NCBI RefSeq assembly: GCF_029266855.1
Contig: NZ_JAQSWB010000004.1
Coordinates: 124,001-188,000, forward strand
Source of the DNA: Fluviicola sp.
Lineage (GTDB): Bacteria > Bacteroidota > Bacteroidia > Flavobacteriales_D > Crocinitomicaceae
Reading direction: 5' to 3'
DNA length: 64,000 bases
Under the pieces are notes generated by a model. The model had not been told where the DNA came from. It did not search any database and worked only from the letters and a program-made list of their open reading frames with translations. A program made the position numbers and the translations under genes. Shown in pieces: positions 1-64,000 of the stretch; position 1 is the first letter of the stretch, and each line of letters starts with the position of its first letter.

Positions 1-325
1 GGAAATCCTGTTGTTTCATACGGGATTCTCCCAAACTTGTTCTGGCACTGATCTCTTTTTCTTTGTTCTGAGCATTATTTGCCTGACGTTCAAAGTTTTC
101 TGCAGCTGTACCAAAATCATTTGCACGGTATGCAGTTTGACCAATCTCCTGTGACAAATCTACATCATTTGGCGCTAATCTTTCGGCTCTTTTATAATAC
201 TTTAACGCTTCTTTGTAGTTTCCTTTTTTGTACAACCTCCTGGCTTCGTTGAGTGTATCTTTCCATTCCTGTCCGAAAGAGGTGAAAGTCAGAACACACG
301 AAATGATTATTAACGTAGTTTTCAT
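1..325 (-). CDS. TPR-repeat protein (BatC-like), C-terminus truncated by window edge
   Basis: Open minus frame from ATG at 323-325 (MKTTLIIISCVLTFTSFGQEWKDTLNEARRLYKKGNYKEALKYYKRAERLAP...); signal peptide then TPR; ATGA overlap with upstream BatB-like gene. Confidence 0.75.
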   Translation of the reverse strand, partial: MKTTLIIISCVLTFTSFGQEWKDTLNEARRLYKKGNYKEALKYYKRAERLAPNDVDLSQEIGQTAYRANDFGTAAENFERQANNAQNKEKEISARTSLGESRMKQQDF

Positions 326-1449
326 GACTTATTCGGATTAATAATGATCGGTAAAAAGAAGTAGCAAATCATACACAATAATGCCAATATTGCAGGGATA
401 TAAAAATAGTTTTTATCTACTTTAAATTCTATTTTCATCAGCTGCTTATTTTTCGTATTCTTATAATTCGTTGCGATATCATAGATATTGGGGAAAGGAC
501 TATCGGAAGTTACTAAAATACTTCCGGATTCAGAAGCCATTTTAGTCAATCCTTTTTTATCAATTTTTGACACAACTGCCTGACCGTTTTCCCGTTTGTA
601 ACCTTCCGATGGATCGTAAGGATTATTTGGAATGAGACCACCTTTGCCTGAACCCAGTCCCAGATAAGCCAGTTCGACCTGCTGCTTTTTCAGCTCTTCC
701 AATTGTTTTCTCCAAAGCGCTTCGTGATCCTCCCCATCTGTTATTACTAAGATTGCCTTTCCGGATTCGGTATCTTTAAATTGTTCCCGGGCGACTTCCA
801 AAGCCCTTCCGATGTTTGTCCCCTGGTCCGAGATCATGGAAGTTTCAATATCCGGAACAAACAATTTTGCCGCTCCGTAATCCATTGTAAGCGGGAGCTG
901 TGTGTATGCATCATTGGCAAAAACCACAACTGCAATTCGTTCGCCTTTTAACTGGTTCAATAACTCTCCGATAGCTTGTTTCGCAGCCGTCAACCGGCTT
1001 ACTTCACCACCGCCCATGTCTTTGGTGTTCATAGAATTTGAGATGTCCAGGCAAATCACCAAATCAAGCACACGCTTGGAACCGTTCACTTTCCTGGATC
1101 CGGCAACGGGTTGTGCCATAGCCAAAACAATGAAGAAATAAGTGCTTCTCAATAAAAAATAATGAAGAAAAGCCTTTGCAGGCTCAAATTTCACCCACAA
1201 CATCCGTGTATGACCGTACCCGGAATATTCCTTGTATATCTTCGCTTTCCAATTCCAATGAATCCAGGATAACAATGCTAAAACCGGAATTACAATCCAC
1301 AAACCAAGCATTTCAGTGTGAAGCAGCTTAATACCCAAACGATCCAAAGGAACGAAGGCATAGGCTATTAGTACAAGCGTCCACCAAATTCCCTCCGAAA
1401 GAAGTAAAAGCTTCACCAGGCGATTATATGTGTTCGTTTCTTCAATCAT
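322..1449 (-). CDS. VWA domain membrane protein, BatB-like
   Basis: ORF 375 aa; DLVICLDISNSMNTKDMGG MIDAS motif, N- and C-terminal TM segments; operon context. Confidence 0.85.
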   Translation of the reverse strand: MIEETNTYNRLVKLLLLSEGIWWTLVLIAYAFVPLDRLGIKLLHTEMLGLWIVIPVLALLSWIHWNWKAKIYKEYSGYGHTRMLWVKFEPAKAFLHYFLLRSTYFFIVLAMAQPVAGSRKVNGSKRVLDLVICLDISNSMNTKDMGGGEVSRLTAAKQAIGELLNQLKGERIAVVVFANDAYTQLPLTMDYGAAKLFVPDIETSMISDQGTNIGRALEVAREQFKDTESGKAILVITDGEDHEALWRKQLEELKKQQVELAYLGLGSGKGGLIPNNPYDPSEGYKRENGQAVVSKIDKKGLTKMASESGSILVTSDSPFPNIYDIATNYKNTKNKQLMKIEFKVDKNYFYIPAILALLCMICYFFLPIIINPNKS

Positions 1450-2467
1450 CCAGTTTGAATTTCAAACGTTGAACTCCCCAGGCTATTCCGGAGAACAACA
1501 TACTCCAAATAAAGAATGGAAACAAGGTCAGCGGGGGCTCTATACCTAAGTGCTGGTCTTCCATTTTACGTTTTTCCAATTTATCAATTTCGGCATAAAT
1601 TTTTTCAAGTGATTTTTCATCCTGGGCGCGAAAATATTTTCCGTTCGTTAGTTCGGCAATATCTTTCAAAATACCTTCGTCGATTTCTACCGGAAGATTC
1701 TGATAAATTACTCCGAAAGGGGTTGAGACAGGTGTTGGCGCCATTCCATTTGCCCCCACACCTATCGTATACACTTTACATTTTTTTTGCTTCGCTAATT
1801 CCGCTGCCTCCATAGGATCCGGGCCGGTATTGCTGCTTCCATCGGTCAAAAGAATAATTACTTTGGATGGTAAACTGTCGCTTCTCAGTCTTGTTACCGC
1901 AACTCCCAAACCGCTTCCGATTGCTGTGCCGGGCTCCAGATACCCAGGTTCGATTGCCGTAATCTGTTCTTTTAATAACTTGTAATCCAATGTTGCGGGA
2001 CAAGCAGTATAGGCCTCACCTTCGTAAACCACCAAACCTACACGGTCTCCTTTTCTCGAATCCACGAATTTTTTTGCGACCCGTTTTGCCACTTCCAGAC
2101 GGTTTGGCTCGAAATCCTGCGCCAACATGGACCCGGAAGCGTCGATAGATAAAATGATGTCGATCCCATTTTTATAATCAATTTTCGGCGGATCAATGGA
2201 TGTATTGTAAGGTTCGGCCAATGTCAAAACCAGGCAGGCCATTGACAGTGCATAACAGGTATTTATTCCCCACCTGATGTAACGTATCCAGCCAAGCGAA
2301 TAGGACAATTGTTCCGCTTCGGAACTGGCATATTTCAGTTGGCCAACACGGTTTTTTTGTAAATATTCCCAGAAAAACAACATGACAGGAATAGCAAACA
2401 AGAACCAAAGCATGTGTGGATTGTAGAAGTCATATTCCCAAAAGCATATATTGAAGTAGCGACTCAT
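1442..2467 (-). CDS. VWA domain membrane protein, BatA-like
   Basis: ORF 341 aa; DIILSIDASGSMLAQDF MIDAS motif; overlaps downstream VWA gene. Confidence 0.87.
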   Translation of the reverse strand: MSRYFNICFWEYDFYNPHMLWFLFAIPVMLFFWEYLQKNRVGQLKYASSEAEQLSYSLGWIRYIRWGINTCYALSMACLVLTLAEPYNTSIDPPKIDYKNGIDIILSIDASGSMLAQDFEPNRLEVAKRVAKKFVDSRKGDRVGLVVYEGEAYTACPATLDYKLLKEQITAIEPGYLEPGTAIGSGLGVAVTRLRSDSLPSKVIILLTDGSSNTGPDPMEAAELAKQKKCKVYTIGVGANGMAPTPVSTPFGVIYQNLPVEIDEGILKDIAELTNGKYFRAQDEKSLEKIYAEIDKLEKRKMEDQHLGIEPPLTLFPFFIWSMLFSGIAWGVQRLKFKLDD

Positions 2468-3378
2468 TCCGGAATTTCCAAGGGGCTTAATTCTGTTACT
2501 ATTTCTTCCAAACGAAACATACTGGATCGAATGTGCATGTCATCTAATTCCATTTTGGCAAACTTTACCATATCTGCCTCTCTCAATAGAGTTTCAATTC
2601 TTTTGATCATATTAAAATCAAGACCTTTTAATTTTAATAAAGAGATTGTTTCATGGGTTGTTCGTTCCATCAGGTTCAGTTCGTATCTTGAACTTAAATA
2701 CATTTTCAATATTGCAGAAAAACCGACGTAATGTGATTTTGTTTTACCATGGAGCCAATCTTCCTTCTTCCGAAGCTGCTGAATTGCAAGTAAGGTTCGT
2801 TCCCTTAAACTCAATTCTTCCGTTTTCTGAATTTTTCGGCGTTTATTCCAAAGAATGGCGATTACAACTGCAGCAACTAAAAGTACTAGAACCCACCAAT
2901 ATTTTTTAAGTAAGATCCAATAATCATTTTCCGGTTCAATCGGGATCTCATCAATTCCTTCTTTTACTTTTTTCTTTACAAAACCCACGTATAAATTGGG
3001 TGCGCGGAATGAAAAAGCGGAATCTTTCCAAGTCATCCACAAATCCGGCAGCCGGTATTTAGCAGAATCCCAAGCAATTAATGTATAAACCCCTTTCCAG
3101 TATTTGACCCCTTTTTGCGTATAGTTTGTGTCTCTAAACGATTCGATCTCCAGTTCGCCACCTGGCTTCCAGAGTGTTTCTCCCTTGTGAATAACTTCGC
3201 AAATAAAGATGTCTGAAATCGGGTTATAATCGAATCCGGCAGGTTTATTTTTAATCAAAATGGTTAATCGCGCTTTATCTCCGATACGGACTGAGTCTTC
3301 CGCCCAATACACATGTTTTGTTTGTGCAAATCCTGCTCCAAAACACCAACATGCTATTATGAACAAAAGTATTCTCAT
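2464..3378 (-). CDS. Bat-operon membrane protein, hypothetical
   Basis: ORF 304 aa with signal peptide and one central TM; overlaps neighbours on both sides. Confidence 0.75.
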   Translation of the reverse strand: MRILLFIIACWCFGAGFAQTKHVYWAEDSVRIGDKARLTILIKNKPAGFDYNPISDIFICEVIHKGETLWKPGGELEIESFRDTNYTQKGVKYWKGVYTLIAWDSAKYRLPDLWMTWKDSAFSFRAPNLYVGFVKKKVKEGIDEIPIEPENDYWILLKKYWWVLVLLVAAVVIAILWNKRRKIQKTEELSLRERTLLAIQQLRKKEDWLHGKTKSHYVGFSAILKMYLSSRYELNLMERTTHETISLLKLKGLDFNMIKRIETLLREADMVKFAKMELDDMHIRSSMFRLEEIVTELSPLEIPE

Positions 3379-4244
3379 TTTCGGCGTTTAAATAATTGAA
3401 GTAAAGGCAAATAAACATGATCTCCCACTTCAAAAAATGCGGCATCGATCCCTAACTGCAGGAAAAACGTTTCGTTCTTTTCTTTCCGGAGGATAAAATT
3501 CTTTTGATAATCTCTTCTTACCTGAGCAGAAGAACTGTCGATCCAATTGGTAGTTTTTGTTTCAGCATTTACCCAGCGTACAAATCCAACATCCGGCAAA
3601 TTTGCTTCTCCGGGATCACTTACACCAAGAGCAACCAAGTCGTGTTTCCTTGCTGTATTTGCAAATCCTTCCTTACTTAATTCCAGCTGAGAAAAATCAC
3701 TGATCACGAAACAAATGCTTCGCTGTTTGAAAATATTGCGCGCATATTTCAAGCCCATATCCAAACTTGTTCCTCCGGACTTCGGTTTGAGATTGATGAG
3801 TTTCCGCAGGATGAAATGAACGTGTCCGAAACCTTTTTGAGGTGGAACGTAATATTCAACTTCATCCGAAATAAAAATAGCACCGACTTTATCGTTTTTT
3901 TTAGCCGCAGAGAAGGCTAAAGTTGCAGCCAGTTCAACAGCTAATGAAATCTTCGAGTCCTTCCCCTGTCCGAAATACATAGAACCTGAAACATCGATAA
4001 TCAGAAGAACTGTCAATTCTCTTTCCTCTTCAAAGATTTTCACGAAGGGTTCCCTGAAACGGGCAGTAACATTCCAATCGATTGTTCTTACATCATCTCC
4101 TACCTGGTAAGATCTGACCTCACTGAAAGACATACCACGTCCTTTAAACGCAGACTGATACTGTCCGGCGAATACTTGTTCGGTCATACCGCGAGTTTGA
4201 AGCTCGATGGTACGAATGCGCTTCAGTAAGGCTTCTTTATCCAT
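3375..4244 (-). CDS. DUF58 domain protein
   Basis: ORF 289 aa; FKGRGMSFSEVRSYQVGDDVRTIDWNVTARF is the DUF58 signature; VWA-like DVSGSM. Confidence 0.92.
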   Translation of the reverse strand: MDKEALLKRIRTIELQTRGMTEQVFAGQYQSAFKGRGMSFSEVRSYQVGDDVRTIDWNVTARFREPFVKIFEEERELTVLLIIDVSGSMYFGQGKDSKISLAVELAATLAFSAAKKNDKVGAIFISDEVEYYVPPQKGFGHVHFILRKLINLKPKSGGTSLDMGLKYARNIFKQRSICFVISDFSQLELSKEGFANTARKHDLVALGVSDPGEANLPDVGFVRWVNAETKTTNWIDSSSAQVRRDYQKNFILRKEKNETFFLQLGIDAAFFEVGDHVYLPLLQLFKRRK

Positions 4245-4250
4245 GATCGC

Positions 4251-5267
4251 TTATGGAACTTCTACGCGCTGCAATAAACGTTCTATGATTTGTTCCGGTT
4301 TAACTCCGTCAGCTTCTGCTTCATAATTCAAACCTACCCGGTGGCGAAGTACGTCCATTGCGACAGTTCTAACATCGTCCGGGATTACAAAACCACGCTG
4401 TTCAAGAAAAGCATTTGCTTTTGCAGCCAAAGCCAAATTAATAGATGCTCTGGGAGATGCTCCGTAAAGAAGGTATTTTGAAATTTCGGAAACTCCGGCG
4501 TTTGCAGGATTACGTGTTGCGTCCACAATATCTACAATATAACGTTCCACCTTTTCGTCCAGATAAATGGAACGGGTTAAATGTTTTCCTTTTAAGAGGT
4601 CTTCCGGATGCATGACATGCGAGATTTTTTCCAATCCTTCAGGTCTTACATTGGAGCGCAATATTAACTGTTCTTCCTGCTTGGAAGGATAACCCATAAA
4701 TACTTTAAGCATGAAACGGTCTACCTGGGCTTCAGGCAAGGGATAAGTTCCTTCCTGTTCGATCGGGTTCTGAGTTGCCAGTACCAGGAATGGTTTCGGC
4801 AACTGGTATGTTGAATCTCCGATTGTTACCTGGCGTTCCTGCATTGCTTCCAACAAAGCTGCCTGAACTTTTGCCGGGGCGCGGTTGATCTCATCTGCCA
4901 AGACGAAATTGGCGAAAATCGGTCCTTTTTTAACGGCAAATTGTTCCGATTTCTGTTGATAGATCAAAGTTCCCGTAACGTCAGCGGGAAGCAAATCAGG
5001 GGTAAACTGGATCCGTGAAAACTCTCCGGAAACGGCACTTGAAAGTGTGCGGATTGCAAGAGTCTTTGCTAATCCAGGAACACCTTCCAATAATACATGT
5101 CCGTCCGCAAGTAATGCAATTAAAAGACTTCGAACCATGTTCTCTTGTCCCACAATTACTTTTCCGATCTCACGACGCAATAAATCGTATTTCAGTCCTT
5201 CTGTTTTGATTTCATTTGCAATCACTTGCAACTGCTCCGAAGGAGATAAATCAGGTATGTTCGTCAT
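4251..5267 (-). CDS. MoxR family AAA ATPase
   Basis: ORF 338 aa; GHVLLEGVPGLAKT Walker A, LADEINRAPAKVQAALLEAMQE, ATQNPIEQEGTYPLPEAQVDRF. Confidence 0.95.
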   Translation of the reverse strand: MTNIPDLSPSEQLQVIANEIKTEGLKYDLLRREIGKVIVGQENMVRSLLIALLADGHVLLEGVPGLAKTLAIRTLSSAVSGEFSRIQFTPDLLPADVTGTLIYQQKSEQFAVKKGPIFANFVLADEINRAPAKVQAALLEAMQERQVTIGDSTYQLPKPFLVLATQNPIEQEGTYPLPEAQVDRFMLKVFMGYPSKQEEQLILRSNVRPEGLEKISHVMHPEDLLKGKHLTRSIYLDEKVERYIVDIVDATRNPANAGVSEISKYLLYGASPRASINLALAAKANAFLEQRGFVIPDDVRTVAMDVLRHRVGLNYEAEADGVKPEQIIERLLQRVEVP

Positions 5268-5326
5268 AGTTTTAGCCTAAGGTCGCAAATATGTGAAAGA
5301 ATGTTCTTTGGGCTTTACAAATGCTG

Positions 5327-5893
5327 TTAATTTATGTTAAGCACACCCTGGTCAAGATACCCCAATTCCCGATGGCTTTTCACCAGTTTCTGAATTTCGG
5401 TATTTGCCAGGGACATTGCCAGGGAGTAAGCAGTTTGATTGTCCTTATTTGTTTTGGTCAGATCGGAACCTGCTTCAACCAGAATCTTTACCAGTTTCAG
5501 ATTTTGATTCAAAACAGCATACATCAATGCCGTATTTCCGTCCGGCCCCTGGGTATTCAAGGCTGCATGCTTATCCACTAACATTTTTGCGAGCTTTGTG
5601 TTGTTTTGGTAACAAGCAGCCTGCAAAGCACTTCCCTCTTCTGAAGGACGGTTTACATTTGCTCCCTGTTTAATCAAAAAAAGTGCACATTTTGTTTGTC
5701 CGCGATAACAAGCAATCATTAAAGGATCGAAGCCCATTTGATTTACTTTATTAATGGTATCTCTGTTCAGCTCAATCAGTTTTTTGAGCTGTTTAATGTC
5801 TCCTTTCCGGGCAGATTCAAAAACATCCTGGGCCTGTGCATTTGCTCCAACCACCAGGGAGGAGCCAAGAAAAACCAGCGATTTAATCCACAT
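5327..5893 (-). CDS. Ankyrin repeat protein, exported
   Basis: ORF 188 aa; repeated GxxALMxAxxxxxxxxxxxLLxxGA ankyrin pattern, N-terminal signal. Confidence 0.8.
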   Translation of the reverse strand: MWIKSLVFLGSSLVVGANAQAQDVFESARKGDIKQLKKLIELNRDTINKVNQMGFDPLMIACYRGQTKCALFLIKQGANVNRPSEEGSALQAACYQNNTKLAKMLVDKHAALNTQGPDGNTALMYAVLNQNLKLVKILVEAGSDLTKTNKDNQTAYSLAMSLANTEIQKLVKSHRELGYLDQGVLNIN

Positions 5894-7991
5894 ATATCCT
5901 AAAGAATAACGTTTCGTTATCCTGCTGAATCTGTACGATATAGATTCCAGCCGGAAGATTATCCAATACCGTTTTCTTAGAATTGATCCTGCGAATCAAC
6001 TTTCCGCTTGCATCTGTTATCTGTCCTTCGGAATATGGAGAATGAATAATCAGTTCTTTTCCGGTCCAGGAATACTTATTCATAGCTAACTCCTGCAATC
6101 CGTTAACCATTGTCGCAGTAAATGACCATGCGGTTGTATCTGAAATCCCCGCAAAAGCATTCCCCGCCAAATCTTCCACTGCATCACCATCAATTAAAAC
6201 ATGGTAGTGAGTACCTAAAGTCAAACCCGGTTGATTCAATTCTACTGAATTAGCAGTTGCACTAATATTACCTAAAACGCTACTAAACTCAACAACGCTA
6301 GCATTGTCTTCATTTACCAGGAAATAACTTCCCGAACCGAGTACTACAAACTCACTGAAAAAGATAATCGGTGTTGTATTTAAAGCCACATTTGTGCTGT
6401 TATCTGTCGGATTCAAACTTGCAATGGTCGGTGCGGTGAAATCCCCTACGGTAAAATTCCACAAAGTATTCGTTGTAATTCCTGCGAAGTCATTTCCACT
6501 TAGGTCTTCGATGAATCCCGGTTCAATGTAAACATAATAGGATGTGCTCTCATTTAAGGGATTTGTAGTGGAAAACTGAACTGTAGACCCACTTACGGTA
6601 AGCAAAGGAGAAAGGATATCAAAAGATTGAACAAAGGTTCCCGCAGAAGTATACACTTCGATCACACCCACGGAAGAAAACTGTACATCTTCTGTAAAAG
6701 AAATGCTGAAGTTTCCGGCAACGGGAACATTTACTGCTTCATCTGCAGGTGAAAACGGTGCAACGGCTAGGGGAGCAGTCAGATCATTTGTATTGAAATT
6801 CCAGGTCGTATTATTCGCAAATCCGGCATAATTATTATTTGACATATCCTTAATTGCCCCGGTTTGAACATGTATATAGTAGCTTGTGTTCAGGATCAAA
6901 TCCGTTGGATTGATGCTCACCACCGATCCTGAAAATGAAATTAACGGGCTGGTCAGCACATCATAAGCTTCAATTAAAGTTCCTGCCGCATTATAAAGTT
7001 GAATCTCACCTGAGCCTGCCTGAACAGCTTCATTGAAAGTAAGTGACAATGGAGTTGTAAGCGCAACCTCAACGGAATTATCTGCCGGGACAAACGGGGC
7101 CACGGTCAGGGCCGGTGGAGTTACATCATTCGTGTTGAAATTCCAGGTTGTATTGTCAGAAATTCCTGCAAAGAAATTATTGGCTGCATCTTTAAAAGCC
7201 GTTGCATCGATCTGAATATAATACGATGTATTAAGAAGCAAATTACTTGGCGGATTGTAAGAAAATGTTGATCCGAAAACAGTTGCATTGGGATTCCCAT
7301 TGGAAACTGTCTGGATAACATTGTTGCTTCCATCATAAAGAATAAGTGATCCTGTTCCCCATGAGATATTTTCCGAGAAGTTAATCGTCAGGTTTGTCGA
7401 AACATTTGCTCCGATTGTATTGTCTGCAGGAGTTGTTGTTGAAATCGCAGGAGGTGTGACATCCGGAACGACCCAATTTCGCACGATCCCGCTTGCACGA
7501 TTACTTGCTCCGTGGTACTGTAATTGAGTTGTTGCACCCGGGCCTTTTGACCAAAATAAATTTTGAGTAGTTGCTGCAAAATTGAATACGACATCATTTG
7601 CGTCACCTGTATTTAAAGCTCTACTCGCTACAATCGTTCTGTTTCCACCGGAAACATTATTGGAAATAATCGTCCAGTCTTGTTGCGCATCAACCGTAGG
7701 TTCATTTCCCTGCCCAATCATGCGATGATCACGCAGTTGAAGCGGTGCGGCCCCAGTACCCAGAGTCGACCAAATAATTGCATCATTTCCATTAGCCATG
7801 CCGGTTCCAAATCCAAACGCCAAAAAGCGATCCGACGGACCCTGAACGGTTACAGTGATATCTGTAGTGGTCATCACAGCTCCAAAATACATTCCGCTAC
7901 CGACAGTAAGTTCGGAGAATGCAATTTCTTTTGTCTGACCAAAAGACAGAAAAGGGCAAATCAAAAACAGTAAAAAGTAAATTCTCATCAT
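5883..7991 (-). CDS. Secreted protein with four tandem Ig-like (SbsA/Big_5-type) domains and T9SS type A C-terminal domain
   Basis: Repeated (S/T)PADN(S/T)...NxxxxxFxE...Y(Y/H)(V/I)xI...DxxxNxFAGIxxxTxWxF; C-terminal LPAGIYIVQIQQDNETLFFRIYVD. Confidence 0.85.
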   Translation of the reverse strand: MMRIYFLLFLICPFLSFGQTKEIAFSELTVGSGMYFGAVMTTTDITVTVQGPSDRFLAFGFGTGMANGNDAIIWSTLGTGAAPLQLRDHRMIGQGNEPTVDAQQDWTIISNNVSGGNRTIVASRALNTGDANDVVFNFAATTQNLFWSKGPGATTQLQYHGASNRASGIVRNWVVPDVTPPAISTTTPADNTIGANVSTNLTINFSENISWGTGSLILYDGSNNVIQTVSNGNPNATVFGSTFSYNPPSNLLLNTSYYIQIDATAFKDAANNFFAGISDNTTWNFNTNDVTPPALTVAPFVPADNSVEVALTTPLSLTFNEAVQAGSGEIQLYNAAGTLIEAYDVLTSPLISFSGSVVSINPTDLILNTSYYIHVQTGAIKDMSNNNYAGFANNTTWNFNTNDLTAPLAVAPFSPADEAVNVPVAGNFSISFTEDVQFSSVGVIEVYTSAGTFVQSFDILSPLLTVSGSTVQFSTTNPLNESTSYYVYIEPGFIEDLSGNDFAGITTNTLWNFTVGDFTAPTIASLNPTDNSTNVALNTTPIIFFSEFVVLGSGSYFLVNEDNASVVEFSSVLGNISATANSVELNQPGLTLGTHYHVLIDGDAVEDLAGNAFAGISDTTAWSFTATMVNGLQELAMNKYSWTGKELIIHSPYSEGQITDASGKLIRRINSKKTVLDNLPAGIYIVQIQQDNETLFFRIYVD

Positions 7992-8116
7992 AAGTAGTGT
8001 TTATAACACAAACTTATCCTATAAAGAGTTAGTAATCAATAATTTTTGGGATTATTATTTCTCTTTTGTATAAATCGACTATTTTTCCGTTTCAATTAAC
8101 GAAATCACTGGATAAG

Positions 8117-8479
8117 ATGTTAGAACGTAAATGCCTGGAATGTGAACAGAAATTGAGTGGACGGAAGGATCAAAAGTTTTGTTCCGATTATTGCAGAAAC
8201 ACCTATAATAACAGGTTGAATGAAGATGCCACTAAATATGTAAGGCGTATTAACAATATTTTACGCAAGAACCGGCGGATCCTGGCAGGTTTAAATCCTA
8301 CGGGAAAAAGAACGGTAGATGCCATCACTCTGGCTGAAGAAGGGTTCAATTTCCACTACTTTACCAATACCTACCAAACTCAGAAAGGGAATACTTATTT
8401 TTTCTGTTACGAACAAGGATACTCAAAGTTGGATGGCGATCAGTACGTTTTGGTATTGAAACAGGATTACGTGAAGTAA
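8117..8479 (+). CDS. Small zinc-ribbon hypothetical protein
   Basis: ORF; MLERKCLECEQKLSGRKDQKFCSDYCRNTYNNRLN (CxxC...CxxxC). Start chosen at the internal Met 8117. Confidence 0.65.
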   Translation: MLERKCLECEQKLSGRKDQKFCSDYCRNTYNNRLNEDATKYVRRINNILRKNRRILAGLNPTGKRTVDAITLAEEGFNFHYFTNTYQTQKGNTYFFCYEQGYSKLDGDQYVLVLKQDYVK

Positions 8480-8547
8480 TTATCAATTCCATAATTAGTC
8501 AATTATCAAGGAATCAAGTGCTTGATAATTACATCATTGATAATTCA

Positions 8548-8925
8548 TCAAAGGTTCCACTTCTCTTTGAAAATCTCCATTTTCGGATGATCCTTGATTC
8601 CTTCACTACCGATAAACAAAACATCCTTGCATTTTGTACGGTCGAAGAACAAAGACAAATGAGATAAAGCAACGTTCATTGTTCCGCTCAAATCGATTTT
8701 GTGAATCGGTGCCTGATGAACTTCAAACAAATCGCGCAATTCGGCAGTTCGTTTATCGAAGTTGTGATTATCATGGAAAATAACAACAGCATCGATTTTT
8801 TCGGTCAATTCATCATTCTCCTGAAATGGCAAAACATGGAAGCCCAATCCTTCTAACCAGGAGTTGACTGTTTCAGCAAACGGTGTCTTGTCTTCGGTGT
8901 AAATGGTCTGAATATGTGTCGTCAT
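8548..8925 (-). CDS. Hypothetical protein, 125 aa
   Basis: Open ORF between supported genes; TATTTTTG box (revcomp 8973-8980) upstream. Confidence 0.6.
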   Translation of the reverse strand: MTTHIQTIYTEDKTPFAETVNSWLEGLGFHVLPFQENDELTEKIDAVVIFHDNHNFDKRTAELRDLFEVHQAPIHKIDLSGTMNVALSHLSLFFDRTKCKDVLFIGSEGIKDHPKMEIFKEKWNL

Positions 8926-9166
8926 TCTTACCTTGTTTGTTATTTTTCGTTTACGTTTCTTAAAAGAGAGTGCAAAAATACTGTAAACTTTTAGTAAACC
9001 CTGTTTTAAATTGAATTAATTCCTCTTTTTGTTCGAATTAGCAATTCAATAATTACTAAAGCGTTTGATACTGAAATAATTACCTTTAAACCCCAGTCAA
9101 CTAGGAAATTACAACATTTTGAACTAAAATCCTAGAACTAAAATAACTAATTCGATTTAGCAGGCT

Positions 9167-10567
9167 TTATGGACGATAACCTAAAATCCGCATAAAGTCA
9201 TCAGCCGTTTGTTCTTCAGAGAACAGTTCCGATACGATTTTACCATGTTCGTCACGCTGAATAAGCACGTGTTTCGGTTCCGGAATCAGGCAGTGTTTCA
9301 GGCCTCCGTAGCCACCGATCGTTTCCTGATATGCGCCAGTATTAAAGAATCCAATATAGAGCGGTTTATTTTTGTCGAACTTCGGAAGATAGATGGCATT
9401 CGAGTGTTGTTCCGAATTATAATAGTCATCTGAGTCGCAGGTCAGACCACCAAGAAGTACGCGTTCATAATCGTCATTCCAGCGATTGATTGCCAGCATA
9501 ATGAAGCGTTGGTTGATTGCCCAGGTATCCGGAAGATTGGTCATGAAAGAACTGTCGATCATATTCCACTTTTCGCGGTCATTTTGCTGTTTTTGGTGCA
9601 GTACATTGAAAATTGCACCACCGCTTTCTCCAACGGTAAACGATCCGAATTCAGTATAGATATTCGGTTCCGGAATGTCGTTATCCGAACAAACACGTTT
9701 TACCTGCATCAGGATCTCACGTACCATGTATGCATAATCGAAATCAAAAGCCAGGGACTTTTTGATCGGGAAGCCACCGCCGATATTCAATGAATCCAGA
9801 GTAGGACACACTTTTTTCAAATCAGAGTAAATTCTCAAACATTTCGTCAGCTCATTCCAGTAATAGGAAGTATCGTTGATACCCGTATTGATGAAAAAGT
9901 GAAGCATTTTGATTTGTACCCGCGGATTATCCTGGATAAATGCTTTGTAAAACGGCACGATCTCCCGGTATCTGATTCCTAAACGGGAGGTATAAAACTC
10001 AAATTTCGGTTCTTCTTCAGATGCAATCCGGATCCCGATCTTTAATTCGTTTTCACCGGTTGCTGCAATCAAATCATGTATTTCAGCAGTATTATCAACT
10101 ACAGGAATAATATTCAGGCGTTTATCTTCGATCAGATCTGCTATGTTCTGGATGTACTTGGGAGGTTTGAATCCGTTACAGATCACATAGCTTCCTTCTT
10201 TTAGTTTTCCCGCATTCAGAACATTTTTAACAATATCAATATCGAATGCAGAAGAAGTTTCAATATGAACGTCGTTCTTTAAAACCTCATCCAAAACAAA
10301 AGAGAAATGAGAACTTTTCGTGCAATAAGAATAATAATAGTTACCGGAATACCCCAGGTTATTCATTGCCTCCCGAAACCAACCCTTGGCCCGCTGAATA
10401 TTATGAGAAATCTGAGGTAAATAATTGAATTTCAATGGCGTGCCATATTCTTCAATTAATCGCATCAAATCGATACCATGAAACATCAAACGGTCTTCTC
10501 TCAAGTGAAACTCATCTTGTGGGAAATCAAATGTCTGATCGATAAGGTCAATGTACTTTGTTCTCAT
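9167..10567 (-). CDS. speA: Arginine decarboxylase (PLP-dependent, fold III)
   Basis: ORF 466 aa; YYYSYCTKSSHFSFVLDEVLKNDVHIETSSAFDIDIV, HFFINTGINDTSYYWNEL, LNIGGGFPI. Confidence 0.85.
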   Translation of the reverse strand: MRTKYIDLIDQTFDFPQDEFHLREDRLMFHGIDLMRLIEEYGTPLKFNYLPQISHNIQRAKGWFREAMNNLGYSGNYYYSYCTKSSHFSFVLDEVLKNDVHIETSSAFDIDIVKNVLNAGKLKEGSYVICNGFKPPKYIQNIADLIEDKRLNIIPVVDNTAEIHDLIAATGENELKIGIRIASEEEPKFEFYTSRLGIRYREIVPFYKAFIQDNPRVQIKMLHFFINTGINDTSYYWNELTKCLRIYSDLKKVCPTLDSLNIGGGFPIKKSLAFDFDYAYMVREILMQVKRVCSDNDIPEPNIYTEFGSFTVGESGGAIFNVLHQKQQNDREKWNMIDSSFMTNLPDTWAINQRFIMLAINRWNDDYERVLLGGLTCDSDDYYNSEQHSNAIYLPKFDKNKPLYIGFFNTGAYQETIGGYGGLKHCLIPEPKHVLIQRDEHGKIVSELFSEEQTADDFMRILGYRP

Positions 10568-10839
10568 TCGCTACACGTTGCACTCCTCCGCGCCTTCGCT
10601 TCAGCGTAAGCGTTACGGAAATCTTTCTTAAAAGTTTTTAAACCAACTAAATTATTCCAGAAATAATTCGGTGCAAATTTAGGGTAAAGATTGGGATGTG
10701 GCCTGTAAAAAATCAAAAATAGCGTTGCTTTTCCAATAAGTGTTTCGTGCACTCACTTTTAAAGCCGATTATCAGGCGGTTTTGCTCAATCAGGAATTAA
10801 TTTTAACATTCAAATTTTTCAGGAATTCTTTGAGAATTT

Positions 10840-11160
10840 CTAGTCGTGATGCTTTGTAAGATGCTCAACTAATTTTGAGGCCCTGTAACTGGAATACATT
10901 CCAAAGGCATTCACCACAATTCCTTTTATATTCTTGTCATTCGCGGAAATAGCATAGACAATCATTTCGTCTCCCGGATCTGTCATCCCTTCAAAGCGAT
11001 ACACTTCATCAATTGTAAAATCTTCCGGTGATAATTGTGTGGCAGTAGATTTGCATACCAGGCAATCTTTATCCGCTTCTATAGACAAATCGGCTGAATA
11101 TCCGCGTTTTTTTAAATCGTTAACTGCTTCAGTCACTGTTTCATAATTCCGTTGTGTCAT
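10840..11160 (-). CDS. Conserved hypothetical protein, 106 aa
   Basis: ORF MTQRNYETVTEAVNDLKKRGYSADLSIEAD...; resembles a small Bacteroidota family, no domain assigned. Confidence 0.65.
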   Translation of the reverse strand: MTQRNYETVTEAVNDLKKRGYSADLSIEADKDCLVCKSTATQLSPEDFTIDEVYRFEGMTDPGDEMIVYAISANDKNIKGIVVNAFGMYSSYRASKLVEHLTKHHD

Positions 11161-11307
11161 AACCTTATCATTTGATTTTTTTAAAGATAATGAAAAAGAT
11201 TCCTTGACATGCCGGTTAGCGAGCTTAAAGATGCCGCACTCCCTGTATTCTGCGAAAGCAACTGAAACCCGTTATAAAGCGTCTAGACAACAACTAAAGA
11301 ATAAAAC

Positions 11308-12183
11308 ATGAAAAAACTACTACTTAGCGTTTCCCTTACTTTGGGATTCCTCTCTCTTTCGTATGCGCAGTGCAGTGTGGAAGTAAATGACAGCTTATTG
11401 AGCACCTACGATTACATTCTGAATGCTGACAATGAAACCGGTACGGGACCTTTTAGCTATTCCTGGACTGTAACGGATGGAAACGGTATTCCGGTTTCTT
11501 ACACAAGCAGTCCGGGAGGAGATAGTATTACGATAGATGCCGCAACTCTTCAGAACAACTACGGCTGTGTCATTTATCAATTGTGCATGACGGATATGCT
11601 CGGATGTACCACCTGCTCTTCTGACACTGCAGCACTTCAAGTACCGTTTCCATGCTATTCACAATTTACCTCATCGATCGTTGGTTCAAACCAGGTTTCC
11701 ATTACTTTGAGTTCATCATTGCCTCCATTTCTGATCACGAACCAATTTGTCTACTGGACAGACGGAAACGGACAAGGACAGGGAATGCCTTATATGGGAC
11801 CGGGAACAATTGTTAATTATACACCCGGAGCGTCCAATCCTTCCAATAAATTTTTCTGCTGCGTTATGACAACAACTATAAACGGTGGTTGTCTTTCGTG
11901 TGATTCCATTCAGTATACAAACTCAGCATTAGGTATTGATGATTTGGAAAACAAAAGACTTCACATCGCTCCGAATCCGGCTGCATTTGTAACAAGGATC
12001 GAAAGTTCCTCAACAATTGAAACAATCCAATTGTACAATTCCGTCGGACAATTCATTAAAGCAAGCTATTTATTGGAAAATAATTCAGCCTGGCTAAGTG
12101 TTAATGACTTACCAAAAGGGATTTACCTTGTGGAGGTAACTACTCAATCAGGAACGTTCAAAGAACGAATGATAAAAGATTAA
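11308..12183 (+). CDS. T9SS type A sorting domain protein
   Basis: ORF 291 aa; signal peptide; C-term LHIAPNPAAFVTRIESSSTIETIQLYNSVGQ...LPKGIYLVEVTTQSGTFKERMIKD. Confidence 0.8.
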   Translation: MKKLLLSVSLTLGFLSLSYAQCSVEVNDSLLSTYDYILNADNETGTGPFSYSWTVTDGNGIPVSYTSSPGGDSITIDAATLQNNYGCVIYQLCMTDMLGCTTCSSDTAALQVPFPCYSQFTSSIVGSNQVSITLSSSLPPFLITNQFVYWTDGNGQGQGMPYMGPGTIVNYTPGASNPSNKFFCCVMTTTINGGCLSCDSIQYTNSALGIDDLENKRLHIAPNPAAFVTRIESSSTIETIQLYNSVGQFIKASYLLENNSAWLSVNDLPKGIYLVEVTTQSGTFKERMIKD

Positions 12184-12185
12184 AT

Positions 12186-12533
12186 TTAAGGAAGCAGGTC
12201 TTTGATGAGAATCGGAGGCCTGCCAACTATTGCCTGGTTTCCTCTTACCACTATCGGCCGTTCAATAAGGATCGGATATTTCATCATCGTTTGGATCCAT
12301 TGTTTCCTGGTACGCTTCTTTCCGGCATATTTTTCCAAAAACAGTTCTTCTTTCTGACGAATTATATCCAGGGGTTTTGCCTTCAGCAATTTTAATAATT
12401 CATCTAATTCTTCATATGTTGGAGGAACCATCAAATAATCGCGGATTTCAATATCTGCGCCCATCTCCTCCAGGAGACAAAGACCTTCCCTGCTTTTGGA
12501 GCAACGGGTATTGTGGTATATGATTGTTTTCAT
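12186..12533 (-). CDS. ArsC family (arsenate reductase-like/Spx-like) protein
   Basis: ORF 115 aa; IYHNTRCSKSREGLCLLEE, PILIERPIVVRGNQAIVGRP. Confidence 0.88.
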   Translation of the reverse strand: MKTIIYHNTRCSKSREGLCLLEEMGADIEIRDYLMVPPTYEELDELLKLLKAKPLDIIRQKEELFLEKYAGKKRTRKQWIQTMMKYPILIERPIVVRGNQAIVGRPPILIKDLLP

Positions 12534-12540
12534 AAAGAGG

Positions 12541-12636
12541 ATTTTAAGATATTAAGACATCAGGATGTTAGGACTTGAATTTGTAGGAAGAGAAAAAATC
12601 AAGTCCTAAAATTTTAATATCCTGAAGTCTTGAAGT
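12541..12636. repeat. Imperfect long intergenic inverted repeat
   Basis: TTAAGACATCAGGATGTTAGGACTTGA versus TCAAGTCCTAAAATTTTAATATCCTGAAGTCTTGA. Confidence 0.75.
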
Positions 12637-13719
12637 CTAGTTACCGTACATCATCAAATAAGATTTCAGGAAAGGCAGTAAATCCCCGTCCAATACTTTA
12701 TCCGGATCATTTACGGTATAATCAGTCCGGTGATCTTTCACTCGGCGGTCGTCCAAAACATAACTTCTGATCTGTGATCCCCATTCGATCTTTTTCTTGC
12801 CTGCTTCGATCTGTTCTCTTGATTCGGCACGTTTACGCAATTCTATTTCGTATAGTTGGGAACGAAGCAATTGCATGGCTTTTTCCTTGTTGGCCAACTG
12901 CGAACGCGATTCGGAGTTCTCAATAATGATCCCGGAAGGAGCATGTCGCAAGCGGACAGCTGTTTCCACTTTATTTACGTTTTGTCCACCTGCACCTCCC
13001 GAACGGAAAGTTTCAAATGTAATATCCGCAGGATTGACATATATTTCAATCGTATCATCCACAGAAGGATAGACATATACCGAAGCAAATGAAGTCATGC
13101 GTTTTCCCTGTGAATTGTAAGGGCTTACACGCACCAGGCGGTGAATCCCATTTTCACCTTTCAGGTAACCAAAAGCAAATTCACCTTCAATTTCCAGGGT
13201 TACTGTTTTAATACCTGCCACATCACCTTCCTGGAAGTTGAGTTCCTTTACTTTGTACCCACTTTTCTCAGCCCACATGATGTACATGCGCATCAGCATT
13301 CCTGCCCAGTCGCAAGCCTCGGTACCACCTGCACCAGCAGTGATCTGGATTACAGCACTCAGGGCATCTTCTTCTCCGGAAAGCATGTTTTTCAACTCCA
13401 CTTCCTCGATGGTAGTGAGTAAGGACTGGTACGCATCATCGCATTCGGATTCTTCAGCTGCGCCTTCTTTCACAAACTCAATCAATACTTCCAGATCATC
13501 CGCCTGAGATTTCAGTCGTGTATATGATTCGATCCAAAACTTCAGTCCACGGATTTCTTTCATTTGAGCTTCAGCCTTTTTCGGATCGTCCCAAAAACCA
13601 GGGTCTTGTGTTTTCAATTCACTTTCACGCAATTGCATTTCCTTTTCAGGAATTTTCAAATAGTTTGCAATCGCAGTAATGCGCTGATTAATTTCCTTGA
13701 GTTGGTCATTGTTTACCAT
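12637..13719 (-). CDS. prfB: Peptide chain release factor 2, single continuous reading frame
   Basis: ORF 360 aa; [24 protein letters not shown] motif; [39 protein letters not shown]. Confidence 0.93.
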
Positions 13720-13967
13720 GTTTCAAAATTAAGAATTCTGAATGAAGAATATAGAGAGGAGAATTGAAAATGTTGAAAGTGAGAATTGGTCTCGAAGAGA
13801 AGATGTTGTTTACTAAGCGTAAAGAATCATACTTGCAAGGATAAAGGCGATGAAGAATGTAAAGAAGCTATTCCAAGATTTTTTTCGTCTCTTCATTCCG
13901 AATTCTGTATTCTTAATTGAAATAAATTACATTTGCACCGAGAAAAAGACTTTAAACGAATAACAAG

Positions 13968-14345
13968 ATGAATATTCCAGCAAATTTAAAATACACAAAA
14001 GACCACGAGTGGGTAAGTGTTGAAGGTGATGTTGCAACAATCGGTATTACTGATTTCGCTCAAGGTGAACTAGGAGATATCGTTTATGTTGAAATTGAAA
14101 CAGTGGGTGAAACCATGGACCAGGAAGAAGTTTTCGGTTCGGTTGAAGCAGTTAAAACAGTTTCTGATCTATTCATGCCGGTTTCAGGAGAAATCATTGA
14201 GTTTAATGCAGGATTGGAGTCAAACCCGGAAGCTGTAAACAAAGATCCTTACGGAGACGGATGGATGATCAAAGTAAAACTGAGCAACCCAAGTGAAGTA
14301 GACAGTTTGTTAGATGCAGCTGGATACCAGGCTTTGGTGGGATAA
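13968..14345 (+). CDS. gcvH: Glycine cleavage system H protein
   Basis: ORF 125 aa; [47 protein letters not shown] lipoylation lysine. Confidence 0.96.
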
Positions 14346-14370
14346 TCATTTCCAAATAGTATTAAATAAG

Positions 14371-14410
14371 AGCCCTGATCTGATATAATTGATCAGGGTT
14401 TTTTATTTTC
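14371..14410 (+). terminator. Rho-independent terminator downstream of gcvH
   Basis: CCCTGATC-10 nt-GATCAGGGTTTTTTATTTT. Confidence 0.9.
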
Positions 14411-14617
14411 AAAAGCAAAGAGCAGACAACCTGATCTGAAGCGGTCGGGACACTGTTAAATGCTTAACACTTTCATACATGCTTCATACTATATCCATAC
14501 TTGACCTATACTTGATCCATACTTAACCCGTCTGTGACCATGAAGGTGATTTTTAGGGTATGGTTTTTGACTCTGCTAATTCAACTAATTTATATACTTT
14601 AACAAAAATATTATCCG

Positions 14618-15178
14618 ATGAAATTTGCCTTATACATTGCGGGATTTTTGATTTTTCTAAACTCCTGTACCATTATTACCTCTACCAACGCCCCAGGAAC
14701 ACTGGAAAGGACTTTCCCAAAATCAATGCAGGGGACTTATGAATTAATCTATCCTGAAAGTTTCCAGGGAATGATGGAAGGTGCAGAGATGAAAACTATG
14801 GTTGAGATCAAGTCGGATGAATTAATTCTGAATAGCGGTCAAGGAGATTCACACATGAAAATCAATGATTCTATTTCAATCACAAAGCATAAAAAGAACT
14901 ATTATTTATGTATGGGTAAAGCTCCCGTATTGAATGTATTCAAGATCATTAAAAAAGGGAAAGACCTCGAACTTCATTCCATGAATGCAAAAGCGGAGGT
15001 TACCGTTGAACAATTAAAGCCCTACTTTTCGGAAGTAAATACCAGCTCAACGCTTGACGAAGAAACCGGTGAACTCACTGAAACCTATGTAGTAACGATC
15101 GATGACAAAAAAATTGACAGCTATTACAAGAGTGATATTATTCATAGAGAACCGTTTACGCTGAAACGAGTAAAATGA
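14618..15178 (+). CDS. Putative lipoprotein, hypothetical
   Basis: ORF 186 aa; MKFALYIAGFLIFLNSCTII lipobox-like; ATGA overlap with next gene. Confidence 0.65.
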   Translation: MKFALYIAGFLIFLNSCTIITSTNAPGTLERTFPKSMQGTYELIYPESFQGMMEGAEMKTMVEIKSDELILNSGQGDSHMKINDSISITKHKKNYYLCMGKAPVLNVFKIIKKGKDLELHSMNAKAEVTVEQLKPYFSEVNTSSTLDEETGELTETYVVTIDDKKIDSYYKSDIIHREPFTLKRVK

Positions 15179-15861
15179 GAATTGCCTTTATCCTTTTATT
15201 TATTCCTTTTACTGCTTTTCTTCAAAAAACCGGCAAGTTAGTTCTGTCGGGAGGAGATCCTGACTATTATGGGTATGATAAAACTGAATTTGCTGTCTAT
15301 TATAATGAACAAATTCTAGGCAATTTTGACAAAGAAGGATTTTTTGAGTATTCGTCTGAGCAGAAAGGGCCTTTAACGATCAAACATCCAGATTTCCTTC
15401 CACTTCATGTCGAAGACTTGAACATTTCAAAAAAAAATTCCGCTCAATCCGTCTTTATAACCATTACACCGGAAGCAGAACAAATAATTCTTGACAAATT
15501 CAAAGCTGAACAATCGATCACATGTACCGGTTCAGACAAAAAAGATATTGATGTATTCGCTTTAGATTCAGTTCCTGAATTTCCAGGTGGAAATAATGCC
15601 TTGTCGCGGTTTTTAAGTGATCATGCTATCTATCCCCAAGCTGCTGTTGAAAGAGGAATAGTTGGTAAAGTTTATATTCAATTTATTGTGGAGGCTGACG
15701 GAAGTATTACTTGTATCAAAGTTGTAAAGGGAGTTGATTATCTGTTGGACCGTGAAGCCTTCAGATGCGTTAAAAAAATGCCAAAATTTAAGCCTGCATA
15801 CCGAAAAGGAGTTCCTGCTCCATGTACTTTCTCTTTGCCAATTACATTTAATTTAAATTGA
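15175..15861 (+). CDS. TonB C-terminal domain protein
   Basis: ORF 228 aa; EFPGGNNALSRFLSDHAIYPQAAVERGIVGKVYIQFIVEADGSI...LDREAFRCVKKMPKFKPAYRKG. Confidence 0.85.
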   Translation: MRIAFILLFIPFTAFLQKTGKLVLSGGDPDYYGYDKTEFAVYYNEQILGNFDKEGFFEYSSEQKGPLTIKHPDFLPLHVEDLNISKKNSAQSVFITITPEAEQIILDKFKAEQSITCTGSDKKDIDVFALDSVPEFPGGNNALSRFLSDHAIYPQAAVERGIVGKVYIQFIVEADGSITCIKVVKGVDYLLDREAFRCVKKMPKFKPAYRKGVPAPCTFSLPITFNLN

Positions 15862-15904
15862 GATCATTCTAAAATATATTTGAGAACACGAAATATAGAA
15901 TATA

Positions 15905-15940
15905 AAAAAGGGGCTGTCCCTATCTTACAGCCCCGATTTA
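15905..15940. terminator. Terminator hairpin between convergent genes
   Basis: AAAAAAGGGGCTGT-9 nt-ACAGCCCC; T-run on minus side. Confidence 0.8.
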
Positions 15941-15960
15941 TGTGTTTAATCTGCTACGAA

Positions 15961-16542
15961 TTAAACAACTTCATCAATTTCGTCATCGAGGTAAATAAAG
16001 AATGCATATACCTCATCCTTTAATGCCTCAGCCTGTTGTTTCTTTTGCTGTTCTTTAAGCGTTAAAGTTTCTACCAAGGCAACGTCTGCTTTCAAATCGG
16101 CAGTGTTTTCTTGTCGAATGTCTTTACGCAACTCTTTTTTAGCTAAACGCAATTCTTTTTTCACCGCATTTCGTTCCGAATTAGCTTCATGAATCGCTAC
16201 CGACTGGTCCGCGTGCAAATCACACTTATCAATACGCAAGTATTTTTTGTCTCTCTTTAAATCTGCTTTCGCTTTTCGGAGCTCTTTTTTACTCATGTGT
16301 GATTCGATCTTTAAACCTGCCTCTTTATTTTTTTTGAATTCAGATTTGTGAAACGCAATACGTTCCCGATCTTTTTCAATACGTGACATGGTAGCTTTCA
16401 TGTCTTTATACTCTTTACGATTCAAGTACCGGTTTCCTTCGATTGAACCTTTTTCATTTGCGGCAAAAGAAGGCGTTGTCGCTAATAACCCTGCTACCAT
16501 CATCCCGATCATAAACAGGTTTTTTAATTTCATCTTTTCCAT
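15961..16542 (-). CDS. Exported highly charged helical protein, hypothetical
   Basis: ORF 193 aa; signal peptide (MKLKNLFMIGMMVAGLLATTPSFA) then Lys/Glu/Arg-rich helical sequence. Confidence 0.7.
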   Translation of the reverse strand: MEKMKLKNLFMIGMMVAGLLATTPSFAANEKGSIEGNRYLNRKEYKDMKATMSRIEKDRERIAFHKSEFKKNKEAGLKIESHMSKKELRKAKADLKRDKKYLRIDKCDLHADQSVAIHEANSERNAVKKELRLAKKELRKDIRQENTADLKADVALVETLTLKEQQKKQQAEALKDEVYAFFIYLDDEIDEVV

Positions 16543-16649
16543 AACTAATTATTTTTCTGGTTCGCATAATCCAAGGCAATGGATGTGCCACGAATAAAAA
16601 AAATCGCTGGAATGCAGGTATACCAAGCGATTGGTGCGTTTTATTCAAA

Positions 16650-16760
16650 ATGAAAAAATATGTGAAATTTTTTCAAAATGAAAAAACAGGCTTCGAAATG
16701 AAGAACGACAAAGGACCTGAAGGTTTTCCGCCGATGATGAAAAAATATGTGAGTGCTTAA
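16650..16760 (+). CDS. Candidate small protein, 36 aa (MKKYVKFFQNEKTGFEMKNDKGPEGFPPMMKKYVSA)
   Basis: Intact ATG-TAA sORF in the gap between two minus-strand genes; not in the supplied track (below its length cutoff). Confidence 0.35.
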   Translation: MKKYVKFFQNEKTGFEMKNDKGPEGFPPMMKKYVSA

Positions 16761-16775
16761 CCTCGCTTTATAAGC

Positions 16776-17525
16776 TTATAAGTCGTTGGTTTGGTTTTCA
16801 GGTTTTTTTCCAATACGCATCAATACGGGAAATGTGATATCCACTGTATCAAAGGCAGGAAGTATGGGGAGAATTAAATCAATCGGATTGATCTGGTGTT
16901 TATCAACATAATTCTTTACTGCGGACCAGGTTTTCAAATAGCCCAGCAACTGTTCCCGATTCCACGAATGACTGATCTTAAATCCGGGATGATCGATTTC
17001 TGTGAACGGGAAAGGAATGGTCTTATAATCTTCATCCACATAACGACGTTCGGGATCCCAATACCCTTCCAACGTTTCCGAGTATAATTTTTCGATTACA
17101 TGCTGAACTTCCTTATTACCTGTTTGGATATTTCCATAACCCAAAACCACCATTATTCCATTTGGTTTTAAGACCCGATTCGCTTCAGCATAGAATTTCT
17201 CAAAGTCGAACCAATGAATGGCTTGTCCGACCGTAATACAATCGACATAATGATCCGGGAAGTTGGTTCCTTCCGCAAGCTGCTGAGAATATTGGATTTT
17301 AGGATGAGAAACCGCATTTTTCAATTGATTTTCACTCAAATCGGTTGCCTGCACTTCATTAAACAGCATTACTAATTTTCCAGCAACCTGTCCGGTTCCG
17401 GTTGCACAATCCCAAACACGTTCTCTTCCGGTTAAAATTGTTTCCAGGAAATTGAAGACCTCCTCCGGATAAGAAGGACGGAATCGGGCATACTCGCCGG
17501 AATTATGTGAGAAGTTGTCTTTCAT
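16776..17525 (-). CDS. Class I SAM-dependent methyltransferase
   Basis: ORF 249 aa; VWDCATGTGQVAGKL, ATDLSENQLKNA, VDCITVGQAIHWFDFEKFYAEANRVLKPNGIMVV. Confidence 0.88.
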   Translation of the reverse strand: MKDNFSHNSGEYARFRPSYPEEVFNFLETILTGRERVWDCATGTGQVAGKLVMLFNEVQATDLSENQLKNAVSHPKIQYSQQLAEGTNFPDHYVDCITVGQAIHWFDFEKFYAEANRVLKPNGIMVVLGYGNIQTGNKEVQHVIEKLYSETLEGYWDPERRYVDEDYKTIPFPFTEIDHPGFKISHSWNREQLLGYLKTWSAVKNYVDKHQINPIDLILPILPAFDTVDITFPVLMRIGKKPENQTNDL

Positions 17526-17609
17526 GCCTGCATTTTACTTTGGAAAGTAGGCAATTTTTCAATTTTCCCCAAAGAAGAGGCTTTTAAAAAAACAGTGTTT
17601 AACTAATTT

Positions 17610-19346
17610 TTAATTTTCCATTGCTGTAAAAGTTACTACAAACCGAAATACCGGCGTCGGATAATTGAGTTCGTGCTGCTGAGAGAACACCTGCTCTCCT
17701 TTTTGAATTCTCTTGAATTGCTCTTCATCCGGATAAACATACTTCTGCCAGTCATCAGTTGCTCTGACTTTCCAAATGGGATATTTCCAATGATAATATG
17801 CGAGCGCCTGTTCGTAGCTAATTCCCCGGATAAAATCTTCTGATTTCTGATTTTCTATTGGAATGCCCGGAGTAAGTTGAACTAATTCAGGCACAATGAA
17901 ACGTCTGTATTTTTCGTGACCCCGAACACCTGATCCTTGGCTTAACATATTGACATAATCAAGATTCAAATCCATTCCAATGGGTTCCTTGGTAACACTA
18001 TCTTTCTCTGATGTATGTAAGAACTCAAAGTTAAGTCCGTCCAAGTTATATCTCTCTCTATTCTCCAACTTCCCAACAATGGTTTTTGATTTGATATCCA
18101 TTCGATAATACTTGTAAATATCTAATCGGTCGCTGTTACGAACTTCAATTTTCTTAATCTCCTCTTTGTGTTTTTTTAGAATCGAACCATTTTCGGTCAG
18201 TGCGAACACTTCTCGATTTGAAGCTCTTTTATCCGAATTGAATTTAACAAACTTCAAGCAACCCTCATCAAAATAAAGTGGTTTTGACTGAATCAATTTT
18301 GTTGCCTCTTTTGAATCAGGTAGTTCAGCATATAGCACTTCAGTAATAAAAGAATCCCGAACTGCATGCATAAATAGTTGATAGTCGTGCACTGTGATCT
18401 TCCAGTTTGGAGTGTAGTCCTTTGGGGGAACACTGAGAGCACCAGGAGATTTTGCAGTTAATTCACTTACTAGTGGCAAAGTAACCTGGACAAGATAAGG
18501 CAAATGTTTTTTATTCAATTCTTGTTGCAGTTGAAGTTCTTTCCAATGACAAAATGCGTTGGCTTGCATCCCAGTTAATCCAACTGCCGGTTGAGTGGGA
18601 AGCAGCTGATCATAAACCTGACCTAAGACCGAATATTCATCATTAATAGAAGCCGATTGTGCTGCCCAAAAATCTTGGAATAGGATAACTGGAATATTGG
18701 AATGAAAATTTTTCAACTCCCCTTTACTTTTTTGAACAGATTGAATATAGATATATCTTAAATGTCGTTCATCAATATCTTTACGGTGACAGAAACGTTC
18801 ATTTGGGGGTAAATACAAGAAATAGAGAAATGGCAAGAATTCAGGATCTGCATAACTGAATTTAGTTTTCCAGTTAAGATTATATCTTGATCTGTTTTCA
18901 TTCCTATCATCCAGATTAAATTTGAAACTTTTCAATTCAGATTTGCTAACATTAATGAACTTCAATGCTATAGCATCGGATTCTACATCATTGTAAATGT
19001 GTTCTCTCGCTATTGAATCCCGTACCCAATTTTGAAATTCCAGGTATTCCGCGTTGCTTACGTATGTGGATTTTACACAACTCAGTGCAGCATTCGATAA
19101 TGATTGAGCAGGGTTGGGATAATTCCGAAAGAGCATGTATTCGTTCTGATAAACAATACCGGAAGTATCTCCAAATACAGTGGTACTTGATACTGCTTGA
19201 CAAGCTGTATTTGTTTCCATATACTGGCTCTTGGTTCTTGTAGGAACAGGTTGAAAATCTGATCCCAACAACTTTAGGAGTTTTTTTTGTTGCCCATAAG
19301 TCAAGGTAACCGAGAACATGAAAAGAAGTAGCGTGAGCTTATTCAT
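17610..19346 (-). CDS. Exported protein with two degenerate FGE-sulfatase (SUMF1)-like halves
   Basis: ORF 578 aa; paired motifs NAEYLEFQNWVRDS/HDYQLFMHAVRDS and GMQANAFCHWKE/SYEQALAYYHWKYP. Confidence 0.6.
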   Translation of the reverse strand: MNKLTLLLFMFSVTLTYGQQKKLLKLLGSDFQPVPTRTKSQYMETNTACQAVSSTTVFGDTSGIVYQNEYMLFRNYPNPAQSLSNAALSCVKSTYVSNAEYLEFQNWVRDSIAREHIYNDVESDAIALKFINVSKSELKSFKFNLDDRNENRSRYNLNWKTKFSYADPEFLPFLYFLYLPPNERFCHRKDIDERHLRYIYIQSVQKSKGELKNFHSNIPVILFQDFWAAQSASINDEYSVLGQVYDQLLPTQPAVGLTGMQANAFCHWKELQLQQELNKKHLPYLVQVTLPLVSELTAKSPGALSVPPKDYTPNWKITVHDYQLFMHAVRDSFITEVLYAELPDSKEATKLIQSKPLYFDEGCLKFVKFNSDKRASNREVFALTENGSILKKHKEEIKKIEVRNSDRLDIYKYYRMDIKSKTIVGKLENRERYNLDGLNFEFLHTSEKDSVTKEPIGMDLNLDYVNMLSQGSGVRGHEKYRRFIVPELVQLTPGIPIENQKSEDFIRGISYEQALAYYHWKYPIWKVRATDDWQKYVYPDEEQFKRIQKGEQVFSQQHELNYPTPVFRFVVTFTAMEN

Positions 19347-19376
19347 AAGTTGATATTTTCCTTATATGTCTGTTTT

Positions 19377-19811
19377 TCAAAAAGGTCCCCTAAAGAATGA
19401 TCCTCTTCCTCCTCTTCCCCCTCTAAGCACTCGTGCACCCTGAGTTTTATTTGCTAAAAACATGAAGACCAATCCACCAATCAAAATATAAAATGCGCTG
19501 GTGTAGTACGCTCCAAAAATTTCCCGTTCCCAATAGAAATAGAAAACAACAAGGTGCAAAACGGCAATTCCTAAGGTTGGAAAATAAGATATTCGCTGCA
19601 GTTTTTTGATTTTCTTCCAGGTATTCTCCCTGGTAATGTCAATTAATTCCTGTTCGTATAAATTTGCCTTTTCGAGTAGGTCCATGGACCTCAATTTATG
19701 GAAACAGGCACTGTATCGGCTGTAATAAAAGCTGAAATAGCTAAAATGAATTACTACCCAAATAGCATTGAAACCCAAAACAGCATCTTCTATCTGCTGA
19801 GTAATGATCAT
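19377..19811 (-). CDS. Small membrane protein, hypothetical
   Basis: ORF 144 aa with hydrophobic segments. Confidence 0.5.
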   Translation of the reverse strand: MIITQQIEDAVLGFNAIWVVIHFSYFSFYYSRYSACFHKLRSMDLLEKANLYEQELIDITRENTWKKIKKLQRISYFPTLGIAVLHLVVFYFYWEREIFGAYYTSAFYILIGGLVFMFLANKTQGARVLRGGRGGRGSFFRGPF

Positions 19812-19823
19812 TTTATCCCGGGT

Positions 19824-20705
19824 TTAGTAATTGCTTGTCGCCCCACCCACATTCTCAATCGGGTGCCAGGTTGTTTTTAGCTCCTGCAAGTCAGTTATGT
19901 AATACGGATTTTCATCTGTTGCTTTGGTAAAATCATTCGCATAAACAAATACACGCTTCACGTTGCAGTCTGCCCCTGTTTCAATGGCCAAAGCATGTTC
20001 TTTATTTCCACCGGCGTAAATTACCGCATTCACATCCATGTGGCTGTGGAATTGTTCCACCAGTTCCTTTTCAGTTCCCGTCAGGATATTGACTACCCCG
20101 GCTGTTAAATCCGAAGTTGCAAGCACTTCAGCAAAGGTAATAGCACACAAAGGCAAATTCTCCGAAGCCAAAACAATGCAGGTATTTCCTCCCGCAATTA
20201 CAGGTAAAATAGTTGACACCAAGCCAATCAAGCCGTTTGTTTGTGGAGCGATAATTCCCACAACTCCCATTGGTTCCAAAGCCGAGAAATTGAAATGACT
20301 GCTTGCCACCGGATTCACCGAACTGAAAACCTGCTGGTATTTGTCGCACCATCCTGCATAATAAACGCATCGATCAATCGCCAATTCCACTTCCTGCTTC
20401 GCTTTTGCTTCTGTACTTCCTTGTTTTACCAATTCTTCCACAAACTGGGTCTTACGGCCTTCCAGCATTTCTGCAATTCGGTATAAGATCTGTCCGCGGT
20501 TAAATGCTGTTTTCTCGGACCAGGATCCAAAAGCCTTTCGCGCTGCTACTACTGCATTTCTAAAATCTTTCCGCGATGACAAACACATATTCGCCAAAGG
20601 CTGACCTTTCTTATCCAAGGGAGTGTAATACCTTCCGGATTCCGTTCTTGGGAATTGTCCGCCGATGAAGATCTTGTATGTTTTTAGTATTTCCAATCTT
20701 GACAT
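19824..20705 (-). CDS. Truncated aldehyde dehydrogenase homologue without catalytic domain
   Basis: ORF 293 aa; IFIGGQFPRTESGRYYTPLDKKG..., GVVGIIAPQ, AGVVNILTG; ends before the LELGG and GQxC regions. Confidence 0.8.
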   Translation of the reverse strand: MSRLEILKTYKIFIGGQFPRTESGRYYTPLDKKGQPLANMCLSSRKDFRNAVVAARKAFGSWSEKTAFNRGQILYRIAEMLEGRKTQFVEELVKQGSTEAKAKQEVELAIDRCVYYAGWCDKYQQVFSSVNPVASSHFNFSALEPMGVVGIIAPQTNGLIGLVSTILPVIAGGNTCIVLASENLPLCAITFAEVLATSDLTAGVVNILTGTEKELVEQFHSHMDVNAVIYAGGNKEHALAIETGADCNVKRVFVYANDFTKATDENPYYITDLQELKTTWHPIENVGGATSNY

Positions 20706-20726
20706 AATTTATAGAATCTCGTTTTT

Positions 20727-20802
20727 CCTCCCTCTTTTATCTCCCTCCGAAGGGAGAGATCCAATCCGCTTCCCCCTTTGGAGGGGGACTGAGGGGGAGG
20801 AT
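20727..20802. repeat. REP-like palindromic doublet in inverted orientation
   Basis: CCTCCCTCTTTTATCTCCCTCCGAAGGGAGAG, then TTCCCCCTTTGGAGGGGGACTGAGGGGGAGG. Confidence 0.85.
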
Positions 20803-20824
20803 TTCCCCAATTTATATGCAATAA

Positions 20825-22309
20825 TTATCGTTCTATTTTCAAATAAGCTCCCAATCCCTGTAAACCTCCTTCACGACCAAATCCGCTTTCTTTGTAACCG
20901 CCAAAAGGTGAAGTCGGGTCGAATTTATTGTAGGTATTCGCCCAAATAACTCCGGCACGCAATTTCGAGGTCATATTGAAGATGCGGGATCCTTTGTCTG
21001 TCCAAACACCGGCTGCCAGTCCATAAGGTGAATTATTTGCTTTTTGAATCACCTCATCGATTGTACGGAATGTTTGAATCGTAAGAACCGGGCCGAAGAT
21101 TTCCTCCTGGGCAATTCTGCTTGATTGTGCCACATCTGTAAATAATGTCGGTCGAACAAAATATCCTTTTTTTGGAAGCTCACACGAACTTTCGTACATA
21201 CTTGCTCCTTCGTCTTTACCAATTTTAATATATTTCCGGATTGTCTCCAGTTGTTCTTTGGAATTGATTGCCCCAATATCCGTATTCTTATCAAGCGGGT
21301 CGCCGACATACAAAGTATCCAAACGGTCCTTCAATTTCTGAATCACCTCATCTGCAACAGATTCCTGTACGAACAAACGCGAACCTGCGCAACAAACGTG
21401 ACCCTGGTTAAAGAAAATCCCATTTACGATTCCTTCTACTGCCTGGTCAATCGGTGCATCTTCAAAAATGATATTTGCCGATTTACCACCTAATTCCAAG
21501 GTTAATTTCTTTCCGGTTCCGGCAACCGCTTTTTGGATAATCTTTCCGACGTTGGTAGAACCTGTGAAAGCAATTTTATTGATGTCCGGATGATTGACAA
21601 TTGCCGCACCCGTATCTCCGTAACCTGTGAGGATATTCACTACCCCAGCCGGCAAACCTGATTCGTGAATGATCTCGGCCAAGAGCATGGCTGTGAGCGG
21701 TGTTGTTTCTGCCGGTTTTAAAACGACCGTATTTCCTGCTGCCAAAGCCGGGGCAATTTTCCAGGCAGCCATCAGGAGCGGGAAATTCCATGGAATAATT
21801 TGTCCGGTAACACCCAAAGCACTTACATTTCTGTTTGGAAATGCGTATTCAAGTTTATCCGCCCAACCTGCATAATAGAAAAAATGATTGCAAGCCAGCG
21901 GCACATCCACATCGCGGGACTCACGGATGGTTTTCCCTGCGTCCAAGGTTTCTACCACAGCCAATTCACGGGCTTTTTCCTGCATGAGGCGGGCGATGCG
22001 GTAAATGTATTTCCCTCGTTCTTTCGCCGATAATTTGGACCAAACGTTTTCGTATGCTTTGCGGGCAGCTTTCACAGCCTTATCCACATCGCTTTCATCA
22101 GCATGTGCTACTTCCGCAAGCACTTTTTCCGTAGCCGGGTTTGTCGTTTGAAAATACTTCCCGGAATTCGGTGCAACAAACTCCCCGTCGATGTACAAAT
22201 CGTAACGTTCCTTCAGTTTCACATGACCAGTACTTTCCGGACTTGGGCTGTAATCCCATCCACCATTGAAGTCGAAAGCTTCGGTTTTTTTATGTTTATG
22301 TTTTGACAT
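20825..22309 (-). CDS. Aldehyde dehydrogenase family protein
   Basis: ORF 494 aa; QIIPWNFPLLMAAWKIAPALAAGNTVVLKPAE, LELGGKSANIIF, FFNQGHVCCAGSRLFVQ. Confidence 0.95.
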   Translation of the reverse strand: MSKHKHKKTEAFDFNGGWDYSPSPESTGHVKLKERYDLYIDGEFVAPNSGKYFQTTNPATEKVLAEVAHADESDVDKAVKAARKAYENVWSKLSAKERGKYIYRIARLMQEKARELAVVETLDAGKTIRESRDVDVPLACNHFFYYAGWADKLEYAFPNRNVSALGVTGQIIPWNFPLLMAAWKIAPALAAGNTVVLKPAETTPLTAMLLAEIIHESGLPAGVVNILTGYGDTGAAIVNHPDINKIAFTGSTNVGKIIQKAVAGTGKKLTLELGGKSANIIFEDAPIDQAVEGIVNGIFFNQGHVCCAGSRLFVQESVADEVIQKLKDRLDTLYVGDPLDKNTDIGAINSKEQLETIRKYIKIGKDEGASMYESSCELPKKGYFVRPTLFTDVAQSSRIAQEEIFGPVLTIQTFRTIDEVIQKANNSPYGLAAGVWTDKGSRIFNMTSKLRAGVIWANTYNKFDPTSPFGGYKESGFGREGGLQGLGAYLKIER

Positions 22310-22311
22310 AT

Positions 22312-22342
22312 CCTCCCCCTTAGTCCCCCTCCGAAGGGGGAA
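22312..22342. repeat. REP-like palindromic singlet
   Basis: CCTCCCCCTTAGTCCCCCTCCGAAGGGGGAA; same family as 20727-20802. Confidence 0.85.
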
Positions 22343-22347
22343 ATAAA

Positions 22348-23292
22348 TTAATCAATAGAAAAATAATCAGCACTTTGATAATGCCCTGTTTCCTGTTTCA
22401 CCAATTGCATCAGCACATCGTTTGCCAGGGAACTTGCTCCGAAGCGGAACCATTCGTTGTTCAACCACTCGTTCCCAAGGGTTTCTTTCACCATCACCAA
22501 ATTATGCAGTGCCAATTTTGAAGATGAAATTCCACCGGCAGGTTTCATTCCCACCTTCACTCCCGTTTTACGGTAAAAATCCTTGATCGCGCACAACATG
22601 GTATAAGTTACCTGCATGGTTGCAGCGGGCTGAATTTTACCGGTTGATGTTTTAATGAAATCCGCACCTGCATACATGGCAATATCACTTGCCCTGCGCA
22701 CCTGGTCCAAAGATGCCAATTCACCGGTTTCAAAGATCACTTTCAACCGTGCTTTGCCGCAAGCCTCTTTGATAGCTGCAATTTCATCAAAGACAAAATT
22801 GTAATCCCCGGATAAAAATTTACCGCGGGAAATGACCATATCTATTTCATCAGCACCATTATCTACTGCAAATTTAGTGTCAAGCAGCTTGATCTCCATT
22901 GTCGACTGTCCGCTGGGAAAAGCCGTAGAAACCGATGCCACTTTAATGCCCGAATTACCCAGTGCCTTTTTGGCTTCCGCAACCATCGTCGGATAAACAC
23001 AAATTGCAGCCACTGTCGGTAATCCTTCCTGAAGATCATGTAAGTGCTGAGCTTTATAGCAGAGTTGGCGTACTTTTCCGGGTGTATCTTTCCCTTCCAG
23101 GGTGGTTAAGTCAATCATATTCAATACAAGTTTCAAGCCCTGAACTTTTGATTCGTTCTTGATACTTCTTGTTTGAAACCTGGCTACCCGTTCTTCCACT
23201 CCAACTTTATCAACTGTCGGAGAAAGTTTGAAATCAGGTATATTCTTGAATGTTTTGTTTCTATTCATGTAATATGAATGTGATTTATTCAA
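22348..23292 (-). CDS. deoC: Deoxyribose-phosphate aldolase
   Basis: ORF 314 aa; EIDMVISRGKFLSGDYNFVFDEIAAIKEAC, LKVIFETGEL, DFIKTSTGK, VGMKPAGGI. Confidence 0.93.
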   Translation of the reverse strand: MNKSHSYYMNRNKTFKNIPDFKLSPTVDKVGVEERVARFQTRSIKNESKVQGLKLVLNMIDLTTLEGKDTPGKVRQLCYKAQHLHDLQEGLPTVAAICVYPTMVAEAKKALGNSGIKVASVSTAFPSGQSTMEIKLLDTKFAVDNGADEIDMVISRGKFLSGDYNFVFDEIAAIKEACGKARLKVIFETGELASLDQVRRASDIAMYAGADFIKTSTGKIQPAATMQVTYTMLCAIKDFYRKTGVKVGMKPAGGISSSKLALHNLVMVKETLGNEWLNNEWFRFGASSLANDVLMQLVKQETGHYQSADYFSID

Positions 23293-23396
23293 AGATACAG
23301 ATAGGAAATTAACTGGCGATTAAATTTGAGCAAGAAATGGTACTAAAAGGAATTAGCCTACCTACTAAACATATTTTGAATCATACTGCTTTTCTG

Positions 23397-23530
23397 TTTC
23401 ACCACAAATGCACAAATTATTAGCTCGGCTACCGCACTCGCTTTTTATGCAAAAGTAAATGGTTAATCTCTATTCACATGGGCAGAGGCGACTGGTAAGC
23501 GCCTCAAATATCTGCGCATTTGTGGTGAAA
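23397..23530. repeat. Intergenic inverted-repeat-bounded element, copy I
   Basis: Arms TTTCACCACAAATGCACAAA / TCTGCGCATTTGTGGTGAAA; internal ACTGGTAAGCGCC. Confidence 0.75.
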
Positions 23531-23617
23531 AAATGGTGCTGGTTATGTAATGTAGTTAATTTTCACTTTCAACTAAATTTAGCTTCAATGTTTCCCTTTT
23601 CTCACTACTTTTAACCG

Positions 23618-24436
23618 ATGATTATCTCAGAGATCCGGACTTTTATACCTCTTGTTCTTAAAGCTTGTATTGAAGCCTCAGAAGCTATTATGCATATTTA
23701 TAAAACAGGTTTTGATCCTTCGATGAAAGCAGACGGAAGCCCTGTCACCCAAGCCGATCTTCTGTCCAATTCAATTATCAAAAGTACGCTTGAAAAAACA
23801 GGGATTCCTACGATCATGGAGGAAAGTATTAACTCTCCCTTTGAAATTAGAAAATCGTGGGATACCGTTTGGATTGTTGATCCACTGGACGGGACAAAAG
23901 AATTTATCCGAAAAAACGGGGAATTTGCCATTTGCATTGCACTTGTTCATCAGAATCAAGCCGTATTGGGATTCATTGTTTCCCCGGCAACACAGGAAAT
24001 TATCTTTGGCGGAAAAGATATCCCTGTTAATTTACTGGGTTTTAATGATCTTGAAAAAACTGAAAACTGGAAAGTAATTTCTCCTAAAACAGAAATCAAC
24101 AAACCCTTCAAGATTGCCGGAAGCAGATCACATTATTCAGGAAATGATCTCCAATTCAACCAATCCATGCAGGAACTTTTCGGAGAAGTGGAATTCATCA
24201 AAAAAGGAAGTGCTTTAAAATTTTTCGACTTAGCTTTGGGAAAAGCAGATGTTTATCCGAGATTTGCACCGACAATGGAATGGGATATTGCCGCCGGACA
24301 AGCAATCATAGAAGCTCTGGGCGGAACGGTCGTACATGCCGAAACGGGGCAGGCGCTTGTTTACAATAAAGAAAACTTATACAATCCTTATTTCATAGTG
24401 AAAACAAAAGCTGTCATTGACCGATTGAATAAATGA
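23618..24436 (+). CDS. cysQ: 3'(2'),5'-bisphosphate nucleotidase / inositol monophosphatase family
   Basis: ORF 272 aa; KADGSPVTQADLLSNSII, EES, WIVDPLDGTKEFIRKNGEFAICIAL, PTMEWDIAAGQAI. Confidence 0.92.
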   Translation: MIISEIRTFIPLVLKACIEASEAIMHIYKTGFDPSMKADGSPVTQADLLSNSIIKSTLEKTGIPTIMEESINSPFEIRKSWDTVWIVDPLDGTKEFIRKNGEFAICIALVHQNQAVLGFIVSPATQEIIFGGKDIPVNLLGFNDLEKTENWKVISPKTEINKPFKIAGSRSHYSGNDLQFNQSMQELFGEVEFIKKGSALKFFDLALGKADVYPRFAPTMEWDIAAGQAIIEALGGTVVHAETGQALVYNKENLYNPYFIVKTKAVIDRLNK

Positions 24437-25974
24437 AACTACTTTTAAATATCTATTTTTCATTCTTTCTGGTTTCCATAATTTATGGACAGCAATACCG
24501 TGTTTTACCCATCGAATCTTACTTCAAAGATATTTCTTTCTTCACTGACTCATCTTTTGCACCGATTTTTCCGGTAAGCGACAAGCAGGTCAATTATTAC
24601 AATACGACAAAAGAACAAAAGCTGCGTTATTCAAGCGTCGGACACTATATCTATCAACGCGAAATCATTCAGCTCATTAAAAAAGAAGGTGCCATTTGGG
24701 TAAGTCCGATCTTAGATATTCAAATGGGTGCAGAACGCGGAGACACAAGTATGCGGCAATATTTGAATGTCCGTGGACTCCGGATAGAAGGCAGCATGAA
24801 AGACAAAGTGTTTTTCTCCGGGTCTTTTTATGAAAATCAAGCGATTCTTCCGTATTACGTTCAGCAATATGCTACAAACAGGGGGGAATTTTATCCGAAT
24901 AGTTCAGATTCCGGCTACTACCAGGTCAATGCAGTGATTCCCGGAGGTGCACGTACAAAACCATTTAAGACCAATGGATTTGATTACGCTTATGCGACAG
25001 GAATGTTACAATGGCAAGTTTTAAAAAATTTATCCGTTTCAGCGGGGAATAATCCGATTTTTGTCGGTAGTGGTTACCGTTCGGTAATTTATTCCGATAA
25101 TTCGCTTCCAACAATGAACTTCCGGGTGAATTATACATTAGGTAAAAAATGGAACTTCCAACTGATCCGCATGCAAGGGCTAAACATGCTCCGAATTCCA
25201 TATGCAACAAACGGTGAAGCATTGTATGAACGAAAAGCCTTAAGTATCGGATCCATCTATTTCCAGCCGACCGAACATCTTCGAATAGGGTTGATTGAGG
25301 GAGGAACCTGGACCCGAGGAGATTCTATCCAGAAACAAGCGGTTGAAGGTGGATTTTATATTCCGATTCCGGGGGCTGCAACAATCCAGGAAGGAATCAA
25401 TGGAAAAAGCTATGCTTATTTAGGCCTGGATCTGAACTGGAGAATCTGGAAAATCCTTTTATACGGACAATACGGAAGAAACCTGTATTCCAAATCCAGT
25501 GATGTCGGTCAGATCGGGATTCGTTACTGGCCATTCAAATCTCCCAACTACCTGGTCCACCTGGAGTACAACCACACCTCTTCAAACGCCTACAGATCTT
25601 CCAATCCACGGATCAACTACAGCAATTTCAATCTTCCGATCGGACACCCGATGGGAGCCGGGGTAGATGAAGTGATCCTGAGACTTCGTGCAGAATGGAA
25701 TCATTTATTTATCAGTTCATCCACCAACTTCTACCTCAGTCAGTCCGATAATTACAGACAGTTGTTGCCAGTATATGAACTGCATTCAGGTACGATTCAG
25801 CAAGTATTTTATGAAAACCTGGAATTCGGATATAACTTCAATCACATTTACGGATTAGAAATCTTCGGCGCTGCAAAACTACGCCTGGTTAATCATCCGC
25901 TGCAAAACGGACAATCTTATTGGTTCAATGTAGGAATTCGAACAGCACTTAATAATCATTATTTCGACTTCTGA
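24433..25974 (+). CDS. RemB/Wzi-like outer membrane beta-barrel protein
   Basis: ORF 513 aa; signal peptide; repeated aromatic beta strands; FVGSGYRSVIYSDNSLPTMNFRVNY; ATGA overlap with cysQ. Confidence 0.6.
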   Translation: MKLLLNIYFSFFLVSIIYGQQYRVLPIESYFKDISFFTDSSFAPIFPVSDKQVNYYNTTKEQKLRYSSVGHYIYQREIIQLIKKEGAIWVSPILDIQMGAERGDTSMRQYLNVRGLRIEGSMKDKVFFSGSFYENQAILPYYVQQYATNRGEFYPNSSDSGYYQVNAVIPGGARTKPFKTNGFDYAYATGMLQWQVLKNLSVSAGNNPIFVGSGYRSVIYSDNSLPTMNFRVNYTLGKKWNFQLIRMQGLNMLRIPYATNGEALYERKALSIGSIYFQPTEHLRIGLIEGGTWTRGDSIQKQAVEGGFYIPIPGAATIQEGINGKSYAYLGLDLNWRIWKILLYGQYGRNLYSKSSDVGQIGIRYWPFKSPNYLVHLEYNHTSSNAYRSSNPRINYSNFNLPIGHPMGAGVDEVILRLRAEWNHLFISSSTNFYLSQSDNYRQLLPVYELHSGTIQQVFYENLEFGYNFNHIYGLEIFGAAKLRLVNHPLQNGQSYWFNVGIRTALNNHYFDF

Positions 25975-27467
25975 TGCGGATCCAACTTCTCATAGCAGCA
26001 TTCATTTGCGCTTTCCTAAGTTATTCGCAAGGAACGATTGATCGCATTCGTCACTTCAACCTGAAGTCTGACATTGCACCTTCACGTACAATCCATCATT
26101 CCATTCAGCCAGCGATTCGGTTTGTTATCGGAAAACCACAACCACCTTCACTGACAGACTCGCTCACACTTTCCAGCGAAACCAACATTTTTAAGGCTCC
26201 GTTCAGTGCGAAAAATTCGCATCGCAGTTTTGCCATTTTACCTGCAAGTGACAGTTATTTTCAATACGATACCGCAGTGAGTTACCGAGCCGCAATCGGT
26301 TTCAATTTCGAAAAAACATGGGGCAAGTGGTATAACCGCACTCAGCTTACATCCGGCTGGAGCTTAAGAGAAGATTACACCCAAACCCACGTGGCATTTT
26401 CTCCTTTACACAATCGGAATTCCTTTTGGTTCACAGATATCCGCACGCGCATTGGCTATACGCCGAACGACATGCTTCACATCAGTACAGGAATTGACAA
26501 CCAGTTTTTTGGTGAAGGTTACCGTTCATTAATCCAGGGAGACCAGGTTGCTCCAAATCCTTTTGTCCAGTTCCGAGTGAATTTCTGGAACCTCGAATAC
26601 GGATTACTCTACCAGTTTTTACATGAAAATAACCTGGCAAACAAAACCCGCGACTGGAAATACAACACCACTCATTACCTGAGCATGAATATCGGATCCA
26701 ATTTCAATATTATGCTTTTGGAATCCGTCATCTTCCAGTCTAAAGACAGCACTTACAAGCGCGGATATGAAGTAGAATACCTAAACCCCTTTGTTTTCTT
26801 CCGTCCGCAGGAATACAGTTTGGGCTCTACAGACAACGTATTACTCGCCCTGCAGTCATCTTATTATTTTTCAAACAAAAAGCATTGTATTTACTTTCAA
26901 TTACCATTGGACGAGTTTGTATTGGGAGAAATTACCAAACGTTCCAAATGGTGGGCAAATAAATACGGGCTGCAATTGGGAGTCAAGGGTCAGTTTAAGC
27001 GCTGGTCCTATCATTTCGAAGGAAATTTAGTCCGGCCGTACACTTTCTCGCATATTTCTTCAGGGCAAAACAACGGTTCTCTCGGCCTGCCGCTTGGTCA
27101 TTACCTGGGAAGCAACTTTGCCGAACTGATTGCAACAGCCCGGATTCCATTCAGGAACTTTCAATTAACACTTTTCTCCTCTTTCTACCTGAAAGGATAT
27201 GATGATTCTGCTGTCAGTTACGGAGGTGATATTTATAAAAGCTACACTTCACATCCAAAAGAATTCGAAAACACAATAGGTCAGGGTCTTACCCAACGTG
27301 CTGTCTCACTTCAGGCAAATGCCTCTACGACTTTGGACAAACTGCAATTGGAACTCTATCTTCAGGCCGGGTTGCAATACAGCTGGGGAGAAATGGGATC
27401 AAACACCGATCCGCTGATTTGTTTAGGTATCCGGAGCCGCCTGTTTAACGAGCGAAAAATCAGGTAA
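25974..27467 (+). CDS. RemB/Wzi-like outer membrane beta-barrel protein (paralogue of upstream gene)
   Basis: ORF 497 aa; FFGEGYRSLIQGDQVAPNPFVQFRVNFWNLEYGLLYQ parallels upstream gene; TGATG start/stop overlap. Confidence 0.6.
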   Translation: MRIQLLIAAFICAFLSYSQGTIDRIRHFNLKSDIAPSRTIHHSIQPAIRFVIGKPQPPSLTDSLTLSSETNIFKAPFSAKNSHRSFAILPASDSYFQYDTAVSYRAAIGFNFEKTWGKWYNRTQLTSGWSLREDYTQTHVAFSPLHNRNSFWFTDIRTRIGYTPNDMLHISTGIDNQFFGEGYRSLIQGDQVAPNPFVQFRVNFWNLEYGLLYQFLHENNLANKTRDWKYNTTHYLSMNIGSNFNIMLLESVIFQSKDSTYKRGYEVEYLNPFVFFRPQEYSLGSTDNVLLALQSSYYFSNKKHCIYFQLPLDEFVLGEITKRSKWWANKYGLQLGVKGQFKRWSYHFEGNLVRPYTFSHISSGQNNGSLGLPLGHYLGSNFAELIATARIPFRNFQLTLFSSFYLKGYDDSAVSYGGDIYKSYTSHPKEFENTIGQGLTQRAVSLQANASTTLDKLQLELYLQAGLQYSWGEMGSNTDPLICLGIRSRLFNERKIR

Positions 27468-27468
27468 T

Positions 27469-27501
27469 AAAAAAAGGATCCCATTGCTGAAATCCTTTTT
27501 T
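27469..27501. terminator. Bidirectional Rho-independent terminator
   Basis: AAAAAAGGAT(12 nt)ATCCTTTTTT between convergent genes. Confidence 0.8.
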
Positions 27502-27526
27502 CGTTAACCTTCATCTACACAAAACT

Positions 27527-28306
27527 TTAGATTTGAATCGAGCCTAGACTTTTGATCTGGCCTTTAGAAACCGTTACGTTTTGTATGCTCTTTTGAGATG
27601 CTACCACTTCACCAAGTCCTTTCGCCTCAATCTTCAAAAGATAGGTTCCATCCGGAACTCCTTTAATTAAAAAATATCCATTCGCGTTTGTGTAAGTGCT
27701 TGCATTGTGCGATGCGTTACTTAAACTGATTGCTGCTTTTGTTGTACCGCTTACATGTCCCTGAACCCCGGTGTCCGGATCGGAGATTTCAGTCAGAACA
27801 GGATTCAATATATACCCTCCGCCTGCTTGAATAACAGATGAGCCCACATTGAAGTCCAGCAAAACACTTGATGTTACTCCGCTGTTTACCTGGCAATGAA
27901 TTGGGACTTCAACCTGGTGAGAAACATTTGAGCTAAATGATAAATTCACCGTGTTGAGGCCATTTGTACCATTGAAAGACAGACTGTTTTCGCCGCTAAA
28001 CGTCAACCGAAGTTTGGTGTATGTACCCGGCTGAACAGTTGTAGCGCTTGCAATGGTAACTTCTGCACCATTGGTCAGGTCGAGAATATTAATCTCCTGA
28101 GTGCTTTCATTGATAGTAACCCAGCCCGAATTCTCCAAATACGCTTCCACCTTCATGATTTCAACATTCAGGGCTACAAAATCCCCGGGTGAATCCGTCA
28201 TTCTAACTTCCATTTGTCCCTGAGAGACCTTATTGTCTTTCTTACATGATTGAATAGTGAACCCTGCACAAACAACCAACAACGTTAATACCAGTATCCT
28301 TTTCAT
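27527..28306 (-). CDS. DUF4382 lipoprotein with carboxypeptidase-like regulatory domain
   Basis: ORF 259 aa; SCKKDN lipobox; MEVRMTDSPGDFVALNVEIMKVEAYLENSGW. Confidence 0.8.
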   Translation of the reverse strand: MKRILVLTLLVVCAGFTIQSCKKDNKVSQGQMEVRMTDSPGDFVALNVEIMKVEAYLENSGWVTINESTQEINILDLTNGAEVTIASATTVQPGTYTKLRLTFSGENSLSFNGTNGLNTVNLSFSSNVSHQVEVPIHCQVNSGVTSSVLLDFNVGSSVIQAGGGYILNPVLTEISDPDTGVQGHVSGTTKAAISLSNASHNASTYTNANGYFLIKGVPDGTYLLKIEAKGLGEVVASQKSIQNVTVSKGQIKSLGSIQI

Positions 28307-28493
28307 AATCGTGCATTTAATTCCGTCGGGGGTTTAACGAAGTTTATGCCAAAAGAAACCGGGAGATCTGAAATGAAGCCGAAACCACTTATAAATAAAG
28401 GAATGTTCAGGAAATGTATGAAGCGGTAATGTCTTAGGCTTGGTATGTTAATCTTATCAAAATGAAAAGATGATTTTCAATATGAAGGATTTT

Positions 28494-28531
28494 TGACAAA
28501 AAAAAGAGGGAGGCTTACCACTTCCTCCCTC
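28494..28531 (-). terminator. Rho-independent terminator (minus strand)
   Basis: Minus strand GAGGGAGG AAGTGGTAAG CCTCCCTC TTTTTTTG. Confidence 0.8.
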
Positions 28532-28592
28532 AAACTAACACACCTATGACCCGATTTTTGAGTATTCAAAAAGAAACTCATAACCTGATACA
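28494..28592 (-). ncRNA. Candidate ~100-nt minus-strand small RNA
   Basis: TACCTTTG box (revcomp 28596-28603), hairpin TGAGTTTC/GAAtACTCA, then GAGGGAGG-10 nt-CCTCCCTCTTTTTTT terminator; no CDS. Confidence 0.5.
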
Positions 28593-28770
28593 GAACAAAG
28601 GTATCTTTAAAGTTAAATCAAACACATATAAATTAATAAGAGGTGGGAACGAAGTAACATTTGGTTCATTTTTAAGAATACTTGAAATAATCTTTATCTA
28701 AAATCAATCTAATTTAAACCCGAATTGAAATTTTGGATTGGAGTTGGGTACAACTTCACAACTTGATGCG

Positions 28771-28778
28771 TACATTTG
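28771..28778 (+). promoter_or_regulatory. Bacteroidota -7 box TACATTTG for heme O synthase operon
   Basis: TAnnTTTG consensus; TTG at 28744-28746; 24 bp before the preferred ATG 28802. Confidence 0.5.
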
Positions 28779-28801
28779 CACAATCTTTAAAAAGAGTAAT
28801 T

Positions 28802-29713
28802 ATGGGTATCGGAAAAAAAGTGAAGATGTACATGAATTTCACCAAATTCAGACTCTCAGCCCTTGTTATTCTATCTGCCCTTTCCGGATATTTATTTGTA
28901 GGAGGTCATGACGGACTGGAAATGACTTACTTAATGCTTGGTGGTTTGCTGGTAACAGCTGCTTCCAACGGTTCCAATCAAATCTGGGAACGGGAACTGG
29001 ATGTTTTGATGAACCGTACAGGAAAGAGACCACTTCCCATGGGAGAAATGTCAGTAAATGAAGGCCTGATCGTGGTAGCCGCTTGCTTACTGCCGGGTCT
29101 TTGGATGCTTCATGAGTTGAACCTGGCATCCATGCTTCTTGGTTTGGCTGCCTTTGTTTCCTATGTTTTCATCTACACTCCAATGAAACGCATTTCCACC
29201 TGGGCGGTTTTTGTGGGGGCATTTCCTGGGGCACTTCCACCCATGATCGGTGTTGTTGCAGGAACGGAATCGGGAGAGCTAGGCTTGGTTGCAGGAGTTC
29301 TGTTCTTTGTGCAATTCGTATGGCAGTTTCCGCATTTTTGGGCAATTGCGTGGGTTGTTTACGATGATTATCAGCAAGCAGGATTTTCATTACTACCATC
29401 AAAGGATGGGCGCACAAAAGGATCTGCTTTTCAGATAGTTATTTACTCGCTGGCATTGATCCCTTTTTCCTTATTACCATGGTTAATGGGCTGGACTAGT
29501 GACATTACCTTAATTGTAGCAGGAACTTGTTCAATCTTATTTTTTCTTCAAGCCTACAAACTTTTCTTGAGCCTTACCATTGCAGATGCCAGAAAACTGA
29601 TGTTTGCCTCCTTTATCTGGTTACCAGTTGTTCAATTTTTATATGTGTTCGACAGAAATCTTCCGGCAATTAAAGCTGCTCTTGGGGAACACGTTACACT
29701 TTTTTTAAAATAA
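28802..29713 (+). CDS. ctaB: Heme O synthase (protoheme IX farnesyltransferase)
   Basis: ORF; AASNGSNQIWERELDVLMNRTGKRPLP, YTPMKRISTWAVFVGAFPGALPPMIG; start chosen at MGIGKKVKMY downstream of the promoter box. Confidence 0.95.
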   Translation: MGIGKKVKMYMNFTKFRLSALVILSALSGYLFVGGHDGLEMTYLMLGGLLVTAASNGSNQIWERELDVLMNRTGKRPLPMGEMSVNEGLIVVAACLLPGLWMLHELNLASMLLGLAAFVSYVFIYTPMKRISTWAVFVGAFPGALPPMIGVVAGTESGELGLVAGVLFFVQFVWQFPHFWAIAWVVYDDYQQAGFSLLPSKDGRTKGSAFQIVIYSLALIPFSLLPWLMGWTSDITLIVAGTCSILFFLQAYKLFLSLTIADARKLMFASFIWLPVVQFLYVFDRNLPAIKAALGEHVTLFLK

Positions 29714-29714
29714 T

Positions 29715-30770
29715 ATGTCACAAAACGATTATAATCAAGAATTAACTCCCGAGGTTCGGGAGAAAATGCGAAAAAACCTCATTTACGTAGGGATTTTCAG
29801 CATCGTGATGCTATTTGCAGGTTTATCTTCAGGTTACATTGTAAGTGCAGGAGATACTTTTTGGGTCAAATACAATTTCCCACCGGCATTTTATATTTCC
29901 ACAGCATTAATCATTTTAAGCAGTATCGTCCTGTTCTTTGGGATTAAAGCTGCTCAGAAAGGGAATGCAGGGATTTTGAAAACGATTGTTCCGCTAACTT
30001 TTATCCTGGGAGTTGGATTTGCATATTTCCAGTTTAAAGGATATAAAGAGCTTTATCAGAACGGGGCATTCCTGTCTTCCAAAATCACGGTTTCCGAAGG
30101 GCGCTACGGCACGTATTACGAGCTTCAGGTGGATGGGAAATACATGGAAGTCGACGGAAACGATTACCTGATTGCCGGAAAAATTATTTCTGAAGAGCAG
30201 AAAAAAGAAATCGGCGCTTTTGCAAAACAATTTGAGCGAATTACAAAAGTCAAAGATCCTAAGATTAGTGGTCTGGACAAATACACTATTCTATATAAGA
30301 GTCAACCGGTAAGCCTAAAGAACGGAAAGTTCTTTGTCCAGGATACTGTTGAATTGAAACGCGTTGATCTGATTCGACTGGAAGAATTTTCCTGGCATAT
30401 TCGTGACGGGAGAGGCGATTTTTACCACGCTGGAAAATATGGAAAAGATTTTAAAATCTATTATAAGAAACAGGAACTGGACTACAAAGACAGAACCCTT
30501 TATTATAAAGGAATTCCTTTAAGCGCGCCACTTCAGCTTAAGATGGATTCGTCTTCCGATACAGCCACTTCCTATCTATACATATTGACCTTTTTGCACT
30601 TATTACATATTTTAGTTACGCTGATATTTGTATTCAGAGCTTCAATTCGTTCATTCTCAGGTAAATTAGCTGCTGATAATTTTCTTCCTGTGCGCACTCT
30701 TGCTATTTTCTGGCATTTTTTAGGCGTATTATGGATCTATTTGTTGCTTTTTTTGCTTTTTATTCATTAA
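29715..30770 (+). CDS. Cytochrome c oxidase subunit III-like protein with ~160-aa insertion
   Basis: ORF 351 aa; FSIVMLFAGLSSGYIVS, GFAYFQFKGYKELYQNG, YILTFLHLLHILVTLIFV. Confidence 0.85.
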   Translation: MSQNDYNQELTPEVREKMRKNLIYVGIFSIVMLFAGLSSGYIVSAGDTFWVKYNFPPAFYISTALIILSSIVLFFGIKAAQKGNAGILKTIVPLTFILGVGFAYFQFKGYKELYQNGAFLSSKITVSEGRYGTYYELQVDGKYMEVDGNDYLIAGKIISEEQKKEIGAFAKQFERITKVKDPKISGLDKYTILYKSQPVSLKNGKFFVQDTVELKRVDLIRLEEFSWHIRDGRGDFYHAGKYGKDFKIYYKKQELDYKDRTLYYKGIPLSAPLQLKMDSSSDTATSYLYILTFLHLLHILVTLIFVFRASIRSFSGKLAADNFLPVRTLAIFWHFLGVLWIYLLLFLLFIH

Positions 30771-30791
30771 ACTTGCACAAAAAATTATAAA

Positions 30792-31844
30792 ATGGCTGGA
30801 CACGCTACAACACATGTCGACGCTGCAACCGCTTGGAGCGGGAAGGTTTCTCCGTTTAACGTAAGTTACGGAAAGCTTATGATGTGGTTTTTCTTGGTAT
30901 CGGATGCATTGACATTCGGTGGATTGTTAGTTGCTTATGGTTATACGCGCCACACAACACAGGCTGCCTGGCCGATCGGTGAAGAGACTTTTGACTCCTT
31001 ACCTTTCTTAGGTCACGGTTATCCTTTGATGTATGTTGCATTAATGACCTTTATTTTGATCGTATCTTCGGTTACGATGGTATTGGCAGTTGAGGCAGGT
31101 CACCGAATGGATAAGAAAGGTGTTATGAAGTGGATGATCGCTACGATCATCGGTGGTTTCTTCTTCCTGGGTTCCCAGGCATGGGAGTGGTCTCACTTTA
31201 TCCACGGTTCTCATTTCGGAAGCGTTGAAATTCTATCCGGAGAACATACAGGATCCCGTGCTATTGTTAAAGGTCATTTCGGAGATCTGGAAAGCTTTAC
31301 AGTAGTTCAGGCAGGAAAACACCACAAAGTTGGAGATGTGATCAAAGAAACTCCTGACGAATTGTTCCACCACTTCCGCACAGCGGTAATGAACGGACAA
31401 GTGAAGGACGGGAAAATTACACTTCACGACGGTTCTGTTGCTACATGGAAAAAACACCACGATGAGCATATGGAATTGATCATCAAAACTGACGGAAATG
31501 AGCACTCATTACCTAAAGTAACTAAGATCCACGGAAAAGATGCTGAAGTGAAATATTGGGAGTCTGTTAATTCAGGTAAAAAAGGAGCTATCATTTACGG
31601 AGCAGATCTTCAAAGCAACGAATACGGTCCTTCTCAATACGGTCAATTCTTCTTCTTCATTACCGGATTCCACGGATTCCACGTATTCTCCGGAGTAATG
31701 ATCAATATTTTGATCTTCTTGGGTGTTTCCCGAGGAACATATCACAAACGCGGACATTACGAAATGGTTGAGAAAACAGGATTGTACTGGCACTTTGTCG
31801 ATTTAGTATGGGTGTTTGTATTTACATTCTTCTACTTAGTTTAA
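30792..31844 (+). CDS. Cytochrome c oxidase subunit III with ~140-aa insertion
   Basis: ORF 350 aa; MWFFLVSDALTFGGLLVAYGYTR, SQAWEWSHFI, QFFFFITGFHGFHVFSGVMINI, YWHFVDLVWVFVFTFFYL. Confidence 0.93.
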   Translation: MAGHATTHVDAATAWSGKVSPFNVSYGKLMMWFFLVSDALTFGGLLVAYGYTRHTTQAAWPIGEETFDSLPFLGHGYPLMYVALMTFILIVSSVTMVLAVEAGHRMDKKGVMKWMIATIIGGFFFLGSQAWEWSHFIHGSHFGSVEILSGEHTGSRAIVKGHFGDLESFTVVQAGKHHKVGDVIKETPDELFHHFRTAVMNGQVKDGKITLHDGSVATWKKHHDEHMELIIKTDGNEHSLPKVTKIHGKDAEVKYWESVNSGKKGAIIYGADLQSNEYGPSQYGQFFFFITGFHGFHVFSGVMINILIFLGVSRGTYHKRGHYEMVEKTGLYWHFVDLVWVFVFTFFYLV

Positions 31845-31863
31845 TTTTTTAGAACGATATATC

Positions 31864-32232
31864 ATGGAAAGAGACGATATTATTGAATATTCATTAGATG
31901 CTCACCATAGCGAAGAGGCTGGTAAGAAGATTCGTCGTAAAATTTGGTTAGTAACAGCGATCCTTACTGTAATTACAGCATTTGAAGTTGCCGTAGGTGC
32001 AATGGTTCACCAGGACAACCCGTATTGGTGGGTAGTTAAATTGCTGTTCATCGGTTTGACTTTGTTGAAAGCAGGTTACATTGTACTTGTATTCATGCAC
32101 TTAGGTGATGAAAGAAAAGTATTGAAGTATTGCATTTTAGTTCCGTATTTTATATTTGTTATATACCTTATTTTCATTGCTCTGACTGAAGCTAATGCAG
32201 TTCATCAAGCTTGGGAAACATACGGAGGATAG
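31864..32232 (+). CDS. Cytochrome c oxidase subunit IV family protein
   Basis: ORF 122 aa; 3 TM; LLFIGLTLLKAGYIVLVFMHLGDE. Confidence 0.88.
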   Translation: MERDDIIEYSLDAHHSEEAGKKIRRKIWLVTAILTVITAFEVAVGAMVHQDNPYWWVVKLLFIGLTLLKAGYIVLVFMHLGDERKVLKYCILVPYFIFVIYLIFIALTEANAVHQAWETYGG

Positions 32233-32257
32233 TTTTCACTTAAACGATTTATAGCCA

Positions 32258-32950
32258 ATGGCTAAGTCAAATTCTAAGGCCGGTTCGTTAAAATCAGTGT
32301 TCGCACTACTGCTTTTATTCGGACCGGCTCTTATTTTAATATTCATTTCCACTCGGGGCTGCGAACACAAATTCAAAGAGCTGGATGACTACGGAGCAAT
32401 TCCAAAATTCTCCTTAACGGATGCGAATGGAAAGGTATATACCAACGACTCTTTTAAGAATCAGATTGTACTTTATACTACCATTCAACCCTCTTGCCCG
32501 GATTCCTGCGGTGTAACAATCTGGCACCTGGATCAATTAATTTACCAGACGCTTCGTGAAAACAAAAAGAAACTGCATCATGTCAAACTGATCTCTATTC
32601 TTACAGACGGGGCGGGTAATCCCGACAAACACATCAAGGACGTGGAATTCATGTTAAGAGATCGCGTAGAGGGATTTGATCCTTCTATCTGGCTGGTACT
32701 TTCAGGAGATGCAAAATCTCTTTACAACATCAAACACAATGGTCAAACCCTGCTTCAGGAAGATAAAAAATACTTCGGCGGTTTCGGTTTCCAGGAATTG
32801 ATGCTCCTTTCGGATAAAAGCAATCACTTGAGAATGGTCTTGCCTGGAAAAACAGAAGGTACAATTCGTACGATGCGTGATCACATGGCACTTTTGGAAA
32901 AAGAATACGATATCAAAGCATTCAAACTCAAGAAAGCGAAAGAACAATGA
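32258..32950 (+). CDS. Sco1/thioredoxin-like protein
   Basis: ORF 230 aa; FSLTDANGKVYTNDSFKNQIVLYTTIQPSCPDSCGV (CxxxC). Confidence 0.75.
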   Translation: MAKSNSKAGSLKSVFALLLLFGPALILIFISTRGCEHKFKELDDYGAIPKFSLTDANGKVYTNDSFKNQIVLYTTIQPSCPDSCGVTIWHLDQLIYQTLRENKKKLHHVKLISILTDGAGNPDKHIKDVEFMLRDRVEGFDPSIWLVLSGDAKSLYNIKHNGQTLLQEDKKYFGGFGFQELMLLSDKSNHLRMVLPGKTEGTIRTMRDHMALLEKEYDIKAFKLKKAKEQ

Positions 32951-33612
32951 AACAAGTAATCTATGTCGCGTTGGCTCTAATCCTTTTCTCCGCTTGTAAA
33001 ACAGAAGAGAAGAAACCGCAAGCCCTTCCCTATTTCGGGAACTACGACATCGTTTATTCCGAAACGGATGGTGTGCAGTCAATCGATACAGTTTTCCCGA
33101 AAATACCGGCATTCTCCTACCTGAACCAGGATTCCGTGGTAATTACCTCGAAGTCTATGAAAGGAAAGGTATGGATTGCCAATTTTTTCTTTACCAGCTG
33201 TCCGAGTATTTGTCCGCCAATGATCTCGCAAATGAAGCGCTTGAACATACTGACTAAAGATCTTGCTTCGGAGGTTCAGTTTATGTCATTCAGCATTGAT
33301 CCGAAAACCGATCAACCACACGTTTTAAAGAATTATATCCGAAACAACGGGATTCAGGCAAGCAATTGGCATTTTTTCACCGGTGACGAAGCAAAAACAC
33401 ACCGTCTTGGAGTTATGCATTTCATGGTACATGCGGATAAAGACCCTATGGCAGCCGGTGGTTTTGCACACAGTGACGGGATGGTTTTAGTTGACCGTGA
33501 AGGATATGTCAGAGGAGTTTATCGTGGTACTCAAACACGGGAGGTCGATAAATTAAATAAAGACCTACGCAAATTATTAGAAATTGAATATGGAATCAAC
33601 TCAAAGCACTAA
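32947..33612 (+). CDS. SCO1/SenC family copper chaperone
   Basis: ORF 221 aa; lipobox FSACK; VWIANFFFTSCPSICPPMISQMKRL; FMSFSIDPKTDQPHVLKNY. Confidence 0.93.
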   Translation: MKQVIYVALALILFSACKTEEKKPQALPYFGNYDIVYSETDGVQSIDTVFPKIPAFSYLNQDSVVITSKSMKGKVWIANFFFTSCPSICPPMISQMKRLNILTKDLASEVQFMSFSIDPKTDQPHVLKNYIRNNGIQASNWHFFTGDEAKTHRLGVMHFMVHADKDPMAAGGFAHSDGMVLVDREGYVRGVYRGTQTREVDKLNKDLRKLLEIEYGINSKH

Positions 33613-34165
33613 ACATGGGATTCGCAAACTGATTATTGCACTTTCTATCGTTATACCACTTGTAGTCGCAGCATTGTTTAAAGTAAAAATCGAAGGATAT
33701 GACTGGCATTTCCTGCCGTCAATTTATGCCTGTATCAATGGTCTGACAGCCATTCTTTTAGTTGTCGCCTTAGTTGCCATCAAACAAAAGAAAATCAGCC
33801 TGCACGAAGCAATCATTAAAGTTTGCATGGTACTATCAGTTTTATTTCTTTTGTGTTACATTGCTTATCATATGACCTCCGATCCAACGGTTTATGGTGA
33901 TTTAAACGGAAGCGGTGAATTGGAACAATACGAGCTGAAGACCCTGTCATCTGCAAGCAAAATCGCTTACTATTTAATATTGATCACGCACATTATCTTA
34001 AGTGTGGCTGTGATTCCTATGGTTCTTTTCTCTTATTTGTATGCCTGGGAAGGAAAATACGATAAGCACCGTAAATGGACGAAAATTACCTGGCCTTTGT
34101 GGTTCTATGTTGCTGCAAGCGGAGTGGTGGTTTATTTGATGATTTCGCCTTACTATCCGAATTGA
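33584..34165 (+). CDS. DUF420 membrane protein
   Basis: ORF 193 aa; SLHEAIIKVCMVLSVLFLLCYIAYHM, HIILSVAVIPMVLFSYLYAWEGKYDKHRKWTKITWPLWFYVAASGVVVYLM. Confidence 0.9.
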   Translation: MNMESTQSTKHGIRKLIIALSIVIPLVVAALFKVKIEGYDWHFLPSIYACINGLTAILLVVALVAIKQKKISLHEAIIKVCMVLSVLFLLCYIAYHMTSDPTVYGDLNGSGELEQYELKTLSSASKIAYYLILITHIILSVAVIPMVLFSYLYAWEGKYDKHRKWTKITWPLWFYVAASGVVVYLMISPYYPN

Positions 34166-34228
34166 TTCCTAAATTGGACTAAGCTGATTAAAAGAGCAGG
34201 TTATGTAAGAAAAACATTCCTCATTTTT

Positions 34229-34327
34229 TACCGCAGATGCACAGATTCTAAGGGCGCTTACCAGTGGGAATTATGTATTTAACACAGGTAAGTTCTAAAT
34301 CTTTGCGCTCTCTGTTTCTCTGCGGTT
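34229..34327. repeat. Intergenic inverted-repeat-bounded element, copy II
   Basis: ACCGCAGATGCACAGATTCTAAGGGCGCTTACCAGT aligns to the reverse complement of copy I. Confidence 0.7.
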
Positions 34328-34554
34328 TATAAATCCTACCTTATTTAACCGCAAAGAGTGAAAGAACGCAAAGGTTTGAATAGCTGTCTTATTAAAAATC
34401 AATTTCCTAAATTTCATTTTTCGTTACTTTCTTATGTAACTTTTGGTGTTACCTGTTTTAAGTACATAAATCCCCTTACCAGTCGCCCTCATACTCAGCA
34501 TATAACTATTAGAAAAATACAGACTGAGTTGTGGTTGTCAGGAAACCTAAATGT

Positions 34555-34595
34555 GTGGTTTATTTGATGATTTCGCCTTATTATCCGAACTAATT
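34555..34595 (+). pseudogene. Displaced partial copy of DUF420 gene 3' end
   Basis: 38/41 nt identical to 34127-34167; encodes the same VVYLMISPYYPN*. Confidence 0.7.
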
Positions 34596-34696
34596 ACGAA
34601 TGCCGAATGAAGGCTTTGCTTTGACGTTAGTTAGATTCTTGATTCTAAACTAGACTTTGGAATTTAAGACCGAAGCAAGTTATAATTTGGATTTTT

Positions 34697-35527
34697 CTAT
34701 TTGGGTTGTGGACAGCTTTGTTTCCCGCCCATACGGATCATCAGACCAATTCCGAAGAAAGTGTACCAATCCCTGGAAGCGCGGTTTCCTCTTTGTCCGA
34801 AACGATTACCATCCAAACTTCTGTTGCTTAATGCCGCAGAGGTTGGTCCGTTTTGAGCAGCCAAAAGCAAAGGGTCTGCATAGCGGTATCCGCCTACATC
34901 ATCCAGATAATCCGTAAACAGAAAACGGATCCCGTACTCGATATTTAAACCGATATTCGGAGTAAGAGAAATACGGGCTCCCACTGCAAGCGGAACCCCC
35001 AATTGAATTCTTGAATACTTTCCTCTATCAGATAATTCGGTTCCCTGACCTTCGGTTCCTAATGGCTGCAGTTCAGTCATGGTCCCGTTATAATCTGTCA
35101 TCGGATTAATCTTTGTTAACGATAATTCAGCTAACAAGTAAGCGGTTCCTTTATACCGCCTGTTTCCAATCTCAAATGGAAAATAGGTGACTTCGATTCC
35201 GGATCCGAATTCAAATAAATCAGATTGAAAAGACAGATTCCTGTTTTTATAGAAATCCAATTTCTGTTCACTGTCATATGCTTCAATTTTCCCGTATGTG
35301 AAATTCAAGCGATAGGCCAAACGTGCATTGATATTATAACGGTAAAGCAATTGACCTGCGATATTCGTACGCTTGAAATGTGCCTGGTTCAAATCCCCAA
35401 TATAATAACTTCCCCCAACCATGAAGCCAATTTCAGAACGCGACCAGCCGTTATGTCTGTGCGCCTTTTGACTCCATGAATACGAAGTTAAAATACAAAT
35501 CAATAAAACCAGAATTTTGTTCTGCAT
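34697..35527 (-). CDS. DUF6089-like outer membrane beta-barrel protein
   Basis: ORF 276 aa; SEIGFMVGGSYYIGDLNQAHFKRTNIAGQLLYRYNINARLAYRLNFTYG. Confidence 0.82.
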   Translation of the reverse strand: MQNKILVLLICILTSYSWSQKAHRHNGWSRSEIGFMVGGSYYIGDLNQAHFKRTNIAGQLLYRYNINARLAYRLNFTYGKIEAYDSEQKLDFYKNRNLSFQSDLFEFGSGIEVTYFPFEIGNRRYKGTAYLLAELSLTKINPMTDYNGTMTELQPLGTEGQGTELSDRGKYSRIQLGVPLAVGARISLTPNIGLNIEYGIRFLFTDYLDDVGGYRYADPLLLAAQNGPTSAALSNRSLDGNRFGQRGNRASRDWYTFFGIGLMIRMGGKQSCPQPK

Positions 35528-35552
35528 ACGCCTATAACGAAAATGGAAGTGA

Positions 35553-36572
35553 TTAATTGTGTGTTCCCGCAGTCATTGGCACTAAAATCCCTTTCTTTAT
35601 CAGAAGTTCAGCAATTTGAACCGCATTTGTAGCAGCACCTTTTCTCAAATTATCTGCTACGACCCACATATTCAATGTTTTTTCCTGGCTTTCATCTCTT
35701 CGGATCCTTCCTACAAACACATCGTCTTTAGACTGGGCAAAACGAGGCATCGGGTAGGAATTGGTAGTCGGATCATCTTTTAAAGTGATTCCCGGAGTTT
35801 CATGAAGCAGTTTTCGAACATCCGCCAAATCGAATTCCTTTTCGAATTCTACATTCACAGCTTCAGAATGCCCACCAACAACAGGAACACGTACAGCGGT
35901 TGCCGTAACTGAAATTGCAGGATCCAGTATTTTCTTCGTCTCATTTGTCAATTTCATTTCCTCTTTGGTATAGCCGTTATCCAGGAAGGAATCACAATGA
36001 GGGATGCAATTTTTATCAATCGGGTAATTGTAAGCCATTTCCCCGGAAATACCGGCGCGTTCGTTCTCCAATTGCTGAACAGCCTTCACACCCGTTCCGG
36101 TGATTGACTGATATGTCGAAACAACTACTCGTTTCACGCCATAAGCTTTATGTAAAGGAGCGAGCGCCATTAACAGCTGGATGGTACTGCAATTTGGATT
36201 CGCAATAATCTTGTCAGAAGCTGTTAAGCTCTCTCCGTTGATTTCAGGAACGATCAATTTTTTATCCGGATGCATTCTCCATGCCGAACTGTTATCGATC
36301 ACCGTTGTACCGACAGCCTCAAACTTCGGAGCCCATTCCAGTGAAGTTTCACCACCCGCGGAAAAAATAGCCACGTCGGGTTTCATGTTTACAGCAGTAG
36401 CCAAATCCACAACCGGGAATTCCAAACCTCCGAATTCGATCATCTTACCAACCGACTTTTCAGACGCAACAGGTATTAATTCTGTAATGGGAAATGACCG
36501 CTCTCTTAATACTTCCAGCATTACATTTCCTACCATTCCTGTTGCTCCGACAACTGCTACTCTCATAACCAA
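35553..36572 (-). CDS. asd: Aspartate-semialdehyde dehydrogenase
   Basis: ORF 339 aa; VGATGMVGNVMLEVL, IANPNCSTIQLLMALAPLH, STYQSITGTGVKAVQQL. Confidence 0.95.
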   Translation of the reverse strand: MVMRVAVVGATGMVGNVMLEVLRERSFPITELIPVASEKSVGKMIEFGGLEFPVVDLATAVNMKPDVAIFSAGGETSLEWAPKFEAVGTTVIDNSSAWRMHPDKKLIVPEINGESLTASDKIIANPNCSTIQLLMALAPLHKAYGVKRVVVSTYQSITGTGVKAVQQLENERAGISGEMAYNYPIDKNCIPHCDSFLDNGYTKEEMKLTNETKKILDPAISVTATAVRVPVVGGHSEAVNVEFEKEFDLADVRKLLHETPGITLKDDPTTNSYPMPRFAQSKDDVFVGRIRRDESQEKTLNMWVVADNLRKGAATNAVQIAELLIKKGILVPMTAGTHN

Positions 36573-36619
36573 ACTATTTTTGACAAAAATAAGTTTATTT
36601 CACTGTTTTGAGGTGAAAG

Positions 36620-36700
36620 TAATTGAAAATTGAAAATGTAAAACTTAGAAGAAATAGCATTCCTACCTACGAGGAAATTCCCCTTTTCAATTTTCAATTA
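36620..36700. repeat. Inverted repeat with 17-bp perfect arms
   Basis: TAATTGAAAATTGAAAA (36620-36636) / TTTTCAATTTTCAATTA (36684-36700). Confidence 0.9.
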
Positions 36701-36721
36701 TCCATTCTCACTTGAATATCG

Positions 36722-36729
36722 TACCTTTG
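36722..36729 (+). promoter_or_regulatory. -7 box TACCTTTG upstream of DEAD-box helicase
   Basis: TAnnTTTG consensus; about 90 bp before ATG. Confidence 0.45.
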
Positions 36730-36818
36730 CACTGGAAAAATCATTTTCTGCCGATTTGAAGTGAGGAAAAGTTCACCACACGTGACAATCAGTTCGGACA
36801 ATTTTACAGAACAATTTC

Positions 36819-37940
36819 ATGCAATTTGATGAATTAAACCTGCTTCCACATTTATTGGATGCACTAAAAGAATTAGAATACACTACACCAACACCTATTC
36901 AAGAACAATCCATTCCCAGTTTATTAGAAGGTAAAGACCTTTTTGGTTGTGCTCAAACAGGTACGGGAAAAACTGCAGCTTTTGCATTGCCTATCTTACA
37001 ACATCTGGATCCGGATGGCCAGGTAAAAGGAAAAAGACCTATCCGCTGTTTGGTACTAGCTCCTACAAGAGAATTAGCGAACCAAATCAATGATAGTTTC
37101 AAAACTTACGGGAAATTTTCCAAGCTAAGATCAATGGTAATTTTTGGTGGTGTCAATCAAAACAAGCAAGTCAATCAGTTAAATGCCGGAGTCGATATTC
37201 TGGTTGCAACTCCCGGAAGATTGCTGGATTTGATGAACCAGGGTCATATTCATTTGTCCAAGATCACACATTTTGTGTTGGACGAAGCAGACCGTATGCT
37301 GGACATGGGATTTATCCATGATATCAAAAAAATCCTTCCGCGTTTGCCTAAAAACAAACAAAACATCTTTTTCTCTGCAACTATTTCTCCAACTATTATG
37401 GAGCTTGCAGGAACCATCTTATTTGATCCGGTAAACGTACGAGTTACCCCGGTTTCTTCTACAGCAGAAATTGTTGATCAGTTTGTATACTATGTTGAAA
37501 AGGCTGATAAACGCAATTTCCTGAAACAACTGATCAAAACAGAAAACATTTCTCATGCGATTGTTTTTACACGTACAAAACATGGTGCAGACCGTGTTGC
37601 CCGTGAGTTAACAAAATCAGGACTCCGCGCTGAAGCAATTCATGGCGATAAATCTCAGAATGCACGTGAAAGAGCTTTAGCAGGATTTAAGAATCGTACT
37701 GTCAGTTTTTTAATTGCAACCGATATTGCATCCCGCGGGATTGATATTGACCAATTGGAATACGTAATCAATTTTGAAATTCCGGAAGTAGCAGAAACGT
37801 ATGTACACCGCATCGGTAGAACAGGTCGTGCAGGTTCAAGCGGAGTTGCATACACTATGTGTTCAAGCGAGGAAAAAGCTTCTTTGAAGGCTATTCAAAA
37901 GTTGATCAATCAGCAAATTCCGGAGCGAACACTGAAATAA
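36819..37940 (+). CDS. DEAD/DEAH box RNA helicase (RhlE-like)
   Basis: ORF 373 aa; GCAQTGTGKTAAFALPIL, PTRELANQI, VLDEADRMLDMGF, FSAT, HRIGRTGRAG. Confidence 0.96.
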   Translation: MQFDELNLLPHLLDALKELEYTTPTPIQEQSIPSLLEGKDLFGCAQTGTGKTAAFALPILQHLDPDGQVKGKRPIRCLVLAPTRELANQINDSFKTYGKFSKLRSMVIFGGVNQNKQVNQLNAGVDILVATPGRLLDLMNQGHIHLSKITHFVLDEADRMLDMGFIHDIKKILPRLPKNKQNIFFSATISPTIMELAGTILFDPVNVRVTPVSSTAEIVDQFVYYVEKADKRNFLKQLIKTENISHAIVFTRTKHGADRVARELTKSGLRAEAIHGDKSQNARERALAGFKNRTVSFLIATDIASRGIDIDQLEYVINFEIPEVAETYVHRIGRTGRAGSSGVAYTMCSSEEKASLKAIQKLINQQIPERTLK

Positions 37941-38049
37941 TCTTTGCAAAATTTCAATATTGCAAAATTTAAACATTGCAATATTGCCATGTTCAATAAA
38001 AGTGTAGTCAAAAATTTCTATCCAAACTATTGAATTTTACTTCTTCATA

Positions 38050-38080
38050 AAGTCGGACTTTTGTATATTTAGTCCGACTT
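38050..38080. promoter_or_regulatory. 10-bp perfect inverted repeat just upstream of start codon
   Basis: AAGTCGGACT-11 nt-AGTCCGACTT; ATG at 38087. Confidence 0.45.
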
Positions 38081-38086
38081 AATGAT

Positions 38087-40648
38087 ATGAAAACACTTTT
38101 CATTGTTCTTACACTACTTTTTCCTCTATTGGGCTGGAACCAGGTAACGGATGATTTCTCCGACGGAGATTTCACAGCAAATCCTGTTTGGAGCGGTACT
38201 AATTCGACCTATATTGTAAACCCAAGCCAGGAATTACAACTAAGCAATACCGTAGCTGCAAGTTCTTATCTGTCAATTCCGCACAATTTATCTTCCCTGG
38301 ATAATAAACAATGGGAATTATTGGTTCGTCAGACCTTTGCACCAAGTTCAAGTAATTTCGGAAGAGTATATCTTACTTCGACGGCCGCTGATCTCAGTAC
38401 AAACCCTGATGGTTTTTACCTTCAGTTCGGAGAAGCCGGAGCGACAGATGCCGTAAGACTGTACAAAATCGTTTCCGGAGTTTCCACCCAAATCTGTGCA
38501 TCACCTGACGGTCAGATCGCCGCTTCGTTTACAACACGGGTAAAGGTGGTAAGGGACAATACAGGGCTCTGGAACTTGTATGTAGATGCAAGCGGAGGAA
38601 CAAATTATGGAAGTCCTTATACGGGAACTGATGTCACTGTTTTGCTTGGAACACATTTCGGAGTGACTCAAACTTATACTGCTTCAAACGCCAGCAAGTT
38701 TTACTACGATGAGATTTATATAGGAAACGAAATCGTAGATACCCAGGCCCCAACTTTGGTCAGTTCAACAGTTATTACCAATACTCAAATAGACTTATTA
38801 TTTAGCGAAACGGTTGGAGGAACTGCTTATCTCCAAAACAGCAATTACTCATTAAATCCGGTTGTTCCGGTTTCCAATGTCTCGGTTGACGGAACGAACA
38901 ACGCTTTGCTTCATCTCATTTTGGGAACACCCCTTACAAACGGACAAAGCTATGCGATAAGCATTTCAAGCATTGAAGATGTTTTTGGGAATGCGGCTAC
39001 TAATCTGACCGGAAGTTTCACTTACCTGGTAGGAGAAAATGCTGTGAAAGGCGATGTGATCATTTCCGAGATTATGGTAGATCCCTCGCCAATAATCGGT
39101 CTACCTGAACTGGAATTTATCGAAATTTATAACAAAAGCAACAAGTACATTGACTTATCGGGCTGGAAACTGGGTGACCAAAGCGGTGACGGAACAATTT
39201 TATCCGGATTTATTAATCCAGGTCAATACAAAATCCTTTGTGCAAGTGCAAGTACACCGGATTTTCCAGGTTCATATGGAGTAAGCAGTTTTCCAAGTTA
39301 TAATAATTCCGGTGACGACGTGGTTCTGAAAGATGATAGTGGAATGCTCATTGATAAAATCTCGTTTACGGATTCCTGGTACCAGGATCCGGTAAAAGAA
39401 GACGGAGGATATACTCTGGAATTAATTAATCCGAATGATCCCTGCTCTAATGCTTCGAACTGGATTGCCTCCAATAGCGTGACAGGAGGAACCCCCGGTG
39501 TTCAAAACTCGGTTTACGACATTACTCCCGACACACAAGCTCCGCATATAACAAGTTTGATCGCATTCAGTCCGAATTACCTGGAAGTGCACTTTTCAGA
39601 AGGAATGGATTCTGCAAGTTTGGTCAATGCTGCGCTGGTTACAAATCCCAGCTTAAGTGTTCAATCGATCTCTGTTGTATCTGCTTTTAGTAAGCAGGCT
39701 GTAATTACATTTAATGAGACTTTGGCTTTAAGTCAACATTATACCCTATCCTACGGGCCGGTGAGCGATTGCTGGTTAAACAGCGCTACTTTATCCGGAG
39801 ATTTTGCTTTAGCTGATGTTCCTCATGCGGGAGATTTGGTTATCAATGAGATTTTATTTGACCCGGCAAGCGGTGGATCAGATTTTGTAGAAATCTATAA
39901 CCGTTCTTCCAAAGTGATTAATCTGAATGATCTGATCATTGCGAATTTGGATGGAGATACTGTTGAATTAACCGAAAACTATTTCCTGAATCCTGCTTCA
40001 TACGTAGTATTAACTCCCGACAGCGCTTATCAAAAAAGCACTTTTCCACAGTCCGTTGCGGGACGATTTTACTTAACCGGTCTTCCATCTTTGGATAATG
40101 ATTTTTCAACCATTCAATTGCTTTATGATTCGTTGCTTATCGATCAGGTTACTTATTATGAAGACTGGCATTTATCTCTAATCGATAATACCGAAAACAA
40201 AACATTGGAGCGGATCAACCCGGAAGGAGCCTCATCAAGTGCTTCCAACTGGCATACAGCTGCCGAGACGGTTGGATTTGGAACACCAGGCAGAATAAAC
40301 TCCCAGTACATGTCGGGAAGTGTATCCTCCACCTTCGGAACTACAGAACCCATTTTTTCTCCGGACAATGATGGTTTCCAGGATGTGATCTTGTTCCAGT
40401 ACAATTTTGAAGTTGGAATGACTGCCACACTCAAAATATTTGACAATCAGGGTCGCGAAGTACACACCTTATTCTCAAGCGAATTACTAGGTCAGCAGGG
40501 AAGCTTTACCTGGGATGGAATAATGTCAAACAATCAAAAAGCCCCGATCGGAATTTATATTGCAGTGATCGAAGCATTTTCTATAGAAGATAAGGGGAAG
40601 CAGTTTGCTAAGCGCGTTGGATTTACTTTAGCCGGAAAGTTAGACTAA
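38087..40648 (+). CDS. Large secreted protein with lamin-tail domains and FlgD-like C-terminal region
   Basis: ORF 853 aa; two LTD-like modules (ELEFIEIYNKSNKYIDLSGWKLGD; GSDFVEIYNRSSKVINLNDLII); FSPDNDGFQDVILFQYN C-terminal region. Confidence 0.82.
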   Translation: MKTLFIVLTLLFPLLGWNQVTDDFSDGDFTANPVWSGTNSTYIVNPSQELQLSNTVAASSYLSIPHNLSSLDNKQWELLVRQTFAPSSSNFGRVYLTSTAADLSTNPDGFYLQFGEAGATDAVRLYKIVSGVSTQICASPDGQIAASFTTRVKVVRDNTGLWNLYVDASGGTNYGSPYTGTDVTVLLGTHFGVTQTYTASNASKFYYDEIYIGNEIVDTQAPTLVSSTVITNTQIDLLFSETVGGTAYLQNSNYSLNPVVPVSNVSVDGTNNALLHLILGTPLTNGQSYAISISSIEDVFGNAATNLTGSFTYLVGENAVKGDVIISEIMVDPSPIIGLPELEFIEIYNKSNKYIDLSGWKLGDQSGDGTILSGFINPGQYKILCASASTPDFPGSYGVSSFPSYNNSGDDVVLKDDSGMLIDKISFTDSWYQDPVKEDGGYTLELINPNDPCSNASNWIASNSVTGGTPGVQNSVYDITPDTQAPHITSLIAFSPNYLEVHFSEGMDSASLVNAALVTNPSLSVQSISVVSAFSKQAVITFNETLALSQHYTLSYGPVSDCWLNSATLSGDFALADVPHAGDLVINEILFDPASGGSDFVEIYNRSSKVINLNDLIIANLDGDTVELTENYFLNPASYVVLTPDSAYQKSTFPQSVAGRFYLTGLPSLDNDFSTIQLLYDSLLIDQVTYYEDWHLSLIDNTENKTLERINPEGASSSASNWHTAAETVGFGTPGRINSQYMSGSVSSTFGTTEPIFSPDNDGFQDVILFQYNFEVGMTATLKIFDNQGREVHTLFSSELLGQQGSFTWDGIMSNNQKAPIGIYIAVIEAFSIEDKGKQFAKRVGFTLAGKLD

Positions 40649-40727
40649 AATCCGAATTTGGAATTTTCCAAAATCCCAATGTCCCAATATTGGGACAGCA
40701 CTGATAATACACCCATTACAAGCCAAG

Positions 40728-42146
40728 CTACTCTACGTAACTCAACTTCAACATATTCGATTTTCCATTTTCCTCAATCGGAATGGAAGCGATATTGATC
40801 ACCAAATCACCCTGCTTCAACAATCCTTCTTTTGTCAGGAGGTATTTGATATCCGCAATCGTATGGTCTGTACTTACTTTCTTATCATAATAAAATGCTC
40901 TTACTCCCCAAACCAAACTTAATTGCGTAATGATTTGTTTGTTCCCTGTGAAAACAAAAATCGGGGCATTGGGTCTCTGGGATGCAATTTTATAAGAGGT
41001 ATACCCGGAATAAGACATTGTGATAATGGCATCGGCCTCAACACGCTGCGCTAACCGGCAGGCATTAAAACAGATCGAATCTGAAATAAAGCGGGATTGC
41101 GACTTATCCGGAAGCTGATCCTTGTGATAAATTCCATCGAATTTTTCCATTTCATTCACGATGTTCACCATGGTTCGGATGACTTCATTCGGAAACTTAC
41201 CAACGGATGTTTCTCCCGAAAGCATAACAGCATCTGCCCCGTCCAAAACTGCATTGGCTACGTCATTTACCTCTGCGCGGGTTGGTGTAACATTCGTGAT
41301 CATACTTTCCATCATTTGTGTAGCTACGATAACCGGTTTTGCATGCTGGTGTCCTTTACGGATCAGCATTTTCTGGATCAGCGGAACATTCTGGTATGGA
41401 ATTTCAACACCCAGGTCACCACGAGCAACCATTAAAGCATCCGTTGCTTTGATAATTTCATCAATATCATCTATTGCCTCAGGTTTCTCAATCTTAGCTA
41501 CCACCAATGCTTTTGCCTGACGATTGGAGATAATGTGTTTCAATTCAATAATATCTCTTGCAGAACGCACAAATGACAATCCGATCCAATCCACATCATT
41601 ATTCAGCGCAAATTCCAAATCCTCTCTGTCTTTTTCAGTTAGAGACGGTAAGGATATTTTCGTATTCGGAAGATTCACTCCTTTTTTGGAGGAAAGAATT
41701 CCACCATGAATGATTTTTGCCTTGATCTCTGATTCACCGTTAGTTGATACGATCTCCATTTGCAGTTTTCCATCATCCAAGAGGATTCTTTCACCAGGTT
41801 GCACATCGCGCGGCATGAAGGAATAACTGATTCCGAATTTCTCTGCCGTACCCATAACACGCTCGGTTACAATGGTAACAATAGAACCTTCTGTCATCAT
41901 TACCCCATTGTTTTCCATCTCGTAGGTTCTGATCTTAGGGCCTTGTAAATCTGCCAGGATCGACACATTCAAACCGGTTTCCTTGTTGATCTCGCGAATC
42001 AGGTCAATACTTTTTTTGTGATCCTCATGAGAGCCGTGTGAACAGTTCAAACGACAAACGTTCACACCATCCAATATCATTTGTTTTAATACTTCTTTAT
42101 CTGCAGTGGCAGGACCTAAGGTTGCTACAATTTTTGTTTTTTTCAT
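40728..42146 (-). CDS. pyk: Pyruvate kinase
   Basis: ORF 472 aa; KIVATLGPATADKEVLKQMI, VCRLNCSHGSHEDH, MVARGDLGVEIP, PVIVATQMMESMI. Confidence 0.97.
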   Translation of the reverse strand: MKKTKIVATLGPATADKEVLKQMILDGVNVCRLNCSHGSHEDHKKSIDLIREINKETGLNVSILADLQGPKIRTYEMENNGVMMTEGSIVTIVTERVMGTAEKFGISYSFMPRDVQPGERILLDDGKLQMEIVSTNGESEIKAKIIHGGILSSKKGVNLPNTKISLPSLTEKDREDLEFALNNDVDWIGLSFVRSARDIIELKHIISNRQAKALVVAKIEKPEAIDDIDEIIKATDALMVARGDLGVEIPYQNVPLIQKMLIRKGHQHAKPVIVATQMMESMITNVTPTRAEVNDVANAVLDGADAVMLSGETSVGKFPNEVIRTMVNIVNEMEKFDGIYHKDQLPDKSQSRFISDSICFNACRLAQRVEADAIITMSYSGYTSYKIASQRPNAPIFVFTGNKQIITQLSLVWGVRAFYYDKKVSTDHTIADIKYLLTKEGLLKQGDLVINIASIPIEENGKSNMLKLSYVE

Positions 42147-42574
42147 TCGAAAATTATTAGTTCTGCAGAAGGAATTGCGCCGGCTTCGAAAACATATGCA
42201 GCCATTACACTATTTGATTCGCGGATTCGTTCTACCAAATCATCTAAGTCGTGAAGTACATTCTCTCTTAGAATTAAAAAGTAGTCAATTTGGTTCTTTT
42301 CCGGAATCAGGAATTTACCTTCCGATTTATTCTTAATTAAATACCATTCCATGTGATCTACCTCATCGATAAATACATGAAAACTGTGTTGTGAAACAAT
42401 TGCGCCTTTTCGGGATTGAATAACAAAGGGTTCTTCACTTTTTGTCAGCTCAAGTTCCAGAATTTTGTTGATTCCCCAAGCCAAGCGGTAATCACTGTGG
42501 TGAGAACAGATACCGATTAGTTCAAAGTCTACAGAAGTTTCTAATGAAAGTACATGACGCTTTTGTTTGCTCAT
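42143..42574 (-). CDS. IPExxxVDY family protein
   Basis: FLIPEKNQIDYFLI motif; between rnc and pyk; start chosen at MSKQKRHVLSLE. Confidence 0.85.
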   Translation of the reverse strand: MSKQKRHVLSLETSVDFELIGICSHHSDYRLAWGINKILELELTKSEEPFVIQSRKGAIVSQHSFHVFIDEVDHMEWYLIKNKSEGKFLIPEKNQIDYFLILRENVLHDLDDLVERIRESNSVMAAYVFEAGAIPSAELIIFE

Positions 42575-42683
42575 CCACTTTAAATTTATTCTTGTGAAGA
42601 TACGCAATATCTTGCACACGGCAATCAGTTAAGCATTAGGATTTGATTAAGAAATATTCCGTAATGTTACTAAAAGAACTCTT

Positions 42684-43406
42684 TCAGATTTCCCCCATCA
42701 AGATCAGGGTTTCTTTAGCGGCTGCCTGTTCGGCTAGTTTTTTGGAGTTTCCGGTTCCTTTACCGTAGTTGACACTATTTACCTGAACGATTACTTCGTA
42801 AAACCAGGTTCCGTGATTATTTTCTTCGCGCAAAACGGCAAATTCCAAAGCCAATCTTCTTTTCTGGCTCCAGATAAACAATTTGGATTTAAAGTCGATT
42901 TCTTCTTCCAGGATCTTGTTCAGATCAACGTATTTGCGGAAAATATGATTGTAGATGATCTTTTTGGTAACCTCGTAAGAACTATCGAGATAAATTGCCC
43001 CGATGATCGCTTCGAAAGCATTTCCTTCCAGGGAAGACAAGTTGATGGATCTTCCTTTGTTGTAACGCAGAATAGATCGTAATTCGAGCTCTTCACCGAT
43101 TTCCGAAAGTGTTTTCCTGGAAACAACCTTTGATTTTACTTTGGTCAAATACCCTTCGTCTTCCTCGGGAAAGCGCTGGAATAAAAACTCTGCGATAATG
43201 GAATCCAGGATTGCGTCGCCTAAAAACTCCAGGCGTTCATTTGAAAAGTCTTTCTGACCGTGGTATGCAATGGACCGATGGGTTACCGCCTGGTAAAACA
43301 GTTCGATATTCTTTGGTCTGTATCCAAAACGATTAACAAAAAATCGAATGAATGCAACGTCTTCCTGAGACCGTGTTTGCTTTAAGAATGGTAGTCTAAA
43401 CCTCAC
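42684..43406 (-). CDS. rnc: Ribonuclease III
   Basis: ORF 240 aa; NERLEFLGDAILDSIIAEFLFQRFP, EGNAFEAIIGAIYLD, C-terminal dsRBD. Confidence 0.95.
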   Translation of the reverse strand: MRFRLPFLKQTRSQEDVAFIRFFVNRFGYRPKNIELFYQAVTHRSIAYHGQKDFSNERLEFLGDAILDSIIAEFLFQRFPEEDEGYLTKVKSKVVSRKTLSEIGEELELRSILRYNKGRSINLSSLEGNAFEAIIGAIYLDSSYEVTKKIIYNHIFRKYVDLNKILEEEIDFKSKLFIWSQKRRLALEFAVLREENNHGTWFYEVIVQVNSVNYGKGTGNSKKLAEQAAAKETLILMGEI

Positions 43407-43413
43407 CTAACTA

Positions 43414-44667
43414 TTAACCTTTATACTTTCGCACGATCACAGAAGTGTTGTGACCACCGAAACCGAAGGTGTTTGATAAGGCAACATCCACGGTACGGTG
43501 CTGAGCTTTATTAAATGTGAAGTTCAATCGATTATCAATTTCAGGATCATCAGTGAAATGATTAATTGTTGGGGGAACAACATCATTTTTAACTGCCAGG
43601 ATACATGCAATTGCTTCAATAGCTCCTGCAGCTCCTAATAAGTGACCTGTCATTGATTTTGTGGAGCTGATGTTCAACTTGTAAGCATGTTCTCCGAAAA
43701 CCTGTAAGATTGCTTTTGTTTCAGCAATATCTCCAAGGGGAGTTGATGTACCATGAACATTTACGTAATCAATCGCAGTTGCGTCCAATTCAGCATCTTC
43801 CAATGCTGCAATCATTACGTTTCTTGCACCTATTCCATCCGGATGAGGGGCAGTCATGTGATATGCATCACCCGACATTCCACCTCCAAGAACTTCAGCA
43901 TAAATTTTAGCTCCACGCTTTTTTGCATGCTCGTATTCTTCCAAAATAAGTGCACCGCCACCTTCGCCCAGAACAAAACCATCACGGTCTGCATCAAAAG
44001 GTCTGGAAGCGGTTTCAGGAGAATCATTGCGGGTAGACAAAGCTCTTAAAGCATTAAATCCACCCATTCCCATTTCATTTACTGCAGCTTCAGAACCACC
44101 GGTTACGATAGCATCGGCTTTACCTAAACGAATTAAATTGAAGGCGTCGATAATTGCATTTGTTGCCGAAGCACAAGCCGAAACAGTTACGTAATTCGGG
44201 CCTCTCAAACCATATTTAATTGAAATATGACCGGCAGCAATATCTGAAATCATTTTTGGGATAAAGAAGGGATTGAACTTGGGAGTTCCATCTCCTGCAA
44301 AGAAATTTTGAGACTCATCCTGGAAGGTTTTCAATCCACCGATCCCGGATCCCCAAATAACACCAATGCGGTCTACATTCGGGTTCGACTCCATCAATTC
44401 AGAATCAACCATGGCCTCTGTAGCAGAGACCATGGCGTATTGTGAAAATTGATCTAATTTCCGTGCTTCTTTTTTGTCGATATGATCTTCGACGTTAAAA
44501 TTTTTAATCTCACAAGCAAACTGCGTCTTAAACAACGAAGCGTCGAATTGTTTGATAGGAGCAGCACCACTTTTTCCTTCCAGTAATGCATTCCAATATT
44601 CTGCAACAGTATTACCAATAGGTGTAATAGCACCCAACCCAGTTACAACAACCCTCTTCAGCTCCAT
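43414..44667 (-). CDS. fabF: 3-oxoacyl-[ACP] synthase II
   Basis: ORF 417 aa; VTVSACASATNAIIDAFNLIRLGKAD, NVHGTSTPLGD, KSMTGHLLGAAGAIEA. Confidence 0.97.
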   Translation of the reverse strand: MELKRVVVTGLGAITPIGNTVAEYWNALLEGKSGAAPIKQFDASLFKTQFACEIKNFNVEDHIDKKEARKLDQFSQYAMVSATEAMVDSELMESNPNVDRIGVIWGSGIGGLKTFQDESQNFFAGDGTPKFNPFFIPKMISDIAAGHISIKYGLRGPNYVTVSACASATNAIIDAFNLIRLGKADAIVTGGSEAAVNEMGMGGFNALRALSTRNDSPETASRPFDADRDGFVLGEGGGALILEEYEHAKKRGAKIYAEVLGGGMSGDAYHMTAPHPDGIGARNVMIAALEDAELDATAIDYVNVHGTSTPLGDIAETKAILQVFGEHAYKLNISSTKSMTGHLLGAAGAIEAIACILAVKNDVVPPTINHFTDDPEIDNRLNFTFNKAQHRTVDVALSNTFGFGGHNTSVIVRKYKG

Positions 44668-44709
44668 AAATAATTAATTCGTTTTGAATGCTTGGAAAAC
44701 TAAGATCTC

Positions 44710-44946
44710 CTAGTTAGCGTTTTTCTCGATGTAAGAAACTGCGTCACCAACTGTTTGAATGTTCTCAGCTTGATCATCCGGAATAGCGATGTTGAATTCT
44801 TTCTCGAATTCCATGATCAATTCTACAGTATCTAGTGAATCAGCACCTAGATCATTTGTGAAGCTTGCTTCGTTTGTTACTTCGCTTTCTTCAACTCCTA
44901 ACTTATCTACGATAATAGATATTACTCTTGATTTGATATCAGACAT
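44710..44946 (-). CDS. acpP: Acyl carrier protein
   Basis: 78 aa from [23 protein letters not shown] phosphopantetheine site. Confidence 0.96.
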
Positions 44947-45094
44947 CTCAATTCTTTTATAAGGTTTTTCAGCTTGCAAAGAAAATAGGAAATGCGATAA
45001 AAACAAAATATAAAGTGACTTAATTACATTTTAAGTCTTTGGAAAATCTTGTTTTCAGCTTGAAATCCGCCTGTGCTGTGTCATTTGGATTATG

Positions 45095-45102
45095 TAACTT
45101 TG
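45095..45102 (+). promoter_or_regulatory. -7 box TAACTTTG, 5 bp upstream of purN ATG
   Basis: TAnnTTTG consensus; implies very short or no leader. Confidence 0.35.
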
Positions 45103-45106
45103 TGCC

Positions 45107-45682
45107 ATGAATAAGAAATCCATAGCGTTATTCGCATCGGGTAATGGCTCAAATGCCGTGAATTTGATTCATTTTTTTCAGAATCACCCAAAAATTGAGG
45201 TGAAAACTTTGATCTGTAACAAAGCTGATGCACCTGTTGTGGCAAAAGCCGAATCCCTGGGTGTGGAAGTTTTGGTCTTTAGCAACGAGGAGTTTGAAAG
45301 CGGTCTTACGGTCTTACAGGAACTTGATTATCGTGCAATCGACTGGATCGTACTGGCAGGATTTTTACGCAAAATCCCGGTAAATATTATTCGCGGATAT
45401 CAAAACCGCATTATTAATATTCACCCTTCCCTTCTTCCCAAATACGGAGGGAAAGGAATGTACGGCAAATTCGTGCACAGTGCGGTCATTGAAGCAAAAG
45501 AATTGAAAAGCGGGATTTCGATCCACCTGGTAAACGAAGAATTTGACGAAGGAGAAATCCTTGCCCAGTTTGAAACACAATTAACAAGCAACGACACCTG
45601 TGATTCGCTTACTGAAAAAATCCATGCCCTGGAACACAAACATTTTCCTATCATTGTAGAACAAACGGTTTTAAATCACTAA
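45107..45682 (+). CDS. purN: Phosphoribosylglycinamide formyltransferase
   Basis: ORF 191 aa; ALFASGNGSNAVNLI, IINIHPSLLPKYGGKGMYG, HLVNEEFDEGEIL. Confidence 0.95.
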   Translation: MNKKSIALFASGNGSNAVNLIHFFQNHPKIEVKTLICNKADAPVVAKAESLGVEVLVFSNEEFESGLTVLQELDYRAIDWIVLAGFLRKIPVNIIRGYQNRIINIHPSLLPKYGGKGMYGKFVHSAVIEAKELKSGISIHLVNEEFDEGEILAQFETQLTSNDTCDSLTEKIHALEHKHFPIIVEQTVLNH

Positions 45683-45686
45683 CGAT

Positions 45687-46325
45687 ATGCTAAACTATTT
45701 CTGGGCTTTTAATTGGGGCGAGCTTTTTAAGGCCTCCATGGTATTGTTTGCTGTGATTGATGTGATCGGTTCGGTTCCGCTGATTATCAAAATTAAAGAG
45801 CAGAGTGGTGATATTCACCCGGCAAGAACGAGTTTTGTTTCTTTGGGGATTATGATCGGTTTCCTGATCTTAGGGGAGTCTATCCTGAAACTATTTGGAG
45901 TCGATGTGGGATCTTTTGCCGTTGCCGGTTCTTTAATCTTATTCGCTATGAGCCTGGAGATGATCCTTGGAGTGCGTTTATTCCGCGATTCCGTTTCCGG
46001 AAAAACCGCAAGTGTGGTTCCGCTGGCCTTCCCGATTATTGCCGGGGCAGGTACTATGACCACTTTGGTTTCATTGCGGGCAGAATTCCAGAATATTAAT
46101 ATTGTGGTGGCTATCTTAATCAATGTGTTGATCGTTTACATTGTTTTGCGCCTGACAAAACGGATCGAAAATTTACTGGGCCCGGGAGGAATTGCTATTA
46201 TGAAGAAAGTTTTTGGAATTATTCTCCTGGCCATTGCCGTAAAACTGTTTACAACGAATATTGCCAAGATCATCTTAAATGTTGAAGCAGAAAAGCATGT
46301 TCAAAAGATAGAGAATCCCCGATAA
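45687..46325 (+). CDS. MarC family integral membrane protein
   Basis: ORF 212 aa; FAVIDVIGSVPLIIKI, PLAFPIIAGAGTMTTLVSL, LLGPGGIAIMKKVFGIILLAIAVK. Confidence 0.92.
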   Translation: MLNYFWAFNWGELFKASMVLFAVIDVIGSVPLIIKIKEQSGDIHPARTSFVSLGIMIGFLILGESILKLFGVDVGSFAVAGSLILFAMSLEMILGVRLFRDSVSGKTASVVPLAFPIIAGAGTMTTLVSLRAEFQNINIVVAILINVLIVYIVLRLTKRIENLLGPGGIAIMKKVFGIILLAIAVKLFTTNIAKIILNVEAEKHVQKIENPR

Positions 46326-46355
46326 GCGGTCAGGTAGCATTTTAATTTTCAAACT

Positions 46356-46464
46356 AAAGGTGACGGTAGCAGACTTTACAGTCGCTACGAATGCGAAACC
46401 TACTTCGTCGTCGACTTCGCAGGTTAAAAGGAGACAGTAGCAGACTTTACAGTCGCTACGTCTC
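46356..46464. repeat. Two copies of a hairpin-forming repeat, GTAGCAGACTTTACAGTCGCTACG
   Basis: Exact 24-nt copies at 46366-46389 and 46437-46460; self-complementary with one bulge. Confidence 0.9.
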
Positions 46465-46605
46465 AAGGTGGGGTATCCATGCTTTACCTATGCTTTAACT
46501 ACGGAATATAGTAGCTCTATCCATACTTTATTATACAAGAATCTCTAATTGAAAATCCCGGGTATCGGGATGAAAGATTGCTGATCTTTTTACAATTTCA
46601 AATTA

Positions 46606-47400
46606 TCAATTTTCAATTCTAAAAATGAGTTCATATCCCAATCCATTTTCTCTCAGGATCTTCAATTCAGCGGAGAGCTGGTCGGAAAGAGCACTGATCA
46701 GTTGAATTCCCAGACTTTCAAATGCCTCTGTATGAATTTCTGCCGGCAAACCGATCCCATTATCCGTAATTCTCAAGCAGAAATAAGTTCCGTCTGCCGA
46801 AAAACCAATCCTGATTATTCCCTTCCCCTCCGGAAATGCATACTTGAAACTATTGCTTACCGCTTCGTTTACAATTAATCCGATTGGAATCATCCGCTCG
46901 GCTTCCAGGCAAATTCCGTTATCTACCTCGTATTCAAAAACCACATCCGAATTGCTTCCCGCAAACGAACTGTTAATACTCAGAGTAAGTGTTTTAATAT
47001 AGTCTGAAACCTGAATCCGGCTCAAATCCCTGGTCCTGTAAAGCATTTCATGGATCATCGACATGGAAATGATCCGGTTTCTGCACTCCCTGATCAAGGC
47101 CAGGAATTTTTCATCCTTTGTATATGAAGCCTGCAGATTCATCAGGCTGGAAATGATTTGAAGGTTGTTTTTTACCCGGTGATGAACTTCCTGCAGGAGG
47201 GCTTCGCGTTCCTGAAGAGTAATTACAGAGTTTTCCAGTTCTTCTCCAAGCATATTCACCCCGGAAGCAATGGCATCAAAAACATCATTTTGATCCGTAA
47301 TCTCAGTTTTCTGGGTGAAATCCAAACGTGCATAAGCCACAATTACATCCATTATCGCATTGGCGCGTTCCTGGATGTATTTGACTTCTTTGGGATTCAT
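46606..47400 (-). CDS. Sensor-less histidine kinase (HisKA_2/HATPase)
   Basis: ORF 264 aa; [54 protein letters not shown]. Confidence 0.92.
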
Positions 47401-47792
47401 TTTGCATTAAATTTACCGAGCCACTCAAGTGCGCTGGACTCATTCAAAAATAATTTTGTGGGTACTGCAGGTTTGTTGATTCCCAGGAAAAAATTCCCAA
47501 CTGCTTTACTCACGGAAGAGTCGATAATAATTGCAAATGCAAGCGTATTTGTTTTTCGTCCATTAGCTGTAAAAAAAGCGCGTGCTTCCCGTTCCATCGA
47601 TTTGATCCCTCTTGCGTCAATCAACAATGGAAACTTCGTATCTACATAAAAACCATTCACAACTACCGAATTTTCTTGTGCGTGTTCCAATTTTACCTCT
47701 GAACCTTTTTTCACTTTTGTTCGGGCAATTCCATCTTCACCCATCCAGGTAAAATAACACGTAAGATTATGAGCAGTGTCCGGAATGTTCAT
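47397..47792 (-). CDS. STAS-like small protein co-transcribed with histidine kinase
   Basis: ORF 131 aa; [39 protein letters not shown]; 4-bp overlap with kinase gene. Confidence 0.65.
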
Positions 47793-47931
47793 TCGTCTGA
47801 TTTAACACAAATTTAAAATAATTACGCTTGCGATTTCTATCTCTTGAATATCAGGAAATGGTAAAGAAAGTATATTGATAAAAAGCGAATCTAAAATATA
47901 CCGAAGTCCGGGGTTCACCAAGGAAATATAA

Positions 47932-47968
47932 CAAAAAACCCTGACGTCCGATAAATGGAGTCAGGGTT
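47932..47968 (-). terminator. Rho-independent terminator downstream of mreB
   Basis: Minus strand AACCCTGAC-14 nt-GTCAGGGTTTTTTG. Confidence 0.88.
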
Positions 47969-47990
47969 CTCTTTATATTATTTTATTGTC

Positions 47991-49016
47991 TTAGTCTTTG
48001 ATCAGGAACTGGAATCGATCCAGGTTCTTCAACGCGATACTTGTTCCACGTGCCACAGCTCTCAAGGGATCTTCTGCAATGTGAACAGGTAATTTTGTTT
48101 TCTCATTGATCCTACGATCCAAACCACGCAACATAGAACCACCTCCAGCAAGATAAATCCCTGTCTTGTAGATATCCGCAGAAAGTTCCGGCGGAGTCTG
48201 CTCAAGGGCACTTAAAATCGCTTCTTCGATTTTAGAAATCGTTTTATCCAAAGCATGAGCAACCTCAGAATAGGTAATGATAATTTCTTTTGGAATACCA
48301 GTCATTAAATCACGACCACGCACAGCGTAATCAGCCGGTGGGTTTTCCAATTCAGGCAAAGCTGCACCAACCTCGATTTTAATTTGTTCAGCTGTACGTT
48401 CTCCAACCAGGATATTGTGTTGGCGACGCATGTATTCTTCGATATCGGAAGTGAAATCATCACCTGCAATACGAATGGATTTGTCACAAACAATACCTCC
48501 CAAAGCAATAACTGCAATCTCTGAGGTACCACCACCTATATCAATAATCATGTTACCCATTGGCTCTTCCACATCAATCCCGATTCCGATTGCTGCAGCC
48601 ATTGGCTCATGAATTAAATATACTTCTTTCGCTCCTGCGTGTTCTGCAGAGTCACGCACAGCACGTTTCTCTACCTCTGTAATTCCCGAAGGAATACAGA
48701 TAACCATACGAAGCGTCGGATTAAATAAGCGTTTCCCAGGATTAATCATTTTGATAAATCCGCGAATCATTTGTTCAGCACTTTGAAAGTCTGCAATCAC
48801 ACCATCTTTCAAGGGTCTGACTGTTTCAATTAATTTGTGTGTTTTTCCGTGCATTTGTTGTGCCTTCTTCCCGATGGCAACAACTTTACCCGTTTGAATA
48901 TCTTTTGCTACAATTGACGGCTCATCAACTACCACTTTGTCATTCATAATGATCAGTGTGTTTGCAGTACCTAAGTCAATAGCAATTTCTTGTGTAAGAA
49001 AATTAAACAATCCCAT
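47991..49016 (-). CDS. mreB: Rod shape-determining protein MreB
   Basis: ORF 341 aa; EIAIDLGTANTLIIMN, MIIDIGGGTSEIAVIALGGIV, YLAGGGSMLRGLD. Confidence 0.97.
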   Translation of the reverse strand: MGLFNFLTQEIAIDLGTANTLIIMNDKVVVDEPSIVAKDIQTGKVVAIGKKAQQMHGKTHKLIETVRPLKDGVIADFQSAEQMIRGFIKMINPGKRLFNPTLRMVICIPSGITEVEKRAVRDSAEHAGAKEVYLIHEPMAAAIGIGIDVEEPMGNMIIDIGGGTSEIAVIALGGIVCDKSIRIAGDDFTSDIEEYMRRQHNILVGERTAEQIKIEVGAALPELENPPADYAVRGRDLMTGIPKEIIITYSEVAHALDKTISKIEEAILSALEQTPPELSADIYKTGIYLAGGGSMLRGLDRRINEKTKLPVHIAEDPLRAVARGTSIALKNLDRFQFLIKD

Positions 49017-49074
49017 CTAGCGCGCTCCTTTTTGCGTTTTCCTTTCCTTATTCGTAAATTCCAGGAAAGTGTTA

Positions 49075-49082
49075 CAAAATTA
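49075..49082 (-). promoter_or_regulatory. -7 box TAATTTTG with TTTG 22 bp upstream, for mreB
   Basis: Revcomp of CAAAATTA; CAAAA at 49105 gives the -33 box. Confidence 0.5.
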
Positions 49083-49212
49083 GATTAAATAATCGAAAAA
49101 AAATCAAAACCCTGTTCTAATTTGCAGAAAGAAATTTGAAATTCAACAGATTGGGTGACACATCCTCCTAAAACACACCGAAATCAAGTATCCGTCTGTA
49201 AATCCGAAGCAA

Positions 49213-49245
49213 TAAAAAAGGCATCCGCTGTGAACGAATGCCTTT
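49213..49245 (-). terminator. Rho-independent terminator
   Basis: Minus strand AAAGGCAT-13 nt-ATGCCTTTTTT. Confidence 0.82.
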
Positions 49246-49263
49246 ATCAAGCTACTATTTAAA

Positions 49264-50481
49264 TTAGTTTACGCGTTTTTCTATTGTTCCGTCGTCATAA
49301 ACATAAATTACCAGGCCTTTTTCAGACTCAGAGACTTCCTGACCCAACAGATTTACAATTTTCACCAGTTTCTGGTCCTTCAGTCTGTTATCAACTGATA
49401 TGATAGAAGGATAGGTTCGAACCTGGCCATTCATATCTACTTGTTTCAAGCGGTAATAATTAATCACGTTTCGTGTATAATTATAGACATTCAATTTGTA
49501 ATCCACGGGAGATTCACTATTTCCGGCGCCATCTACCCAGTCGATTTTTGTCCAAACGTCCGAAGCAGGATCTGTTGTCCATTCTACCTGGAAATAATCA
49601 TTGTCGAGTTCTGTTTCTGTTGCCCATTGCAACACATTCACACCTGCCGTATATTTCCCCGAAAAGCCGGACAATTCAACCGGTAAAACCACAGGTGTAC
49701 AACCAATCACTGCAGTAGTTGTATTTGAAGCCCAATTAAAATCGAAGGTATAACCGATCCCCGAGTTACTGTAATTATCAATCAACAAAATATAGACCTG
49801 GTTTGCAGCTACATTCAGGGCATTTACCCAGCGGTCTCCATACTGATTCTCACTGTTATCAGGTTCTCCGGTACGCATTCCGGTATTTCCGTTCCCCTCA
49901 GCATACGAACAGCGAATCGGATCGTTTACCGGTGGACAATTGGCATTTGCACTTGCAGCAGTGAATGGTCCCCAAACAGCAAAGTCATAATCTGAATTTG
50001 AATTCGGATCAATTCGGAAAGAAAGCGAGCCACCTGACTGGATATTGATATAATACCAGGACGATTGATGCTCACTGGTCAAACATCCATTATTTGCATT
50101 GCTCAATTCCTGGATTCCATATCCCGAACTGTTTCCCGGAAGTGATGTTCCCGAGCAAATTTGCTCTGCAGCTTCGCAATTCGTTCCACCTACTTTTTCT
50201 ATGCTGCGAAACGGTCCTTTCGTTTTAGTAACAGATGCGGAAGAAATTCCAATAAGTTGCAGGACCGAATCGATCGATTGAATGGAATAGTTTACCGGTG
50301 TGCTAAAAAGAATCTGATTATCACTCAAAAAGCGATTGTATGTGTCCGGAATGTGTTTTTCAAAATCTGTTAAATAGGACTTATTTTCAGATTCAGTAGC
50401 CGTCAAGGTAATTTTATATTGAAACTGGGAAAATAGAGAATTAGTTGATAAGGCTAATAGAATTAGCAAGATTGGTTTCAT
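49264..50481 (-). CDS. Secreted protein with T9SS-associated C-terminal region
   Basis: ORF 405 aa; signal peptide; SSWYYINIQSGGSLSFRIDPNSNSDYDFAVWGP; VELSGFSGKYTAGVNVLQWATETELDNDYFQVEWT. Confidence 0.75.
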   Translation of the reverse strand: MKPILLILLALSTNSLFSQFQYKITLTATESENKSYLTDFEKHIPDTYNRFLSDNQILFSTPVNYSIQSIDSVLQLIGISSASVTKTKGPFRSIEKVGGTNCEAAEQICSGTSLPGNSSGYGIQELSNANNGCLTSEHQSSWYYINIQSGGSLSFRIDPNSNSDYDFAVWGPFTAASANANCPPVNDPIRCSYAEGNGNTGMRTGEPDNSENQYGDRWVNALNVAANQVYILLIDNYSNSGIGYTFDFNWASNTTTAVIGCTPVVLPVELSGFSGKYTAGVNVLQWATETELDNDYFQVEWTTDPASDVWTKIDWVDGAGNSESPVDYKLNVYNYTRNVINYYRLKQVDMNGQVRTYPSIISVDNRLKDQKLVKIVNLLGQEVSESEKGLVIYVYDDGTIEKRVN

Positions 50482-50710
50482 CGCAAGAATTAATATGTTA
50501 TAGTTGTTGTAATTTAAGACCGCAAAAGTACTGCTTGGTTTCCCAAAGGAGTGCGAAAATCCGATAAAAAGGGGTGATTGGCGAGTTTAAGTATGTGATA
50601 TGCTGGTTTTTGAAAAAATTTGGAAGTCAATTATTGGTTTTTTATGTGGACAAATTCACGGTTCTAAAGGTCCGTGTGAAATTTGACAGAGGCGGTATTT
50701 ATTCTCAACA

Positions 50711-50737
50711 AAAAAGGGAGCTTTTCAACTCCCTTTT
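50711..50737 (-). terminator. Rho-independent terminator downstream of purH
   Basis: AAAAGGGAG-8 nt-CTCCCTTTT. Confidence 0.85.
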
Positions 50738-50754
50738 TAATCATTTATTTTATT

Positions 50755-52287
50755 TTAATGTTTGAAGTGCCTGTTTCCTGTAAATACCATAGCCACACCG
50801 TTTGCATTACAGTAATTAATTGATAATTCATCTTTAATAGAACCTCCGGGCTGAACTACGGCGGTGATCCCTGCAAGATGAGCTATTTCAACACAATCCG
50901 GGAAAGGGAAAAATGCATCGGACGCCATCACTGCGCCTTTCAGGTCAAAACCAAATGATTTTGCCTTTTCAATGGCATGTCTCAAAGCATCCACGCGCGA
51001 TGTTTGCCCCGTTCCACTAGCAAGCAGCTGACCATTCTTTGCTAAAACAATGGTATTTGATTTCGTATGCTTCACCAATTTATTTGCAAAGATCAAATCC
51101 TCTACTTCCTGTGCAGTAGGCACTGAGTTTGTCTTTGACTCAAAGTTGCCAGCCGATTCGGAAAGCATGTCTTTATCTTGCTCTAACACACCATTCAGCA
51201 ATGTTCTGAACTGACGCTTCGGTAACTCTACTTTCTTTTGAACCAATAAAATGCGGTTTTTCTTGCTTTGCAATACTTCCTGAGCATCTGCATCAAATCC
51301 CGGAGCAATCACTACTTCACAAAACAAATCATTTATCAGGGTGGCAGTTGCCAGATCAATCGTGCGGTTTGCGATTAAGATTCCACCAAATGCAGAAGTA
51401 GGGTCTCCTGCCAATGCGTCAGCATAAGCTTGGTCCAGGGTTGGACGTGTAGCCATACCACAGGCATTGTTATGCTTTAAAATTGCGAAGGTGGGATCAT
51501 TGTTTTCAAACTCAGCCATTAATTGTACCGCAGCATCAACGTCGAGTAAGTTATTATAAGAAAGTTCTTTTCCATGTAATTGATCGAACATAGCCGAAAA
51601 ATCTCCGTGGAACCATCCTTTTTGATGCGGATTCTCTCCGTAACGAAGTGGCTGGCTCTCTAAAATACTTTGCTTAAATACGGGAGTTTCCTCTCCTTCA
51701 TTAAAGTAATTAAAGATATGTGTGTCATAGTGGGAAGAGATCATAAATGCTTTCCCTGCAAACTGCTTTCTTTGATCCAATGTCGATGACGCGCCCTGTT
51801 CATTCAAAATTGACAGAAATTCACCGTACTGATTTACGGAAGGAATAATTACCACATCGTTGTAATTTTTAGCAGCTGCACGGATCAAAGAAATTCCACC
51901 GATATCGATCTTTTCAATAATGGATTGGTGATCCGCACCGGATGCTACCGTTTCTTCAAACGGATATAAATCAACAATCACCAGGTCAATTGTGGGAATA
52001 TTGAATTGTTTTGCCTGGTCTAAATCAGCCTGAAGATTTCTTCTGTGTAAGATTCCACCGAAAATAGCAGGATGCAAGGTTTTCACACGGCCTCCAAAAA
52101 TTTCAGGGTACGAAGTCATTGATTCAACCGGTATAACCGGAATTCCCAATCCCTCAATAAATGTCTGAGTTCCGCCGGTAGAATATATGCTTACGTTTTC
52201 TTCATGCAGTTTACGCACAATCGGCTCCAAGCCATCTTTGTAATAAACTGAAATTAAAGCTCCTGTAATTTTCTTTGTGTTTTCCAT
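50755..52287 (-). CDS. purH: Bifunctional AICAR transformylase/IMP cyclohydrolase
   Basis: ORF 510 aa; STGGTQTFIEGLGIPV, GRVKTLHPAIFGGIL, LRYGENPHQKGWF, ILKHNNACGMA. Confidence 0.95.
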   Translation of the reverse strand: MENTKKITGALISVYYKDGLEPIVRKLHEENVSIYSTGGTQTFIEGLGIPVIPVESMTSYPEIFGGRVKTLHPAIFGGILHRRNLQADLDQAKQFNIPTIDLVIVDLYPFEETVASGADHQSIIEKIDIGGISLIRAAAKNYNDVVIIPSVNQYGEFLSILNEQGASSTLDQRKQFAGKAFMISSHYDTHIFNYFNEGEETPVFKQSILESQPLRYGENPHQKGWFHGDFSAMFDQLHGKELSYNNLLDVDAAVQLMAEFENNDPTFAILKHNNACGMATRPTLDQAYADALAGDPTSAFGGILIANRTIDLATATLINDLFCEVVIAPGFDADAQEVLQSKKNRILLVQKKVELPKRQFRTLLNGVLEQDKDMLSESAGNFESKTNSVPTAQEVEDLIFANKLVKHTKSNTIVLAKNGQLLASGTGQTSRVDALRHAIEKAKSFGFDLKGAVMASDAFFPFPDCVEIAHLAGITAVVQPGGSIKDELSINYCNANGVAMVFTGNRHFKH

Positions 52288-52480
52288 ATGTCAACTTTGT
52301 TCCTTCCGAATCAACCTGATTCGAGGGCGCAAAAGTACAGCTTTAAATGGAAAACCGTTGTAGTTTATTGATAATTAATTACCAACAAACCCGGAAGAAA
52401 TATACAAGTTCAATTATTTACCATGTAGAAGGAGGATAAGTGTACTCTTATCCCGACACGCTAAAAATCACAGCTATTCA

Positions 52481-53524
52481 CTATCTGAATCCTTTTCTTC
52501 TTGTTTTAAATATCGCATTATTCAGATTCGTATAACTAATGGAAAACTCAAGGCTCCCCCCTTTATAGCCATATCTGAGTGCAGACAAGGTAATATCGTA
52601 CGATACTCCAAAATGGAATCCTCTCCAATCAACCTGCATAGTAGGCGAAACAGCATCCTTCAGCCTGGTATAAACTCCCAGACCAATAAAGGCATCCTGG
52701 TTCAAACCGGTAATTTTACCACCATCCGTGAAACGTCTTCTCAAAATCAGTCCTAAAATGGATTCATAGTGACCACCCTGGATGAATTGTGCAAATTGTG
52801 CATCAAATGCCATTTTGGTGCCTGGAATATCCATTGAATATTTCACCATCCCTACATATTTTCGTGCGAGTTGTTCCTGAGATCCTGACCGGTAGCGCAA
52901 TGCAGGAGCATTCAAGTGATAGCCTGCGAAGCCTACCTGGAATTTCATATCATTATTTCGCGCGAAGGTACTTTGCCCACCATCGAACTGATAGAAAACC
53001 CCTGCAGAGGCATCCAAATACATAAACGAACTTAAACTACCTGTTTCTCCGCTAACAATAGTCGGATCGTATGCTCCGTTCCCGTTCCACTGGGAATCAT
53101 AAATCAATCGCGACATATTTCCCGAGCGGTTTCCGACACCGCCCTGGATTCCAAGAGACAGTTGGCTGCCGTTTCCAACCGGAAGAATCCCAGAAACTGT
53201 AACTGATCCGGTTTGTAATCCATATCCGGAACTTCCGGCAACATCATTATAAAACTGAACACCCACTCCAAGATGTGCCTTCGGTTTTCTGTCGTTTTTG
53301 AAAAAATTGGCATCTGCAGCCAATCCTGTTGTCATGTATGTTGTGCCACCACCCAGCCACTGATTTCTATGTTGAATCGCAATTCTTTCCCAACCATCAT
53401 AAACTCCGACTGCTCCCGGATTGAGCAGATTCGGAGATTGAAGTATTTGAGTTACATGAAAATCCTGGGCACTTGCTGACAAAGTTGTCAGAAATACAAG
53501 TGCCGTTAAAGTCCCTCTCTTCAT
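52481..53524 (-). CDS. PorP/SprF family type IX secretion-associated outer membrane protein
   Basis: ORF 347 aa; NLLNPGAVGVYDGWERIAIQHRNQWLGGGTTYMTTGLAAD; C-term YDITLSALRYGYKGGSLEFSISY. Confidence 0.92.
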   Translation of the reverse strand: MKRGTLTALVFLTTLSASAQDFHVTQILQSPNLLNPGAVGVYDGWERIAIQHRNQWLGGGTTYMTTGLAADANFFKNDRKPKAHLGVGVQFYNDVAGSSGYGLQTGSVTVSGILPVGNGSQLSLGIQGGVGNRSGNMSRLIYDSQWNGNGAYDPTIVSGETGSLSSFMYLDASAGVFYQFDGGQSTFARNNDMKFQVGFAGYHLNAPALRYRSGSQEQLARKYVGMVKYSMDIPGTKMAFDAQFAQFIQGGHYESILGLILRRRFTDGGKITGLNQDAFIGLGVYTRLKDAVSPTMQVDWRGFHFGVSYDITLSALRYGYKGGSLEFSISYTNLNNAIFKTRRKGFR

Positions 53525-53526
53525 GA

Positions 53527-56500
53527 TTATCTTGTTACAGTGATGTTACCGGTATACTTTTCTTTTCTGCCATCCGTGAAAGTCACATCGGCCTGATAAG
53601 CATATACACCTGTATTAATTTTTACGCCATTGAAGATTCCGTCCCATTTGAAATTTACATCGGAGCTAACAACCATTCGATTCCCCCAACGGTCATAAAC
53701 ATACCAGGTAAATGAAAGAACATCTCTTCCTATTCTTGGAGCCAAATAATCGTTTAAGCCATCTCCATTCGGAGAGAAAGCTGTTGGCATATGGAATCCA
53801 AGGAAGCAGTTTTCTCCTACCGGATTCGGATCACATGAATCAAGCGGATCTGTTCCGTTCGCTACCTCATCTCCATCGTTGATTCCATCATCATCTGTAT
53901 CCGGATTATTCGGATCGGTTCCATATTGAGCCTCAGAACCATCCAGGATACCATCGCCATCCGTATCGATATTACACTGTGGTGTTGCATTCGGCGGATC
54001 ACAAGGATCCAATGGATTCGTACCATTTGTTATCTCATCACCATCATTAATTCCGTCTCCATCCGTATCCGGATTTGTAGGATTGGTACCTGCAGTTGTT
54101 TCTTCAGCATTTGTAAGTCCGTCACCATCCTGATCACAAGGTCCGGCATTTGGATTTGGAATACACGGATCCGTATTTGCAGGGTCAGTTTCATCATTCA
54201 CTCCGTCACCATCCACATCAGCAGTACTTGACTCCAATCCGTCTATGATTCCGTCGCCATCAGTATCTAAAGGATTAGATGGGTCAGGACCTATTTCAGG
54301 ACAATCACCTTCTCCATCTCCATCAGTATCCGGGTTATTGGGATCGGTTCCAGCAGTAACTTCGTCGGTATTTGTACAGCCGTCACCATCAAGGTCCGGA
54401 TTATCTGCAATAAACACAGCTGTGATTGTCACAGGTGCAACAATATCCATAGAGTTAGTATCCTGGGCTACAGGAGCAGTTAATGTGTTCGCTGTATGTT
54501 CCCAATGCGAGAATACAAAACCGGTTAATGGCCGTGCTATTAAATTGGTTTGAATTCCTCCGAAATAATTAGCAGACCACGGATATGTAGGTGCCCAAAT
54601 TGAGTTTACTTTTACCTCTCCGGAAAGAGCAGGACTAACCGTCACAACAATTGCATTCGGGCCGGTTACCTCGTAACAATCTGTCATTCCCTGATTCAAG
54701 GCAGTACATCTCAAATTTATAAAATCTCTCATCGCCTGCACATTGGTTTGCCAACCTGCAACAGATCCGCCCCATTTCGCACAATGCTGTGTCATTTCAG
54801 GTGCAATTTGATTGACCATACTGTCAAGCAGGTTAATCATATATGGACAAGAGAAGTGCGTGTTCACCAAATCAATGTATCTGGAAATGTAATATTGCTC
54901 AACAAGCGGGTTTTCATCGATTAGTTTTTCCAGGATGTCGGTATGACCTTGTCCGCCAGGGTTCGGAAGATTCTCCACATTACACGGGTCTGCATTTGCG
55001 GAAGGATCCGGAATCCCGGTAAAGTTTATATAATGTCCGAAACATGCATCCATATCCCATAGCGTATAGCGCCATTTTTTCTTGTCGCCATTCGGATCCA
55101 TTCCACGCCACCAACCCGTATTCCAGTTTAACCAGTCCTGGCTAACGATATAAGAGTTCAGTACGAAATAGTCTACCAGAGACTCCCAATTCAGTAAGCT
55201 GTCTACATAATTGAAATTGGCAGCAACACCCATATTGTTTGTGTTGATATAATTTCTCAATGCATTCCAGCTAGGCTGTGCGTTCGGAGCTCCGAATTCT
55301 TCCCAGGTTCCTCCCCAGGTTTTCAGGTATTGCAGGTTAAATTTATCCTGATTATAGTAATGTTTCGTATAATCTGCATCATCTACCTTTTCACGAAGCT
55401 CGTACACTCCCCAATACTGGCCATTTAAATAAACCACACAAGGTCTCCAGGTACGTTCGTCCAGTTTCAGATCTGCACGTTGAGATAAGGTATGTACAAA
55501 AGCATCTCGGATATGTGCTCCTCCATTTTCAAAGGGATAATTATCACTTGCAGCAGGTTTTAGAATCAATCGCTGAAATTTATCACGGTTCACCGATGGA
55601 AATATCTGATGTTCAAATTCATGTTCGTAACCGTATTGGTCACGCATTATAAAATCAAAACCTCTTTGAGGATATGCCCAGGAATCGTTACCGTGCTTGT
55701 TAAACTGCCCTTCACCTTTCCCGATAAAAGACTCATCAGCTTCCCACAATTCAAAAAATCCCTGAGGTTCGATTTGACTTCCTGCCAAAAGTGTTGCTAC
55801 TGAATTAGATCCTGCACCAGCAATGGATACAACCGGAACCGTATGATTCACATTAATGAAATAAGTTCCCGACATGGTAAAACTCGGTTGATCTGTGGAG
55901 AAAGCTTTTGCACGTAAAACGCTGGTAGCACTTATTGAAACCGGACCGGAATATAAAGTAGATGCTGCCGTAGGCTCAGATCCATCCGTTGTATAACGAA
56001 TCGTTGCAGAACCCATAGGACAGGTTATTGTAATGTTTTGAGTTGTGGTATAAAATCCTGGTGCAACACTGAATACAGGAGTTGGAGTATAAAAATTGAT
56101 ACCTCCTGCATTAGCTGCCCCGGGAGTTGGAGTAAGGAAAAGTCTCCACGTTGCTGCTCCGTTTGTTTGACGACCAATTGAATGGTTTTGTTTCGTCATC
56201 TGTGTAAATTCAATAAAATCTATTGTTGTACCACCCGGACTTGTTAAAATAAACCACTCGTTAGAAGTTTGAGCCAGGTTAAAATCAGGATGTAACTGAC
56301 CTCCGGAAGTTACTCCCCGTCCGCTACAGTAAACCATCAGGTAGCCGTTGGCAGGAATTGATCCGGAAGGAACTTGCCACTTTTGCGGATTATTGTCATC
56401 ATCTGACAAATAATATCCTGTAAGATCCACCGCTGCAGCGCCGGTATTGTATAATTCGATCCAATCCTCGCGTTCACCGAATGCATCGGTTGGACCATTG

Positions 56501-56607
56501 ATATTGGAACAGGAATATTCATTGATTACGACCTGAGAATTTGCTGTGCCTGACAGCAAAATAAATAAGAGGAAACAAGTCGTTTTAAAGAGAGGTAACA
56601 ATTTCAT
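53527..56607 (-). CDS. Secreted CotH-kinase/LTD protein with TSP3 repeats and T9SS type B C-terminal domain
   Basis: ORF 1026 aa; LTD, chitobiase-like ([12 protein letters not shown]), CotH ([15 protein letters not shown]...DAFVH...[18 protein letters not shown]), DTDGDG repeats, [12 protein letters not shown]...TGVYAYQ. Confidence 0.9.
53830..54420 (-). repeat. Coding TSP3-type calcium-binding repeats
   Basis: Repeated [14 protein letters not shown] / TDGDGIxDGxE in the adhesin. Confidence 0.85.
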
Positions 56608-56789
56608 GTGTAGTTTTCATTTAAAGAGTGTATAATTTTACGAATCTTTTCTGTTATAATCCAAACACTAGACGTAATTTTTCACGAAAAGTGGCGGAAA
56701 AGTTCTTTTTTATTTTGTAATTCCTTATTACATAAGTATTATTTGATTAAAATTCTCTTAATATTGCGTGTTCTATATAAACCAGAATA

Positions 56790-57215
56790 ATGAAAAAACT
56801 AATTTTTGGAATTGTCATTCTCTCCGCAATTTCAGCATGTAAAAAAGTAGAAGGCGACGGTGGTCGCGCATCAATCAGTGGAAATGTAACTGTTAATGAA
56901 CGCCTGTATATCAATGGCTTGTGTGTCGATACAGTCACTTATTCCGGTGCCGCAGAAGATTTGTATATAATTTACGGTGACGGTGATGTAATGTACGATG
57001 ATAAGATCGAGGTTTCTTACGACGGCTCATTCAAGTTTGAGTTTTTACAACCGGGAACCTATACCATTTTCGGATACAGCAAGATTTTTCATCCCGGGAA
57101 TAATATTCCGAATAACGACGACGATTACAACACGATGGAAGTTGTGAGTAAAACAGTAACTATCGGCAAAAAGGAAAATGCGGATATCGGAACTATTACG
57201 CTAATCAAAAACTAA
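56790..57215 (+). CDS. Putative lipoprotein, hypothetical
   Basis: ORF 141 aa; ILSAISACKKVEG lipobox. Confidence 0.75.
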   Translation: MKKLIFGIVILSAISACKKVEGDGGRASISGNVTVNERLYINGLCVDTVTYSGAAEDLYIIYGDGDVMYDDKIEVSYDGSFKFEFLQPGTYTIFGYSKIFHPGNNIPNNDDDYNTMEVVSKTVTIGKKENADIGTITLIKN

Positions 57216-57944
57216 ATGAAGTCCTTATTTATTGCTGCCCTTTTCCTTACGCCTTGTTTCATGGCGTGGAACCAGAGCACGAGAGGTCAGTTTTGGTTTA
57301 GTGCGGGTGTAAAACGCGAGATTAAATACAATCTGGAAGCTAATTTAAATACAAATGTACGGCTGAATAATTACGGTCAGCTAGCTACTCTTTACCAGGA
57401 GGCAAGTTTAAAGTACACGAAACTGGATTGGTTAAGACCTTCCATTGAATACCGGATTATTACCGATTACGATGAACGCAGAAATTACGACAATAGCCAT
57501 CGTTTGAATTTCAATGCTGATTTCCGCCATAAAGTGAAGCAACTCAAATTCGGTGCCCGTTTGCGCTATCAGATGTATATTGGCGGATATGCTACTACCG
57601 GGGGAGATCTGGATCCTGCTTTTCGAATCAAACCTCATATTGAGTGGGATAAACCGAAATCAAAAATAACTCCTGAAGCTTCCGTAGAATTTTTCTATAA
57701 CCCGAATAACGGGCCTTTCGGACACACCTGGAACCGCGTTCGTTACGGATTAACCCTGAACTTCAATTTACCGGGGTCAAATGACCTGGGCTTAACCTAT
57801 TATTACGGACAAAAGTTCAATACCAAGAATAACTACAACGAACACATTCTTTCTTTGGAATATACTTTTGAATGGAAAAAGGCAAAGAAGAAGAAAAAGA
57901 AAGATGACGACGAACTGGAGGAAGATATTGAGTATCCGAAATAA
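57216..57944 (+). CDS. DUF2490-like outer membrane beta-barrel protein
   Basis: ORF 242 aa; STRGQFWFSAGVKREIKYNLEANLNTNVRLNN..., NRVRYGLTLNFNLPGSNDLGLTYYYGQKFN. Confidence 0.75.
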   Translation: MKSLFIAALFLTPCFMAWNQSTRGQFWFSAGVKREIKYNLEANLNTNVRLNNYGQLATLYQEASLKYTKLDWLRPSIEYRIITDYDERRNYDNSHRLNFNADFRHKVKQLKFGARLRYQMYIGGYATTGGDLDPAFRIKPHIEWDKPKSKITPEASVEFFYNPNNGPFGHTWNRVRYGLTLNFNLPGSNDLGLTYYYGQKFNTKNNYNEHILSLEYTFEWKKAKKKKKKDDDELEEDIEYPK

Positions 57945-58043
57945 TAAACAAGTTTAAAAGCTTAAAGGGTTCAAAAAGTTCAAGTAACTTGTTTTTAAGG
58001 AAATGATACTTTGAACATTTGAACTCTTCTGCTTTTTGATTTT

Positions 58044-59441
58044 TTAGAAAAGCACGTCTCTGCGCTGGCTGTCCAACTTCAATAAGATAAACAGGAGCAT
58101 TGAGAAAGACATCAAAGAAGATCCTCCGTAGCTAAAGAATGGCAGTGGAATTCCAATTACGGGGGCCAAACCTATATTCATCCCGATATTGACTGCAAAG
58201 TGGTAGAAGACGATCATCGCCACACAGTAGGCATATACCCGGTTAAAAGTGGAACGCTGACGTTCGGCTATCACAATGATCCGGAACAACATCCCCATAA
58301 AGAGGCCAACAATTACCAAACTTCCCATGAAACCCCATTCTTCTGCCAACGGACAAAAAATAAAATCCGTTTCGCTTTCAGGAACATGATTTGAACGAAC
58401 ACTGGCCACACTCGCTTTTTTATATCCTTTTCCGAAGAGTCCGCCGGAACCAACTGCAGCCATAGCCCTGTTGCGATTATAATCCTTCCCGTCATCGTCT
58501 TTACGCAAACCGAGAACCAATTCGATCCGGTCCTTTTGGTGAGGAGCTAAGCTGGAAAAAGAAAAGTTGACTGTGGTTGAAACCGCAACTGATAAAAACC
58601 AACCTGTAACGATGATTAGAAGAACCCTTCTCTGATCACGACGAGATGAGATCCAACGCAAAATTAAATATGCGATTAGTGCAATTAAGGTAATAACAGT
58701 AATGACACCATAAAAACCGGGGATCAAAACTCCGCGCATGAAGGTGAATTCATATTTGTTCCCGCTCATCAAAAGTGTTACGATGGAAAGAAATACGACA
58801 TAGAATAAAATCGGAATGAAGTGGCTTCCAACCCATGTTTCCTTAAAGCGAACTCCCGGAATTGCATTGACTAATTTCAATACCAGGGGATCAAAAGTAA
58901 TTCCTTCACGGTACAGGACGAAGAAAAAGGAAGTAAACACAACAAATGTTCCCGCATCCGGCTGAAGCAAGATCATAACCATCGGCACCATAACTATTGC
59001 CAGGGCTATAAATACTGTCTGCACATTTTGGTTCTTTACATTAACCGTTGAAATGTAACGTGAGAGAACAATTGCAGTTCCAATCTTCATAAACTCGGCG
59101 GGCTGAATTCCCATGGTTCCGATTCCAAGCCAGGCCCGTGCACCATTGATCGGTGGTGTGAAGAGAACCACAACCAGCAGGGAAAAACAAAAGAGGTAAA
59201 TAGGTATGGCAAATTTTCTATAGATATCCGAATCGATCAGGAAAACAAGGAACCCAAGGAAAATAGATATTCCCACCCACATAATCTGCTTTCCGTATTT
59301 CTGGGAAAAATCAAAAATATTGGGATGATCCGGATCATATGCAGCAGAGTAAACATTGGCAATCCCCATACCCAGCATAATGACTACAATTGAAAGTAAC
59401 CACCAGTCTACATGCTGTGTCAGTGAATCGTCTCTTCTCAT
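58044..59441 (-). CDS. rodA: Rod shape-determining protein RodA
   Basis: ORF 465 aa; INGARAWLGIGTMGIQPAEFMKIG, ESETDFIFCPLAEEWGFMGS, IPLPFFSYGGSSLMS. Confidence 0.95.
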   Translation of the reverse strand: MRRDDSLTQHVDWWLLSIVVIMLGMGIANVYSAAYDPDHPNIFDFSQKYGKQIMWVGISIFLGFLVFLIDSDIYRKFAIPIYLFCFSLLVVVLFTPPINGARAWLGIGTMGIQPAEFMKIGTAIVLSRYISTVNVKNQNVQTVFIALAIVMVPMVMILLQPDAGTFVVFTSFFFVLYREGITFDPLVLKLVNAIPGVRFKETWVGSHFIPILFYVVFLSIVTLLMSGNKYEFTFMRGVLIPGFYGVITVITLIALIAYLILRWISSRRDQRRVLLIIVTGWFLSVAVSTTVNFSFSSLAPHQKDRIELVLGLRKDDDGKDYNRNRAMAAVGSGGLFGKGYKKASVASVRSNHVPESETDFIFCPLAEEWGFMGSLVIVGLFMGMLFRIIVIAERQRSTFNRVYAYCVAMIVFYHFAVNIGMNIGLAPVIGIPLPFFSYGGSSLMSFSMLLFILLKLDSQRRDVLF

Positions 59442-61322
59442 TTATTTTTTTTTCATAGGCCTTGCCTTCACATTCAATAGATTCGCTGAAACAATCATTT
59501 GCTCTTTGGCCTTGTCCTTCACTTTTCTATGAATGTATTTATCGATCATCAAACCTGCGGTAGGAGCAGCCCAAACCCCTCCGAATCCGGCATTTTCAAT
59601 AAACACGGCAATTGCAATTTTCGGATTTTCCATCGGGGCAAATGCAAGAAACACCGAGTGATCTTCCCCATGCGGATTCTGTGCCGTACCTGTTTTTCCG
59701 CAAACGGTCACTCCTTCTACAACAGCGCGTTTTCCGGTTCCTCCAGGTTCGTAACATACCCTTCTCATTCCTTCAATGATCGGCTCAAAATTTTGGGAAT
59801 CGATCTTTGTTTTATGCACGACTTTAAATTGAGGAAGCGGACCTTTGTTTCCGATCGACCGCACAAAATGAGGTGTGTAATACCATCCTTTATTTGCAAT
59901 GATTGCAGCAATATTCGCCATTTGAAGCGGTGTCACTTTCACTTCCCCTTGTCCGATTGAAATGGAACGAATGGTAGAAAAAGCCCATGTATTATGTCCG
60001 TACCACTTATCGTAATAGGCGGAATTAGGGATCAAGCCCGATCGCATTCCGGTAACATCCGTTTCAAACTCGCTTCCCAGTCCAAAACTCATGATGTAAT
60101 CATACCAAATATTCAAGCCGAGCTCAGCGTCCGCAAAAATAGATCTCTTTTTCCCCTGCTGGATGATCCGTCTCATGACATAGTAAAAATAAGGATTACA
60201 GGAGTTTTTAATTCCGTCCGGCAAGTTGTTGGCATTCGGGTGATTGTGACAGCCCACCATCGATTTCGTACAAGGAAACCCTGATTCCGGGGTAATAACA
60301 CCTTCCTGCAAACCAATTAATGATTGCAACAATTTAAAAATGGATCCCGGCGGATATTCCGCAGCCAAGGGTCGCGGATACAGTGGTTTTCCTTCGTCAA
60401 GCAATAACTTGGGATAATTTTTCCCGATGTTTCTTCTTCCGACCAAAATGTTCGGGTCAAAACTTGGTGCAGAAACCAATGCCAGGATTTCACCCGTCTT
60501 TGGTTCAATTGCAACAATACATCCGCGCTTATTCTGCATCAGTTTTTCACCGTAAACCTGTAACTGGATATCCAATCCCAAATGCAAAGCCGGACCTTGT
60601 TCCGCCAAAGTATCGTACTTCCCGCCGGCATAAGATTCGATCGCATTGTTCAAGGCAGAAGTTACAATGTACTTGATTCCCTTCTGACCTCTTAATTGCT
60701 TTTCGTAGTACCGCTCAATTCCCGCCCTTCCGATCTGGTCACCCGGACGATAAAAACGGTCTTCTTCGATTTCTTCCTTGGAAACCTCATTGAGGTAACC
60801 GAATATGTTTGCACCTCCCGAATACGGGTAACTTCTCATCGATGTAAGATCCTCATAGAATCCGGGAAATTTTTCCAGGTGAGGAGCAATGCGGGTAATT
60901 TCATCAATAGTCAATTCTTTAATGAAGGGATACGGACGTTGTTTCTGATAATTTGCTTGTAATTTACCGGTATTCGGATTCCGGTATTTTCCTTCACCTT
61001 TTTTTATCTGGTAGAAACGGTCCTTGACCTCCTGTTTAGTCCATCCGACAAGTTTTGCAAATGCAACAGTATCGAAATCGTGGATGTCTTCTTCCTTCAT
61101 CATCAAGTTGTAGTAACTTCTGTTGGTTACCACTTTCTTGTTGTGCCTGTCGAAAACAATCCCTCTCGGAGGTGTAATTTCTTTTCTCTTTTCTGCAATT
61201 TCCTGTGCTCTTAGTTTCCAGGAATCATCAACCACCTGCATGAAGAATAGACGGATCAGGTAAATTGACCCAACCAGTATAAAAAATACCAGGATGACAT
61301 ATTTCCTTCCGTCCAGATTCAT
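59442..61322 (-). CDS. mrdA: Penicillin-binding protein 2
   Basis: ORF 626 aa; EYPPGSIFKLLQSLIGLQE (SxxK), SIGQGEVKVTPLQMANI, VCGKTGTAQNP (KTG). Confidence 0.95.
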   Translation of the reverse strand: MNLDGRKYVILVFFILVGSIYLIRLFFMQVVDDSWKLRAQEIAEKRKEITPPRGIVFDRHNKKVVTNRSYYNLMMKEEDIHDFDTVAFAKLVGWTKQEVKDRFYQIKKGEGKYRNPNTGKLQANYQKQRPYPFIKELTIDEITRIAPHLEKFPGFYEDLTSMRSYPYSGGANIFGYLNEVSKEEIEEDRFYRPGDQIGRAGIERYYEKQLRGQKGIKYIVTSALNNAIESYAGGKYDTLAEQGPALHLGLDIQLQVYGEKLMQNKRGCIVAIEPKTGEILALVSAPSFDPNILVGRRNIGKNYPKLLLDEGKPLYPRPLAAEYPPGSIFKLLQSLIGLQEGVITPESGFPCTKSMVGCHNHPNANNLPDGIKNSCNPYFYYVMRRIIQQGKKRSIFADAELGLNIWYDYIMSFGLGSEFETDVTGMRSGLIPNSAYYDKWYGHNTWAFSTIRSISIGQGEVKVTPLQMANIAAIIANKGWYYTPHFVRSIGNKGPLPQFKVVHKTKIDSQNFEPIIEGMRRVCYEPGGTGKRAVVEGVTVCGKTGTAQNPHGEDHSVFLAFAPMENPKIAIAVFIENAGFGGVWAAPTAGLMIDKYIHRKVKDKAKEQMIVSANLLNVKARPMKKK

Positions 61323-61837
61323 CGTATTGCTTTTTTGTTAGAGATGAAGATAAATTGCACCAGCAAACTCAATAAAAAAGAGCTTGGAACACTTAATCCG
61401 ATTTTAAGCAAAATCCAGATAAACTCATTTAGTTTAAACGATTCTATCGAAAAGAACCAGGTATGATGAATCAGTAGTAATGTGCCGTATGAATAAAGGA
61501 ACCAGCGTCCGCCCATTGAGTAGACATTTACCGATTCCACGCTATCATAACCGTCTCTTGGTGATAGCCATTTAAAAATGATCGGTCTGAAAAAAGCCAT
61601 AACAACAGCACTCGACGCGTGAAGCCCGAATGTGTTGGAAAATGAATCAATCACTAATCCAAAAGCAAAACTGGTCAGCATAAGCGGTACCGTTCCCATC
61701 TGAAAAGGCAGCATAAAAATGAACAGGGGATAAATCATGGCATACAAGCCGAGACCCGGTTCCAGGTTGTTCAGAATCAGTACTTGAAACAGTACAAATA
61801 ATACGAAACGAGCGCTATTTAAAACAAAAATATTCAC
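61319..61837 (-). CDS. mreD: MreD-like membrane protein
   Basis: ORF 172 aa multi-TM; between mreC and mrdA. Confidence 0.82.
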   Translation of the reverse strand: MNIFVLNSARFVLFVLFQVLILNNLEPGLGLYAMIYPLFIFMLPFQMGTVPLMLTSFAFGLVIDSFSNTFGLHASSAVVMAFFRPIIFKWLSPRDGYDSVESVNVYSMGGRWFLYSYGTLLLIHHTWFFSIESFKLNEFIWILLKIGLSVPSSFLLSLLVQFIFISNKKAIR

Positions 61838-62686
61838 TTAAAAATCCTCCTCTTCTTTGTCCGGTGGAATTCTTCCTTCCAACTCTTTTAATTCATCAAG
61901 CATGACATTTTTGATCACGTAAACATGCTGAATGGTCCTGAAATCTTCTGCAATTCTAACCTGTAGGTCCCATAAAGGTTTTCCTTCGATGGATTTGCGT
62001 TTTGTAATAACCCCGACAGGAATTCCCTTCGGATAGATTCCGGATCCCCCGCGGGTAATTACTTTCGTGAATTTTTTAATGGAAATGTCGTTTGAGATTC
62101 CTGAAATCTGGCAAATCTTCGGGTTGATACCGTCCCATTTCAATAATCCGAAAGCACCGCCGTCACGCATACTTACATCCACGTTAATATTTTTGGAAAG
62201 AATGGTTTTAACCACTGAATAAGATTCCCCGACCAAGTGAACGATCCCGACAACACCTTTAGAGGATATAACCCCCCAGCCTTTCCGAATTCCATGATTT
62301 TTACCGATATCAATTGTCATGTAGTTATTGCGTTTATCATACGTGTTATTGATAACTGCAGCAGCCATGTACAAATATTGCTGACGATAATTCGTATCCT
62401 CTATCTGAATGAGTTCCCGGTCAATTTTATAGTTGGAAATCTTTAACTTTTCTCTAAGGCGCGCATTTTCCCACTCCAGCTTTCTGTTGGTTCCCTCCAG
62501 GTTGAAATGCTTGGTAAATGAATTTCTGACTTCAAAAAGTCCGCCATTGATTCTCGAAGCACTTGAAAAAACCTGAAGACGCGCAAAATCAGAGTATTGG
62601 ACATAGGCCGATAGTGCTACAATTTGCAGTAACACAAAGACCAAAAAGATCTGAAATCGTTTGAAAAAAGCAATCAGATTGCGCAT
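61838..62686 (-). CDS. mreC: Rod shape-determining protein MreC
   Basis: ORF 282 aa; N-terminal TM and coiled coil; NYMTIDIGKNHGIRKGWGVISSKGVVGIVHLVGESYSVVKTIL. Confidence 0.93.
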   Translation of the reverse strand: MRNLIAFFKRFQIFLVFVLLQIVALSAYVQYSDFARLQVFSSASRINGGLFEVRNSFTKHFNLEGTNRKLEWENARLREKLKISNYKIDRELIQIEDTNYRQQYLYMAAAVINNTYDKRNNYMTIDIGKNHGIRKGWGVISSKGVVGIVHLVGESYSVVKTILSKNINVDVSMRDGGAFGLLKWDGINPKICQISGISNDISIKKFTKVITRGGSGIYPKGIPVGVITKRKSIEGKPLWDLQVRIAEDFRTIQHVYVIKNVMLDELKELEGRIPPDKEEEDF

Positions 62687-62751
62687 GTCACAAAATTAGT
62701 TAGATAAACGATTTTCCGAGAGATGAAATGAATTTTTATTTGACAATGTAA

Positions 62752-63492
62752 TTAAAAAATTGAAAGTGATACCCCAAAAGCTAATGCATTGATTTTATCA
62801 CTCTTATCCCCCTTAAATTGAGGAGCCAATGTGTAATCTGCAAACAAAGCCCAATTTCGAATACCGATACGCATATGAACGCCATAAACCAAAGGATTTC
62901 TATCCGGTAAACCGGTATCTTTTCTTCCCTTGTATTTGCCCTCGGGCCATACTTTTTGGAAAGTCTGGAGTCTGTAACCCACGGAACCGCCGAGATGCAT
63001 TTTGAAATGCTGCCATTTGCGGCTTCGGAATCTGAATTCTATTGGGATTGCCAAAATATGATTCCCGAAAGTGTTTTTACGGTAATCTGCATAACTTGAA
63101 TCTGCATAATAGCGGGTATAAGAATTGGTGCTATCCGCAAAGAATAATCCTTTCGGGCCGGTTTTTTGATATTTATATGCTAATCCAATTCCGAGAGAAA
63201 CCGTATTCCCGTTCGTGATGGGAATGTCCCACATGGTATTGATGTTGCACCCGAAAGATCTCCATGGGTTTGACTGAATACCACCGGATTTTAATAATTG
63301 GTTATAAGTTACGTCGAGAATAAGGCGGTCGTATTTTCTCAATTTACCGGGTCTTGCCGGTCTCCAGCCTGTATTATACCAAAAAATTCCGGGGCGGTGC
63401 CGGGAAACAAGAATAGAATCCTTCCCGATGGGCTGTGCCGATCCGTGAAAAGATATCAGGAGAAAGACTGCTAATAATTTAAGAAATTTCAT
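62752..63492 (-). CDS. Outer membrane beta-barrel protein, hypothetical
   Basis: ORF; start chosen at MKFLKLLAVFLLISFHGSAQ; overlaps galE stop by 14 bp. Confidence 0.7.
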   Translation of the reverse strand: MKFLKLLAVFLLISFHGSAQPIGKDSILVSRHRPGIFWYNTGWRPARPGKLRKYDRLILDVTYNQLLKSGGIQSNPWRSFGCNINTMWDIPITNGNTVSLGIGLAYKYQKTGPKGLFFADSTNSYTRYYADSSYADYRKNTFGNHILAIPIEFRFRSRKWQHFKMHLGGSVGYRLQTFQKVWPEGKYKGRKDTGLPDRNPLVYGVHMRIGIRNWALFADYTLAPQFKGDKSDKINALAFGVSLSIF

Positions 63493-64000
63493 TTTCCAAG
63501 CGATATTGTTCCCATTTCCAGGCATCTAAAATAGCATCTTCGATGGTTCTTTCGGCATTCCAGTTTAAAAATTTCTTTGCTTTTGAAACATCTGCAAATA
63601 AAGCGTCTACATCACCGGGTCTTCTGGGTCCGAACTGATAATTCACCGGCTTCCCGGTAATCTTTTCAAATAAGCGGACTAATTCAAGAACAGAAGTTCC
63701 TTTTCCAGTACCTAAATTAAATACATCAAAATTGGAATTGAAGGAATGAGATAATGCTCTTACATGCGCCTTTGCAACATCCGTCACATGAATATAATCT
63801 CTCACACATGTTCCGTCCGGGGTATCGTAATCCTTTCCAAAGATGGTCAGTTCCTTTCTTAACCCGGCAACTGTTTGTGTGATATAAGGGAGTACATTAT
63901 TCGGTGGTCCGAGTGGCAGTTCACCCAGTTTTCCGCTTGGGTGTGCTCCGATCGGATTGAAATAGCGTAAAAAGATCGGTCGCAGATCACTCTTGCCGGC
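63479..64000 (-). CDS. galE: UDP-glucose 4-epimerase, N-terminus beyond window
   Basis: Minus frame open to window edge: RPIFLRYFNPIGAHPSGKLGELPLGPPNNVLPYITQTVAG...DYDTPDGTCVRDYIHVTDVAKAHV. Confidence 0.92.
   Translation of the reverse strand, partial: AGKSDLRPIFLRYFNPIGAHPSGKLGELPLGPPNNVLPYITQTVAGLRKELTIFGKDYDTPDGTCVRDYIHVTDVAKAHVRALSHSFNSNFDVFNLGTGKGTSVLELVRLFEKITGKPVNYQFGPRRPGDVDALFADVSKAKKFLNWNAERTIEDAILDAWKWEQYRLENEIS

Follow-up and report, generated by a model that had tools for sequence, protein, structure and literature searches.

On the minus strand of the window, by which we mean the whole 64,000-nucleotide stretch of DNA that was analysed, positions 28603-28498 hold a unit of ~93 nt, whose start is predicted at 28591, together with a -7 promoter box and a strong intrinsic terminator. 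It is very probable that this unit codes for a small regulatory RNA (sRNA), because 13 of 14 Fluviicola genomes preserve promoter box, core and end signal with hardly a letter changed. Sequence comparison lends good support to the unit being a conserved RNA gene. The discrete sRNA proposed in an initial annotation of this DNA thereby gains support, with its transcription deduced from the sequence. The best explanation, which we hold with good though not full confidence, is a free-standing sRNA gene that most likely acts in trans; its product is probably restricted to the genus and would make its putative contacts with mRNAs or a protein through an invariant single-stranded linker and the terminator loop. 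The locus has the following features.

28596..28603, minus strand: -7 promoter box TACCTTTG, Bacteroidota consensus TAnnTTTG
28498..28591, minus strand: predicted sRNA, ~93 nt, predicted start G28591, 3' end inside the T-run
28559..28580, minus strand: 5' hairpin UGAGUUUC-UUUUU-GAAUACUCA, of drifting sequence with pairing kept in a nine-genome clade
28506..28556, minus strand: invariant core AATCGGGTCATAGGTGTGTTAGTTTGAGGGAGG-loop-CCTCCCTC, 92-100% identity over 51 nt covering nearly the whole core
28498..28531, minus strand: intrinsic terminator with 8-bp stem, conserved 10-nt loop AAGTGGTAAG and T8; 0/3000 shuffles, pairing kept in 12/12 aligned genomes
27527..28306, minus strand: DUF4382 lipoprotein gene, next on the sRNA strand, Pfam PF14321 (3.5e-23), present in 7/13 genomes
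28771..28778, plus strand: probable ctaB promoter box TACATTTG, read from the window and also found in aligned clade-1 relatives
28802..29713, plus strand: ctaB, heme O synthase of the UbiA family, Pfam PF01040 (2.1e-47), divergent neighbour in 13/13 genomes

Read along the minus strand, the locus runs from TACCTTTG through the stem-loop TGAGTTTC-TTTTT-GAATACTCA (28580-28559) and AATCGGGTCATAGGTGTGTTAGTTT to GAGGGAGG-AAGTGGTAAG-CCTCCCTC and T8 (28531-28498). It lies in an intergenic region whose length is ~495 bp (28307-28801) and not ~420 bp as first given, while the next gene on the minus strand (27527-28306) does lie ~190 nt away, as reported. The proposed -7 box holds as well: TACCTTTG at 28603-28596 matches TAnnTTTG, and this motif is located 40-47 nt upstream of the core in all 13 genomes that carry the unit, among them four that otherwise have unrelated sequence in this upstream part. 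At such a place, TAnnTTTG arises in ~0.5-2% of shuffles per genome. Both the consensus and the box position of -12 to -5, by which the predicted start was placed, are published (PMC9723704), and the +1 nucleotide is a G in 12/13 genomes. The TTTG described 15 bp above the -7 box is present in the source genome and has no equivalent in its relatives (TTTC, TTAG, CCTG and others), so that the -33 element of the predicted promoter is weak and not supported by the comparison.

The end signal consists of the stem GAGGGAGG (28531-28524), the loop AAGTGGTAAG (28523-28514), the stem CCTCCCTC (28513-28506) and T8 (28505-28498). When the spacer was shuffled 3000 times with its dinucleotides preserved, neither strand ever produced a perfect 8-bp G+C-rich stem with T6. 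None of the genes in the window feeds the terminator on the minus strand, just as had been observed from the sequence. A comparable structure occurs at a single other site in the 64-kb window (15934, minus strand), where it directly follows gene 15961-16542 and is an ordinary terminator. The attributes of an intergenic sRNA gene found here are its own promoter (TAnnTTTG at a nearly fixed distance in 13/13 genomes), its own terminator (8-bp stem and T8) and independence from a downstream gene, the co-oriented DUF4382 gene being absent from 6/13 genomes.

Of 200 shuffles of the sequence 28596-28494, 196 fold less well than the original. For the nine-genome clade, which is represented by eight distinct sequences, RNAalifold predicts a nine-pair helix of UGUAUCAGGUU and AAUCGGGUCAUA that is capped by a variable hairpin; 3' of this domain follow ~14 free nucleotides and then the terminator. 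The capping stem-loop (28580-28559) is the second hairpin of the initial annotation, and its existence is corroborated by three compensatory pairs, in which both sides have changed with pairing retained. In this hairpin 97.5% of cells are paired; shuffles reach 94.6%, and sliding lowers the figure to 36-64%. The terminator and the nine-pair helix are nearly invariant, so covariation is uninformative on their pairing, as it is on that of the core, which hardly varies either. In the distant clade the 5' hairpin is swapped for a different one (G011: AUACUUGGCU-AUUA-AGCUGAGUGU) while the core stays, which is why the 5' end of the sRNA looks like a replaceable structural cap. The constrained information looks to reside in the linker, the terminator stem and the loop that it closes, and the free linker AGGTGTGTTAGTTT is the likely seed. 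The view that the transcript contains no obvious ORF also stands, since no frame with a conserved start and stop was found across the 13 genomes; a small-protein reading was rejected for the same reason.

The near relatives of the window genome, which we take to be members of the freshwater genus Fluviicola within the family Crocinitomicaceae (Flavobacteriales), delimit the range of the unit. It is single-copy in 13 of 14 Fluviicola genomes, where it scores 88.8-114.7 bits with the covariance model R1, and is located beside the respiration gene ctaB in each of the 13 carriers. The core is 92-100% identical to the window copy over the 51-nt stretch, and the DNA of ctaB 70-83% over its aligned parts. 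A cultured species, F. chungangensis, is among the bacteria that possess the core. Most of the spacer is alignable within the nine-genome clade; in G003, G009, G010 and G011 the BLAST matches comprise the core alone and the remaining spacer is unalignable. Conservation of the hairpins in relatives, on which the initial annotation had made its proposal depend, was thus examined directly, and promoter box, core and terminator proved to be kept in 13/14 genomes with a covarying 5' hairpin. Among 240 genomes of Crocinitomicaceae and a sample of 399 from the order, no convincing homologue was detected outside Fluviicola. The spacers upstream of ctaB in other Crocinitomicaceae genera contain no such unit, and phages and plasmids yielded no match. 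Matches of R1 outside the genus reach ~31 bits or less and resemble unrelated terminators where inspected; one of the rejected matches (L057, with AATCGGGTCATAG) is a chance terminator stem. The exception within the genus is G004, which has no sRNA in its ctaB-upstream spacer (L081) and no copy elsewhere. Its lack of the unit is a natural absence that probably reflects loss, and because of it the sRNA is dispensable to the genus. The ctaB gene itself is retained in G004 with 80% amino acid identity.

The genomic neighbourhood allows two readings to be weighed in which the locus is not a free-standing RNA gene. The presence of the DUF4382 gene downstream on the same strand in seven genomes, in the window at a distance of ~190 nt, would suit a leader whose premature terminator controls this gene as an attenuator or riboswitch, and a leader attenuator had indeed been offered as an alternative. 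However, the gene is missing from six of the 13 genomes (G003, G005, G009, G010, G011 and G013; loci L021 and L023-L027), in which the next gene is convergent, on the opposite strand, and the core is still kept. The leader is therefore rejected as the main function and retains scarcely any probability. The neighbourhood on the other side is constant, with ctaB followed by cox3-like genes in all 13 genomes, and this permanent nearness to ctaB, together with the fact that an inverted repeat is also a DNA palindrome, could speak for a DNA element or a plain terminator, i.e. a transcript end or a regulatory site of ctaB. Such a reading is very improbable, given that no minus-strand gene feeds the terminator, that the T-run is one-sided, and that a promoter box, a covarying 5' hairpin and a conserved linker are superfluous for a terminator. 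The box TACATTTG at 28771-28778 suggests that ctaB has a divergent promoter of its own, and ctaB and the sRNA probably form divergent, non-overlapping transcription units. The far side of the unit, across from ctaB, harbors two genes without a Pfam match that probably encode outer-membrane proteins. The DUF4382 gene (27527-28306) has been gained or lost within Fluviicola.

The comparison with Rfam bears on the other alternative named at the outset, a 6S-like RNA. At gathering score the whole window returned no match, Bacteroidales-1 and Flavo-1 included; the proposed search for 6S, Bacteroidales-1 and Flavo-1 accordingly ended with no family that matches the unit, and the hits obtained at an E-value of 10 are due to chance only. 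The idea of an RNA polymerase-binding 6S RNA peculiar to the lineage agrees with a conserved single-copy RNA of ~100 nt and with the finding that RF01685 matches nothing elsewhere in the genome, although this model matched none of 99 genomes and no control either. Neither RF00013 nor RF01685 matches the region even at an E-value of 10, and no 6S family is among the weak Rfam matches to it. Instead of the long hairpin with a central open bubble, the fold shows a stem-loop domain at the 5' end, then the free linker and the terminator; unlike a 6S RNA, the unit occurs neither in the congener G004 nor in the family beyond Fluviicola. With no backing from Rfam or from the fold, the 6S-like alternative is unlikely, and we would assign it a very small share of the probability. 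The resemblance to 6S-Flavo (RF01685, PMC2864571) is confined to a free-standing gene, a similar model length (108 positions) and the occurrence in Bacteroidota, whereas the Fluviicola unit has no Rfam match and no 6S-like bubble. Judged by its sequence, it is a narrow-range RNA family of the ordinary kind, and new in that Rfam holds no match.

The closest parallels to the preferred trans-acting sRNA are found in its layout. GibS of Bacteroides thetaiotaomicron is a 145-nt RNA with a seed at its 5' end that pairs at start codons (PMC7366714). Like the Fluviicola unit, it is intergenic, conserved within its genus including the promoter, equipped with a Rho-independent terminator and endowed with a highly conserved single-stranded stretch, which is the seed in GibS; moreover, GibS adjoins an operon that it affects (PMC7366714), as the Fluviicola unit adjoins ctaB. 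The differences are the size of ~93 nt and the position of the conserved linker beside the terminator, and the likeness is one of layout, with no sequence relation claimed. Rfp18 of Flavobacterium psychrophilum, an independent transcript that is needed for normal levels of metalloprotease mRNA, is likewise conserved across one Flavobacteriales genus and strongly structured (PMC9723704). Compared by description only, it differs in its predicted pairing via a third stem-loop, whereas the Fluviicola RNA has two hairpins.

Judging from the sequence, transcription by the primary sigma factor would start at ~28591 from the TACCTTTG box and stop at the intrinsic terminator at ~28498, releasing an RNA with a variable 5' hairpin, an invariant linker of which ~14 nt are single-stranded (AGGUGUGUUAGUUU), and a terminator hairpin with the almost invariant loop AAGUGGUAAG. 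The unit combines a promoter and terminator of its own with the lack of an ORF and a stretch that is rigid and unpaired, which is how trans-acting sRNAs of the phylum such as GibS and Rfp18 are laid out, and we therefore regard AGGUGUGUUAGUUU as the candidate contact site for mRNAs. This stretch, possibly together with the loop AAGUGGUAAG, would most likely base-pair with A/C-rich sequences near the start of several mRNAs. In the manner of GibS in Bacteroides, such pairing would alter how these mRNAs are translated or how stable they are. We infer the pairing of the linker in trans with mRNAs from these analyses, and a constraint imposed by several targets would explain why the letters of linker and loop are fixed while the 5' hairpin drifts.

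The search for targets has a bearing on who the partner of the RNA might be. Across the 14 genomes, sites that match the linker's reverse complement do not outnumber those of a reversed control, and there is no other perfect copy of the seed complement, which speaks against a CRISPR repeat as the partner of the linker. Duplex scoring of the 61 ORFs in the window placed a histidine kinase gene on top (46606-47400, minus strand), which was rejected as a target since the complementarity is not conserved in the orthologues of relatives; it is a small HisKA_2 gene whose upstream region has long complementarity to the sRNA in the source genome only. Duplex energies at the starts of ctaB and the cox genes are unremarkable, and these genes are still worth testing as candidate targets, as GibS affects its adjacent operon. 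That no target mRNA emerged would also be expected if the linker and the terminator loop served as binding sites for an RNA-binding protein or for a second RNA, so that the sRNA acted by titration and not by mRNA pairing. The extent of the conserved linker plus terminator loop, which exceeds the needs of a short seed, fits such a sponge, and Bacteroides has no obvious homologues of Hfq and ProQ (PMC7366714), so a different partner is possible. The repeated binding motif that is typical of classic titrating RNAs is absent, however, and there is no known partner; we regard this explanation as rather unlikely. A further, if doubtful, prospect is that the unit represents a new genus-restricted family with an unusually rigid core of ~50 nt, in which linker and terminator loop both serve to recognise either numerous mRNAs or an RNA chaperone, in a phylum whose studied Bacteroides members show no obvious Hfq or ProQ.

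As a result of comparative genomics, the prediction of an sRNA gene in Fluviicola is solid; a literature search retrieved no transcriptome paper on the genus. To our knowledge, few regulatory RNAs of Bacteroidota have been studied outside Bacteroides and Flavobacterium. The trans-acting sRNA proposed here bears on the question of how those of the phylum act without obvious Hfq or ProQ. Being compact and single-copy, with promoter and end both clear, an invariant core that is defined and, in G004, a genome that naturally lacks it, the RNA is tractable for experiments, and the adjoining region for the assembly of the terminal oxidase is the first place to seek a phenotype.

Two minor observations concern the surroundings and the records of the unit. 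The block 28650-28720 (GAAGTAACATTTGG...AATCAATCTAATTTAA), which is situated between the divergent promoters and outside both the sRNA and ctaB, is well conserved in the aligned members of the nine-genome clade and could serve as a second promoter or as a site of regulation. The Fluviicola core also occurs in entry CP034120.1 (L038), whose public title, Glaciecola amylolytica THG-3.7, looks wrong.
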